Positions 1 to 49,713 of a stretch of 49,713 nucleotides of DNA are shown piece by piece. This DNA comes from Dehalococcoidales bacterium (GTDB lineage Bacteria > Chloroflexota > Dehalococcoidia > Dehalococcoidales > UBA5627). The translations under genes were made by a program, and so were the position numbers. The stretch spans positions 1 to 49,713 of the forward strand of contig JAQTUQ010000009.1 in NCBI GenBank assembly GCA_028707255.1, given 5' to 3'. How positions within the stretch are numbered: the stretch's first letter is position 1; every line of letters begins with the position of its first letter. The notes beneath the pieces were generated by a model, which saw only the letters and a program-made list of their open reading frames with translations, was not told the DNA's origin and did no database searches.

Positions 1-270
1 TTCGACGGTATCGATGATATTACTTTGGGCATCATACAGAACGACGCTGAAAACAGCCTTGCCGATGTCCTTGCCGGCATTATTTTTCAGGTTAAGCACC
101 ACTCCGCTGCCTTGTGCTTCTTCGCCTTCTTGTATGAGCAGGTTGTGGCTGATAATTTCAAGGTGCTGGTTACCGGAAACTGCGGGTTCGGGTGGAGTGC
201 AGGGCTGAACAGTTTCGTCAGCCGTTTCTCCGGTTGAAACTTCTTCTTTTATTTCTTCGTTCTCAGACAA
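1..270 (-). CDS. FxLYD-like module protein, paralogue 1 (C-terminus outside window)
   Basis: Only the first 90 codons are present. The start is a TTG preceded by GGGAGGATAC, the same arrangement as in the two paralogues that follow. The protein begins MSENEEIKEE, passes through a Pro-rich linker, and enters a module reading NQHLEIISHNL, then KAVFSVVLYDAQSNIIDTVE. The last stretch is the FxLYD-type signature (F-x-x-x-L-Y-D). It aligns by eye with residues 55-120 of the next two genes, so it is a third tandem copy. Function unknown. No N-terminal hydrophobic segment is visible, so secretion by a normal signal peptide is not supported. Confidence 0.75.
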   Translation of the reverse strand, partial: MSENEEIKEEVSTGETADETVQPCTPPEPAVSGNQHLEIISHNLLIQEGEEAQGSGVVLNLKNNAGKDIGKAVFSVVLYDAQSNIIDTVE

Positions 271-351
271 TCCAGTATCCTCCCGTGTATATTTTAATCT
301 ATTCAAAACAGGTCATCTCATAATACCTGTCTTGGAATTGTTATATTCATT

Positions 352-1434
352 TCAGGCTGCGGCGACTGCCTCAGCTTCTGCCAGTTCACCGATGTCGATA
401 TCGCGTTTTTTAACTGCCAGTCCTTCGGGACATGTGAACTCCAGCGCAAATTTTTGTACGGTTCCGGGGTTGATGTCTCTTACTTCCAGAGTACGAACAC
501 CGATGGGTTCTTCATTGGCATCCAGATATGTTACCACCACTACGGCGTCGGTTTTCACGCTGCTGACATTCTTGAGCAAACCGCTCAGCTCTTCGCGTCC
601 GTTGGGCAGCCTCTTCACTTCATTCCGGCGCAGCTGTACTTTTTCCAGCTCGGCGGTTACCGTTTTAATCAGCTTGACGTTATAACTCCTGATGATGTCA
701 TCTTTAACGCTGGTAGTTTGGATTAAAAAGGCGCGGCTGGTATCGCGCTGGATATCGGGTTCGGTGTGTTTCAATGTAGATATATAATTGCCTTCCGCAT
801 CGAAGAGGTCGACAGCGAATATGGCAGAAGCAATGCTCTGTCCGGAAACGTTTCTTATGGCAAGTTCAATACCTCTCTTTATTTCGGTGATACCAACATC
901 CAGCAGTCCGGTATCCTGAAAGCTGTGTCTTATAATTACTATCATCTGGTCGCCTTCCGCTTGTGGAACCGGAGTGACAACCATTTCTTTTATATGTACA
1001 TCGTAGCTTACAATATCGACTGAATCAGCTTTGCCGGTCATAATTCGCAGACTATAGGTCTTGTCTGCTTCGAAATCATTAATACCGCGCTCGATTGTAT
1101 CGATGATATTCCCCTTAGCATCGAATAATACCGCTTCGAATACCAGCTTCCCGATGCTGGCTCCGGCGTTATTTTTAAAAGTGAAGGCTACACCTTTGCC
1201 CACTCCTTCCACGGTTGCTTTTTTGAGTATAAGAGAGTGAGATAATATTTCCACTTGTTCGTTACCTGTAACGATTGGGTCGGGCGCTTTGCGCGCCATT
1301 TCGGCAAGCTTTTCGGGGGAAGGTTCCCCCTCTCCGCAGGACTCGTTAAAATTTACTAAAACCGAATCCAAATCTTCTTCGTTTTGCCGAAGTGGTGTCG
1401 GATTAACTTCCTGTAAGTTTTCTTTTTCGGACAA
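352..1434 (-). CDS. Three-module FxLYD-like protein, paralogue 2
   Basis: 360 residues, TTG start with a GGAGG ribosome site 6 bases upstream. An acidic N-terminal tail containing SCGEGEPSPEKLAEMARKAP leads into three beta-rich modules. Each carries a variant of F-x-x-x-L-[FY]-D-A-[KE]-G-N: FEAVLFDAKGN (about residue 97), FAVDLFDAEGN (about 205), and VVVVTYLDANEE (about 305). FxLYD-type domains are small beta-sandwich folds usually found in secreted or lipid-anchored bacterial proteins. Here I see no signal peptide, lipobox or membrane segment, so the protein may be cytoplasmic. It is about 350 residues like its neighbour, and the gaps between the three copies are 81 and 66 bases. Function unknown. 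Confidence 0.8.
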   Translation of the reverse strand: MSEKENLQEVNPTPLRQNEEDLDSVLVNFNESCGEGEPSPEKLAEMARKAPDPIVTGNEQVEILSHSLILKKATVEGVGKGVAFTFKNNAGASIGKLVFEAVLFDAKGNIIDTIERGINDFEADKTYSLRIMTGKADSVDIVSYDVHIKEMVVTPVPQAEGDQMIVIIRHSFQDTGLLDVGITEIKRGIELAIRNVSGQSIASAIFAVDLFDAEGNYISTLKHTEPDIQRDTSRAFLIQTTSVKDDIIRSYNVKLIKTVTAELEKVQLRRNEVKRLPNGREELSGLLKNVSSVKTDAVVVVTYLDANEEPIGVRTLEVRDINPGTVQKFALEFTCPEGLAVKKRDIDIGELAEAEAVAAA

Positions 1435-1500
1435 CTCAATCCTCCCGATAGAATATTTTTAAAAACGACTATGCGATATTAATCGCGTGTATCAATAATA

Positions 1501-2550
1501 CTAACCTGTAACTTCAGCCATTTCTCCGACATCTACGGTATAAGTCTTCACGCTCTCTCCGGTTGGTGGATGGAAGATAATGCTGAAATTCTTTATCGTG
1601 CCCGGCTCGATATCTTTTACCGGTAAAACCATGGTGCCCAGTTCTTCTTTTTTGGCATCCCGAAAAGTAACGGCTACCGAGGCATCTGTCTTACAGGCGT
1701 GAACATTTTTTATAATCCCGGAAATGTTTATATCGCCGTTTGGCAGAGTTTTTCTTTCATCCCTGCGCAAAAGTACCTTTTGCGTATCGGCGGTTATTGT
1801 CTTAAATATTGAGACTTTGTAACTCCTGGCAGAATTGTATCTTAGAATACTATCGATTTGTATTATAACGGCGCGGCTGATGCCGGGCTTAATATCGGAT
1901 TCAATATGTCTAACCTCTCCCAGAGAATTACCCTCGGCATCGAATATTTCAGCATTGAAGATGGTTATAGCAACGGTTTCGGGGGAAGTATTTCTTATAG
2001 CAATTTCTATCTCTCGTTTGAATTCCTCTGTATCCGCATCTATATTATCATGGAAATTATGATTTAATATGACAATTCTGCCATCTCCCATAGCTATAGG
2101 GGCAGGAGTGGCAGCGGTGTAGGTGATTTTCACCTCATAACTCTTTACATCGGCTTTTTCGGCAGGAGTGACTATGCGTAAAATGCGTGTTTTGCCGGCT
2201 TCAAAATCGGCCACCGTTTTTTCGATGGTGTCGATGATATATCCTTTGGTATCGAACAATACGGCTACCAAGGCGAGCTTCCCGATAGCGACTGAGGCAA
2301 TGTTTTTTATCTCTAAGTAAACACCCTTCCCTGGGCTTTCCTCGCCGCTTTTCGGCAGTATTTTATGCGATAATATCTCTACATGTTCATTGCCGATAGC
2401 CAGTGGTTCGGGTGCCTTACGTGCCATTTCCGCCAGTTTTTCTGGGGAAGGCAATCCCTCACCGCAGGTTTTATCAAAATTTTGCAGTAGGGTATCCAGG
2501 TCTTCTGTGTCGTTTGCAGGAATATTCTGCATACTTTCTTTTTCAGACAA
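1501..2550 (-). CDS. Three-module FxLYD-like protein, paralogue 3
   Basis: 349 residues, TTG start with a GGAGG site as in the other two copies. It shares the motif GEGLPSPEKLAEMARKAPEP and then IGNEHVEILSHKI with paralogue 2, and has the same three modules (LVAVLFDTKGYIIDTI, FNAEIFDAEGNSLG, ASVAVTFRDAKKEELG). Divergence is considerable outside these motifs, so the duplication is not recent. No signal peptide or membrane helix is seen. It is the first gene of the tandem set in transcription order. Function unknown. Confidence 0.8.
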   Translation of the reverse strand: MSEKESMQNIPANDTEDLDTLLQNFDKTCGEGLPSPEKLAEMARKAPEPLAIGNEHVEILSHKILPKSGEESPGKGVYLEIKNIASVAIGKLALVAVLFDTKGYIIDTIEKTVADFEAGKTRILRIVTPAEKADVKSYEVKITYTAATPAPIAMGDGRIVILNHNFHDNIDADTEEFKREIEIAIRNTSPETVAITIFNAEIFDAEGNSLGEVRHIESDIKPGISRAVIIQIDSILRYNSARSYKVSIFKTITADTQKVLLRRDERKTLPNGDINISGIIKNVHACKTDASVAVTFRDAKKEELGTMVLPVKDIEPGTIKNFSIIFHPPTGESVKTYTVDVGEMAEVTG

Positions 2551-2752
2551 AACAACATCCTCCCGCTAAAGACTCTGATTCCAAAAGGCTATATTATACA
2601 ATTAGTTATTTAATATGTCATATAATTGCAGTCACGCCTTTAAATGGAATATGGAAAATTGACGCGGCGGTTTTGCATAATTATAATTCCTCATTGGATA
2701 AAACACAAACGCAGTTTACATTTTATTCGCATTCACGGCAGGTCATATAACA

Positions 2753-2761
2753 TGGTATAAT
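2753..2761 (+). promoter_or_regulatory. Extended -10 promoter of smpB, probably leaderless
   Basis: TGGTATAAT ends only five bases before the smpB ATG, which would place the transcription start at or next to the start codon. There is no Shine-Dalgarno sequence between them and no good -35 hexamer. This is inference from spacing only. Confidence 0.5.
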
Positions 2762-2766
2762 TAGAG

Positions 2767-3222
2767 ATGGCAATAAAGACAATAGCTACCAATCGAAAAG
2801 CCTATCACGATTATCATATTCTGGATAAATACGAAGCGGGGATAGTATTAACCGGAACCGAGATTAAATCGATCCGCTCGGGGAGGGTAAATTTGGGTCA
2901 GGCTTTTGTCAAACCGGAGAGCGGCGAAATCTGGCTGATAAATGCTCATATCGCCCGCTACGAAGCCGGAAGCTATATGAGCCATGAGCCGACGCGCACC
3001 AGAAAGCTGCTTTTGAATCGTAAAGAGATTCGAACCCTTGTCAGCAAAACAAGCGAAAAAGGTTCTACTCTGGTACCGTTGAGCCTTTACATTAAAGGGC
3101 ATGTGGCTAAAGTGCAAATTGCGCTGGCAAAGGGCAAAAAGCAATATGATAAAAGGGATGCCATCATGCAGCGCGACGCCGAGAGAGAAATGGACCGCAC
3201 CATTAAAAGTCGTAGAAGATAA
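2767..3222 (+). CDS. smpB: SsrA-binding protein SmpB
   Basis: 151 residues, full length for the family. It binds the tRNA-like domain of tmRNA and delivers it to stalled ribosomes in trans-translation. Recognisable family blocks are AIKTIATNRKAYHDYHI at the N-terminus, GIVLTGTEIKSIRSGRVNL, and the basic C-terminal tail ending in TIKSRRR that enters the mRNA channel. The tmRNA gene starts 21 bases after the stop codon on the same strand, too little room for an obvious independent promoter, so the two are probably transcribed together and tmRNA is processed from the transcript. Confidence 0.97.
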   Translation: MAIKTIATNRKAYHDYHILDKYEAGIVLTGTEIKSIRSGRVNLGQAFVKPESGEIWLINAHIARYEAGSYMSHEPTRTRKLLLNRKEIRTLVSKTSEKGSTLVPLSLYIKGHVAKVQIALAKGKKQYDKRDAIMQRDAEREMDRTIKSRRR

Positions 3223-3243
3223 GCAGTTTTAACAATCGAATAT

Positions 3244-3598
3244 GGGGACGCAAGGTTTCGACAGTAAAGGTTTGTTACTGGATTGCAGGTTGAGGTTGTC
3301 GCAGCCCTCATAAAAAAGGCGGCAAAAACATAAATGGCGAACCTGAAATGGTTCTCGCTGGCTAAAAACAGCTAGCGCATCCAACCCTGCCTCACCCCGG
3401 CGGGTGGGGATTGGGTGACGAAATGTCGGGGTGCCTTTATCCGAATACCGATACGGATAGCGAAAGATTTATCGGCTGGCTTGGCTGAACTCGGTTGGCA
3501 GAGGTCAGCTTGGCGAGATTAAAATGCCGACTAAACCTGTAGGATATTCAGGGCAGCCTTTATTGGACGGGGAGTTCGATTCTCCCCCGTCTCCACCA
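3244..3598 (+). ncRNA. ssrA: tmRNA (10Sa RNA)
   Basis: One-piece tmRNA. The 5' end GGGGACG pairs with CGTCTCC near the 3' end, giving a seven-pair acceptor stem with G-U at the third pair, the alanine identity element. The T arm GGGAGTTCGATTCTCCC and an encoded CCA follow. The tag reading frame runs from the GGC at 3336 to the TAA at 3363: GEPEMVLAG. A VLAG ending is what I recall for Dehalococcoides tmRNA, whereas most bacteria end in ALAA. The codon taken as the resume codon is chosen by analogy. Confidence 0.96.
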
Positions 3599-3610
3599 GA
3601 AAATCAAAAC

Positions 3611-3643
3611 GGGGCTTCTTATCAAAAAACAGAGCCCCTTTTT
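3611..3643 (+). terminator. Intrinsic terminator after ssrA
   Basis: GGGGCT pairs with AGCCCC across a 16-base AT-rich loop and is followed by five T residues. It ends the smpB-ssrA unit. Confidence 0.8.
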
Positions 3644-3669
3644 ATATTTGACCCGTAATAAAGCTAACT

Positions 3670-4608
3670 TTAAGCAGAAGAAGCCGGCAGATTGAACTGT
3701 TGCATCAATCTTTCAACATCCCCGAAATCGGCCGGTTTATCGATATCGGCCGAGAAAGCCACGGACCTAGACTTGATTAGACCAACTTTGATATTCAGAG
3801 ACCGGTATAACGCCTGCTGCATCAAAGGCTGAGTCAGCTTTCCTGATAGCCAACCGCAGGCAAGCCTGAGGGTTAAGCCGATACCTCCTTTGCGAATCAG
3901 TCTCTTGATTAAAAATCCGCTAATAAACACCAAGAGGCTGAATATAGTGTGGCGGCTGTTTCTGAAATCGTTTATTATTTCAGATAATCCGGAGAGCTTC
4001 TGTTTATCATGACCGTATACCGCTATATTTTTAAAGCCATCTTTATCGCCGTCGAAGCTGAAAAGCCTGCCGTTTACGACATTGATGCCTTGCTGGCTGA
4101 AATGTCCTCCGATGTCACGGAAATACATGGAACGGAAACGTCGTTTCGGTAAGAAAACACGCAGTAATTTTCTTTCGATAAAGGCAGTATAAAAATCTGT
4201 GTCGTTATCAGTTATCTGTGAAATCAGCGCGTCAAAATCTTTCGGGTTTACTGCCGGAATATCGCACGGCACGAACATGATATATTTGCTATGCAGATTG
4301 TCCTCTCCGTAGTAATCCAGTAATCCCCTGATTGCACAATACAGGCTGTCAGCCAGTGAAGGATACCCTTTGTCGCAAAAAATGTATGTAATTTTATTAC
4401 GGTTTCTAAGGTTTTTTTCCAGTTCAGCCTCACGGCATTGAATCACGAATACCTTTTCAATCTTTGAATTGCAGAGCGCTTCTGCCACATAATCGACAAC
4501 CGGACGGCCGTTAAGAGGCAGTAAGGCTTTATATTTCGTATCGGATGCAAAAGGGAAACGCTCTGCCCCGCCGCAGGTAAGCAGTACGGATACAACGGAC
4601 TTTTGCAT
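3670..4608 (-). CDS. MobA-like nucleotidyltransferase domain protein
   Basis: 312 residues. The first 230 resemble the NTP_transf_3 (MobA-like) fold: VLLTCGGAERFPF replaces the usual glycine-rich nucleotide loop, KYKALLPLNGRPVVDYVAEAL follows, and FVPCDIPAV (about residue 115) supplies the metal-binding Asp. The remaining 80 residues contain a hydrophobic segment (FSLLVFISGFLIKRLI) and a basic region, so the protein may sit on the membrane. Family members move a nucleotide onto a sugar phosphate, a cofactor or an alcohol; the substrate cannot be told here. It stands alone, convergent with ssrA, with no molybdenum cofactor or sugar genes nearby. Confidence 0.75.
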   Translation of the reverse strand: MQKSVVSVLLTCGGAERFPFASDTKYKALLPLNGRPVVDYVAEALCNSKIEKVFVIQCREAELEKNLRNRNKITYIFCDKGYPSLADSLYCAIRGLLDYYGEDNLHSKYIMFVPCDIPAVNPKDFDALISQITDNDTDFYTAFIERKLLRVFLPKRRFRSMYFRDIGGHFSQQGINVVNGRLFSFDGDKDGFKNIAVYGHDKQKLSGLSEIINDFRNSRHTIFSLLVFISGFLIKRLIRKGGIGLTLRLACGWLSGKLTQPLMQQALYRSLNIKVGLIKSRSVAFSADIDKPADFGDVERLMQQFNLPASSA

Positions 4609-4677
4609 TTTTATATATATTATTAATACGAACGATACATGTCAATAACTTTTTCATAAAAATCAGGAAGATTTCTT

Positions 4678-4821
4678 TTAGACTGCCAGTTCTTTTTTAA
4701 TGATATTGGCAAATCTCGTGCCGCTGACGGGGTGATGGGCAACCACTTTTCCGTTGAACAGTACACAGAATATGCCGAAAGGGCAGGGGCTGTTTTGGGC
4801 TTCAATGCAATCTTTCCCCAT
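4678..4821 (-). pseudogene. Remnant of a YoaP-like GNAT acetyltransferase C-terminus
   Basis: An open frame of 47 codons reads MGKDCIEAQNSPCPFGIFC, then VLFNGKVVAHHPVSGTRF and IIKKELAV. The CPFGIFC..NGK..HHP..TRF pattern resembles the YoaP-like C-terminal domain of some GNAT acetyltransferases. No GNAT core precedes it: the in-frame sequence upstream is a short hydrophobic stretch and then a stop. It is most simply the surviving 3' end of a deleted gene, but a short expressed protein cannot be excluded. The rest of the gap from 4609 to 5016 shows no gene. Confidence 0.45.
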
Positions 4822-5016
4822 GACAAATAGCCATTCTAAAAACACGAAATTACAGAGAAATGATAAGAAATGTCCTAAAATGTATACTAAAGTCATAAAA
4901 AGTGTGGTAAAATAGTTCGTCGATTTTTTGTATCACATATGATACTGGTGATACCGGTAAATAAATTATTAAGGTTCTCCCCGGGTGCTTGCGTCTCAGG
5001 GTATAGATGAAAAAAC

Positions 5017-5766
5017 ATGGGTAAAAATAACGGATTAAGCGGGCTTGAAGAGAGTTTTGTCAGGCACGGCATAAATGAATTAAACAATAAACAGATTATC
5101 GAACTGATAGTCTGCCGCACGGTCAATAAAAATGAATGCCGGAGAATAATCGCCGAGATTATGGCGAGATATAAAACCCTGCGTGAATTTATTAACGCTC
5201 CGGTAGAAGAACTGAGAACAATTCCCTGTATAAACGAGCACTGTATCATTTCGATAAAGATGATGCAGGATATCCCCTCCAGATATCTGAAGGAAGAAAT
5301 TATTCAGAAACCTTTCTGTGCGTCATCTCAGGAAATATTCGATTACCTCTACTATTCCATGCGCGATTTAAAGAAAGAAATATTCAGAATAATTTATCTT
5401 GACAATCAGAGCAGGATTATAGACACCGAAATACTCTTCGAAGGCACTCTGAATGAAATTCATATCTATCCGAGAGAGGTGCAGGAAAAGGCCATCAGGC
5501 ATAATGCGCATCAGATTATTTTCGTTCACAATCATCCTTCGGGCGATCCGATGCCCAGTCATAACGACGAAAAAATCACCAGGGACATGGTTTTTATAGG
5601 GAAGGTTCTCCAGATAGGAGTGTTGGACCATATCATTATCGGCGAGAACAGGTATTTCAGTTTTGCCGGTGCCGGATTGATAGAGAAATACGAGGATGAG
5701 TTTTTGAACATGCGTCTGAAATTGGATATGAAACGGGGGTGCTCCTCAAAAGTCGAGTATATCTAA
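5017..5766 (+). CDS. RadC family JAMM protein, divergent paralogue
   Basis: 249 residues. The C-terminal JAB/MPN domain keeps the metal-site motif: Glu in LFEGTLNE (about residue 142), then H171-N-H173 followed ten residues later by D184. The N-terminal half is degenerate. Where standard RadC has a helix-hairpin-helix reading SGIG, this copy reads TIPCINEH, and the GHRxRLRxRF opening of its neighbour is replaced by LSGLEESFVRHG. The second copy follows after 83 bases. RadC proteins are often linked to DNA repair or mobile elements, but their biochemical role is unsettled. The putative protease site is intact while the DNA-binding module looks lost. Confidence 0.85.
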   Translation: MGKNNGLSGLEESFVRHGINELNNKQIIELIVCRTVNKNECRRIIAEIMARYKTLREFINAPVEELRTIPCINEHCIISIKMMQDIPSRYLKEEIIQKPFCASSQEIFDYLYYSMRDLKKEIFRIIYLDNQSRIIDTEILFEGTLNEIHIYPREVQEKAIRHNAHQIIFVHNHPSGDPMPSHNDEKITRDMVFIGKVLQIGVLDHIIIGENRYFSFAGAGLIEKYEDEFLNMRLKLDMKRGCSSKVEYI

Positions 5767-5849
5767 ACAGGCATTAAAGAGTCTGTGCGGGAGGCCTTTT
5801 GTATTCTTGGCATTAAAACGGATTTTGAAATACGGTACAGGAAATGTAG

Positions 5850-6584
5850 ATGACAGATGATAAAAATCTGGAGGGACACCGAAAAAGGCTGCGCGAAAGA
5901 TTCATTGAATCCGGGCTGACAGGTTTTGCGGATTACGAAATCATCGAACTGTTATTGACTCTCGGTTCTCCCAGGAGAGATTGCAAGCAGCAGGCGAAAG
6001 AAGCCATAAAAAAATTCAAGACACTGAGGGGCGTACTGGAAGCCGTTCCCGATGAGTTGCAGCAGATAAGCGGCATCGGCCCGCATAATTCGTTTGGCAT
6101 CAGCCTGGTACAGGAGGTCGCCAGAGAGTATCTGAAGGAACGCATTATCGAAAAACAGGCGCTTTCTTCTTCGCAGGAAGTATTCGATTATCTCTATCAT
6201 TCGATGCGGGGTCTGAAAAAGGAAATCTTTAAAGTGATCTACTTGAACAGCCAGAACCATGTTATCGAAATCGAGGATTTATTCCAGGGAACGGTCGACA
6301 GCAGCGTGGTGCATATCCGTGAGGTAATCGAAAGCGCCATTAAACATAAAGCCGTCTCCATGATATTCGTCCACAATCATCCCTCCGGGAATCCGGCTCC
6401 GAGCCAGAGTGATAAAGATTTGACGCGCGGCCTTATTATGGCGGCGGAGGCAGTCGGTTTAAAGGTATTGGACCATATTGTAATCGGGGATAATAAGTAT
6501 TATAGTTTTAGCGGTGAGGGCTTGACGCTGCGCTATGAGACGGATCTTCTCGGGGAGAAGATAAAAAAGCATAACGAGCGGTAG
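5850..6584 (+). CDS. radC: RadC family DNA repair/JAMM domain protein
   Basis: 244 residues. It opens with LEGHRKRLRERF, typical of the family, followed by a helix-hairpin-helix with the intact core ISGIGP (residues 73-78). The JAB/MPN domain has Glu in LFQGTVDSS, H175-N-H177 and D188. It aligns with the previous gene along its whole length, notably SSQE[VI]FDYLY[HY]SMR. It is in tandem on the same strand and probably co-transcribed. This is the canonical copy of the pair. The cellular role of RadC is not established, so the gene symbol is by family only. Confidence 0.9.
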   Translation: MTDDKNLEGHRKRLRERFIESGLTGFADYEIIELLLTLGSPRRDCKQQAKEAIKKFKTLRGVLEAVPDELQQISGIGPHNSFGISLVQEVAREYLKERIIEKQALSSSQEVFDYLYHSMRGLKKEIFKVIYLNSQNHVIEIEDLFQGTVDSSVVHIREVIESAIKHKAVSMIFVHNHPSGNPAPSQSDKDLTRGLIMAAEAVGLKVLDHIVIGDNKYYSFSGEGLTLRYETDLLGEKIKKHNER

Positions 6585-6636
6585 ACCCTTAAAATATCAC
6601 CGGAATTCAATTGCAGTTAAATCCGCGGAGGATGGT

Positions 6637-7020
6637 ATGAAGAAAATTGTGGCACTGCTTGTTCTTGTCCTTATGGTTTCCATTATGACAGCCGGTTGCG
6701 GCGGAGGTGACGTGAAAACGTACAGCGATGTCGGCGATACGATAGAAGTAAAAGCGAACGGTGAATTTATTATCGCCCTTGATTCCAATCCGACTACCGG
6801 TTACTCCTGGAAGGCCGTTTATGAAGAATCGCAGTTCGAGTTGATTTCCGACAACTACGAACAGGATGAAACGGAAGGCATGGTCGTAGGCGCCGGCGGA
6901 ACTCAGTATTTACGCTTTAAAGCTTTGAAAACCGGCGATTTCGAGATTACCCTGGATTACAAGAGAGCCTGGGAAGGCGAACCTGTAGAACGGATGGTCT
7001 TCAGCGTCGAAGTTAAATAA
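6637..7020 (+). CDS. Chagasin-like (I42) protease inhibitor lipoprotein
   Basis: 127 residues. A lipoprotein signal (MKKIVALLVLVLMVSIMTAGC) ends at a Cys in position 21. The mature part fits the chagasin/I42 family of inhibitors of papain-like cysteine proteases: NPTTGYSW in loop BC, a glycine-rich VGAGGTQYLRF segment, and a final YKRAWEGEPVERMVFSVEV, which resembles the RPW-type loop. These three loops enter the active-site cleft of the target enzyme. A ribosome site GGAGG lies 7 bases before the ATG. No papain-like protease is encoded in the window. Its end overlaps the convergent ogt gene by 8 bases. Confidence 0.88.
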   Translation: MKKIVALLVLVLMVSIMTAGCGGGDVKTYSDVGDTIEVKANGEFIIALDSNPTTGYSWKAVYEESQFELISDNYEQDETEGMVVGAGGTQYLRFKALKTGDFEITLDYKRAWEGEPVERMVFSVEVK

Positions 7021-7519
7021 CTATTCCTTCAATTCCGAGTAGTTGTCTCTTTACATCAAGCCCGCCGCTGAAACCGGTGATCCTGCCGGTACTGCCGATT
7101 ACCCTGTGGCAGGGAATAATCACCGGCAACGGGTTTTTACCCAACGCTTGCCCTACCGCTCTTGCCGCATACGGTTTACCAATCTTTTCAGCGAGCCATT
7201 GATAACTTCTCGTTTCACCGTAAGGAATCATTCTTGCGGTTTCCCAGACATTCCTCTGAAATGGAGTGGCCGATGAAATATCCAGCCTGTCAGCGAAAGC
7301 TGTCTTCTTTCCGTCGAAGTAATCATTGAAGCGTCGGGATAAATCCGAAAATCTGTTTGGTGAAGGGGAGAATAAGCCGTTATACTTAGCGATATGAAGT
7401 GAATTCAGCGCATTTTCTTTGGAAATCCCGGGAAAAGAGTTTTCAAGCAGACCCTTTGCGGATGCAAGAACTGCAATCCATCCGGCGGCGGTTTTAAAAG
7501 AAGTATAATATAATTCCAT
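7013..7519 (-). CDS. ogt: Methylated-DNA-protein cysteine methyltransferase
   Basis: 168 residues from the ATG preferred here; a GTG three codons upstream is also open, but GGAG is better spaced to the ATG. It repairs O6-alkylguanine by moving the alkyl group to its own Cys. The active site PCHRV is at residues 136-140, preceded by the helix-turn-helix YGETRSYQWLAEKIGKPYAARAVGQALGKNP and followed by GFSGGLDVKRQLLGIEG. The N-terminal domain is short, as in Ogt-type enzymes, with no AraC-like Ada domain. It is convergent with the chagasin-like gene. Confidence 0.95.
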   Translation of the reverse strand: MELYYTSFKTAAGWIAVLASAKGLLENSFPGISKENALNSLHIAKYNGLFSPSPNRFSDLSRRFNDYFDGKKTAFADRLDISSATPFQRNVWETARMIPYGETRSYQWLAEKIGKPYAARAVGQALGKNPLPVIIPCHRVIGSTGRITGFSGGLDVKRQLLGIEGIVI

Positions 7520-7609
7520 ATATCGCACTCCGATTCCTTTTATTTTAAGCTACGGCGGCTCTGGTAGCGGTCTGACGGGAGAGTCAGGACTGTTTCTATC
7601 CCCTCTAAT

Positions 7610-8314
7610 TCAACGGATATCTCTTGCCAGCGTCAATCCCCAAACCGAGGCGGCTCCGGCTGATTTTAAGGCTTTCGCGCAGGCATCCAGCGTGGCGCCC
7701 GATGTTGCCACGTCGTCAATCAGCAACACCTTTTTCCCCCGAACAGTATCATTTTTACATATAAAAGCGTCCGCAAGATTGCTGTGTCTCTCCTGTATCG
7801 ATTTTGTCATAGCCTGTGCAGGGGTGTGTCTATGGCGCATCAGGCAGTTTTTATCAACCCGGGCACAGGTCGACTTCCCGATTTCTTTAGCCAGCAGTTC
7901 CGATTGGTTGTAACCGCGTTCCCTCAATCTTTTATTATGCAGGGGTACCGGAATGATTATGTCATAGGGTAGCGGGTTATCGCCTAGATAATCAGCCATC
8001 ATGCTGGCAAGGGGTGCGGCTATGGCTCTCAGGTTACGGTATTTCAACCGGTGCACCGCAGAACGAATTGCGGCTTCGAAACGGAACGGCGCACGCATTC
8101 CGTCGATAACAGGCTGGAATACCGGACAGCTTGTGCAGTGGGTTTCAGGAGGTTTGTCAACGCCGCAAAAAGGGCAGACGGGCGGCAGTATCCATGGTAA
8201 TCGATTATAACAGGCAGGGCATATCAGACTGCCCTCTTTCCCGCATTCGATACAGCGCAGGGGGAATAGCAAATCCAGCGCTGTTTTTTTTAATCCCTCC
8301 AAGACAGGCAACAT
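7610..8314 (-). CDS. comF: ComF family phosphoribosyltransferase-like protein
   Basis: 234 residues. The N-terminal zinc finger has four CxxC pairs (CIEC, CPAC, CPFC, CTSC), followed by a type I phosphoribosyltransferase fold whose PRPP loop reads VLLIDDVATSGATLDACAKAL. RERGYNQSELLAKEI and RHTPAQAMTKSIQERHSNL are ComF blocks. ComF helps incoming single-stranded DNA reach the cytoplasm in natural transformation, though many bacteria carry it without known competence. No other competence genes are in the window. It is followed by nothing obvious on the same strand until ogt. Confidence 0.9.
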   Translation of the reverse strand: MLPVLEGLKKTALDLLFPLRCIECGKEGSLICPACYNRLPWILPPVCPFCGVDKPPETHCTSCPVFQPVIDGMRAPFRFEAAIRSAVHRLKYRNLRAIAAPLASMMADYLGDNPLPYDIIIPVPLHNKRLRERGYNQSELLAKEIGKSTCARVDKNCLMRHRHTPAQAMTKSIQERHSNLADAFICKNDTVRGKKVLLIDDVATSGATLDACAKALKSAGAASVWGLTLARDIR

Positions 8315-8361
8315 TTATTTATCCTGTATTAGTTTTAAATGAATGACTTTACGATTACCTG

Positions 8362-8574
8362 TCAGCTCTGCCGGGGACGACCGCCCACACCGTTCATGAT
8401 AGGTTCATTGATATATATATCGCCGTTCCTGATTTTAAGGTTGTAGCCGCAATCAGGATTGGTACAAACCCATGCTTTATAGAGAATTGATGCTCCCTGG
8501 CTTCCGAAATCTGAAAGGGGTACCAGGTTTCCGCTGGCGCATTTTTGGCATTTAGGAAAATTAACCTGTTCCAC
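8362..8574 (-). CDS. Small zinc-ribbon protein
   Basis: 70 residues from a GTG start. GGGAGG sits 8 bases before this GTG, so it is preferred to an ATG 14 codons upstream that lacks a ribosome site. Two Cys pairs, KCQKC and CTNPDC, about 30 residues apart, suggest a single zinc ribbon. The tail INEPIMNGVGGRPRQS is polar. It lies between thpR and comF on the same strand. Function unknown; it could bind nucleic acid or simply be a small structural zinc protein. Confidence 0.65.
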   Translation of the reverse strand: MEQVNFPKCQKCASGNLVPLSDFGSQGASILYKAWVCTNPDCGYNLKIRNGDIYINEPIMNGVGGRPRQS

Positions 8575-8650
8575 GAAGTCCACCTCCCGGCCGAAATTAT
8601 TGAAATGAGTATACACCAGAAATTAATTTAAAGACAAGGCTGGCGGCAAT

Positions 8651-9244
8651 TTACCGCAAGTCATTATGATAACTGAAACTCACATAGGCGAGCCTGTTAT
8701 AAACAGCGCCGCGCGGCGTCAGCGTACTTTTCATCAGGCTCAAACCGGAAGCTTTAAACGAGTGATTTATCTCCGCTTTACCAGCTGCAATGAGATCGCC
8801 GAATCTTTTTCGTTCGTCCGGCATGGCTTCGTCTGCTACTCGCGCCAGCGTCAGGTGCGGTTTGAAACCCCTCTTTTCGGGAGGGAAGCCGGCTTTCGCC
8901 ATGCTGTCTTCCAATCGATGGTAAAGCCTGTCCAGCGTATCGAGCTGTCCGTCCAGCCCCACCCAGACCACCTGTACACGCTCATAGTTGGGGAATACTC
9001 CCATTTGCCCGATGCATAAATCGAAGGGTTGGATGCCATTGACAGCTTCTGTCATAGCCTGTGTAATCCTGTCTACAGCTGTCGTCTCGATATCCCCGAG
9101 AAATTTCAGGGTCAGGTGTATTCCGTCAGGCGAAACCCATTTGATACGCGGTTTTGCGACTTTCAGTCTTGCCTGCAATTTACCGAGTTCCGATTTCAAA
9201 TCCTGCGGCAGTTCTATGGCGATAAAAGAGCGTATTTTTTCCAT
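8651..9244 (-). CDS. thpR: RNA 2',3'-cyclic phosphodiesterase (LigT/ThpR)
   Basis: 197 residues. The 2H phosphoesterase superfamily signature appears twice: HLTLKFLG (about residue 44) and HLTLARV (about 130), each giving one His and one Thr to the active site. The opening RSFIAIELPQDLK is typical. ThpR opens or forms 2',5' and 2',3'-cyclic phosphate linkages in RNA; the physiological substrate is not certain. The ATG follows the stop codon of the amidohydrolase gene within a few bases, so the two are probably co-transcribed. Confidence 0.93.
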   Translation of the reverse strand: MEKIRSFIAIELPQDLKSELGKLQARLKVAKPRIKWVSPDGIHLTLKFLGDIETTAVDRITQAMTEAVNGIQPFDLCIGQMGVFPNYERVQVVWVGLDGQLDTLDRLYHRLEDSMAKAGFPPEKRGFKPHLTLARVADEAMPDERKRFGDLIAAGKAEINHSFKASGLSLMKSTLTPRGAVYNRLAYVSFSYHNDLR

Positions 9245-9246
9245 CT

Positions 9247-10089
9247 TCAGGCAATCCCCAGTAATCTGCGGGCGTTTTCTCCCAGTATCTTCATCTTGGC
9301 TATATCCGGCAAATCCTGTACCAGCACTTCTTTTATGATGCGTGATTGTTCTATCAAAGGATAGTCGCTGCCGAAGAGTATCCTGTCTTCCCCGACAAGT
9401 GCGCTAACCTGCCGGTATATCTCCGGCTTATACAGGAAAGGTGAAGCCGCCGAGTCGAAATAGACATTTTCGAGAGCCATTGCCACCTCGGGCATCAGCG
9501 CATAGAAGGGCAACCCCCCGCCCCAGTGAGCGCAGACGACAGTCAGTTCAGGATGGTTGTAAATAAAGGAATATAGCATCTGCGGGGTTACAGTTCCCTT
9601 GCCCGGGTAGCGGTGACCCACCTGTTCGGAACTATGCGTCAGCAGAATCATCCTGTTTTTTAGCAGCGCATCGACAAACGGTTGCATGAACTCTTTATCG
9701 TCGAATTTCAGCATCTGGGTGTCCGGCCTCAACTCCCCCACCCCCCTGATGCCGCCGGCGGCGCAGCGTTCGATTTCTTCTACGGCATCAGCCATCGACA
9801 GGGGCTGGACACTGCAAAAACCAACCAGCCTGCCGGGATATTTTTTTATAGCTTCCAGGATGTAGTCGTTGGTTTCGACACAAAGTTCATGGCTTGTCCA
9901 GCCGATGTTCTGCACCACCGAGATATCCACTCTGGAGGCATCCATGCTTTCGATAAGTTCCTCGGCGGTAATCAGTTTCGCCTTCGGGTTATCATAAAGC
10001 GCGGCAAAACAGGGGTCGCTGTCCACGTAACGCCGGCGGTTCTCTTTTACCCGCGGCGGGAAAATATGCGTATGAAAATCGATAATCAT
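9247..10089 (-). CDS. Amidohydrolase family protein (TIM-barrel, ACMSD-like)
   Basis: 280 residues. Metal-binding motifs of the amidohydrolase-2 family are in order: DFHTHIFPP at the N-terminus, GIRGVGELRP in the middle, LLTHSSEQ, VCAHWGGG and FGSDYPLIEQ near the C-terminus. Members include decarboxylases and hydrolases acting on small carboxylic acids. The substrate cannot be inferred. It is directly upstream of thpR (two bases between genes), and is separated from the ABC operon by a strong hairpin. Confidence 0.85.
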   Translation of the reverse strand: MIIDFHTHIFPPRVKENRRRYVDSDPCFAALYDNPKAKLITAEELIESMDASRVDISVVQNIGWTSHELCVETNDYILEAIKKYPGRLVGFCSVQPLSMADAVEEIERCAAGGIRGVGELRPDTQMLKFDDKEFMQPFVDALLKNRMILLTHSSEQVGHRYPGKGTVTPQMLYSFIYNHPELTVVCAHWGGGLPFYALMPEVAMALENVYFDSAASPFLYKPEIYRQVSALVGEDRILFGSDYPLIEQSRIIKEVLVQDLPDIAKMKILGENARRLLGIA

Positions 10090-10109
10090 AATTGAGATGA
10101 TAATAGCAA

Positions 10110-10135
10110 AACGGGGATTGAATCACAATCCCCGT
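10110..10135 (-). terminator. Intrinsic terminator of the ABC exporter operon
   Basis: AACGGGGATTG and CAATCCCCGTT form a perfect 11-bp stem with a 4-base loop; TTTT follows on the minus strand. It lies 25 bases after the permease gene. Confidence 0.8.
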
Positions 10136-10160
10136 TCCCGATTTTTAACAGTATCTATTT

Positions 10161-11381
10161 TTAAGCCTGTCTTAACATCCTGATTATTTCGCCCAGCCTG
10201 GGTGTTTTTCCATACATCAGCAGGAATGTGCGGAATATTTTGGCTACGACGAATAAAAGTCCTATAATCGTAGCTATAATCAAAACAACGCTTATTCCGA
10301 GTTGCCACAGGGGGATTTCGGCTATTCCCATTCGCATCATTACGGTTATCGGGGCGGTAAAAGGAATAAAGGTGAGTACCTGTGCCACCACACCGTCGGG
10401 TTTATCTATGATGACGCTGATGAAATAGAACGGAACGACAGCCGAAAGTGTAAATATTACCGATAACTGCTGGCTTTCGCGGGCGGTAGCACCGATTGAG
10501 CCGGCTCCTGCCATAATTACGGCGAAGAGTAAATATCCAAGAATGAAATAAATCAGGCTGACAAGCAAAAATTCTACCGTTATACTTAGCGAGCTTAACA
10601 TTCCGCCGATGGTGGATGAAGCCATATTTGCCAGATACCTGGCGGATACCAGCCAGATGACAATTTGTATCAGTCCGGCGGCTCCCAGTCCGAGTACCTT
10701 ACCGGTGATAAGCTGTCTGGGCGATACCGATGAGAGCAGTATTTCCATCACGCGGTTTTCTTTTTCCTCGCCCAACCCCTGGAGTAAAAATCCCGAAGAA
10801 GTAAAGATTGCCATAATCAGCAATATGCTGAAAATATAGGGGACGATAAAATTGGCAAATCCCCCCTGATTTTCGGCAATTTGTCCGCTGCTGTCAAGGA
10901 TGATACTGTTCAATGAGAGCGGATACACCACCCGTTGTATTGTGATATCGTCCACCTTCCCTGTCAGGAGGTTATTGACCAGAAATTCAGTCATTGCAGA
11001 CGCCACTTCACCTGATATGCCCAGTTCTCTCTCAAGGGTGTATCTGACGATAACGCCACCGGACAGATAATCCTCGGGGATAACAAAATACTGCTGGATT
11101 TCTTTGCCGGTCATGGCACTGAAGGCTGTGGTTTCATCCGGCTGTGAAATCAAATTAACATTGTTGTAACTGGTATAGTCGTTGAAAAGACCGGTATTAT
11201 CGACGTATCCGACTGCTAACTTTTCTGCGACAGGAGGAGTTTCTCCTGTCCCCTGTAATATCTGGTAGGCGCCGATGGCCAGTATTCCCAAAAGCGGGAA
11301 AGCAAGTGTCATTATGATAAACGACTTGCGCTTGATGGTGGTTAACAGTTCGTATTTAAATATTGTTTTGATTTTATTCAT
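10161..11381 (-). CDS. ABC-2 type exporter permease (NatB-like)
   Basis: 406 residues. One membrane helix near the N-terminus (SFIIMTLAFPLLGILAIGAY), an outside domain of roughly 140 residues, then about five helices from residue 178 on, with the signature GLGEEKENRVMEILLSSVSPRQLITGKVLG between the first and second. This topology and motif match NatB/ABC2_membrane_3 proteins, best known as Na+ exporters but also acting in drug and antimicrobial peptide export. The gene overlaps the ATPase gene upstream by 8 bases. The substrate is not inferable. Confidence 0.9.
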   Translation of the reverse strand: MNKIKTIFKYELLTTIKRKSFIIMTLAFPLLGILAIGAYQILQGTGETPPVAEKLAVGYVDNTGLFNDYTSYNNVNLISQPDETTAFSAMTGKEIQQYFVIPEDYLSGGVIVRYTLERELGISGEVASAMTEFLVNNLLTGKVDDITIQRVVYPLSLNSIILDSSGQIAENQGGFANFIVPYIFSILLIMAIFTSSGFLLQGLGEEKENRVMEILLSSVSPRQLITGKVLGLGAAGLIQIVIWLVSARYLANMASSTIGGMLSSLSITVEFLLVSLIYFILGYLLFAVIMAGAGSIGATARESQQLSVIFTLSAVVPFYFISVIIDKPDGVVAQVLTFIPFTAPITVMMRMGIAEIPLWQLGISVVLIIATIIGLLFVVAKIFRTFLLMYGKTPRLGEIIRMLRQA

Positions 11382-12294
11382 TTCCGTCTCCGTTTATCCC
11401 TGCAATGCGGATGAATATTTCGTGCAGGCTGGGAGTACCGATTTCGAAGCGGGTTACCGTCGCTCTTTTGTCTATAAGCTGTTGCAGGATATCCTGAGGA
11501 GCCGTTTTGTTATCGAGGAAAAATTCGGTATAACCGTCTTTTTGGCGGCTGTCGGTTACTCCCTTGAGTGCGCCGATATTGCCTTCGTAGGTTATGAAGA
11601 CGGAATTATCGCGGTATTTTTGCTTAATATCGTCCAGGTTGCCGTATAAAACCTTGCTTCCCTTATTTATCATAAAGAGACGGTCACAGAGCTCTTCCAC
11701 CTGGTTCATCTGGTGAGTGCTGAAAATAATCGATTTCCCCTGTTCCTTCAATTCCTTTATCAAACCTTTTAAGAGTTCCGTATTTACCGGGTCGAGTCCG
11801 GAGAACGGTTCGTCCAGTATTACCAGGGCCGGGTCATGAATTATAGTAACCAGAAATTGTATCAGTTGCCCCATACCGCGGCTCATCTCCTCGATTTTCT
11901 TGTTCTTATGGGGCAGCATTCCCACGTGTTGCAGCATTTCTTCTATGCGTTCATCGGCTACCGTGACGCTCTTAAGCGATGCCATGTATCTTATGGTGTC
12001 CATGACGGTCTGTTTTTTATACAAACCCCTTTCCTCGGGGAGATATCCGATTTTATTCTTGGTTTCCTCGCCGAACTTTTCACCGAGAATGTAGACCTCT
12101 CCGGAATCGGGTTTTATGATATCCATCATCATGCGGATTGTTGTGGTCTTTCCGGCGCCGTTGGGGCCGATAAGTCCGAAGATTTCCCCTTTTTCCACGG
12201 TAAAGGACACGTCTGATACCACCGTTTTCTTACCGTAGGTTTTATAGATCTTGTTTACCTGTACGGCTGCGTTTGATAATGTTTTATTGCTCAT
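11374..12294 (-). CDS. ABC exporter ATP-binding protein (NatA-like)
   Basis: 306 residues. Walker A GPNGAGKTT (about residue 40), Q-loop region GYLPEERGLY, signature EEMSRGMGQLIQ (an atypical LSGGQ), Walker B LVILDEPFSGLDP, and the switch His in FSTHQM. The C-terminal 80 residues form the extra domain common in NatA-like ATPases. It pairs with the permease downstream through an 8-base overlap. GLYKKQTVMDTIRYMASLK is shared with sodium exporter ATPases, but the substrate is unproved. Confidence 0.92.
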   Translation of the reverse strand: MSNKTLSNAAVQVNKIYKTYGKKTVVSDVSFTVEKGEIFGLIGPNGAGKTTTIRMMMDIIKPDSGEVYILGEKFGEETKNKIGYLPEERGLYKKQTVMDTIRYMASLKSVTVADERIEEMLQHVGMLPHKNKKIEEMSRGMGQLIQFLVTIIHDPALVILDEPFSGLDPVNTELLKGLIKELKEQGKSIIFSTHQMNQVEELCDRLFMINKGSKVLYGNLDDIKQKYRDNSVFITYEGNIGALKGVTDSRQKDGYTEFFLDNKTAPQDILQQLIDKRATVTRFEIGTPSLHEIFIRIAGINGDGNE

Positions 12295-12339
12295 AAATAT
12301 TACAATAAAATACCTTTCCCTTTAATTATTTATCCTTCC

Positions 12340-13008
12340 TCATTTGTTTTCTGTTTCGGTTACGTTTTCGTTTTCGGGTTCAATTTCTGTTTCCCCGGCT
12401 GTCTTTTCTTCTTCGACCTTCGGTGCAATCACTTCTTTCTCAACAGCCACCTTGATTCTACTGACCTTGACGATTATATGTTCAGGGTCGGCTGTGGTCG
12501 AGATATCATTATCGAATACAATGTCTTTTACGTAGATGGCGTCTCCGGCTTCATTCAAGCAACTGATATCTACCTCGATATGAGGTGGCATTTTTTCCGG
12601 GTAGGCCTCGATTTCGAGGTGGGTTAACAGGTGCTCTATTATGTTAATCTTGGATCTGATAGCCGGGGAATCCCCCGTAAAGACGATCGGAATTTCAGCG
12701 TTCATTTTTTCTTTTTTATTTACCTGGTAGAAATCGACGTGGAGCAGTTGCCCGTTCAGCGTATCGCGCTGTATTTCGCGGATAAAGACGCTGCGCGGTT
12801 TCTTTTCCTTTTCAATTTCGATGTCTATCAGTCGTGTAGCCCCTTCGCGGGAAATAATCCTTTTCAGTTCGTTGCTCTCGCATTGCAATGACAGGGATTT
12901 TATTCCGTTACCGAAGACATGGATAGGGGTAATTCCCTGTTTGCGCAGTGAGCCGACGCTTTTACCGAAAACCGTCCTGTTCGATGCTTTCAGCTTTATG
13001 TTTCCCAT
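12340..13008 (-). CDS. rplY: 50S ribosomal protein L25/general stress protein Ctc
   Basis: 222 residues, the long (TL5/Ctc) form with an N-terminal 5S rRNA-binding domain and a C-terminal beta domain. Motifs: RTVFGKSVGSLRKQGITPIHVFG, EIQRDTLNGQLLHVDFYQVNKKEKMNAEIPIVFTG, and EAYPEKMPPHIEVDIS. The C-terminal 35 residues are acidic and low in complexity (ETEIEPENENVTETENK), a common feature of this family. GAGGGAG precedes the ATG. Confidence 0.95.
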   Translation of the reverse strand: MGNIKLKASNRTVFGKSVGSLRKQGITPIHVFGNGIKSLSLQCESNELKRIISREGATRLIDIEIEKEKKPRSVFIREIQRDTLNGQLLHVDFYQVNKKEKMNAEIPIVFTGDSPAIRSKINIIEHLLTHLEIEAYPEKMPPHIEVDISCLNEAGDAIYVKDIVFDNDISTTADPEHIIVKVSRIKVAVEKEVIAPKVEEEKTAGETEIEPENENVTETENK

Positions 13009-13152
13009 TTCTCCCTCATTTCAATACGTGTTACTACATATTGACATCAATTAAAACAGGAAATAGCCTAAAAAGCAATAGTTTAATGGTAATAAGCGAA
13101 TACATTATGTAAACATTGTTTAAATATTTACAATCGGTAATGTAAAATAATG

Positions 13153-13190
13153 CTGTCAACAGATTGTCAGGTAGTTGTCTAACCGTTGTC
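13153..13190. repeat. Cluster of four TGTC pentamers, 11-bp period
   Basis: CTGTC at 13153 and TTGTC at 13164, 13175 and 13186 lie exactly 11 bases apart. They sit in the 270-base gap between the cyclotransferase-like gene and rplY. No gene is visible in that gap. Similar clusters are noted at 21110, 21572 and 23776. Confidence 0.5.
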
Positions 13191-13278
13191 ACGGGGGTTA
13201 TACGGGGTCTTTTTAACAGGTTTTACGCATGCTTCCGGTCTGCTTTTTGTTCAGAAATCGGGATAGAGCCGTCTTTTA

Positions 13279-13686
13279 CTAGATAAGCCGCCAATCCCTG
13301 TAACCCTGCTGGATTATCTTCAGGTATTCCTGAGACGGTTTGGATTCATCAGCCTGAAGCTGTCCTTTCCTGATGTAGGTAACGGCTTCCGTTGCCTCGC
13401 CGTCCTCGTTATTTACGATGACCTTGATACGCTCGAAATTTCCCGGGCAGTCTTCCGCTTTATCAAGCTTTCCCCAGTCAGTATCGGGAACATCGTAGAT
13501 AGCTCCAAGGACTTTATCGCCGGTGGAACGTTTGATGGTAGCGATCCCGCCATGCCATTGTCTTGTCCAGTTGGTAAATACCAGCTTGTAGTTAAACAAT
13601 GTGGCTATATACCTGGGGCGGCTCTGCGGACAGATTCCCGCCATCTGTTTTTTATTGAGATTAGTGCTGTATGCAAAATAATTCAT
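13279..13686 (-). CDS. Gamma-glutamylcyclotransferase-like protein
   Basis: 135 residues. The fold signature is present: MNYFAYSTNLNKKQM at the start, GAIYDVPDTDWGKLDKAEDCP (the Glu in KAED is the likely catalytic acid), and a C-terminal segment EYLKIIQQGYRDW. The substrate loop usually reads YGSN; here it is YSTN, so the phosphate or glutamyl contact may differ. Family members release 5-oxoproline from gamma-glutamyl amines, but many bacterial homologues are uncharacterised. The small membrane protein gene upstream ends four bases before this start, so they probably form an operon. Confidence 0.8.
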   Translation of the reverse strand: MNYFAYSTNLNKKQMAGICPQSRPRYIATLFNYKLVFTNWTRQWHGGIATIKRSTGDKVLGAIYDVPDTDWGKLDKAEDCPGNFERIKVIVNNEDGEATEAVTYIRKGQLQADESKPSQEYLKIIQQGYRDWRLI

Positions 13687-13690
13687 AGTC

Positions 13691-13846
13691 TTAATCCAAC
13701 GAGTACAGTATTATGAAAGCTCCCAGGAGAATTAACCAGGTAGCAATAACGTAAACGGCTTTTTTAGACCAGACCATTGCTATTATTCCAAACAGGACAC
13801 ACACTATTCCGGCTATTATCAGAATCGGCGGTGTTATATCGAACAT
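13691..13846 (-). CDS. Small two-helix membrane protein, 51 residues
   Basis: ATG with AGGAGACGGGGC just upstream, a convincing ribosome site. The product reads MFDITPPILIIAGIVCVLFG, then a polar turn SKK, then AVYVIATWLILLGAFIILYSLD: two membrane helices joined by a short basic turn. Its stop lies four bases before the cyclotransferase-like gene on the same strand, so the two are likely coupled. Function unknown. Confidence 0.7.
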   Translation of the reverse strand: MFDITPPILIIAGIVCVLFGIIAMVWSKKAVYVIATWLILLGAFIILYSLD

Positions 13847-13959
13847 GCCCCGTCTCCTTTTTTACTCTGCAAAATAGTTATTAAGTACCGGGTTATTATA
13901 ATAGTTTTTTGTTTTCCTGACTAGTGGGTAAGATGAATAACTCGATTTTTTAAAAATAA

Positions 13960-13988
13960 TTGACAATATTTTCCAAGGCAGTTATAGT
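13960..13988 (+). promoter_or_regulatory. Sigma-70 type promoter of the duplicated-domain protein
   Basis: TTGACA and TATAGT are separated by 17 bases. The transcription start would fall near 13995, about 70 bases before the next gene. Confidence 0.65.
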
Positions 13989-14064
13989 GAATGTTAGAAT
14001 CTTGCTTACTTGTTTATTTTGACAGTTTGACCTGTTCAGGCGTAATTTATTACGGGGTTTGTAG

Positions 14065-15051
14065 TTGATGAAGGTACACGAAGAACCAATCGAAATAGAA
14101 AATCTGACCAGGCTGAATGAGTATGGCCCCGACGACCTGTTTATCTGCTGCGCCAGTTTTGAAGACAGGTGCCTGCAGGCGGCAGCTAAAGCCGGTCCTA
14201 GCTATCGTGTGCGTTTCAGTATCATATTCGTAATCGAAGAGCCTTTCTATCAGCAGGTTGTCGAAACAAACATGTTGAAGCTGCAAGCAGACCTTGGTAA
14301 AAGGACGTCCGAAGGTGTATTCGTAATTCGTTGCCAGCGTGATAATCCCATCGAAGGCATCAGCCAGCTGAAGAACATCTGGAACCGCTGCCGTCCGAAA
14401 GATGCCGATGATTCCTATATTACGTTCGATATAAGCGGTTTTACCAAGATTTATCTGCTTGAACTTCTGTATTTCCTGGTAGCGGAGCAGAATCTGGGCA
14501 TTCCGCGTATCATCCATACCACGCAAAGCTATTCACCCACCAAACTCACCCGCGGAGTGGAGCAGATTTCTACGGTTCATAATTTCTTCGGCACTATTTC
14601 CTTCGATAAACAGACGGTTCTGGTGTTGTTTTTAGGTTTCGAACCGGAACGCTCGCTTACCGTATGGAAACATTTTAACCCGGTGCGAACGATTGCTCTG
14701 ATAACCAATCCTCCGCGCACACACAGCCCGGAATACCTGGAATATGCCAAGAGCAATAATTCTTTCCTGTTATCTCAACCGGGTGTGGAACTCAGAGATG
14801 TTCCCGCCGACGACCCGCATTCGGCAAGGGATGTGCTTGAAGAAATCTACCACGAAATCAGGGATTCTTTTAACATGGTAATCGGACCTTTCGGCACCAA
14901 ATCGCAAACGGTGGGCATTTTCCTGTTCTGTCTGGAGCATCCCAAGGCGCAGGTGGTTTATTCTTTCCCCGTAAACTATACCAAATCCTATCTCAAACGG
15001 AAGCCGGGAAAAACGCTGCTGTTACCGCTGGCTCCGGTTGTCCGTAGTTGA
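14065..15051 (+). CDS. Unknown protein with two similar alpha/beta halves
   Basis: 328 residues; TTG at 14065 or the ATG right after it may be the start, and no clear ribosome site decides. Not recognised as a named family. The chain shows internal two-fold similarity. Each half opens with a hydrophobic strand ending in [SG]FE: SFEDRCL (31-37) and GFEPERSL (191-198). Each later has a strand followed by a Gly/Phe-Thr-Lys turn and a hydrophobic helix: DISGFTKIYLLELLYFL (122-138) and GPFGTKSQTVGIFLFCL (274-290). The order of predicted strands and helices suits two Rossmann-like domains. The TK turn recalls the GGTK motif of some CARF-type sensors, which is only a resemblance. It has its own promoter and no partner gene. 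Confidence 0.7.
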   Translation: MMKVHEEPIEIENLTRLNEYGPDDLFICCASFEDRCLQAAAKAGPSYRVRFSIIFVIEEPFYQQVVETNMLKLQADLGKRTSEGVFVIRCQRDNPIEGISQLKNIWNRCRPKDADDSYITFDISGFTKIYLLELLYFLVAEQNLGIPRIIHTTQSYSPTKLTRGVEQISTVHNFFGTISFDKQTVLVLFLGFEPERSLTVWKHFNPVRTIALITNPPRTHSPEYLEYAKSNNSFLLSQPGVELRDVPADDPHSARDVLEEIYHEIRDSFNMVIGPFGTKSQTVGIFLFCLEHPKAQVVYSFPVNYTKSYLKRKPGKTLLLPLAPVVRS

Positions 15052-15154
15052 ATTTCAGCAGAAACGCTTAACCCCATACATCATTAAATAGTACTAATTA
15101 GCTATCTCTTTTTACATTTAAAAATATTATTTTTATATTTGACCCTTAAAATAC

Positions 15155-15184
15155 TTGACATTAAGCCTAGCTATAGTTTATTCT
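15155..15184 (+). promoter_or_regulatory. Promoter of the small zinc-ribbon gene
   Basis: TTGACA, 18 bases, then TATTCT. It is followed after about 30 bases by a strong ribosome site and the ATG at 15216. Confidence 0.5.
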
Positions 15185-15215
15185 AGCTACAAACTACCAA
15201 AAAGGGAGGGAACCA

Positions 15216-15356
15216 ATGCAAGGCTATTGTATGAAGTGTCGCGCCAAGAAAGAAATGAAAGATGCCAAAGCGATAACCATGAAGAACGGCCGCCCGGCAA
15301 CCCAGGGTGTATGCCCTGTTTGTGGCACCAAGATGTTCAAAATCGGTAAAGCGTAG
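15216..15356 (+). CDS. Small zinc-ribbon protein, DUF5679-like
   Basis: 46 residues. GGGAGGG lies 5 bases before the ATG. The sequence has two Cys pairs, CMKC near the N-terminus and CPVCG near the C-terminus, framing a basic middle (KKEMKDAKAITMKNGRPATQG), which matches the small DUF5679 family as I recall it. Such proteins are common in Chloroflexota and archaea; the function is unknown. It has its own promoter and is followed by a hairpin, so it is probably a single-gene unit. Confidence 0.8.
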   Translation: MQGYCMKCRAKKEMKDAKAITMKNGRPATQGVCPVCGTKMFKIGKA

Positions 15357-15387
15357 TAGTTTACCAAAAACGGGAAAAAGAATACTA

Positions 15388-15422
15388 GAGGCTGGACTCA
15401 TCATAGAGATTTGTCCGGCCTC
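15388..15422 (+). terminator. Hairpin after the zinc-ribbon gene
   Basis: GAGGCTGGAC and GTCCGGCCTC form a 10-bp stem with one G-U pair and a 15-base loop. The following GGTGTTTAG is only weakly T-rich, so termination may be partial. Confidence 0.55.
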
Positions 15423-15445
15423 GGTGTTTAGAAGTGGTAGACCGC

Positions 15446-15486
15446 CCCTTGACAAAAAACGAAAATGGCTATAGACTTGTCAAGGG
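15446..15486. promoter_or_regulatory. 10-bp inverted repeat enclosing an HTH gene start codon
   Basis: CCCTTGACAA (15446-15455) and TTGTCAAGGG (15477-15486) are perfect inverted arms 31 bases apart start to start. The ATG at 15465 lies in the 21-base loop. In RNA the stem would present or hide the start; in DNA the arms sit three helical turns apart and could be an operator. The left arm contains TTGACA, a possible -35. Confidence 0.55.
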
Positions 15487-15920
15487 TTATGAGAAAAAAA
15501 GGAATGAATATCAACGAAGCTGCCCAGACCCTGGGGGTATCCACCAGGACCATCAGGCGTTACATAAAATCCGGTAAAATTCAGGCTGAGCTGATAACCG
15601 GGCACTTCGGAGAAGAGTACCGCATTCTGAATCTGCCTTCCGACCTCGAACCGATTAAAGACGAAGCGGTTGAATATGAAAAACCCGGTGAAATCCCCAC
15701 TCCCCCGCCCCCGGTATACGACCCGGGGCAAGCTATAATGCAAAGTATGGACCTCGTTCGGGAACTTCAGGAAAAGAACATGACCATGGCTGCTCAGCTT
15801 GGCATTGCCACCGAACGCATCCGCAATCTGGAAAGCCAGTTAAAGCAAATGAAACTGCTGACAACTCCCAAAGTTCCGTGGTGGAAGAAAGCGTTTGCAT
15901 CTAAGAAGAAAAAGAAGTAG
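15465..15920 (+). CDS. HTH (MerR/excisionase-like) protein with coiled coil
   Basis: 151 residues from the first ATG. MNINEAAQTLGVSTRTIRRYIKSGKI is a MerR/excisionase-type helix-turn-helix, followed by a wing (ITGHFGEEYRIL). A Pro-rich linker (PGEIPTPPPPVYDPG) leads to a coiled coil of about 45 residues, and the tail PWWKKAFASKKKKK is strongly basic with two Trp. No ribosome site precedes the first ATG; starts at codons 9 or 14 would still keep the HTH. The start region lies inside a 10-bp inverted repeat, suggesting autoregulation. The regulon is unknown. Confidence 0.75.
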   Translation: MAIDLSRVMRKKGMNINEAAQTLGVSTRTIRRYIKSGKIQAELITGHFGEEYRILNLPSDLEPIKDEAVEYEKPGEIPTPPPPVYDPGQAIMQSMDLVRELQEKNMTMAAQLGIATERIRNLESQLKQMKLLTTPKVPWWKKAFASKKKKK

Positions 15921-16247
15921 TTTTTGTCAAACTTTGTCTATAGTCTCTTCGCTAATCCAACTCGATAATAGCTATATTCTGCTATTGCTTTAATTAATTA
16001 ACTATCGACACGGGTAGACAAAGTTACTTGTAAGATTTTTAATCATGGAGCGTTGACTGCAAGAGTCTGTCTAAAAGACATGGCAAATAAATCGAAGTCT
16101 TAGTCTATATCACTTTTCATCGAAGTAGATTGGTGTTTCTCGTTGTTTACCGGTTGCAGACGCAAGAATTGTGTCCAGCCGTCTTATGAAATGTGCATGA
16201 GCGGGCGCATAGCGTCGGTTTAGGGGGAGATAGGGGTCATTTACCAG
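15921..16247. other. Intergenic region with an 11-bp inverted repeat, no gene seen
   Basis: AACTTTGTCTA (15930-15940) and TAGACAAAGTT (16015-16025) are perfect inverted arms around 74 bases of AT-rich DNA. TGTCTAAAAGACA near 16066 is a short hairpin. The stretch has no open frame with a ribosome site. Confidence 0.4.
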
Positions 16248-16332
<85 letters not shown>

Positions 16333-16397
16333 TTCCAACAAGATATTTTACCCTCTTATCGGGAAGGATTCAACTTTTCAGATTTTACCGGTTATTG

Positions 16398-16406
16398 TGT
16401 TATGAT
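16398..16406 (+). promoter_or_regulatory. Extended -10, probable leaderless start
   Basis: TGTTATGAT ends six bases before the ATG at 16413 and there is no ribosome site, as at smpB and tsaD. Confidence 0.4.
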
Positions 16407-16412
16407 AATTAC

Positions 16413-16859
16413 ATGCGGAATGTCTTAAAATATATTGGCATGATAATCGGAATCGCCGTAGCCGGAGCGGTATTCGGCATACTGTCGGCTTTTATACTCT
16501 CAAGACTGATGGAGGACGGATATGCGGGGTGGGGCGGCCTGGTGGGCGCCATAATGGGGCTGGCGTTCGGCTATCCGGTCGGCGTTTTTCTGGGAATTGT
16601 AATTTTTAAGAGACTGCTGCATTATAAGGGTTCGTTGATACTCGGATTGGTGGGCGTCATCGTCGGAGGAGCTCTGCCCTTTATACTGGCCGAACCCCTG
16701 GGGTTGAATAACTACACGGATTTATTATGGGCTTGCATAATAATAAGCTCTCCCCTGCTGGGCACGGTTGGATTCAACTTACGGAAGAAGACAACGCAAA
16801 ATTCTTCCGTATCATCAGCAAGTCAATCCGACACCATAGAGCCCGATGGACAGGCTTAG
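16413..16859 (+). CDS. Four-helix membrane protein, unknown
   Basis: 148 residues from the ATG; a TTG six codons upstream is also open, but the -10-like sequence overlaps it. Four hydrophobic segments are visible: YIGMIIGIAVAGAVFGILSA, a Gly-rich GGLVGAIMGLAFGYPVGVFL, GSLILGLVGVIVGGALPFIL and LLWACIIISSPLLGTVGF. The C-terminal 30 residues are polar. The glycine-rich helices suggest tight packing. Its stop overlaps the convergent neighbour by four bases. No family recognised. Confidence 0.65.
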   Translation: MRNVLKYIGMIIGIAVAGAVFGILSAFILSRLMEDGYAGWGGLVGAIMGLAFGYPVGVFLGIVIFKRLLHYKGSLILGLVGVIVGGALPFILAEPLGLNNYTDLLWACIIISSPLLGTVGFNLRKKTTQNSSVSSASQSDTIEPDGQA

Positions 16860-17287
16860 ATAGCCCCGTCGAATACCTGCTTATTAGTAGGGATGATAGT
16901 TTTTCTTCTCAGCCAGATGCCCTCCAGGATAGCAACCAGACCGGGTAAAAGACAGAATATCAGGTCTTTGAATATTTCATAGACATGCCCGTGCTCTATT
17001 CTATCAGGCAGGTAGCTATAGAAGTAGAAAAGCGAAAGTATATATAGAGAACCGGTTATGATGCAGGCTATCCAAAAATATTTCGGCTTACCCATAATAC
17101 CGCCGATAAGCATTGGAATAAGAGCTATGAAGCTTGATACGAAAGCTATCTCAGGTCCCCAGAATAAAGCGCCGCCTTTTCCTGAATCTATCGTTATGGA
17201 TATAAATGATTGTATGAATGCCAGTGTTATCAGGAAAAGGAAAGCCACAACCCCCAGCCATGCTAAAACCTTTAAAAATATTTTCAT
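16856..17287 (-). CDS. Four-helix membrane protein, end of sigma-factor gene group
   Basis: 143 residues with hydrophobic segments at the N-terminus (VLAWLGVVAFLFLITLAFI), around residues 45-65, 70-92 and 105-125. The final 15 residues are polar. It is preceded by the first copy of a 37-base element shared with two other intergenic sites in this group, and by a short coding remnant. GGGGACAATA just before the ATG is a poor ribosome site. No family recognised. Confidence 0.65.
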   Translation of the reverse strand: MKIFLKVLAWLGVVAFLFLITLAFIQSFISITIDSGKGGALFWGPEIAFVSSFIALIPMLIGGIMGKPKYFWIACIITGSLYILSLFYFYSYLPDRIEHGHVYEIFKDLIFCLLPGLVAILEGIWLRRKTIIPTNKQVFDGAI

Positions 17288-17293
17288 TATTGT

Positions 17294-17330
17294 CCCCTTG
17301 CCAAACCCTTTGACATAGATGTCTAACCCA
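17294..17330. repeat. Sigma-group intergenic element, copy 1
   Basis: CCAAACCCTTTGACATAGA then TGTCTAACCC. It contains the imperfect dyad TTTGACA-N4-TGTCTAA at 17309-17326. Just beyond, at 17325-17352, the minus strand encodes PRVDAVIMG and a stop, matching the RVDAVIRD end of the putative anti-sigma gene, so the unit was copied together with a gene end. Confidence 0.65.
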
Positions 17331-17390
17331 TTATGACGGCATCAACCCTGGGAATTCCTGTTGAGTCGGGGTAAACCGGTTTTGCAGCGT

Positions 17391-18014
17391 TCAATCGATC
17401 ATATTACTGGCGATTAATTGTTCCAAATTATCCCACGAAGCCCTGGCTTCTGTTTTATCAATTTGAGTGTACATTTGACGGGGGATATTTTCTAACATCC
17501 CGGTCGGCAGGTGAATAGCAACTCTGTTCTTTTCCATTTCGTTTCCGAATTGAACGGAATAAGTCGTCGCCCCCCAATAAAGTATCAGGGGTTCCTCGTT
17601 ATCGGTAATATAACCTTTTTCAACTGCATGTTGCCTTGCGCTTTCCATGTAACTGCTGGGGGCATTCCCGTCGCTGAATTCCAATACCGGTTGCAGGTCT
17701 TTGCAGGCTGGTACGATTATATGTCCCGCAGACTCCCCGTTTTTTAAGACCGTATATTCATATGCTATCGCCTGAGTTGCATCCGCCACATAGCGGTAAA
17801 TAACGGGAGCGCTCAGTTCGGCTCCTTCCCATGAGGGGATATACGAAATCGAATTATTCATCCAGTACAAAGCTGCAGCGTCACTTTCGCTTTGACTGAC
17901 CCTGTTTTCATCGGTTAAAACGACTTTGTCCGAGAAGAACTGGCACCCCGTAACCGGGGATATACAGGCTACCGTTACTAAGGCAAGCACCAAAAATAAT
18001 TTTAATTTTTTCAT
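17391..18014 (-). CDS. Lipoprotein of the sigma-factor gene group
   Basis: 207 residues from the ATG chosen here, which has GGAGG five bases upstream; an upstream start six codons earlier lacks this. The lipoprotein signal MKKLKLFLVLALVTVACISPVTGC ends at Cys 24. The exported domain of about 180 residues has no motif I can name; segments such as YEYTVLKNGESAGHIIVPA and PLILYWGATTYSVQFG suggest a beta-rich fold. It follows the putative anti-sigma gene by 36 bases and is probably co-transcribed. It might sense or respond to an envelope signal, which is inference from context only. Confidence 0.7.
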   Translation of the reverse strand: MKKLKLFLVLALVTVACISPVTGCQFFSDKVVLTDENRVSQSESDAAALYWMNNSISYIPSWEGAELSAPVIYRYVADATQAIAYEYTVLKNGESAGHIIVPACKDLQPVLEFSDGNAPSSYMESARQHAVEKGYITDNEEPLILYWGATTYSVQFGNEMEKNRVAIHLPTGMLENIPRQMYTQIDKTEARASWDNLEQLIASNMID

Positions 18015-18020
18015 CTTAAC

Positions 18021-18058
18021 CTCCCTTCCCAAACCCTTTGACAGCGATGTCTAATCCC
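18021..18058. repeat. Sigma-group intergenic element, copy 2
   Basis: CCCAAACCCTTTGACAGCGA then TGTCTAATCCC. The dyad TTTGACA-N4-TGTCTAA is at 18037-18054 and overlaps the stop codon of the putative anti-sigma gene. Confidence 0.65.
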
Positions 18059-19253
18059 TTATGACGGCATCAACCCTAGAAATAAAATCTTCCGTATCGG
18101 TTATCGCATTTTCATATTCGAAATAGGCTGTTCCCTCGAAAACATATACCGGTTGAAGATAGTCCGTGTTTCCTTTGGTATATTGAATGGAAATGTTTTT
18201 TATTTTCAGCTTTTTAAAACCCATTTGATTCACCATGCAAATGAGTGTATTCGAGTTGGTCCCCAGTCTCCCTTCGAGATAATTTTCAAGAATATTTAAA
18301 GCTTCACCTGGTGCAATTATATCGACATAGGTATATATTTCGTAATTCGGCAGGTTAATATCTGCTCTGATGATTTTTCCGTTATCACCGATTACAACAG
18401 AGGCGGCGCTGCTATAAAGCCTATAACCATTTAGTGCGCCTTTAAACTTTACGGTTGTTCCCACTGAGTATTGGTCTATCACCGAGTTGGTAACTTTATC
18501 GATTTCCTGGACATCCATGTATGATTTTGTTTCGATATCGAGTATGTTTTCGGGAGTCAATCCACAGGATTCCAGCCAGCCGATGGCTATCGTTATACAT
18601 TCTTCGTCGGTAGGCAGATTTTCCGGCTTGCTCGAATCTGTATCCGTGCGAAAACTTATACTGCCATTGAGTTTGATTTCAAGGGTCGCGGTACCATTTT
18701 TATAGGAATAAACAGACCTTGTATCCCCGACCAGCGGAACCGCATCTCCTTCATTGAAACCGCATTGCAGTGCGATGTTCAGGGCATATACATCATCGAC
18801 TACAGTCTTATTTTCTATATAGACCGCAAGTGAGTCCACTACTGTCGGCAATTCGGTTTCCAAAATAAATTCGATATCATACGGCTCCGGTACGATTCCG
18901 ACTCCTCCTACTCCTTCGAACACCCAGGGAAGAAAAATCGAACTCGTAGTGGTTTCAGTTTTAGTGTTTGTTGTAGTAGTCCCCGAAACCTTCGTAGTTG
19001 TCGACGGGGTACTGCCCATTCCGAAGAACATCGGGCTTAATATTACACCTCCGATTACCAGCACGGCTAATACTGCAAGAGCGGGGGCAAATACCCTGTT
19101 GCGATAAAAAAAATATTTTATACCGGAATTATTTTTTTTAGATGTCGCTTTTATTACGGCATTATTCCACCATTGTGCCGTAGGTTCTTTAATATCGACC
19201 TCTTTATTAAACAGTTCGCGAATTTCCTGTTCGAGATAATTGTTCTCCATCAT
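18051..19253 (-). CDS. Putative membrane-anchored anti-sigma factor
   Basis: 400 residues. A cytoplasmic N-terminal part of about 50 residues (LEQEIRELFNKEVDIKEPTAQWW) is followed by one membrane helix (VFAPALAVLAVLVIGGVILSP), a Thr/Ser-rich linker, and a 290-residue outside domain. Its ATG overlaps the TGA of the ECF sigma gene (ATGA), the usual arrangement for a sigma/anti-sigma pair. The N-terminal part has no zinc-binding HxxxCxxC, so it is not a ZAS-type factor. The outside domain is unrecognised; the C-terminal YLQPVYVFEGTAYFEY suggests a YkPVY-type beta domain. The role is inferred from topology and coupling. Confidence 0.7.
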   Translation of the reverse strand: MMENNYLEQEIRELFNKEVDIKEPTAQWWNNAVIKATSKKNNSGIKYFFYRNRVFAPALAVLAVLVIGGVILSPMFFGMGSTPSTTTKVSGTTTTNTKTETTTSSIFLPWVFEGVGGVGIVPEPYDIEFILETELPTVVDSLAVYIENKTVVDDVYALNIALQCGFNEGDAVPLVGDTRSVYSYKNGTATLEIKLNGSISFRTDTDSSKPENLPTDEECITIAIGWLESCGLTPENILDIETKSYMDVQEIDKVTNSVIDQYSVGTTVKFKGALNGYRLYSSAASVVIGDNGKIIRADINLPNYEIYTYVDIIAPGEALNILENYLEGRLGTNSNTLICMVNQMGFKKLKIKNISIQYTKGNTDYLQPVYVFEGTAYFEYENAITDTEDFISRVDAVIRD

Positions 19254-19819
19254 ATTGCCTCCCTGACGAGGGATTCCTCTCCGCCGCTCAGTATTTCGTG
19301 CAACCGGTCTAAGGCACGGCTCAGACGCGATTTTATTGTCCCTTCGCGCGTATCGGTTACTTTCGCGATTTCGGGTACGGTTAATTCTGTAAAGTAGCGA
19401 AGTATAATCACCTCTTTTTGTTCAGGAGATAACAGTGCCAGGGCCTTTACCAATTCGTGATGGTCTTCGTTGTGAATCATCAGTTCATCCGTATCGTCTG
19501 ACTCCGTAATTTCAGCAGCTTCATCAAGGGGGACAGTAATGAATTTCTTTTTTCTGAGTTGTTGCTTTGATTCGTTCACAACGATTCGTATCAGCCATGC
19601 TCTGATGCTTTGGCTATCGTGCAGCGATGAGAGGTGTTTCCACATTTTTATTATGGTTTCCTGTACCGCTTCTTCAGCCGCAGGGCTGTCTTTCAGTATC
19701 AGATAGGCTGTACCGAATAATAACCTCTGGTATTGCCCTACAAGTACGCAGAAAGCGTCTTCGTCACCGCTTCGACTTCTCTCAATGAGATCTTCTTCAC
19801 AATCTACCGCATTGTTCAT
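19250..19819 (-). CDS. ECF (sigma-70 family) RNA polymerase sigma factor
   Basis: 189 residues. Region 2 reads DAFCVLVGQYQRLLFGTAYLILKDSPAAEEAVQETIIKMW, then RAWLIRIVVNESKQQLRKKK. Region 4 reads ALALLSPEQKEVIILRYFTELTVPEIAKVTDTREGTIKSRLSRALDRL, with the -35 reading helix-turn-helix. AGGAG is 8 bases before the ATG. The gene overlaps the membrane-anchored partner downstream. A GGAAC-N16-GCATCT sequence upstream could be an autoregulated ECF promoter. The target genes are unknown but probably include this group. Confidence 0.92.
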   Translation of the reverse strand: MNNAVDCEEDLIERSRSGDEDAFCVLVGQYQRLLFGTAYLILKDSPAAEEAVQETIIKMWKHLSSLHDSQSIRAWLIRIVVNESKQQLRKKKFITVPLDEAAEITESDDTDELMIHNEDHHELVKALALLSPEQKEVIILRYFTELTVPEIAKVTDTREGTIKSRLSRALDRLHEILSGGEESLVREAI

Positions 19820-19843
19820 ATCGGAATTCTCCTGACACTATAT

Positions 19844-19870
19844 AGATGCAGGATTTTAGCGAATCGTTCC
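19844..19870 (-). promoter_or_regulatory. Possible ECF-type promoter before the sigma gene
   Basis: On the minus strand GGAAC is followed after 16 bases by GCATCT, about 25 bases before the start codon. GGAAC is a common ECF -35 core; the -10 is not diagnostic. Inference. Confidence 0.3.
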
Positions 19871-19909
19871 ATTTCTCTTATAGAAATGATATTCCCGAAT
19901 CTTTTTATC

Positions 19910-19946
19910 CTCCTTGTCAAGCCCTTTGATATAGTTGTCTAATCCC
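19910..19946. repeat. Sigma-group intergenic element, copy 3
   Basis: CCTTGTCAAGCCCTTTGATA then TAGTTGTCTAATCCC. The dyad TTTGATA-N4-TGTCTAA is at 19925-19942. It lies between the 144-residue membrane protein gene and the sigma gene. Confidence 0.6.
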
Positions 19947-20381
19947 TCATAAACCGGCATTCTCCGGCAGTTGTTCGCTCTCTTGTGCGGGGTCATTAAA
20001 TCTTGCTTTAAGCTGGACCAGCGCGACGCTGATTATACCGAAGCTGCATGCCAGTAACATCAATCCGAAAATATGCAGGGTTGGGATGTCAAAATAACCC
20101 GTACGTATTATTTGTACGGTAATAAGAGCGGAGAGAACGGTAATTACAAATCCCAACAGGATATTAAATATGGCATAAGCGGTGCGGGCTTTCAATTGCA
20201 GCAATCCGCAAATTACGATTGCCAGCCCTGTAAGCGCCAGGGCAACTTCGAAAATGGAGTTCTGTGGAATAAAATCTATCAGCCTTCCGTTTGACGAAAT
20301 ATGTTCTTTTTCGATTAGCATGAAAAAACAGGGAGGTATAGCCGATAACCCGAAAATTACCTGTAATATATTTAAAGCCAT
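19947..20381 (-). CDS. Four-helix membrane protein upstream of the sigma gene
   Basis: 144 residues. Four hydrophobic segments are spaced over the chain: LQVIFGLSAIPPCFFML, IFEVALALTGLAIVICGLLQL, AIFNILLGFVITVLSALITV and IFGLMLLACSFGIISVALVQL. The repeated end Q-L-K-A-R after helices two and four suggests an internal duplication of a two-helix hairpin. The gene is 18 bases after the previous membrane protein gene. GGAGG precedes the ATG. No family recognised. Confidence 0.65.
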   Translation of the reverse strand: MALNILQVIFGLSAIPPCFFMLIEKEHISSNGRLIDFIPQNSIFEVALALTGLAIVICGLLQLKARTAYAIFNILLGFVITVLSALITVQIIRTGYFDIPTLHIFGLMLLACSFGIISVALVQLKARFNDPAQESEQLPENAGL

Positions 20382-20399
20382 AATCTACCTCCGGCTCTT

Positions 20400-20840
20400 T
20401 TATCTTTTTTTACTTTCATTTGGAGAGTAAGCCATCTGCCTGTAGCGCAGGTTTCCGAAGTATATAAATAGCGCGCCGCAAATCAGAAATATACTTAACA
20501 TAATGTAATTGGATGGCAGATAATACGGTTCTAATCCGGCAACGTGATATACATAGAATTTGATAAGGATGTTGAATGCCATCAACGATGAAACAACTCC
20601 GATAGTCATTAAAGTGTAGCCGACCTTTTTGCAGCGGAAAGACCAGGTTATGCCGCCGATAAAAGTATAGTATCCCAGGAATTGCGATGAAAGAATGAAC
20701 TCCAGCACTCCGCCCATATCAAGCAGGTTGAGAGGAACGAAAGATAATGCCAGATGTAAAGTCCACAGGATGATAACGCTGGTCCAGAAGCGGTGTGTTT
20801 TTATCCACTTAAGTACAAAGTTAAATATTTCATTATTCAT
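20400..20840 (-). CDS. Four-helix membrane protein, first of the sigma-factor gene group
   Basis: 146 residues. Helices: FWTSVIILWTLHLALSFVPL, FLGYYTFIGGITWSF, MTIGVVSSLMAFNILIKFYVY and NYIMLSIFLICGALFIYFG, followed by a short basic tail. It is the first gene of the run ending at 16856. An extended -10 sequence lies about 85 bases upstream. No family recognised. Confidence 0.65.
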   Translation of the reverse strand: MNNEIFNFVLKWIKTHRFWTSVIILWTLHLALSFVPLNLLDMGGVLEFILSSQFLGYYTFIGGITWSFRCKKVGYTLMTIGVVSSLMAFNILIKFYVYHVAGLEPYYLPSNYIMLSIFLICGALFIYFGNLRYRQMAYSPNESKKR

Positions 20841-20924
20841 CAGCGAATAATCCTTTGCCTGTTTTAATGCCTCTATATAGTAAAACGCCGTTTTAGAGAT
20901 AAGGTTGCATTAATATCTTATCGG

Positions 20925-20933
20925 ATTATACCA
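20925..20933 (-). promoter_or_regulatory. Extended -10 promoter of the sigma gene group
   Basis: TGGTATAAT on the minus strand, about 85 bases before the 20840 start. No convincing -35 hexamer. Confidence 0.45.
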
Positions 20934-21109
20934 CTAAATAATTAACAAATAATTGCATAGATATAGATTACGATAAAAAATTTTTAAAATTATATTTTTC
21001 GGATCGAATAGGATTTATTTTGGCAGGCAGTGATAGATATTATGTCAAGTATGTTCAGGAAGGATTTCACAGGGGGATATTACCGTAGCGATATTACATG
21101 GATAAGTAA

Positions 21110-21137
21110 ATGTCAAAGGGATGTCCACGGATATGTC
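21110..21137. repeat. Cluster of three ATGTC pentamers, 11-12 bp period
   Basis: ATGTC at 21110, 21121 and 21133. Same layout as the TTGTC clusters. Confidence 0.4.
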
Positions 21138-21163
21138 TATGGTAAAAAAGCGAGAAAAATGTT

Positions 21164-21239
<76 letters not shown>

Positions 21240-21250
21240 CCTCTTTTTTA

Positions 21251-21325
21251 TGGAGCGGAAGACGAGATTCGAACTCGCGACCTCCTCCTTGGCAAGGAGG
21301 CATTCTACCGCTGAACTACTTCCGC
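21251..21325 (-). tRNA. tRNA-Gly (anticodon GCC)
   Basis: Acceptor GCGGAAG pairs with CTTCCGC; anticodon stem and loop CCTCCTTGCCAAGGAGG; T arm GCGAGTTCGAATCTCGT; CCA encoded (21251-21253). Confidence 0.95.
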
Positions 21326-21335
21326 ATGCCCCATT

Positions 21336-21421
21336 TGGTGCCGAGAGAGAGATTTGAACTCTCACAAGCTTACGCTCACTAGCCCCTCAAGCTAGCGTGT
21401 CTGCCATTCCACCATCTCGGC
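21336..21421 (-). tRNA. tRNA-Leu (anticodon GAG)
   Basis: Acceptor GCCGAGA pairs with TCTCGGC; anticodon loop TTGAGGG between CTAGC and GCTAG; a long variable arm GTGAGCGTAAGCTTGT; CCA encoded (21336-21338). Confidence 0.95.
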
Positions 21422-21422
21422 A

Positions 21423-21499
21423 TGGCAGGAGTGAGAGGATTCGAACCCCTGACCGACGGTTTTGGAGACCGCTGCTCTACCGGACTGAGCTACACTCCT
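21423..21499 (-). tRNA. tRNA-Trp (anticodon CCA)
   Basis: Acceptor AGGAGTG pairs with CACTCCT, G discriminator; anticodon loop CTCCAAA between GCGGT and ACCGT; CCA encoded (21423-21425). First of the cluster in transcription order. Confidence 0.95.
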
Positions 21500-21571
21500 A
21501 GGACTCCATCTAGCAGCATTTATGATACTACGAGAATGCCGTAGTTGTCAAAAATAAAACTGCAATTTTTA

Positions 21572-21610
21572 TTGTCAAATCTTTGATAATGAGTTGTCAG
21601 GGTATTTGTC
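21572..21610. repeat. Cluster of four TTGTC-like pentamers, 11-12 bp period
   Basis: TTGTC at 21572, TTGAT at 21583, TTGTC at 21594 and 21606. It lies in the 270-base gap before the M16 peptidase gene, in which no gene is seen. A 10-base inverted pair TTGATAATGA and TCATTATCGA overlaps it. Confidence 0.45.
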
Positions 21611-21773
21611 ACAGGCTTAGCAGGTCATTATCGAATAATCAGATGTTATCCGGTCAACCCTATTCTGTATATCATCCAACATAATAGGCATTCCAATTAA
21701 TCCTTATCGGTACCTGTTGGCACTCTTTATGTCATCTCTGATAAAATAACTTCAAATGAAAGGGGGTGCCCTG

Positions 21774-23039
21774 TTGTATCGTAAAACAGTACTGGATAAC
21801 GGATTGAGAATAGTCACAGATAGCATGCCGCAAACGAATTCGGTTTCCATCTGTATCTTTGCCGGAGTCGGTTCGAGGTACGAAAAGGATAAGATTGCCG
21901 GCGTTTCTCATTTTATCGAACACCTGATGTTTCGTGGAACCGAAAAACGTCCGGAATCCAGGTTGATTTCGGAAGCCATCGAGGGTGTCGGAGGTGTATT
22001 AAACGGCGGAACAGATAAAGAGGTCACCGTGTACTGGTGCAAGGTGCCGGCTGCTCACTTTACAAGGGCTGTGGATGTGCTTTCCGATATGCTGCTGAAT
22101 GCGCGTTTCGACCCGGCGGATATGGAAAAGGAGCGCCAAATCATCATCGAAGAAATCAAGATGACACATGATGCTCCCGACCAGAGGGTAAATCACCTGA
22201 TAGACCGGTCTTTGTGGTACGGAAGTCCGCTGGGGAGAGATGTTGCCGGAAGTAAAAAAACGGTATCGGCAATCACACGCGAAGATATCCTTGCATATAT
22301 GAAATTAAGTTATCTGCCGTCCAATGCCGTAGTTGCCGTTGCCGGAAATATCAGTCACGACGAAGTTGTGCAGGCTATTAACGATTACCTTGGCGGTTGG
22401 GATAACAGGCAGCATTTTCACAAGTTTAAAACATACAAGTTGAAAGAATGCCCGCCGGTAAAAATAGAAAAAAGGAAAATAGAGCAGGCGCACCTCTGCC
22501 TGGCGTTGCCCGGTTTATCCAGGTTCGATTCGAAGCGCTATCACCTCGATGTGCTGAATATCATACTGGGAGAGGGTATGAGCAGCCGTCTCTTCACCGA
22601 AGTGCGGGATAAACTGGGGTTGGCTTATACGATTGCCAGTTATGCCGAGCACCTGTCCGATACCGGCTCTTTAATTGTCTATGCCGGAGTGGAGCCTAAA
22701 AAATTATCGACGGCTATTACGGTAATTGCGGAGCAGATGTCTATTTTTAAGGAACAGAAGGTTTCGGATGAGGAGCTTATAAAAGCGAGAGAGATGGCTA
22801 AAGGCAGGCTGCTTTTAAGGATGGAAGAAAACCGCCACGTTGCCAGCTGGCTGGGGACACAGGAGATTCTCAACAACCGCATTCTCACCGTGGATGATGT
22901 AGTTGCTATCATAGATGCGGTTAGCGCCGAAGACATCCGTCAAATCGCTAAAGAATTGATGTTATCAGACCTGCTTAAATTAGCGGTCGTCGGACCGGTT
23001 AACAGGGACGAACCGCTGGAGGGGTTGCTCCGTTTATAG
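21774..23039 (+). CDS. M16 family zinc peptidase
   Basis: 421 residues from a TTG start, preferred because AGGGGGTG is 7 bases before it; an ATG six codons upstream is open but its codons overlap that ribosome site. The inverted zinc motif H-F-I-E-H lies about 46 residues in (residues 46-50), and the third ligand Glu is in GTDKEVTVYW or nearby. DKLGLAYTIASYAEHLSDTGSLIVYAG is the R/Y-type C-terminal block that completes the active site from the second domain. Single-chain M16B enzymes of about 420 residues act as dimers on unfolded peptides in the cytoplasm. No signal peptide is visible. It stands alone. Confidence 0.9.
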   Translation: MYRKTVLDNGLRIVTDSMPQTNSVSICIFAGVGSRYEKDKIAGVSHFIEHLMFRGTEKRPESRLISEAIEGVGGVLNGGTDKEVTVYWCKVPAAHFTRAVDVLSDMLLNARFDPADMEKERQIIIEEIKMTHDAPDQRVNHLIDRSLWYGSPLGRDVAGSKKTVSAITREDILAYMKLSYLPSNAVVAVAGNISHDEVVQAINDYLGGWDNRQHFHKFKTYKLKECPPVKIEKRKIEQAHLCLALPGLSRFDSKRYHLDVLNIILGEGMSSRLFTEVRDKLGLAYTIASYAEHLSDTGSLIVYAGVEPKKLSTAITVIAEQMSIFKEQKVSDEELIKAREMAKGRLLLRMEENRHVASWLGTQEILNNRILTVDDVVAIIDAVSAEDIRQIAKELMLSDLLKLAVVGPVNRDEPLEGLLRL

Positions 23040-23049
23040 TTAAGTTCAG

Positions 23050-23078
23050 CCCTTGACAGTACTGTCAAGGGGTCTTTT
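23050..23078 (+). terminator. Perfect palindrome terminator after the M16 gene
   Basis: CCCTTGACAGT and its exact complement ACTGTCAAGGG form a 22-base perfect palindrome (23050-23071), followed by GTCTTTT. The arm CCCTTGACA is the same as that around the HTH gene start at 15446, so it may also be a protein-binding site. Confidence 0.6.
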
Positions 23079-23093
23079 ATAAAATAAAGTGAT

Positions 23094-23120
23094 GGCGGAC
23101 GGGCCATGCCCGTCCCTACG
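23094..23120 (-). repeat. REP-like hairpin upstream of the transposase
   Basis: On the minus strand: CGTAG, then GGACGGGC-ATG-GCCCGTCC, then GCC (27 bases). Eight-pair stem with three-base loop. It lies 60 bases before the transposase start in opposite orientation to the copy inside the gene. Confidence 0.75.
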
Positions 23121-23180
23121 AATTTTTACATCTTATATAAAATATAACCTCTACTTGATTTATCGTTGTGAGGAAATAGA

Positions 23181-23657
23181 TTGGATTTACCAATACGTAA
23201 AAAGTTAAGGTTAAGGGACTACGATTATTCACAGGGTGGCGTTTATTTCATAACAATATGCACTAAAAACAAAAACCCTATTTTATGGGATTCAAGCGTA
23301 GGGACGACCATTGGTCGTCCGCCCCTGTCACGCATTGGACAAGTTATTGATAGTGCTATTAACAATATTCATACGGTTTATCCAACTGTGGAGATTGATA
23401 AATACGTAATTATGCCAAATCATGTGCATATGCTCATCAGTCTTTCCGACAATGACGGTAGGATATTACAAGTTCCCAAAATCGGTAGGGTTATACAACA
23501 TTTGAAAGGATTTGCCAGCAAGCGAATCGGTTATTCTATTTGGCAATCAAGATACTATGACCACATAATTCGCGATGAAAAAGATTACCTCGCACGTTGG
23601 AAATATATCGATGAGAATCCCTTAAAATGGGAAGATGATGAATTATTCGGGCAATAA
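23181..23657 (+). CDS. REP-associated tyrosine transposase (Y1, IS200-like)
   Basis: 158 residues from a TTG with GAGGAAATA upstream. KLRLRDYDYSQGGVYFITICTKN is the N-terminal signature. The HUH-type metal motif is H81-V-H83 in IMPNHVHMLI. The catalytic Tyr is probably one of those in WQSRYYDHIIRDEKDYLARW, and the family ending KYIDENPLKW is present. These single-domain enzymes bind and cut REP hairpins. The residues SVGTTIGRPPL (39-49) are encoded by a hairpin of the same design as the one upstream. No inverted repeats or second IS gene flank it. Confidence 0.88.
   Translation: MDLPIRKKLRLRDYDYSQGGVYFITICTKNKNPILWDSSVGTTIGRPPLSRIGQVIDSAINNIHTVYPTVEIDKYVIMPNHVHMLISLSDNDGRILQVPKIGRVIQHLKGFASKRIGYSIWQSRYYDHIIRDEKDYLARWKYIDENPLKWEDDELFGQ
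23297..23323 (+). repeat. REP-like hairpin inside the transposase coding sequence
   Basis: CGTAG, then GGACGACC-ATT-GGTCGTCC, then GCC (27 bases). Compared with the upstream copy, two stem positions differ on both arms so that pairing is kept. It encodes residues 39-47 in frame. Confidence 0.75.
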
Positions 23658-23734
23658 TCCTAATGGCATTTTTGTATAGCAGAGATGAGTATTGCCTGTC
23701 TTCCATGTTGATAAAATTATCTAATACCGGAGAA

Positions 23735-23769
23735 TAAAAAACAGGCGTGGTTTGTGTGCCACGCCTGTT
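23735..23769 (-). terminator. Intrinsic terminator of groESL
   Basis: AACAGGCGTGG and CCACGCCTGTT form a perfect 11-bp stem with an 8-base loop, with TTTTT following on the minus strand. Confidence 0.88.
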
Positions 23770-23775
23770 TCATCT

Positions 23776-23802
23776 TTGTCTATATCTTGTCTAATCTTTG
23801 TC
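23776..23802. repeat. Three TTGTC pentamers, exact 11-bp period
   Basis: TTGTC at 23776, 23787 and 23798, between the groEL stop codon and its terminator. On the transcript strand they read GACAA. Confidence 0.5.
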
Positions 23803-23808
23803 CAGAGT

Positions 23809-25464
<1,656 letters not shown>

Positions 25465-25486
25465 TTATATTTCTTGAATTATCTGA

Positions 25487-25780
25487 CTAACATTTCTTGG
25501 CCAGGATCTGGCTTTCCGTCAAGATCATATAGTCTTGTCCGTCTATCTTGAGTTCTGTCCCGCCGTATTTGGCGTAAACGACGATATCGCCGACCTTGAC
25601 ATCCATGGCTATTCTCTTGCCGTCATCGGTCATCTTGCCGGGTCCGGCGGCAATTACTTCGCCTTCCATCGGTCTTTCTTTTGCGGTATCCGGAAGGACG
25701 ATTCCCCCCTTGGTCATCTCCTCTCTCTCAATCGGTTTGACGACCACGCGGTCAGCTAACGGTTGTAATTTAATTGCCAT
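25487..25780 (-). CDS. groS: Co-chaperonin GroES (Hsp10)
   Basis: 97 residues. [44 protein letters not shown] contains the mobile loop that contacts GroEL. The C-terminal [28 protein letters not shown] is standard. AGGAGG lies before the ATG. It is first in the groES-groEL operon. Confidence 0.98.
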
Positions 25781-25837
25781 TCATATCCTCCTTTTTTCGA
25801 ATTGATTTTTATTAAACTAACAACGTTTTTCATATTA

Positions 25838-25864
25838 TTAGCAATCTCAAGAGGAGACTGCTAA
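25838..25864 (-). promoter_or_regulatory. CIRCE-like operator (HrcA site) of groESL
   Basis: TTAGCAATC, nine bases, GACTGCTAA. This has the length and spacing of CIRCE (TTAGCACTC-N9-GAGTGCTAA) with one changed base pair position on each arm. It begins about seven bases after the -10, where HrcA would block transcription. The hrcA gene itself is outside the window. Confidence 0.85.
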
Positions 25865-25871
25865 CTTACAT

Positions 25872-25900
25872 ATAATAAAACAAATAAATATTTTCTGCAA
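25872..25900 (-). promoter_or_regulatory. Promoter of groESL
   Basis: TTGCAG, 17 bases, TATTAT on the minus strand, directly upstream of the CIRCE-like element. Confidence 0.75.
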
Positions 25901-26043
25901 CTGGTAGACCGAAGGAGATTTATTGCATACGGAATGCTACGGAAAAAAATGATGTTATTGCTTTTATTTTTTATTTCAGACTCTTTTAATCTCGTTAAAT
26001 CTACTTTTATTGCTGTAATAAGGCGACGAAATAGATACGATGG

Positions 26044-27027
26044 TTAAATCAGTTTAAGTCCGGGAACCACGTCGACATCGAGCGTGCTGGTTCTCCTGCT
26101 CTTTAAACGGAAATAACCGCAGGAAGCTACCATGGCGGCATTGTCGGTGCACAATACCGGTTTCGGAATGAGTACCGGAACATGCGATTTTTCGACAATC
26201 TGCCTGCGCAGCATGCGGTTGGCGGCAACTCCACCCGACAGCAGTATCTGCCTGACGTCGTTTTGCAGGGCTGCTTCGATAGTTTTTCCCACCAGCACAT
26301 CCACGACGGCTTTTTGAAAACTGGCTGCCAGGTCGGCGATGTTATCTTTATCGATACTGCCTTCCTCGCTCATCTTTTGCAAATATGTCTTAATACCGCT
26401 GAAACTGAAGTCGTTAGTTCCTTTAATCCAGGAATGAGGAAGGTCTATACAGGGGTTGCCATTTTCAGCCGCTTTGTCAATGGCTGGACCTCCCGGATAT
26501 CCCAGTCCCATTATGCGGGCAGCCTTGTCGAAGGCTTCGCCGGCGGCATCGTCACGGGTTCTGCCCAGCATGGTATAATCTCCGTGACATCTCATGAGAA
26601 CCAGGTCGCTGTGCCCCCCTGAAACAATCAGACACAATAAGGGAAACACAGTCTCGCTCTCTCCCAGCCAGTTGGCGTACATGTGTGCCTCCAGGTGGTT
26701 TACACCCACCAGCGGCAACCCCTTGACAGCGGCCAAGGCTTTGGCAAAGCTGGCACCCACAAGCAACGAGCCTGCCAGTCCGGGTCCTATGGTAACGGCA
26801 ATCCCGTCTATGTCATCCCAGCCGGTTTCGGCATCCTCCATCGCTTTCCGGATAACCGGAATAATAGAAAGAATATGCTGCCTGGATGCCACTTCGGGAA
26901 CGACTCCGCCGTAGCGGGCATGGATTTCCACCTGCGAGGCGATTTCATTGGAAAGCACCTTGATTCCGTCTTCTACTATGGCGGCGGCCGTTTCATCGCA
27001 AGAAGATTCGATTCCGAGTATTTTCAT
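26044..27027 (-). CDS. tsaD: tRNA N6-threonylcarbamoyladenosine transferase TsaD
   Basis: 327 residues from the ATG chosen here; an upstream start three codons earlier is possible. The ASKHA-type fold begins [16 protein letters not shown], with the metal-binding [12 protein letters not shown] (the two His), [16 protein letters not shown] and [12 protein letters not shown]. It transfers the threonylcarbamoyl group to A37 of ANN-reading tRNAs, together with TsaB and TsaE, which are not in this window. A TATAAT ends eight bases before the ATG and no ribosome site is visible, so the message may be leaderless. Confidence 0.97.
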
Positions 27028-27035
27028 AACAGTCA

Positions 27036-27063
27036 ATTATAGCATAACAGGACGATATTTCAG
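27036..27063 (-). promoter_or_regulatory. Promoter of tsaD, start at or near the ATG
   Basis: CTGAAA, 16 bases, TATAAT on the minus strand, eight bases before the start codon. Confidence 0.5.
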
Positions 27064-27184
27064 AGGCTATATTTTTGACACTCATATTCACCGATGTTAT
27101 TATTGTTATGTTATACGTTGAAAAAGTAACATTAAAAACCGAATATGTTGATTACGTATGAATTTTAAATAAGGTGAGGGAAAA

Positions 27185-28474
27185 ATGTCTGTCGAAGCAT
27201 GGTATTTAGTGCTTCTCGTGATTTGTTTTATTTTATCCGCTTTTTTTTCAAGTTCGGAAACCGCTTTTACATCGCTGGAGAGATTCCGCCTGCAGCACAT
27301 GGTCGAAACTAACATCAGCGGCGCCAGGAGAATAGCCAGGTTACTGGAGAAACCGGAGAGGTTCTTATCTACCATCCTTTTGGGAAATAACCTGGTTAAT
27401 GTTGCCGCTACCGCTCTTGCTACCACGCTGGCGATAACGATGTGGGGGCAGGATAAGGGTGTTGTTATTGCCACGGTAGGCATGACGGTAATTCTGTTGA
27501 TATTCGGGGAAACCACTCCCAAAACATTTGCCAAACTGTATCCCGAACGGGTAGCTACCTTGTTCGTCCGCCCGATTCAATGGCTGAGCTGGTTGTTCTA
27601 TCCTTTGGTTTTTGTCCTCAGCTGGATAGCATCCGTTCTAATCCGCATAATCGGCGGCAAGACAGTTCCCAAGTCGCTGGTCAGCACGGATGAAATACGT
27701 ACCATGATAACGGTCGGTCATCAGGAGGGAACGGTAGAAGAATCAGAGGCCGATCTGCTGCACGCCGTATTCGAATTCGGCGATAATCCGGTAAGCGAAG
27801 TACTGGTTCCCAGACTGGAAGTGGTCGGGGTCGAAAAAGGCAAATCGATAGCCGAATTTTTAGCCATATATGCCGAGAATCCGATGTCGCGATTTCCGGT
27901 TTATGTGGGAAACATGGATAACATCGTAGGAATCCTATCTATCAAGGATATCCTGATGGCGCAGGCAAAGGGAGCCGTAACCCCTGAAAGCCTGATCGAC
28001 GACCTGATTCGTCCGGCTTATTTTGTTCCCGAGTCGAAGCCGATTGACGAATTGTTTGCCGAAATGCGCGACAAGAATTTCCGTATGAGCATCATAGTCG
28101 ATGAATATGGCGGTACGGCCGGTATCGTCTCTTTAAGTCGTTTGATGGAAGAAATCGTCGGTCCGGTGGGAGACGAACTGGCAGCAGCGGAGAAAGAATT
28201 CGAGTCGATCGATGAAAACACCTTCCAGATTGACGGCACGATGCGCATCGAAGAAGCCAACGAGGAGATGGGGTTGGGCTTGCCGGAGGGTGAATATGAA
28301 ACGGTGGCTGGTTTTATCTTGCATCTTTTGGGGCGTATCCCTAAGCAGGGAAGGCAAATCAAATATAATAGCCTCAAGATAGTTATAACCCGCATGAAAG
28401 GTCACAAAATCGAAGAAATAATGGTAACCAGGGAAAAGAAGAAGGACGATGAACCGGCTCAGGATAAGGTTTAG
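27185..28474 (+). CDS. CNNM/CorC-type (hemolysin-like) CBS domain membrane protein
   Basis: 429 residues. A DUF21 (CNNM) membrane domain occupies residues 1-185: SAFFSSSETAFTSLERFRLQHMV, then several helices. A pair of CBS domains follows (VLVPRLEVVGVEKG, FPVYVGNMDNIVGILSIKDI, FRMSIIVDEYGGTAGIVSLSRLMEEIVG), and a C-terminal CorC/HlyC domain (IDENTFQIDGTMRIEEANEEMGL) ends the chain. Members are implicated in Mg2+ or Co2+ export; the older name hemolysin is misleading. GTGAGGG lies before the ATG. The next gene starts inside its last 26 bases, so translation is coupled. Confidence 0.93.
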   Translation: MSVEAWYLVLLVICFILSAFFSSSETAFTSLERFRLQHMVETNISGARRIARLLEKPERFLSTILLGNNLVNVAATALATTLAITMWGQDKGVVIATVGMTVILLIFGETTPKTFAKLYPERVATLFVRPIQWLSWLFYPLVFVLSWIASVLIRIIGGKTVPKSLVSTDEIRTMITVGHQEGTVEESEADLLHAVFEFGDNPVSEVLVPRLEVVGVEKGKSIAEFLAIYAENPMSRFPVYVGNMDNIVGILSIKDILMAQAKGAVTPESLIDDLIRPAYFVPESKPIDELFAEMRDKNFRMSIIVDEYGGTAGIVSLSRLMEEIVGPVGDELAAAEKEFESIDENTFQIDGTMRIEEANEEMGLGLPEGEYETVAGFILHLLGRIPKQGRQIKYNSLKIVITRMKGHKIEEIMVTREKKKDDEPAQDKV

Positions 28475-29093
28475 AAGAGGGGCGGAAATTAAGTATATAT
28501 CGCATCTTGATATTATCAGGGTGTGGATAAGGGCTTTTCGCCGCGCCGGCATCGAACCGGCTTATTCCGAGGGGTTCAATCCGCATCCGCGCATCTCGCT
28601 GGCGGCGCCGCTGGCTATTGGTGTTACCGGCGATGCCGAACTGATGGATGTTTATATCAGCGATGCCGTATCTCCCCATAATTTTACTGCTGCAGTCAAC
28701 AGGCAGATGCCTGTCGGCATGGAAGTTCTGAACACATACCAGGTGGATTGCGGATTGCCCGCTTTGCAAGCCCAGTTAACAGCTGCTGAGTACGCGGTCG
28801 AAATAACGGTCGAAGAAGGGATAGACTACCTTAGACAGGCATTGACATCAATGCTTGAAAAAGAGCAGTTCCCGTGGCAGCACGAGCGTGATACCGGAAT
28901 CAAATCCTATGACCTGAGGCCTTTAGTAGAAGACCTGTGGCTTGAAAGTTATAGTGGAAACATTGCCGTAATCGGTATGCGACTGGTGTGCGATAATCGC
29001 GGCTCCGGCAGACCCGAGCAGGTTATCAAAGCACTCGGTTTCGAACGTCCCCTGTCGGTTAACCGAACCAGATTGATTTTAAAAACGAGTTGA
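28449..29093 (+). CDS. DUF2344 (TIGR03936) protein, stand-alone
   Basis: 214 residues. RIRFRRGAEIKYISHLDIIRVWIRAFRRAGIEPAYSEGFNPHPRISLAAPL is the family signature, and the C-terminal half ends RTRLILKTS. In many bacteria this domain is fused to or encoded directly after a B12-binding radical SAM protein. Here its immediate upstream neighbour, with a 26-base overlap, is the CBS protein, and no radical SAM gene is in the window. The function is unknown. The coupling suggests an operon with the peptidase gene following after three bases. Confidence 0.88.
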   Translation: MNRLRIRFRRGAEIKYISHLDIIRVWIRAFRRAGIEPAYSEGFNPHPRISLAAPLAIGVTGDAELMDVYISDAVSPHNFTAAVNRQMPVGMEVLNTYQVDCGLPALQAQLTAAEYAVEITVEEGIDYLRQALTSMLEKEQFPWQHERDTGIKSYDLRPLVEDLWLESYSGNIAVIGMRLVCDNRGSGRPEQVIKALGFERPLSVNRTRLILKTS

Positions 29094-29096
29094 CAA

Positions 29097-30260
29097 TTGA
29101 ACAGTTCCAATATGCCTGAAAAGCTGTCAAAGCCTGTCATACCGGCCAACCGGCAGTTAAAGGCCAATCGCTTTGCGCGTACCAGCCGTCTTTTATCTTT
29201 TTTTAAAGCGGTGTTGTTCGCTGCCTTGTTAATCTGGCTTATACTTGGCGGCTTCTCGGCGCAAATTCTCGGGTATATTGATTTGCCACTGATTCCTGCT
29301 GCTGTCGTCTTTGCTCTTATCCTGATTGTTGTCTATGGCGTGTTGTCAACACCTGTCGGCTTTTATAAGGGATTTATACTTGCCAGGCGTTACGGATTAT
29401 CCACGCGGAGTTTCGTTAGCTGGTTGGCAGCTTACCTGCAATCCGGATTCCTCTTGTCAATCCTTGTCATATCAGTTATTGCCGCTGCCTACTGGGCGAT
29501 TTCTTTTCTGCCTGATTTGTGGTGGTTGGTAGTATGGGGGATTTTAATTGTTATCAGTTTTATCCTGAATCTGCTGTTACCGGGAGTGTTGATTCCGATG
29601 TTTTATAAAACCAAAGCGCTTGATGACGAGGATTTAAAGCGGCGGTTTTACACTCTTGCCAAAAAGGCAGGCGTCCACATAAAAGGTTTCTATATAATCG
29701 AATTCAGCAGCAAGCAGACTACCGCCAATGCGGCACTTGTAGGTATCGGCAGGAGCAAACGGGTATTACTGAGCGATACGCTGCTTGCCGACTATTCAAT
29801 TGAAGAAATAGAGGCAGTCATAGCCCATGAGCTGGGTCACTTGAAGAACCGCGACGGCGCCGGTGTATTCTTATTCCAGGCATTAATTCTGTTTGCCAGT
29901 CTATGGATAACCGCTGTTGTTTGCGGGACGCTGTCGGAACCGCCGGGTTTTAGCGGCATCGGGGATGTTGCTATGTTGCCGCTGATGATTCTGGTATTTG
30001 CGTCAGTCAACATGGTATTTACTCCGGTTTCCAATGCGGTGATGCGCAGTTTCGAAACGGCGGCCGATGATTTTGCCATCAGGCTGACGGTGAATCCGCC
30101 CGCTTTCATTTCTATGATTACAAAGCTGACACAGCAGAACCTCGGGGAAGTCAATCCTCCGCTGTGGGTGGAGTTTTTATTATACGACCACCCCGGGTAT
30201 TACAGGCGGCTGTCTTATGCCAGAAGGTTTATGCGAAGCAGTATTGAAAATGATAAATAA
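29097..30260 (+). CDS. M48 family zinc peptidase, CAAX-protease-like
   Basis: 387 residues from a TTG three bases after the previous stop; the ATG at 29112 is also possible and no ribosome site decides. Four or five membrane helices precede the catalytic domain: FKAVLFAALLIWLILGGF, IPAAVVFALILIVVYGV, LLSILVISVIAAAYWAI and LWWLVVWGILIVISFIL. The zinc motif HELGH is at residues 244-248, with the third ligand probably the Glu in SFETAADDFA. The fold and length resemble Ste24/M48A enzymes and HtpX, which process membrane proteins. The substrate is unknown. Confidence 0.9.
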   Translation: MNSSNMPEKLSKPVIPANRQLKANRFARTSRLLSFFKAVLFAALLIWLILGGFSAQILGYIDLPLIPAAVVFALILIVVYGVLSTPVGFYKGFILARRYGLSTRSFVSWLAAYLQSGFLLSILVISVIAAAYWAISFLPDLWWLVVWGILIVISFILNLLLPGVLIPMFYKTKALDDEDLKRRFYTLAKKAGVHIKGFYIIEFSSKQTTANAALVGIGRSKRVLLSDTLLADYSIEEIEAVIAHELGHLKNRDGAGVFLFQALILFASLWITAVVCGTLSEPPGFSGIGDVAMLPLMILVFASVNMVFTPVSNAVMRSFETAADDFAIRLTVNPPAFISMITKLTQQNLGEVNPPLWVEFLLYDHPGYYRRLSYARRFMRSSIENDK

Positions 30261-30270
30261 GGGGTAATTT

Positions 30271-30912
30271 ATGCTAAAGATAATGCTGGTCAGGCACGGC
30301 GAAACGGATTGGAACCGGGTAAAAAGGGTACAGGGAGGTTCCAGCGATACTCCGTTGAACGATATCGGCAGAGAGCAGGCGAAAGGTCTGGCTTCACTGC
30401 TGGAAGGGGAAAAAATTAAAGCGGTCTATTCCAGTCCCTTACAGCGTGCCGTGTTTACCGCTAAAGAGATTGCGGCTTTACATAATATATCAGTCAAAAC
30501 AAGTCCTGCCCTGCGTGAAATTGAAGCAGGTGAACTGGAAGGCATTCTGTCCGCCGACCTCGGGAAAAGGTTCAGCGATTATCTTTTCGATGGTGATAAA
30601 ATGGTAAAAATTCCCGGCGGCGAATCGTTGTCCGATGTGCAGCAGCGCAGCTGGGATTTGATAAAAAAACTTTGCGCCGAATACGATGAATGCACCATAG
30701 TTCTTGTCAGCCATTATTTCGTGATTCTCTCATTAATCTGCAAGGTGCTGGATGTTCCTCTCTATAAGATAAACCGCTTTCGTATGGATACCGGCAGCCT
30801 CAGCATTATAACTATAGACGGCGAAGCTTTATGGTTGCAGGTATTTAACGATACCGGTTATATGAGCGAAGAACTGCGCGCAGCTTGCTCATCATATCCC
30901 CGCTCACTATAA
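30271..30912 (+). CDS. Histidine phosphatase (phosphoglycerate mutase-like)
   Basis: 213 residues. LVRHGETDWN holds the nucleophilic His and is followed by RVQGGSSDTPLNDIGREQA, AVYSSPLQRAVFTAKEIA, the Glu in REIEAGELEG and the second His in VLVSHYFVI. Members include cofactor-dependent mutases, alpha-ribazole phosphatase (CobC) and general acid phosphatases. Alpha-ribazole phosphatase is possible but no cobalamin genes are near. AAGGGG lies before the ATG. It is 10 bases after the peptidase gene. Confidence 0.9.
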   Translation: MLKIMLVRHGETDWNRVKRVQGGSSDTPLNDIGREQAKGLASLLEGEKIKAVYSSPLQRAVFTAKEIAALHNISVKTSPALREIEAGELEGILSADLGKRFSDYLFDGDKMVKIPGGESLSDVQQRSWDLIKKLCAEYDECTIVLVSHYFVILSLICKVLDVPLYKINRFRMDTGSLSIITIDGEALWLQVFNDTGYMSEELRAACSSYPRSL

Positions 30913-30913
30913 T
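30885..30913 (+). promoter_or_regulatory. Promoter of tilS overlapping the previous gene end
   Basis: TTGCTC, 17 bases, TATAAT. The -10 includes the stop codon of the phosphatase gene and ends nine bases before the tilS ATG, which has no ribosome site. Confidence 0.45.
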
Positions 30914-30922
30914 TAATTTGTT

Positions 30923-32368
30923 ATGACTGCAAAGTATTTATCTATAGAGCAAAGTGTCTTCAGTTTTATCCTCGAAAACCGCCTGGTGTCAAGGGGCGAT
31001 TGCCTGCTGCTGGCGGTTTCCGGCGGAGCCGATTCCGTCTGCCTGTTGAATGTTATGTTATCCCTGAAAGAAGAACTGGGGATTAAATTACATGCAGCTC
31101 ATCTCGACCATCAGCTACGCGCAGAGGAATCGCAAGCCGATGCGGCTTATGTTTACGAACTTGCGCAAAGTCTTGACATACCGGTTACTGTGTCAAAGGC
31201 CGATGTCAGGGGGTATCAGAAGAAGCACAGGCTATCTTTGGAGGAAGCGGCCAGGGAGGTGCGCTACGACTTCCTGGTGGAAACGGCTGCCGCTATCGGT
31301 ACGGATATTATCGCTACCGGGCATACTTTAGACGACCAGGTGGAAACAATTATGCTACACATAATCCGCGGAAGCGGCATTGCCGGACTGGTCGGATTAA
31401 ACGCCAAAAGCAAACGTCTGTTGAACGGACATCAAGTTGACATAATAAGACCGCTGCTTGAAATCAGCCGCGAGGAAACGCAGCAGTACTGTCTTGAACA
31501 CAATCTCGCGGCAAGGCTTGACAGTACCAACCAGTCGATGTCTATACTGCGCAACCGTATCAGACTGAAGCTGCTGCCCGAACTCAAGAAGTATAACCCG
31601 GGATTTGTCGAATCTTTGCTGCGAACTGCCGCTATTGCTGCCGATGAAATCGCTTTTCTGGATGGCGAACTGGAAAAGGTCTGGAAATCTGTAGTCATAG
31701 GACAGGATGAGGCGGTCATACTCGATAAAGAACAATTCGATGCGATGCCGAATGCCCTGAAACACCATCTGCTCAGGGTTGTTATCAAAAATCTACTAGG
31801 CACGCTGAAAGATATTGAGGAGCGACACATCGAGGAAATCATGGGCGTTTTGGGAAAACAGGCCGGCAAGTACATAAATCTGCCTTACGGGCTTGTTTTT
31901 GCCGTAGAATACGGCAGATACCTGCTTGGCAGGGATACTAAAGCATTATGTCCTTTTCCGGGAATCACTGCCCAATCAGTAATAAAAGTCCCCGGCATCA
32001 CCGCCATATCCGGCTGGTCTATCGAGGCATCGGTTACGGATAATAATCTCCCGGTCGATGGTGATAACCAGTTTACCGCTTATCTGGATGCGGATAAATG
32101 CGGAGTTAATCTGGCTGTCCGCAGGCGGATTGAAGGAGACCGCTTTCAGCCGCTCGGTTTCGATACCCCCAAACGGCTAAACCGCTTTATGATCGACCTG
32201 AAAATCCCGCAAGCCTGGAGGGAACGTGTACCCCTGGTCTGCTGCCATGGACAGGGCTTGCCAGTCCATGGACAAATTATCTGGGTAGCCGGTTATCGCA
32301 TCGACGACAGGTATAAAGTCACCGCTGATACCGAGCGCGTCTTGAAGATAGAGTTCAAGCGGGTTTAA
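30923..32368 (+). CDS. tilS: tRNA(Ile)-lysidine synthase TilS
   Basis: 481 residues with all three domains. The PP-loop ATP pyrophosphatase motif SGGADS is at residues 33-38. The catalytic region includes LHAAHLDHQLR and GHTLDDQVETIMLHIIRGSG, and the middle domain is helical. The C-terminal TilS_C domain runs from about residue 385 (VRRRIEGDRFQPLGF) to the end. It converts C34 of the tRNA-Ile reading AUA to lysidine. The 3' end overlaps the convergent arsM gene by 14 bases. Confidence 0.96.
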   Translation: MTAKYLSIEQSVFSFILENRLVSRGDCLLLAVSGGADSVCLLNVMLSLKEELGIKLHAAHLDHQLRAEESQADAAYVYELAQSLDIPVTVSKADVRGYQKKHRLSLEEAAREVRYDFLVETAAAIGTDIIATGHTLDDQVETIMLHIIRGSGIAGLVGLNAKSKRLLNGHQVDIIRPLLEISREETQQYCLEHNLAARLDSTNQSMSILRNRIRLKLLPELKKYNPGFVESLLRTAAIAADEIAFLDGELEKVWKSVVIGQDEAVILDKEQFDAMPNALKHHLLRVVIKNLLGTLKDIEERHIEEIMGVLGKQAGKYINLPYGLVFAVEYGRYLLGRDTKALCPFPGITAQSVIKVPGITAISGWSIEASVTDNNLPVDGDNQFTAYLDADKCGVNLAVRRRIEGDRFQPLGFDTPKRLNRFMIDLKIPQAWRERVPLVCCHGQGLPVHGQIIWVAGYRIDDRYKVTADTERVLKIEFKRV

Positions 32369-33182
32369 CGGCGCTTACCTTGACGCTGACAACCGAGTTC
32401 TCGATATCCCTGATTTCAGCAGCAGTTATCTTTTTCTCTTTTATAATTGTCTGTGCCGTCGGGTCGTTTGCCATGCAATCGATGGGAAACGGTGTTTCGT
32501 CTATTATTTTCACATCGCGGAAACCGCGTCCCGAGATGGCGTTCAGGTAATCTTTTTTCAGAATTGCCCCCGATATGCAACCGACATAACCGGCAACGGA
32601 TTCCCTGACAAAATCGGGCAGTTTACTCAGTAACACGATGTCCGATACCATCAGCCTGCCGCCGGGTTTTAAAACACGATAGGCTTCATCGAAAACCCTG
32701 ACCTTATCCGGCGAAAGATTGATGACGCAGTTGGATATAATAACATCTACCCGGTTATCGGCAACCGGCAGGTTTTCGATTTCACCCAGCCGGAATTCTA
32801 CGTTATCGTAATTCCCTTTACGCGCATTTGCTCTTGCTTTTTCCAGCATATCGGGCGTCATATCCACACCAATTACATGTCCGCGCTTGCCGACCCGGTT
32901 GGCCGCCAGAAAGCAATCGAATCCGGCTCCCGAGCCGAGGTCGAGCACTGTTTCACCCTCTTTTAAGGAAGCCATGGCAGTCGGATTGCCGCACCCCAGC
33001 CCGAGGTTTGCTCCGTCGGGTACGGCACTCATTTCCTCATCCGAATAGCCGATGTCTTTGCTTATCTTTTCAGCCGTTGACTGTCCGCAGCAGGAACTTG
33101 AGCCGCCGCAACAGGAAGAGGTGCCCTTGGCAACTTTGCTATACTCCTGCCTGACAGTCTTCCTGATATCTTCCTTTTTCAT
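32355..33182 (-). CDS. arsM: Arsenite methyltransferase ArsM
   Basis: 275 residues. The N-terminus has a CCGGSSSCCG cluster. The SAM site reads VLDLGSGAGFDCFLAANRVG, followed by HVIGVDMTPDMLEKARANA. The conserved arsenic-binding Cys are in IISNCVINLSPDK and AGYVGCISGAI. ArsM methylates As(III) to volatile or excreted forms. It lies 11 bases after the AbrB-type gene and probably forms an operon with it. No arsR, arsenite pump or arsenate reductase is in the window. Confidence 0.93.
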   Translation of the reverse strand: MKKEDIRKTVRQEYSKVAKGTSSCCGGSSSCCGQSTAEKISKDIGYSDEEMSAVPDGANLGLGCGNPTAMASLKEGETVLDLGSGAGFDCFLAANRVGKRGHVIGVDMTPDMLEKARANARKGNYDNVEFRLGEIENLPVADNRVDVIISNCVINLSPDKVRVFDEAYRVLKPGGRLMVSDIVLLSKLPDFVRESVAGYVGCISGAILKKDYLNAISGRGFRDVKIIDETPFPIDCMANDPTAQTIIKEKKITAAEIRDIENSVVSVKVSAVKPA

Positions 33183-33193
33183 AATTTACTCCT

Positions 33194-33448
33194 TTATCCG
33201 TTTATCTCTTTCAAAGCGGGTCCCAGCATTTGCTGTACCATTTTATTCAGGTCTTCGATTTTAACCAGCGCAATAAAGCTGATATCGCTTGTATTGTTCC
33301 ACCTTACCAGCGCCAGCTTATCACCGGCTTTGATGTTGGATTTTTCTCTTATTTCTTTGGGCAGAATCATCTGCCCGCGTTCGTCAACACTGACGACCGA
33401 TTCTACCTGGCAGCAGGGCAGGCTATCCGAACCTTTACAGCAATCCAT
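33194..33448 (-). CDS. AbrB/SpoVT-type protein, HgcAB-associated (HgcC-like)
   Basis: 84 residues. A Cys-rich N-terminus (MDCCKGSDSLPCCQ) precedes an AbrB/MazE-type swapped-hairpin domain: VVSVDERGQMILPKEIREKSNIKAGDKLALV. The C-terminal part LNKMVQQMLGPALKEI is helical. Proteins of this build are annotated as HgcAB-associated, because they occur beside the mercury methylation genes, although many genomes, including Dehalococcoidia, have them without hgcAB. The vicinal Cys could bind As(III) or Hg(II) and thereby control DNA binding, which is inference. It lies 11 bases before arsM. Confidence 0.8.
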   Translation of the reverse strand: MDCCKGSDSLPCCQVESVVSVDERGQMILPKEIREKSNIKAGDKLALVRWNNTSDISFIALVKIEDLNKMVQQMLGPALKEING

Positions 33449-33798
33449 ATCCCCTCCATAAAATCAGAATAATAAGAATATACAGAATAATCAGAGAGAA
33501 GTCAAGGTTTAGTAGAAATCCCGCAATATTATGCCGGACTCCCGACCAATCATAAGTATCACGTGAGGTATTTTTCTCCACCCCCCGGATCCTTCGCTTC
33601 GATAAATCTCCGCTCCAGGATGACAATAAAGCGACCTGTTGGGATAAGATCATCCTAAGCCGTTCGTGGTGAACCTGTCGAGCCATAACGGTGTCGAAAC
33701 CATCAATATGATTTCCGCTCTTTGACCCTTCGACAAGCTCGGGGCGAACGGAAATTATTTTCAAATTCAAGCCGTTTTAACCTTTATGCCCGCAATGA
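33449..33798. repeat. Intergenic region with dispersed palindromic repeats
   Basis: The stretch contains CGGATCCTTCGCTTCG...CTCCAGGATGAC (33587-33623) and an inverted pair CCGTTCGTGGTGAACCTGTC (33660-33679) and GACAAGCTCGGGGCGAACGG (33732-33751) that frames about 50 bases. These resemble the short mobile palindromes dispersed in Chloroflexota intergenic DNA. An open frame of 111 codons crosses the region but has no coding signature. Confidence 0.55.
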
Positions 33799-33811
33799 CA
33801 ATAAAAAAAGA

Positions 33812-33840
33812 AAACCCCCTCTCTTATCGAAAGGGGGTTT
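33812..33840 (-). terminator. Intrinsic terminator of the purine operon
   Basis: AAACCCCCT and AGGGGGTTT form a nine-pair stem with an 11-base loop; on the minus strand the following bases are TCTTTTTTTATT. Confidence 0.85.
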
Positions 33841-33874
33841 GAAAAGCCTTGACAGGTTAGGACAAAATCGAAGA

Positions 33875-35419
33875 TTAGTGCAGGAAGTGCCGGACGCCGG
33901 TAAAGACCATAGCGATGTTATATTTATCGGCAGCCTCTATCGATTCGTTATCCCTGATGGAGCCGCCCGGCTGGATAATGGCGGTAATACCTGCTGCTGC
34001 CGCCTGCTCGACGCTGTCGGGGAAGGGGAACATGGCATCGGAAGCCATTACCGCTCCCCTTGCATTTTCACCGGCTTTCTTGGCAGCTATATCAACGCTG
34101 AAAACGCGGTTAGGTTGCCCCGACCCCATTCCGAGCATTGTGCTATCCTTGGCAAAAACGATGGCATTGGATTTGATGTGCTTGACAGCAATCCATGCAA
34201 ACTTCAAGTCCTTCAACTCAGCTTCTGTCGGCTCTCTTTTAGTAACCGTCTTCAATTGCAGGTCATTCTCACCCAGCGAGTTGGATTGCTGTACCAGCAT
34301 TCCGCCCTTAACGCGGCGATAATCCAGATAAGCTGCCGGCGCTTTGCTGTAATCCTGTGCCAGTTCGGGAAGCAGTATACGCAAGTTCTTTTTCTGTTTT
34401 AAAAAGGCGAGCGCGTCCTCCTCATATTCGGGAGCGATGACGATTTCATAAAACACTTCTTTCATCGCCTCTGCCATCGCCAGTGTAATCTTGCGGTTGC
34501 AGGCGACGATGCCTCCGAAAGCGGAAACCGGGTCGCCGGAGAATGCCCTTTTGTAAGCTTCCACGATGTCTGGATGGCTGGCAAGCCCGCAGGTGTTGGT
34601 ATGTTTTACAATGCCGACGGTCGGCTCCGAGAAATCGGTAACGGCGCTCCAGGCGGCATCTGCATCCAGTATATTGTTAAACGACAATTCTTTTCCCCAT
34701 AGAACTTGCGTCCAGGTAATGCCGGTATCCTGTTTCTTACCGGCAACGTTCTCGGAGTAGAAAGCTGCTTTCTGATGCGGATTCTCGCCGTATCTCAGGT
34801 CGTAGCGTTTCTTCAAGGCGATTGTCATATCCTCGGGGAAAGTGTCAACTCCCTGTCTAAGGTACTGGGAGATGGCGGTATCGTAGACGGCAACATGCTG
34901 GAAAGCTTTTTGAGCCAGTCTCTGCCTCTCCTCCATATCGACTTCGCCCTTCCTCAATTTTTCGAGTATGACCGGATAGTCCGCCGGGTCGACAACAACT
35001 ATAACACCCGGGAAGTTCTTGGCGGCGGCGCGTATCATGGTCGGCCCGCCGATATCGATATTCTCCAGCGCGGTATCCAGGGTAACTCCCTCCTTTGACA
35101 CGGTCTGGACAAATGGGTAAAGGTTGACCACCACCATGTCAATGGGTTGAATGTTATTGTCTTTCAATTCTTTCATGTGAGATTCGAGATTGCGTTTCGC
35201 CAGAAGTCCCCCGTGCACCGCCGGGTGCAGCGTTTTTACTCTGCCGTCCAGAATTTCGGGGAAACCGGTGATATCCGAAACTCCTTTGACGGGGACACCT
35301 GCTTCGATTAACGACTTCTTGGTGCCGCCGGTGGAAAAAACTTCGAACCCCAGTTTTGCTAATTCGGCAGCAAACCCGGCAACTCCGGTTTTATCGGATA
35401 CGCTTACGATAGCTCTCAT
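33875..35419 (-). CDS. purH: Bifunctional AICAR transformylase/IMP cyclohydrolase
   Basis: 514 residues, standard length. The N-terminal IMP cyclohydrolase part begins RAIVSVSDKTGVAGFAAEL with the block GRVKTLHPAVHGGLLAKR. The C-terminal transformylase part has RYGENPHQKAAFY, KHTNTCGLA and the ending PGGSIRDNESIEAADKYNIAMVFTGVRHFLH. It performs the last two steps of de novo purine synthesis. The ATG directly follows the purM stop codon (TAAATG), giving tight coupling. It is the last gene of the purF-purM-purH run. Confidence 0.98.
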   Translation of the reverse strand: MRAIVSVSDKTGVAGFAAELAKLGFEVFSTGGTKKSLIEAGVPVKGVSDITGFPEILDGRVKTLHPAVHGGLLAKRNLESHMKELKDNNIQPIDMVVVNLYPFVQTVSKEGVTLDTALENIDIGGPTMIRAAAKNFPGVIVVVDPADYPVILEKLRKGEVDMEERQRLAQKAFQHVAVYDTAISQYLRQGVDTFPEDMTIALKKRYDLRYGENPHQKAAFYSENVAGKKQDTGITWTQVLWGKELSFNNILDADAAWSAVTDFSEPTVGIVKHTNTCGLASHPDIVEAYKRAFSGDPVSAFGGIVACNRKITLAMAEAMKEVFYEIVIAPEYEEDALAFLKQKKNLRILLPELAQDYSKAPAAYLDYRRVKGGMLVQQSNSLGENDLQLKTVTKREPTEAELKDLKFAWIAVKHIKSNAIVFAKDSTMLGMGSGQPNRVFSVDIAAKKAGENARGAVMASDAMFPFPDSVEQAAAAGITAIIQPGGSIRDNESIEAADKYNIAMVFTGVRHFLH

Positions 35420-36457
35420 TTAAGTATTACCTCCTGATATGACTCCTGCTTGTTCTATGATAACGCGGCTATTACCCGCCTGTTTAATTACATCTCCGAT
35501 AACTTTAGCGCCGGGAACCTGCTCTATTATTTTTGAAACATTCTCCGGCGAGCAGAAAACAACCATTCCGATGCCCATGTTAAAAACATGGTACATCTCT
35601 TTTACATCGACTTCTCCCTTTTCCTGGATAAGCTTGAAAATATAGGGTACGTCCCATTTACTGCTGTCGAATCTGGCAGTGACGCTGTCGGGCAGTATCC
35701 TGGGGACGTTGCCGGGCAGTCCTCCTCCCGTAACGTGCGCCATCCCTTTGATTAAGGCCAGTGAATATTTTAGCCGATTGAGGTAGCAGATATGTGTTTC
35801 CAGCAGCGCTTCCCCGACAGTTTTTCCCAGTTCCGGGTGGAATTTTCTGATTGCTTCGGGAGTATCTCCAAGCACTTTACGCGCCAGCGAATAACCGTTG
35901 GTATGCAATCCGTTAGATGCTAATCCGATAGCGATATCCCCTGCCGAAATCGATGTGCCGTCGATAATGTTCTCTTTTTCGACAACGCCGATGATGCAGG
36001 CTGCCAGGTCGTAATCTCCTATGGCATATAAGCCCGGCATTTCGGCGGTCTCCCCGCCGATAAGAGCGCAGTTACTTTCCTTGCAGGCACTTGACATACC
36101 CTTGACAACGGACTCGACCTTGTCAGGGGATAGTTTGCCCATGGCGATATAGTCCAGCAGGAACAAAGGTTCGGCTCCGCACGTAAGGATGTCATTGACA
36201 CAGTGGTTGACAAGGTCTTGACCGACGGTGTCATGCCTGTCCATGGCATCCGCAATTTTAAGCTTGGTGCCGACCCCGTCGATACTGGATACCAGCACCG
36301 GTTGTCGATAACCTTTTAATTCGAACATGCCGCCGAAAAGCCCCGGCCCCGCCAGTACTTCAGGCCGTACTGTGGTCTTTGCATGTTTTTTAATTACCGA
36401 TTTAATACTGTCAGCAGTATCGATGCTGACACCTGCCGTATCATATGTGTACTTAAT
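35420..36457 (-). CDS. purM: Phosphoribosylformylglycinamidine cyclo-ligase, AUU start
   Basis: 345 residues when read from the ATT at 36455-36457. The reading frame is open and family-like well upstream of the first canonical ATG (36328): KYTYDTAGVSIDTADSIKS, then TTVRPEVLAGPGLFGGMFEL. A GGAGG lies exactly 8 bases before this ATT, an in-frame stop lies just beyond it, and no ATG, GTG or TTG occurs in that interval. The body has VSSIDGVGTKLKIA and GGETAEMPGLY. It makes AIR in purine synthesis. Use of AUU limits initiation, as known for infC, but a sequencing error is not excluded. Its stop touches the purH start. Confidence 0.92.
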   Translation of the reverse strand: MKYTYDTAGVSIDTADSIKSVIKKHAKTTVRPEVLAGPGLFGGMFELKGYRQPVLVSSIDGVGTKLKIADAMDRHDTVGQDLVNHCVNDILTCGAEPLFLLDYIAMGKLSPDKVESVVKGMSSACKESNCALIGGETAEMPGLYAIGDYDLAACIIGVVEKENIIDGTSISAGDIAIGLASNGLHTNGYSLARKVLGDTPEAIRKFHPELGKTVGEALLETHICYLNRLKYSLALIKGMAHVTGGGLPGNVPRILPDSVTARFDSSKWDVPYIFKLIQEKGEVDVKEMYHVFNMGIGMVVFCSPENVSKIIEQVPGAKVIGDVIKQAGNSRVIIEQAGVISGGNT

Positions 36458-36658
36458 TTGATTTGCCTCCTGAAGTAATTATTATGCAGTGAGCACAGTC
36501 AATTTTAACAGCTCTTTAATGGATAAGCATTCGGAAAAAGAGCATCGATTAAGGTTAATGTTATCTGACTTTGCAGGCTTTTATCATATCATTAGAACAG
36601 GGTTGTTGCAATCAGTCCGGGATATCAAGCGGGTGTTTTAGGGAGATTGTTCAGTGTG
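36458..36658. other. Gap between purF and purM
   Basis: About 200 AT-rich bases. Apart from the purM ribosome site no gene, terminator or riboswitch-like structure is apparent. Confidence 0.4.
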
Positions 36659-38083
36659 TTATTTCTTTAAAAGGACGCGTTTCCTGGGGCAAGCCGATTC
36701 CAGCGCCAGTTTATCCATCGAAAGCTGTACCGGCATCGGATAATCCCCGGTGAAACAGGCAAGGCAGAATTCTTCTTTCGGCAAATCTACTGCTTTTATC
36801 AGCCCTTCCAGACTCAGGTATCCGAGCGAATCGGCTCCGATGAAATCCCGAATCTCGGGAATGGTCTTCTGCGCTGCGATTAACTCCCAGCGGTTGGCCA
36901 TATCGACGCCTAGATAACAGGGGAAACAAATCGGGGGGGCGCAGATGCGCATATGAACTTCTTTGGCTCCGCTCTTGCGTAAAAGCTTGATGACCTGCGG
37001 GGTGGTAGTGCCTCTTACTATACTATCATCTACCAGCACTATGCGCTTTCCTTCAAGTATCTCCTGAAGCGGATTGAACTTTACCTTTACCCCCAGTTCC
37101 CGAATTCTCTGGTCTGGCGCGATGAAAGTGCGTCCCATGTAACGGTTTTTAATCAAGCCTTCCGCTACCGGTATCCCCGACTTTGCAGCATATCCGAAAC
37201 CGGCTGCCGTGGCCGAATCGGGTACTCCGATAACCATATCGGCATCGACCGGGTGTTCTTCCGCAAGTCCGGCTCCCATTGCATAGCGCGTCTTGTAGAG
37301 CAGGCGGTCCTTGATGATGCTGTCGGGACGCGAAAAATAGATATATTCGAAGATACAGAGGGCTTTTTTCTCCGATTCTTCGTAATAGCTTTTGATTCCG
37401 CTTTCGTTAATGGCGACTATTTCTCCGGGTTCTATTTCACGAAGTACTTTGGCTCCGATATGATTCAGAGCGCAGGTCTCGGAGGCGATTACGTATTTTT
37501 CTCCGTTACCGTTGTCTATCGTTCCGAGGCATAACGGGCGTACACCGAGAGGGTCGCGAACTCCGTAGAGCGTATCTTTGGTCATAACCACCATCGAATA
37601 AGCCCCCTGAAGTCGTCTTACAGCATATCTTATCTTGTCTACGATGTCTTTTTCTGGGGATGAGAGAATCAGGTTAGCGGCTACTTCGGTGTCGGTGGCG
37701 GTTTTGAATGTGTATCCTTTATCGGTTAATTCGCGGTAGAGGGGTTCGGCGTTGGTAATGTTTCCATTATGAGCAATTGCCAGGATATCCGGTTCTTTGC
37801 CTACTATAATCGGTTGGACGTTGGTGATATTGCTGGAACCGCGTGTCGAATAACGGTTATGACCGATGGCTATTTTCCCGCCGAGCTTACCGAGGGCTTC
37901 TTCGTCGAAAACCTGTGAAACAAGACCCATTCTGGCGAAGACGTCAATCCGCCTGCCGTCGGTCGTGGCAATGCCGGCGCTTTCCTGTCCTCTATGCTGA
38001 AGGGCGAATAAAGCGAAATATGTAAGCCTGGCTATATCCTCTCCCGGGGCATAGACTCCAAAGACGCCGCAAGCTTCGTGCAA
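36659..38083 (-). CDS. purF: Amidophosphoribosyltransferase
   Basis: 474 residues. It starts at a TTG with AAGAGG upstream. The N-terminal MHEACGVFGV carries a short propeptide before the nucleophile Cys (residue 5), as in B. subtilis-type enzymes. The glutaminase block GIATTDGRRIDVFARMGL is followed by the PRPP site RIVLVDDSIVRGTTTPQVIKLLR. Cysteines in RICAPPICFPC and CLACFTGDYP fit an iron-sulfur cluster ligand set. It commits PRPP to purine synthesis. A clear sigma-70 promoter lies about 55 bases upstream. Confidence 0.98.
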   Translation of the reverse strand: MHEACGVFGVYAPGEDIARLTYFALFALQHRGQESAGIATTDGRRIDVFARMGLVSQVFDEEALGKLGGKIAIGHNRYSTRGSSNITNVQPIIVGKEPDILAIAHNGNITNAEPLYRELTDKGYTFKTATDTEVAANLILSSPEKDIVDKIRYAVRRLQGAYSMVVMTKDTLYGVRDPLGVRPLCLGTIDNGNGEKYVIASETCALNHIGAKVLREIEPGEIVAINESGIKSYYEESEKKALCIFEYIYFSRPDSIIKDRLLYKTRYAMGAGLAEEHPVDADMVIGVPDSATAAGFGYAAKSGIPVAEGLIKNRYMGRTFIAPDQRIRELGVKVKFNPLQEILEGKRIVLVDDSIVRGTTTPQVIKLLRKSGAKEVHMRICAPPICFPCYLGVDMANRWELIAAQKTIPEIRDFIGADSLGYLSLEGLIKAVDLPKEEFCLACFTGDYPMPVQLSMDKLALESACPRKRVLLKK

Positions 38084-38137
38084 AATGCAAACCTCTTACA
38101 AAAAAATGAGTGGAATAGTCAAGACACAACAAAATAT

Positions 38138-38166
38138 ATTATAACCTATGCAATGACAGTGGTCAA
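38138..38166 (-). promoter_or_regulatory. Promoter of the purF-purM-purH operon
   Basis: TTGACC, 17 bases, TATAAT on the minus strand. Confidence 0.7.
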
Positions 38167-38192
38167 TTTAAAGAAGAAATCAAGGCAATGCG

Positions 38193-38738
38193 TTAATTAT
38201 GTCCGTTATCTTTATGATAAAAAATAAACATGGCATTATTGAATGTAAAAATCCGTGAACCGGGTAATGTTTCCTGTACCAGTCGATTCAATTCATCTTC
38301 ATACATCGGATGCCCCAGTTCGAGCAGGTCTTTATGCTTTTTTCTTAACGGTTCGCGTATGAAAATATATTCATAACATTCTCTGGTTTTTCGCAGGCAG
38401 GCAGCCATATCGTCGATATGGTGTAAAACTCCCCACATAATCGCCACTTCTCCGCCGGGTAGTCCATTACCGAGGTCTTTTACTTCGGCTTCGATTCCTT
38501 TATCTTTTGTGCGCTTGACAAGCTCCGGGCAGATATCATAACCCTTGAACTTCGAGGGTTGAAAGATGTCATTTAAAATGACCGTAATTTTGCCGTCGCC
38601 GCATCCCAGGTCGTGGGTATCGCGGTGCTTGAAATCATCGGGAACAATCCGGCGCAGGTAATCCAGTTGTTTTTTGATATGTGAGCCTACAACTACGTTG
38701 TTGCCGAAGAAATAGTACATCCATCTTTGTAATGTCAT
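38193..38738 (-). CDS. Class I SAM-dependent methyltransferase
   Basis: 181 residues. Motif I is HDLGCGDGKITVIL (about residue 42), motif II includes FKGYDICPELVKR, and AIMWGVLHHIDDM follows motif IV. The N-terminal MTLQRWMYYFFGNNVVVGSHIKKQLDYL resembles small methyltransferases without a distinct substrate domain. The substrate cannot be told. It stands between the VTT protein gene and purF on the same strand, probably in its own unit. Confidence 0.75.
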   Translation of the reverse strand: MTLQRWMYYFFGNNVVVGSHIKKQLDYLRRIVPDDFKHRDTHDLGCGDGKITVILNDIFQPSKFKGYDICPELVKRTKDKGIEAEVKDLGNGLPGGEVAIMWGVLHHIDDMAACLRKTRECYEYIFIREPLRKKHKDLLELGHPMYEDELNRLVQETLPGSRIFTFNNAMFIFYHKDNGHN

Positions 38739-38809
38739 ATGCTGTCAATCTGGTATTCTATTCCTATTTCCTGTTGTTAGCAAGTCTGCGAACAGAATAA
38801 TTGAACGGA

Positions 38810-39493
38810 TTAAACTTCAATACCGATTGCTCTTAATACCGCGCCGAGGCCGAAGTATCCCAGATAAGCCACAAAAAGGCTCTTTACGATGTTACCGGCA
38901 CAGCACATTATCAGGAATTTCCATAATTTATATTTGCTGGTTCCGATAGCCATCGCCATCGGGAAAAAGACCGGATTGAATATGGCCGACATTAAGAAAA
39001 CAGCCATAGAACCGCGGTTACGCGCCCAGTGCATGATGCGTCCGGTCCACCGTACGACCGCTTTATCGGAATCCAGATATGAGAAATCTACATTCGAGAA
39101 CAGTTTGCGCCCGCCGCGTCCGAAAAGGAATATCAGCGTCCCGCCCACTCCCGAGCCGATACCTGAAACGATACCGACGATAAGCGGATTCAATATGGCT
39201 CCCATAGCGAATTGCACTGCTATCGAGGGCACCGGAATAATAACGGTAGCCCCTCCCATAACGCAGACAAAAAATAATCCGGTATAACCGAGATTCGGCC
39301 TGGCCTGGAATTGTTCCCAGTAAGCAATTACGGCGAATGCAAGAAACAAAGTTAATAATATAGATACCAAGCCTACCCAGAATTCCCATCGCCTTAAGGT
39401 GCGTTTGAGCCTGGCAAATCTTGGTTTGCAGGGCTTTTGGTCGGCGGTTGGGTTATCGCCCGTGGCGGTATCGTTTATATTCTTATCCAACAA
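38810..39493 (-). CDS. VTT (DedA-like) membrane protein
   Basis: 227 residues. A polar N-terminus of about 30 residues precedes five or six hydrophobic segments, among them FWVGLVSILLTLFLAFAVIAYW and IVGIVSGIGSGVGGTLIFLFGRGG. The latter Gly-rich re-entrant block with G-x-x-x-G-x-x-x-x-Y/F-x-x-G-R belongs to the VTT/SNARE-associated family, known for roles in membrane lipid or undecaprenyl phosphate movement. Its start overlaps the end of the ClpC-type gene by 11 bases, so it is translated with that stress operon. Confidence 0.8.
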   Translation of the reverse strand: MLDKNINDTATGDNPTADQKPCKPRFARLKRTLRRWEFWVGLVSILLTLFLAFAVIAYWEQFQARPNLGYTGLFFVCVMGGATVIIPVPSIAVQFAMGAILNPLIVGIVSGIGSGVGGTLIFLFGRGGRKLFSNVDFSYLDSDKAVVRWTGRIMHWARNRGSMAVFLMSAIFNPVFFPMAMAIGTSKYKLWKFLIMCCAGNIVKSLFVAYLGYFGLGAVLRAIGIEV

Positions 39494-41972
39494 TATCCTT
39501 CTTTTTTCTGCCTGTGCGTTTTTTACCGCTTGCCGCAGCGGGTTTGCCGGCGCCGAAGGTCAACCCGTCGGCACCGCGGTCTACAATAACCGTATCGCCT
39601 GCCTTGAACTCGCCGCGCAGCATTTTTCCGGCTAACCTGTTTTCCAGGTGCTGCTCGATAGCTCTCCTGAGCGGCCTTGCCCCGTAAACCGGATTATAGC
39701 CGGCTTCAGCCAGCCACGACTTGGCCTCTTCGGTAATCTCGAGCTTCAATTCGTGTTCGACCAGCCGCTTTTGCAGGTCTTTAAGCATCAAGTCGACTAC
39801 CTTATTGAGGTTCTCTTTGCTAAGTTCATGGAAGACGATAATTTCATCTATGCGATTGAGAAATTCAGGGCGGAAGGTCTTTTTGACCTCGTTCATGACC
39901 TTGTCTTTCATCAACTGGTAGCTGTTTTCGCTGCTGTTTTTATTCTTTTGTACGGCAAATCCGATAACGGATTCGCGCTTTATCAATTCTACCCCCGCAT
40001 TGGAGGTCATGATAATCACCGTATTCTTGAAATCGACGGTTCTGCCGTGCCCGTCGGTCAGCCTGCCGTCATCGAGTACCTGTAGCAGGCTGTTGAAAAC
40101 CTCCGGATGCGCCTTTTCGATTTCATCCAGCAATATTACACGATACGGACGCCTCCTGACAAGTTCGGTAAGCTGTCCTCCCTCGTCGAAGCCGATATAG
40201 CCGGGGGGCGCTCCGATTAATCGCGAAACGGTATGCTTTTCCTGGTACTCGGACATATCCAGCCGCACCATGGCATTTTCGTCTCCGAATAAAAACCATG
40301 CCAGCGATTTAGCCAGTTCTGTTTTACCTACGCCTGTCGGCCCTAAGAACATAAAACTGCCGATCGGGCGGCGCGGGTCTTTCAGTCCGGCGCGGCTGCG
40401 GCGCACCGCTTCCGAAATAGCCTTAACCGCTTCCTCCTGGTCGACCAGCCTTTCGTGCAGGCGTTCCTCCATATGCACCAGCTTTTCGGCTTCGCCTTCG
40501 AGCATGTGCGATACCGGAATCCCCGTCCAGCCGGCAACCAGCTTGGCGATATCCTCTTCTCCGACCACTTCTCCGATATTGTGCTTTTTCAGCCATTCAT
40601 TCTTGGCGGCGGTATATTCATCCTGCAATCTCAATCTTTCCGCTTTCAGTTGGGCGGTGCGTTCGTAATCCTGCCTTTGAGATGCCGCTTCTTCCTCGTT
40701 GGTAATTTCATTCAGTCTTTTTTCAAGCGATTTGACCCCGGGAGGCGCGCTCTCGGTATCCAGTTTCAGCTTGGCGGCAGCTTCATCCATCAGGTCGATC
40801 GCCTTATCCGGCATATGCCTGTCGGCGATATAGCGCTGGCTCAGGCGCACCGCCGCTTCCAGCGCTTCGTCGCTGATTTTTATCCTGTGATGGGCTTCGT
40901 ATCTGGGGCGCAGTCCGCGCAGGATTTCCATCGTTGCTTCGGCATCGGGTTCTTCCACGAAAACCGGCTGCAAACGCCTCTCCAGCGCCTTGTCCTTTTC
41001 GATAAACTTGCGATATTCGTCCATAGTAGTGGCGCCGATACACTGCAATTCCCCGTGCGCCAGCGCCGGTTTCAGCATGTTGCTGGCATCCAGCGAGCCT
41101 TCGGTGGCTCCGGCTCCAACTACGGTATGTATTTCATCTATGAAAAGGATGATTTCTCCCTGCGCTTCGCGCACTTCGTCCATAACTGCCTTTAATCTCT
41201 CCTCGAACTCGCCGCGGAATTTGCTGCCGGCAACCAGCGAGCCCATATCCAGCGAAATCACCTTGCGGTTTCTCAGTGAAGTGGGAACATCGTCGGCGGC
41301 GATTTTTAAAGCTACGCCCTCGGCGATGGCAGTCTTGCCGACGCCGGCTTCTCCCACGATGACCGGGTTGTTCTTGGTGCGGCGCGTCAGTATCTGCATC
41401 ACGCGTTTAATCTCTGCCTCGCGACCGATTACCGGGTCGAGTTTGCCGCGCCTGGCCATCTCGGTCAGGTCGCGCCCGTATTTAGCCAGCGAGCGGTACT
41501 TGCTTTCCGCCCGGGCGTCGGTAACGCGGTGCCCGCCCCTGATTTTCTGCAAGGCTCCGTATATCTTCTCCTGGTCCAATCCCATGCTTTCGAATATTTT
41601 GGCGGACGGCCCTTTCTGCTCGCGGCTGATGGCTATTAAAAGGTGCTCGGTGCCGACGAATTCGTCCTTCAGCCTGTTTGCCTCTTCCTCCGCCGTCTCG
41701 ATTAATTTTGCGACTCTCGGAGTGGCGTAGATCTGCTGCGTTTCGTAAGCTATCTGCGGAGTCTTTTTTAATGCAGCGGAAACCTTTTCCCTCAGGTCTT
41801 CCGTATTTATTTTCAACTCCTTCAGAATATCCCCCACCAGCCCCTTTTCCTGCTGGAGCAGGGCAAGCAGAATGTGTTCTGCATCCCACTGGCTATGTTT
41901 AAATTGACGAACGAGCTGCTGCGAAGCGTTCAGTGCTTCCTGCGCCTGTTCGGTAAATTTATCCTGTCTCAT
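39483..41972 (-). CDS. ClpC-type AAA+ ATPase/chaperone
   Basis: 829 residues. A ClpN double repeat occupies 1-145. AAA-1 has Walker A GEAGVGKT (207-214) and Walker [10 protein letters not shown] short middle domain of about 60 residues (412-470) contains [25 protein letters not shown]-2 has GPTGVGKT (544-551) and [24 protein letters not shown]. The short middle domain points to ClpC rather than ClpB, although automatic annotation often says ClpB. I see no clear ClpP-binding loop to decide whether it feeds a protease. It is in one operon with hspR and the dnaJ-like gene, which is the ClpB arrangement in actinobacteria. Confidence 0.92.
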
Positions 41973-42279
41973 TTCTTCCCTTCCTTAATCTCTCGATTTC
42001 CCTTTCGAGTTCTTCGGTGTTTTTTTGCAGCTGCGCTATTTGCTGCGACATCCTGAGTATCACCTCCACACCGGCCAGATTGACGCCCAGTTCGTCCATC
42101 AGTGTCATCACCCGTTTAACAACCTCCAGATCCAAATCCGAATACAAACGGATATTGCCTTTGGAGCGCGCCGGGTTTACGACGCCTATTTTTTCATAGT
42201 AGCGCAGAGTATAGGTCTGGGTGCCGAGCATTTCGGCCGCTATGCTGATTACATAGCGCGGTTGCATATCTCTTTCCAT
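41959..42279 (-). CDS. hspR: MerR-family heat-shock regulator HspR
   Basis: 106 residues from the ATG that has AAGGAG six bases upstream; an earlier start 15 codons upstream lacks this. PRYVISIAAEMLGTQTYTLRYYEKIGVVNPARSKGNIRLYSDLDLEVV is the MerR-type winged helix. The second half, AQLQKNTEELEREIERLRKG, is a coiled coil. HspR represses its own operon with DnaK as co-repressor in actinobacteria by binding HAIR elements. I find no clear HAIR (CTTGAGT-N7-ACTCAAG) upstream of the operon. Its end overlaps the clp gene by 14 bases. Confidence 0.9.
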   Translation of the reverse strand: MERDMQPRYVISIAAEMLGTQTYTLRYYEKIGVVNPARSKGNIRLYSDLDLEVVKRVMTLMDELGVNLAGVEVILRMSQQIAQLQKNTEELEREIERLRKGRNETG

Positions 42280-42301
42280 AATATTCTCCTTTCCGAACCT
42301 C

Positions 42302-43300
42302 CTATGCGCCCCGTGAGCTGTCAAGTTTACGGAATAGCTCTTTTTCCTGCTCGCTCAGATTGGTTGGAATCAGCACGTTTACCTTAGCCTTGATATCGCC
42401 GCGCGTATCCTTGCCCAGTACCGGCATTCCCTGTCCGGCCAGGCGGAAAACGCGCCCGTTCTGGGTTTCCGCCGGAATTTTTAATGCCAGGTTTCCCTTA
42501 AGCGTGGGCACTTTTACCTCCCCGCCCAGCACCGCCGTCGTCAGCGGAACGTCGATATTTACCAGCAGGTCGTTTTCCTGCCGCTCGAATACCGGGTGCG
42601 CCTTGACGTTTACCATAAGGTATAAATCTCCGGTGGCTCCGTAGCCGTCGTGCCCCTGTCCGGCAATGCGGATGCGCGAGCCGGTTTTGACACCGGCAGG
42701 TATCTTTACCTCAATGCGTTTTTCGCGTGAATAGGTACCCGTACCTCCGCATGTGGAACAGGGAACTTTATGCACGCGCCCCATTCCGTGACAGGTCTGG
42801 CAGGGGATGCTGTCCTGAATGGTAAGCAGGCGATTGGCGCCGCTGAAAGCCTCTTCCAGGGTTACCTCAATCGACGATTCGATATCCTTAACGCGCTTTG
42901 CCTTTTTTTGCTGTCCGCTGCGTCCCATACCGAAGAGGTCGCCGAAAATGCTGCCCAGGTCGTCGCCGCCGCCGTAGCTGTAGCTCCGGGATTGCCCGCC
43001 GCCCCTGAATATATCGTCGAAATCGTATGCCTGGTATCCGGCGCCCGGCCCGCCGCCTCCTGAGAAGCGGTCGGCGTACTGCCATTGCTCGCCGAACTGG
43101 TCGTATTTCTTGCGCTTTTCCGCATCCGAAAGCACTTCGTAAGCCTCGCTTACCTGCTTGAATTTCTCTTCCGCGCCCTTATCTCCCGGGTTGACATCCG
43201 GATGGTACTTGCGCGCCAGCTTGCGGAAAGCCGCCTTGATTTCCTTGTCGGTGGCGTTCTTTGCGACTCCGAGTAAATTGTAGTAATCTTTTCCGGCCAT
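42302..43300 (-). CDS. DnaJ-like co-chaperone with half zinc finger
   Basis: 332 residues. The J-domain has HPD at 33-35 (KYHPDVN), then a Gly/Phe/Ser-rich linker ([23 protein letters not shown]). Then come only two CxxCxGxG-like repeats, CQTCHGMG (167-174) and CSTCGGTG (181-188), where classical DnaJ has four. A C-terminal peptide-binding domain begins [19 protein letters not shown]. It sits between DnaJ (type I) and CbpA (type II). A single zinc site is likely. It is first in the operon with hspR and the clp gene, under a strong promoter. Confidence 0.92.
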
Positions 43301-43334
43301 ATCTTTTCCTGATGTAGTTTATTCGAGTATCAAT

Positions 43335-43364
43335 ATTATAATGCAATTTTATGTAAATTGTCAA
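43335..43364 (-). promoter_or_regulatory. Promoter of the dnaJ-like/hspR/clp operon
   Basis: TTGACA, 18 bases, TATAAT on the minus strand. ACTCGAA just downstream resembles one half of a HAIR site, but the second half is missing. Confidence 0.75.
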
Positions 43365-43479
43365 CAAAATAGCAACAAAGTTAATAAATTAATGTTAACT
43401 AATTGTTCCCCTGCCATCGCTTTTTAAGCCTATTCGCAATTATCGAGCCGTATTCAACTAAAAAATAATGCCCGAAATG

Positions 43480-43509
43480 TTGACATTCACCCTTGCGGAT
43501 TCATATAAT
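43480..43509 (+). promoter_or_regulatory. Promoter of pyrG
   Basis: TTGACA, 18 bases, TATAAT. The transcription start near 43516 leaves a leader of roughly 135 bases. I see no terminator-like hairpin in it. Confidence 0.75.
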
Positions 43510-43651
43510 AAAAGAAACCCATTCTTTCAAAGCCCCTGTGTTTAAGATTATTACCTTAGATTGTTCGATGTTTTGTTGTGATTATATTCCGAAATCCATA
43601 TAAAAGTATGAAAATGCAAAATATTTTAAAATTCGGGGAAAAGTTCTTTTT

Positions 43652-45286
43652 ATGTCTAAATTCATCTTTGTAACCGGCGGCGTGGTCAGTTCCGTCGGGA
43701 AAGGCATCACGGTCGCCTCTATCGGTAACATCCTCAAAAGCCGCGGTATCGGCGTCTCGGTACTTAAAATGGACCCCTACTTGAATGTCGACCCGGGCAC
43801 TATGTCTCCCTATCAGCACGGTGAGGTCTTCGTCACCAAAGACGGAGCCGAAACCGACCTCGACCTCGGCAATTACGAGCGTTTTATCGATGTCGAGCTT
43901 ACAGCGGAATCCAATATCACTTCCGGGCAAATCTACAGTTCCGTCATCGCCAAGGAACGCCGCGGCGATTTCCTGGGCGGCACCATACAGGTAGTCCCGC
44001 ACCTTACCGGCGAAATCAAGCAGCGCTTCAAGATGCTCTCGGAAAAGTCGCAGGCAGATGTAATTATCGTGGAAGTCGGCGGCACCGTGGGCGATATCGA
44101 GGGGCAGCCCTTCCTGGAAGCCATCAGGCAGATGCGCAAGGATGTCGGGCGCGACAACGTGCTCTATATCCATGTTACGCTTTTGCCGCATATAAACTCC
44201 ACCAAGGAATTGAAAACCAAGCCGACGCAGCACAGCGTCAACGAACTGCGGCGCATCGGTATCCAGCCGGATGTGATTATCTGCCGCAGCGATTACCCCA
44301 TCTCCGACGGTATTCGCGATAAAATATCGCTCTTCTGCGACGTGGAGCTGGATGCCGTGATTCCGCTGCCGACGGTTTCCACCATCTACGAAGTACCCAT
44401 CATCCTGGAAGAGTCCGGGATGGGGGAACTAATTATAAAACGGCTCGCCCTTAAAGCCGGCGGTCCCGACCTGTCGCTCTGGAGGGATATGGTTGCCTGC
44501 ATCAAGGAGCCGTGCGAAGAGGTAAATATCGCGCTGGTAGGCAAGTACGTCGAGCTGGAAGACGCCTACTACTCCGTGCGCGAATCGCTGTGCCACGCCG
44601 GACTGTATCATAAAAAGAAAATCAAGCTGGACTGGGTTCACTCGGAAGAACTGGAAAAAGCCGGCGGCGAAGCGCTCTTGCGCCATGCGCAGGGAATCAT
44701 CGTTCCCGGCGGTTTCGGCATCCGCGGCATCGAAGGTATGTTAAAGGCTGCCAAATATGCGCGGCAGAACAATATTCCCTATTTCGGCATCTGCCTCGGC
44801 ATGCAAATCATGGTAATCGAATTCGCCCGTTTCGTCCTCAAATGCGATACGCCCAATTCCAGCGAGTTCAACGAATGCACGCCGCATCCGGTCATCGCCT
44901 ATCTTCCCGAGCAACTGTCTATCAAGGATAAGGGCGGCACCATGCGGCTGGGAGAATACCCGTGCAAACTGATTGCGGGAACGCTTGCCGCCGCGCTCTA
45001 CGGGAAAGATGAAATCAGCGAGCGTCATCGCCACCGCTACGAATTCAACAACGATTACCGCCAGCAGCTTGCCGCCGCCGGAATGGTATACAGCGGCATG
45101 TCGCCGGACGGCAACCTGGTTGAAATCTGCGAAATGAAAAACCGCCTGTGGATGCTGGGCTGCCAGTTCCATCCCGAATTCCTGTCGCGCCCCGGCCGTC
45201 CGCACCCGCTCTTCCGCGGCTTTGTCGGCGCCGCTAAAGATGTCCTTAGGGAAGGGGCGCAGCCGTCGCTTCCATTAAATCCATAA
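43652..45286 (+). CDS. pyrG: CTP synthase
   Basis: 544 residues. The synthetase domain opens [22 protein letters not shown] with the ATP loop, then [24 protein letters not shown] and [18 protein letters not shown]. The glutaminase domain has the nucleophile Cys381 in GICLGMQ and a His-x-Glu in QFHPEF. It aminates UTP to CTP using glutamine. It is followed 13 bases later by the transaldolase gene. A strong promoter lies about 140 bases upstream. Confidence 0.98.
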
Positions 45287-45299
45287 TACGGAGTATGAT

Positions 45300-45956
45300 A
45301 TGCGAATATTTTTAGATACCGCCAATATAGAACAAATCCAGCAGGGGGTAAAGCTGGGAGTAATTTCCGGCGTTACCACCAACCCCACCCTGGTCGCCAA
45401 AGAGGGGCACTCCGATTACAAATCGGTCGTCAAGCAGATTTGCGCCATGGTACCCGGTCCGGTTTCGGCGGAAGTGGTGGTGGAGGGCGCGCATGCCATG
45501 CTGGAACAGGCACGCGAAATCGCTTCGTGGGCAGAGAACGTGGTAATCAAGATACCGGCAACGTCCGAGGGGCTGGAAGTAACTTCGGCTCTGGCTAAAG
45601 AGCTAATCAAGGTCAATATGACGCTGGTATTCTCCGCCAACCAGGCTATGCTGGCTTCTCTTGCCGGTGCGGCATACGTCAGCCCGTTCGTCGGCAGATT
45701 AGACGACATCGGCAGCGACGGAATGCTTCTGGTAAAGGATATCGTCGAGATTTTTAAGGGCTATAACTTGACAACAAAGGTAATTGCTGCTAGTATTCGA
45801 CATCCACAGCATTGTCTGGCAGCAGCCAAGTCAGGAGCTCACATCGCCACCGTTCCGTATAACGTCCTTCTGCAAATGATGAAGCACCCGCTCACCGATA
45901 CAGGTATCGAGCGTTTCTTTGCCGACTGGCGCAAGGTATCCGGCGATAATACATAA
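45300..45956 (+). CDS. tal: Transaldolase/fructose-6-phosphate aldolase-like
   Basis: 218 residues, the short form. [27 protein letters not shown], the Schiff-base Lys in NVVIKIPAT, and [29 protein letters not shown] are family blocks. Short members act as transaldolase or as fructose-6-phosphate aldolase; sequence reading alone does not separate the two. It is 13 bases after pyrG and probably co-transcribed with it. Confidence 0.93.
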
Positions 45957-46122
45957 AAACATTCATATATATAGCATATATAAATAAAAAAATTTAAACT
46001 CGCACTCGGAAGCTGACTGTCTTCTTATTTAAAGTATCCATAAATTATTAAGGATAAATGTCTTAAAAAGAGGATAAGAGCTTATCTTGAGGAGGTAAAA
46101 GGGGAGAAAAAGAGGTAGGCTT

Positions 46123-47385
46123 ATGGAAATCAGTTATTTGGAAAACAAGACCAGGGAAGAATTGCTGGAGCTGGCAAAGGAAAACGGGGTCACCAGTTGC
46201 ACGGGGCTGCGTAAACAGGAAATCGTGATGAAGCTGCTGCAGGCCAGCGCCGAACAGCAGGGGAATCTCTTCTGCAGCGGTATTCTGGATATCATGGCAG
46301 ACGGATACGGTTTCTTAAGGCAAAGCACGCTGCTGCCGAGTTCCTCGGACATCTATGTCTCCCAATCGCAAATCCGCCGCTTCGGCTTGCGCACCGGCGA
46401 TTACGTGGTCGGGCAGGGCAGGCCGGCAAAGACAGGCGAAAAATACTACAGCCTGCTGCGCGTGGAAGCCATCAACGACCTCAATCCCGAAGTCTCCAAG
46501 ACGCGTCCCTACTTCAATTCCTTAACTCCCATTTACCCCGACAAGCTGATTGACCTCGAAACCACCTCTGACAACCTCTCCACCCGTTTAATCAACCTGA
46601 TTGCGCCGGTCGGGCGCGGGCAGCGCGGTTTAATCGTGGCTCCCCCCAAAGCCGGCAAAACGATGCTACTCAAGAAAATCGCCAATGCGGCGACTACCAA
46701 TTATAACGACCTCAATCTTATTGTCTGCCTTATCGGCGAGCGTCCCGAAGAAGTTACCGATATGAGACGCTCCGTAAAGGGGCAGGTGATTGCCGCCACC
46801 TTCGATGAACCGGTCGAAAACCATACCCGCGTGGCGGAGCTTACTTTGGATATCGCCAAGAGAATGGTGGAAGCCGGAAAGGACGTGCTGTTGGTGCTCG
46901 ACGGCATCACCCGCCTGACCCGCGCTTATAACCTGGCAATGCCCTCCAGCGGGCGCACTCTCTCCGGCGGTATCGACCCGGTTGCCCTGCATCCCGCCAA
47001 GAAGTTCTTCGGAGCGGCGCGCAATGTAGAGGGCGGCGGCAGTTTAACCATACTGGCGACCTGTCTTGTGGATACCGGCAGCCGCATGGACGACCTGATT
47101 TATGAAGAATTCAAGGGCACCGGCAATATGGAACTGCATCTAGACCGCCGCCTTGCCGAGCGCGGCGTCTATCCCGCTGTCGATATCAACCGCTCGGGCA
47201 CGCGTCGCGACGACCTCTTGATGAGCGCGGAAACCATCCGCCAGGTACAGCTTTTGAAGCGTATGATGTCTTTAATCAATGCCGATTCCGTCAGCTCGGT
47301 GGAAACCACGGAGCGCATACTGGAACGCCTGCGCAAGACGCGCACCAACGCCGAGTTCCTCGCTTCCCTGACGAAAGAGAAATAA
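46123..47385 (+). CDS. rho: Transcription termination factor Rho
   Basis: 420 residues. The N-terminal SAP-like helical domain ([18 protein letters not shown]) leads to the cold-shock-type RNA-binding domain ([32 protein letters not shown]). The RecA-type motor has Walker [16 protein letters not shown], the block [16 protein letters not shown], Walker [17 protein letters not shown] and the Q/R-loop segment [17 protein letters not shown]. The usual basic low-complexity insertion of high-GC bacteria is absent. AGAGGTAGG precedes the ATG, and the 165-base leader carries a GATAAGAGCTTATC hairpin near 46075. Confidence 0.97.
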
Positions 47386-47397
47386 GCCGTTTTGATT

Positions 47398-47521
47398 CGT
47401 CTTTGCGAGGAGTGAGCGTTAAGCGAGCGACGCGGCAATCTCTACCGATAACTATAACTACGCCATACGGTCTATTCGGTAAAGATTGCTTCATCTCGAC
47501 AGGCGGGATTCGCAATGACGG
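47398..47521 (+). repeat. 124-bp palindromic repeat unit, copy A
   Basis: Starts CGTCTTTGCGAGGAGTGAGC and ends GGGATTCGCAATGACGG. The two ends are imperfect inverted copies of each other over about 50 bases. Confidence 0.8.
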
Positions 47522-47820
47522 TTGGTATCTTTTCACCTCACCCCCAGCCCCTCTCCGCTTGCGGAGAGGGGTTTACCGTATCGTCATCCTGAGCGTAGTG
47601 AAGGATCTGAATGCCATTCGATAACCCTTGGATTCTTCGGCTTCGCCTCAGAATGACAGTTGGTCTTTAACACCTCACCCTCCATCTCCCTCTCCGCTTG
47701 CGGAGAGGGAGGGTTACGCTTGTAAATCAATATCGTCCTTCCCCTCTCTGCGTGCGGAGAGGGGAATCGAAGGGGTGAGGTCTAAAATCAGGGGTGAGGT
47801 CTTAAGGGGCATATCCAATT

Positions 47821-47944
47821 CGTCTTTGCGAGGAGTGAGCGTTAAGCGAGCGACGCGGCAATCTCTACCGGTAATTATAATTATGCCATACAGTCTATTC
47901 GGTAAAGATTGCTTCGTCCGCCTGCGGCGTCCTCGCAACGACGG
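47821..47944 (+). repeat. 124-bp palindromic repeat unit, copy B
   Basis: Same start as copy A; ends CGTCCTCGCAACGACGG instead of GGGATTCGCAATGACGG. Confidence 0.8.
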
Positions 47945-48015
47945 TCGGCAGTCCTTCCCCTCTCTGCTTGCGGAGAGGGGAATAGAAGGGGTGAGGTTTA
48001 AGGGCATATCCACCC

Positions 48016-48139
48016 CGTCTTTGCGAGGAGTGAGCGTTAAGCGAGCGACGCGGCAATCTCTACCGATAATTATAACTACGCCATACGGTCTATTCGGTAA
48101 AGATTGCTTCGTCCCGGCAAGCGGGATTCGCAATGACGG
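48016..48139 (+). repeat. 124-bp palindromic repeat unit, copy C
   Basis: Nearly identical to copy A in its first 95 bases, with the GGGATTCGCAATGACGG end. Confidence 0.8.
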
Positions 48140-48140
48140 T

Positions 48141-48271
48141 CAGTCTATTCGGTAAAGATTGCTTCGTCCGCCTGCGGCGTCCTCGCAAAGACAGTTACGT
48201 TGGTGGGGCGGGGTAATTAAGTTGTACTGTAAAGATTGCTTCGTCCGCCTGCGGCGTCCTCGCAACGACGG
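48141..48271 (+). repeat. Two truncated right ends of the 124-bp unit
   Basis: AAAGATTGCTTCGTCCGCCT and the rest of the right end occur at 48141-48193 and again at 48226-48271, both lacking the left half. Confidence 0.75.
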
Positions 48272-48505
48272 TCGGCAGTCCTTCCCCTCTCTGTGTACGG
48301 AGAGGGGAATAGAAGGGGTGAGGTCTAAAATCAGGGGTGAGGTAGAAACTGGTAAAAAACCGCGGGATGGGGTAGAATAGGGGGGCTTGAGAAAAATATT
48401 TTCAAAAAAAAATTAAAAAAAGATGCAAAATCATAAAAATACCTATTGACACGCTATGGTATTATATAAGAGAATATACAAAAGCAATAAAAGGAGGTGG
48501 ACGCG

Positions 48506-48565
48506 ATGAAACAGCCCGCAAGGGGTATTGTTGCGCTTGCAGCCAAAATTGAAATAGAGGGATAA
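48506..48565 (+). CDS. Possible 19-residue leader peptide
   Basis: ATG preceded by AAAGGAGGTGGACGCG, one of the strongest ribosome sites in the window. It encodes MKQPARGIVALAAKIEIEG. It ends 121 bases before the surface protein gene. A second ORF of 21 codons starts at 48568, three bases after its stop. A leader peptide or a chance ORF on a structured leader are both possible. Confidence 0.4.
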   Translation: MKQPARGIVALAAKIEIEG

Positions 48566-48571
48566 CCATGT

Positions 48572-48619
48572 CTCTGCGAATAATCCCGGGAGCCGCAGGT
48601 TCTCGAGTGTTTTGCGGAG
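48572..48619 (+). promoter_or_regulatory. Long imperfect hairpin in the surface-protein leader
   Basis: CTCTGCGAA pairs with TTTTGCGGAG at the base, and GGGAGCC pairs with GGTTCTC around a GCA loop at the tip, with an internal bulge and several G-U pairs. It covers the second small ORF. It does not match a riboswitch class I know. Confidence 0.4.
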
Positions 48620-48686
48620 GTAAAATTGGATAATTAAATATATCGAAAACAATAATGTTTACTCTTAAGGAGAAATAAAAGTCGAA

Positions 48687-49713
48687 ATGAAAACTAAAAT
48701 AATGAAAATATTGGGCGTCGTGATGACGGTCGCCATGCTTGCCAGCTTTGTGGCAGCCGGCAGTCCGGTCTCTGCGGCCGGTAACCCCGCTTCCATAAAC
48801 GAATGGGAAGGCGTTACGCTTCCTTTCACCGTGCCCAACTGTGATGTCGAACTGATCGAACAGGCAAACGACGGCACCATCTTCATCAGCGTTTACTTTG
48901 ATGATGTGGCTGCCGGTACGAAATTCAACGGAGTCACAATAACTGACTATACCTATGCCATGTTCAAGTCGACCGATGGCTACACCTGGACGCTCACCAA
49001 CATCAACAATAAAGCAGACAGGATCACCGCCATCGAACCCTCCGCCAACTATGCGGTCGACAAGACGGTCTATGTAGCCGTTGATGCAAGTTCAGATTAT
49101 ACCACCCTCTACCGCTGCACCAACGGTGCCGCCATCGGCACGCCGGTAGGCGAGATGGGCATGATTTCACCGGGCGTAGGCACTACTTTCAACGCCACCT
49201 ATATCTACGATCTGGACAGCTACTATGACGGCAGCTACGTTTGGGTATTAGCCGCCACCGATGTCGATGTCTTCGCCATCCGCGACGACAGGGGCTTGAC
49301 CACTGTCTGGACGGATATGCAGCTCTCCGAAACCCTGGGCGGCGATTATGCCGATGTTAATGAAGACGGCGTTGCTGTATTCAAGGCGATGTTCGCCCCC
49401 GATTACGCCTCCACCGGCGTTATCTGGGCGATGTACTTCGATGATTATGCTTCACCCGCTTTAGCCGCCAGGTTCCCGGCTATCGCTAGCCTTGCCGGTG
49501 ATACCGACGGTTACGGCATTATCGCCCGCAGCTCCGGCTCGACCCTCTGGGGCACCACGATTACCCCGGTTATCATTGACGCCGGCGGCAGCAGCAGAGA
49601 TGCCAGGGCTGAATGCGATTTCGAATTCTCGGCTACCTACAGCAGCACCACCAATCCCGAACTCTATGCCGCTTTAGCCTTCCAGGGCTATACCAGCTGG
49701 GATGACCCCTATC
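48687..49713 (+). CDS. Secreted surface-layer-like protein (C-terminus outside window)
   Basis: 342 codons open to the window edge. MKTKIMKILGVVMTVAMLAS begins a signal peptide ending near VSA-AG at residue 31. The mature part is rich in Thr, Ser, Asp and Tyr, and has repeats resembling beta-propeller blades: DKTVYVAVDASSDYTTLYRC, SYVWVLAATDVDVFAIRDDRG, and TGVIWAMYFDDYASPALAAR. This composition and signal resemble the S-layer-type surface proteins of Dehalococcoides as I recall them, without proof of homology. AAGGAG lies 14 bases before the ATG, an unusually long spacing. The untranslated leader is at least 180 bases. Confidence 0.8.
   Translation, partial: MKTKIMKILGVVMTVAMLASFVAAGSPVSAAGNPASINEWEGVTLPFTVPNCDVELIEQANDGTIFISVYFDDVAAGTKFNGVTITDYTYAMFKSTDGYTWTLTNINNKADRITAIEPSANYAVDKTVYVAVDASSDYTTLYRCTNGAAIGTPVGEMGMISPGVGTTFNATYIYDLDSYYDGSYVWVLAATDVDVFAIRDDRGLTTVWTDMQLSETLGGDYADVNEDGVAVFKAMFAPDYASTGVIWAMYFDDYASPALAARFPAIASLAGDTDGYGIIARSSGSTLWGTTITPVIIDAGGSSRDARAECDFEFSATYSSTTNPELYAALAFQGYTSWDDPY

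Follow-up and report, generated by a model that had tools for sequence, protein, structure and literature searches.

REPs are very common small repeats of bacterial genomes. By what route do they arise, and what keeps them in step with their transposase? A locus from a Dehalococcoidales bacterium raises this question within a single gene. In the window, i.e. the whole stretch of 49,713 nucleotides analysed here (contig JAQTUQ010000009.1), the gene of a REP-associated transposase (RAYT, TnpA-REP) carries a REP hairpin in frame within its own coding sequence. Is such a hairpin a chance insertion which the protein happens to tolerate, or is it a site that belongs to the enzyme encoded around it?

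The gene (23181..23657, forward strand, stop included) encodes an HUH, single-tyrosine protein of 158 amino acids. GAGGA stands before its TTG start, which lines up with the ATG of the homologue L138, and the gene is the only RAYT copy found in the 1.64-Mb assembly. On one side lies what we take, from its translation, to be a look-alike of M16-type peptidases (21756-23039, +), and on the other side a convergent pair which, likewise judged from the translations, is presumably groEL/groES (23809-25440 and 25487-25780, both on the - strand). Terminator-like inverted repeats are present near the gene at about 23050-23075 and 23740-23771. The HUH motif H81-V82-H83 (23421-23429, +) is part of NHVH (N80-H81-V82-H83), which fits the subclass 2.4 motif NH[IFV]H, and the WQ motif of that subclass is present as W121-Q122. 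The probable catalytic residue is Tyr142 (23604-23606, +); the Tyr motif YIDENP has E for N at the fourth position of the subclass 2.4 motif YIxNNP and otherwise fits. NCBIfam NF047646, the model for REP-associated tyrosine transposases, matches the protein with E 1.4e-21 and 76.9 bits, slightly below the cut-off of 80, and the match to Pfam Y1_Tnp (PF01797) is weak (18.9 bits, E 0.0017; below the 23-bit threshold). An AlphaFold2 model with 56 relatives as input reached a mean pLDDT of 86, and its best fold match (E 5e-9) is 4er8, in which a REP-associated transposase is complexed with a REP hairpin. Despite the NF047646 score below cut-off, fold and REP association agree on the identity as RAYT. 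The product is a single-strand DNA transposase, a TnpA-REP of the kind that Quentin et al. 2018 (PMC6006769) assign to subclass 2.4, which a table in that paper equates with group 4 of Bertels.

Two REP elements are found at the locus. The in-gene REP (23297..23323, +) consists of CGTAG, GGACGACC, ATT, GGTCGTCC and GCC, with GTAG on the coding strand. It makes up codons 39-48, in frame, leaves the 158-aa reading frame unbroken and occupies the loop between beta1 and alphaA, hereafter site A. The upstream REP (23094..23120, -), of the GGC subtype, consists of CGTAG, GGACGGGC, ATG, GCCCGTCC and GCC and ends 60 bases 5' of the TTG at 23181. Its GTAG tag faces the in-gene REP with 176 nt in between; whereas a REPIN is an inverted doublet with tags outward, the tags of the window's two REPs point inward. 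Folded as single-stranded DNA, the upstream and the in-gene REP yield -10.0 and -8.7 kcal/mol, with z of -3.5 and -4.0, respectively. The in-gene stem of 8 pairs starts G-C, G-C, A-T and has a single foot, as compared to subclass 2.4 with its long REPs, the foot of which has three G-C pairs or is double. Even in a looser scan, which accepted a GTAG-tagged hairpin once 7 of its 8 positions paired, these two were the only ones in the 49.7 kb, and GTAG hairpins with 8 perfect pairs were absent from 40 first-order Markov simulations of the window. Among 2,000,000 random synonymous recodings of the encoded peptide SVGTTIGRPP, the 8-bp stem survived in 1,324.

The two 27-base elements, one inverted upstream and one in frame, had been described in a sequence-only reading of the window, and we find their plan and positions as given there. 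That reading also noted that two stem pairs differ between the elements, each on both arms with pairing kept, which is correct, and took this for covariation, which it is not: the difference is that of two standing REP subtypes present throughout the genome, so that the window pair is no evidence specific to the coding copy. Searching the genome by pattern and by stretches, we found 24 exact REP palindromes in these two subtypes (GGACGACC and GGACGGGC) and none with a reversed control pattern across the same genome. The coding hairpin is hence a genuine member of a genomic REP family. Several dispersed sites in this genome are inverted doublets with tags outward, made of one ACC-type and one GGC-type REP; in seven such heterotypic doublets (L062, L064, L065, L066, L072, L073 and L074) the centres are about 40 bp apart. 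Within the order the family is confined to the window's genus, with 23 tagged copies in this genome and four in the congener G602, and none in 39 other genomes of the order. No RAYT was found in the 91% complete genome of G602; the gene was either lost or missed.

The copy at 23297-23323 is the sole genomic REP copy inside a gene. In the surrounding DNA examined, none of the other exact sites of this genome lies within an open reading frame of at least 100 codons. This sparing of other genes bears on a first alternative, offered in the text of Quentin et al. (PMC6006769), according to which REPs mobilised by RAYT land anywhere, and those copies persist, without having a function, that lie in permissive surface loops of the RAYT gene, itself non-essential. 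The location would suit such tolerated insertions, since site A and a further site, B, map to loops in the AlphaFold2 model. That the other genes of the window's genome are free of copies speaks against them, and so do several features of the relatives described below.

Site B, the loop between beta3 and alphaC, is presumed to hold a decayed second REP in the window gene (23457..23480, +), as judged from codon comparison with L138 and L140 and from alignments. Codons 93-100 encode GRILQVPK, which aligns gap-free with GRSKTAPT of L138 and GRTLCVPT of L140. In both relatives these codons form an intact hairpin (register GR....APT/VPT), and the window bases there are unpaired. The window gene seems, from these comparisons, to have kept A and to have lost B by substitution, an original absence of B being possible as well.

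How general are such hairpins? The nearest relatives by sequence are mostly from Clostridia, with about 38-58% protein identity, and L138 is the sister of the window gene in the tree (support 85), which is weakly resolved (128 columns, 163 rows). The site-A hairpin of relatives sits in the same loop as that of the window gene, mostly in the same frame. Domains from the named-genome sample carry hairpins at A and B in 25 cases, at A only in two, at B only in 16 and none in 35. Among P0001 homologues from the same class as the window's genome, a GTAG-tagged in-gene hairpin is very common; it is nearly always at site B, immediately behind the HUH strand, in differing frames and orientations and with stems equal to those of REPs beside the same gene. 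Place varies among homologues, from A and B to B and C, B only or several at B. L241 and L252 have their in-gene pair at B and at C, a third loop before the WQ motif, in the same outward geometry. Outside the clostridial group, site-B hairpins vary in site and frame, show both tag orientations and include 'double foot' forms. These numbers are from a sample in which similarity to P0001 set the ranking; as P0001 contains the insert, genes with a site-A hairpin may be favoured; the HMM seed sequences included site-B inserts. A general RAYT feature the hairpins are not: in L002-L031, from other RAYT subfamilies of the phylum, none was found inside the matched domain.

By the sequence-only reading, a hairpin would be expected at this point in all homologous transposases. 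In this strict form the expectation fails, as 61 of 164 homologous domains are without an in-gene hairpin and 74 have it only at site B. With so many homologues carrying one hairpin or none, the family can evidently exist without it, and a strict requirement is disfavoured. The many genes without a hairpin, like the variable site, frame and orientation at B outside the clostridial group, are what tolerated insertion would predict.

Genes with two in-gene hairpins are ordered in a way which tolerated insertion does not predict. Tags point outward in 44 of 46 distinct sampled genes of this kind, and hairpins that occupy A and B or B and C are 104-178 nt apart. The two stems of one gene resemble each other: their identity is 0.897 in 38 distinct pairs as compared to 0.522 with shuffled partners, and the maximum over 20,000 shuffles was 0.64. 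Paralogues within the one genome of Chakrabartyella piscis show the same tendency, though the four usable pairs do not suffice for a statistical test (2 of 24 permutations are as good). At site A, nine distinct hairpins have 94% of cells paired and a covariation score of 0.42 versus 0.11; none of 500 shuffles reaches it, no slid register comes close, and paired changes occur at three positions. In codons for the same residue, the third base is kept in 82 of 92 cases in hairpins (89%) and in 275 of 537 outside (51%; p = 6e-13), a test made on 7 non-overlapping gene pairs, the other gene-pair counts being not all independent. Finally, in 43 of 62 loci the in-gene stem is identical to the stem of a REP next to that gene, with 3.3 expected by shuffling; here the earlier suggestion that in-gene stems covary with REP copies holds. 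Orientation, stem matching, paired changes and third-position figures together argue, at the level of sequence, that hairpins and not peptides are conserved, be it by selection or by repeat correction. The outward pairing and the third-position conservation weigh against functionless survivors in tolerant loops.

Two further candidates were dismissed. Conservation for the sake of the peptide is rejected, given that genes differ from one another in the frame and the tag orientation of their site-B hairpin. Nor does the HUH segment seem to be a cassette, with A and B as its borders, that passes between genes: identities taken segment by segment are no more incongruent than in a control segment (residual sd 0.078 as compared to 0.091).

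The REP content of the relatives' genomes differs widely. In G740 (Bacillota) perfect REPs of its type occur nowhere but within two tandem RAYT copies, as their A and B hairpins, and a single further copy elsewhere has two mismatches. (The domain sequences of these tandem copies, L139 and L254, are identical.) About 40 related REP matches are found in Geosporobacter with a looser pattern, and about 168 in an Oscillospiraceae genome. In G741, the genome of L140, about 168 matches belong to a GGGCGAAC / GGACGCAC REP family, with many heterotypic doublets about 58 bp apart. G106 contains 16 exact copies, five at the RAYT locus and 11 elsewhere. None of these 11 lies in a credible gene; three copies overlap open frames which look spurious or are probable upstream extensions. 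The contrast of G740 with Geosporobacter, the Oscillospiraceae genome and G106 implies that in-gene pairs can be maintained whether or not a dispersed family is present. Perfect in-gene pairs in a genome almost free of other REPs of that type also fit poorly with REPs that land anywhere. All considered, we hold tolerated insertion to be possible yet unlikely as the explanation of the in-gene hairpins. In Chakrabartyella piscis (G746, L238-L248) there are about a dozen RAYT copies or fragments, several of which have their own in-gene pair with distinct stems; broken copies in this genome are interrupted near sites A or B.

A second alternative dispenses with selection. At replication, template switching or gene conversion may correct one inverted repeat against the other, and A and B are mutual inverted repeats. 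Such homogenisation, between the two or with genomic REPs, could yield the A-B match, the site-A covariation, the third-position conservation and the match with flanking REPs. Conversion by genomic REPs would also keep hairpins nearly identical in genes that have changed at half of their remaining synonymous sites. However, G740 offers, gene copies aside, almost no such REPs to convert from, the two hairpins of a gene are not always alike (GAAC versus GACC for A and B in L151), and lost hairpins in relatives stay unrepaired. We regard homogenisation as rather improbable overall, but as a serious contender where the matching of stems is concerned.

On balance we lean towards the reading that the in-gene hairpins are built-in cognate sites, kept as nucleic acid rather than as peptide and evolving with the encoded enzyme. 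In the mainly clostridial genes with which the window gene groups, the coding sequence often holds an inverted REP doublet with GTAG outward, the HUH-coding segment being enclosed between A and B; the hairpins are predicted to serve as recognition sites for the protein in whose gene they lie. With a gene that carries the cognate sites of its own product, the pair would be inherited together, and enzyme and site would travel and change together. Dispersed REPs would be offshoots of the same family as the in-gene hairpins. What conserves the hairpins would, we infer, be selection rather than repeat correction. For the window gene the paired arrangement is deduced from relatives, since only one in-gene hairpin survives there. 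The earlier proposal of a functional recognition hairpin within the gene is thereby sustained in part: nearest homologues carry a paired hairpin with other stems in the same place and the DNA is conserved beyond the peptide, but the hairpin is not always present.

TnpA-REPs act on one strand only, that with GTAG 5' of the hairpin (PMC8266576). In the doublet, the active strand would then be the coding strand for A and the template strand for B, which is also the situation in a REPIN. By analogy with other TnpA-REPs (PMC8266576), the in-gene hairpin may be bound and nicked and may serve as source or landing site of REP copies. The same strand preference bears on a third alternative, that the hairpin limits expression of its own gene, either by being bound by RAYT in mRNA or gene or by slowing ribosomes or RNA polymerase. 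Downregulation of RAYT by REP hairpins has been suggested (PMC3733652), and such autoregulation would be in keeping with a hairpin located early in the reading frame, towards its 5' end. Yet A alone has the active orientation in the coding strand, and the regular inverted doublet with outward GTAG tags is left unexplained. We consider autoregulation highly improbable.

That REPs occur inside subclass 2.4 genes is known since 2018: in-frame insertions are described as a unique feature of this subclass and as located generally, not absolutely, between HUH and Tyr in the text of Quentin et al. (PMC6006769). The window gene resembles subclass 2.4, as described there, in its HUH/Y1 type, its NHVH and WQ motifs and its in-frame GTAG REP in a loop. 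It departs from the rule stated there in that its intact REP (codons 39-48) precedes HUH, and only the presumed remnant follows it. In the passages of that paper compared here, we met no description of an outward doublet around the HUH segment or of matching of A with B. The in-gene doublet of relatives shares with REPINs or BIMEs (Bertels and Rainey 2011, PMC3116915) the two inverted REPs, an arrangement that is also frequent among the dispersed copies in the window's genome. A REPIN lies outside genes and has a short spacer (PMC3116915), whereas the spacer of the in-gene doublet is coding and mostly 104-178 nt long. Intragenic GTAG REPs and Rickettsia palindromic elements (Di Nocera et al. 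2013, PMC3733652) are palindromic repeats read in frame, too, but the examples highlighted there sit in unrelated genes, for instance uvrA or recB, and not in the gene of the transposase itself. With IS200/IS605, which feature subterminal hairpins, the window RAYT shares the HUH/Y1 fold, as seen in the fold matches. The hairpins of IS200/IS605 are located at the ends of the element, outside the gene, and these elements are often present in several copies per genome. The window RAYT, in contrast, is single-copy.

If the hairpins are indeed built-in sites, a further step may be considered, to which we give less than even confidence. In one branch of RAYTs the gene would be organised around a REPIN of its own, an outward inverted REP doublet whose spacer is the HUH-coding segment. 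This doublet would be a heritable and selected component, and each gene would coevolve with its pair and act as the master copy of its REP family. The window gene would be a partly decayed member carried into another phylum. Genes with their own sites, regular geometry and co-changing stems would be natural pairs of enzyme and site, from which a recognition code may be read in sequence. Their coding sequence is apparently constrained as DNA hairpin and as protein simultaneously.
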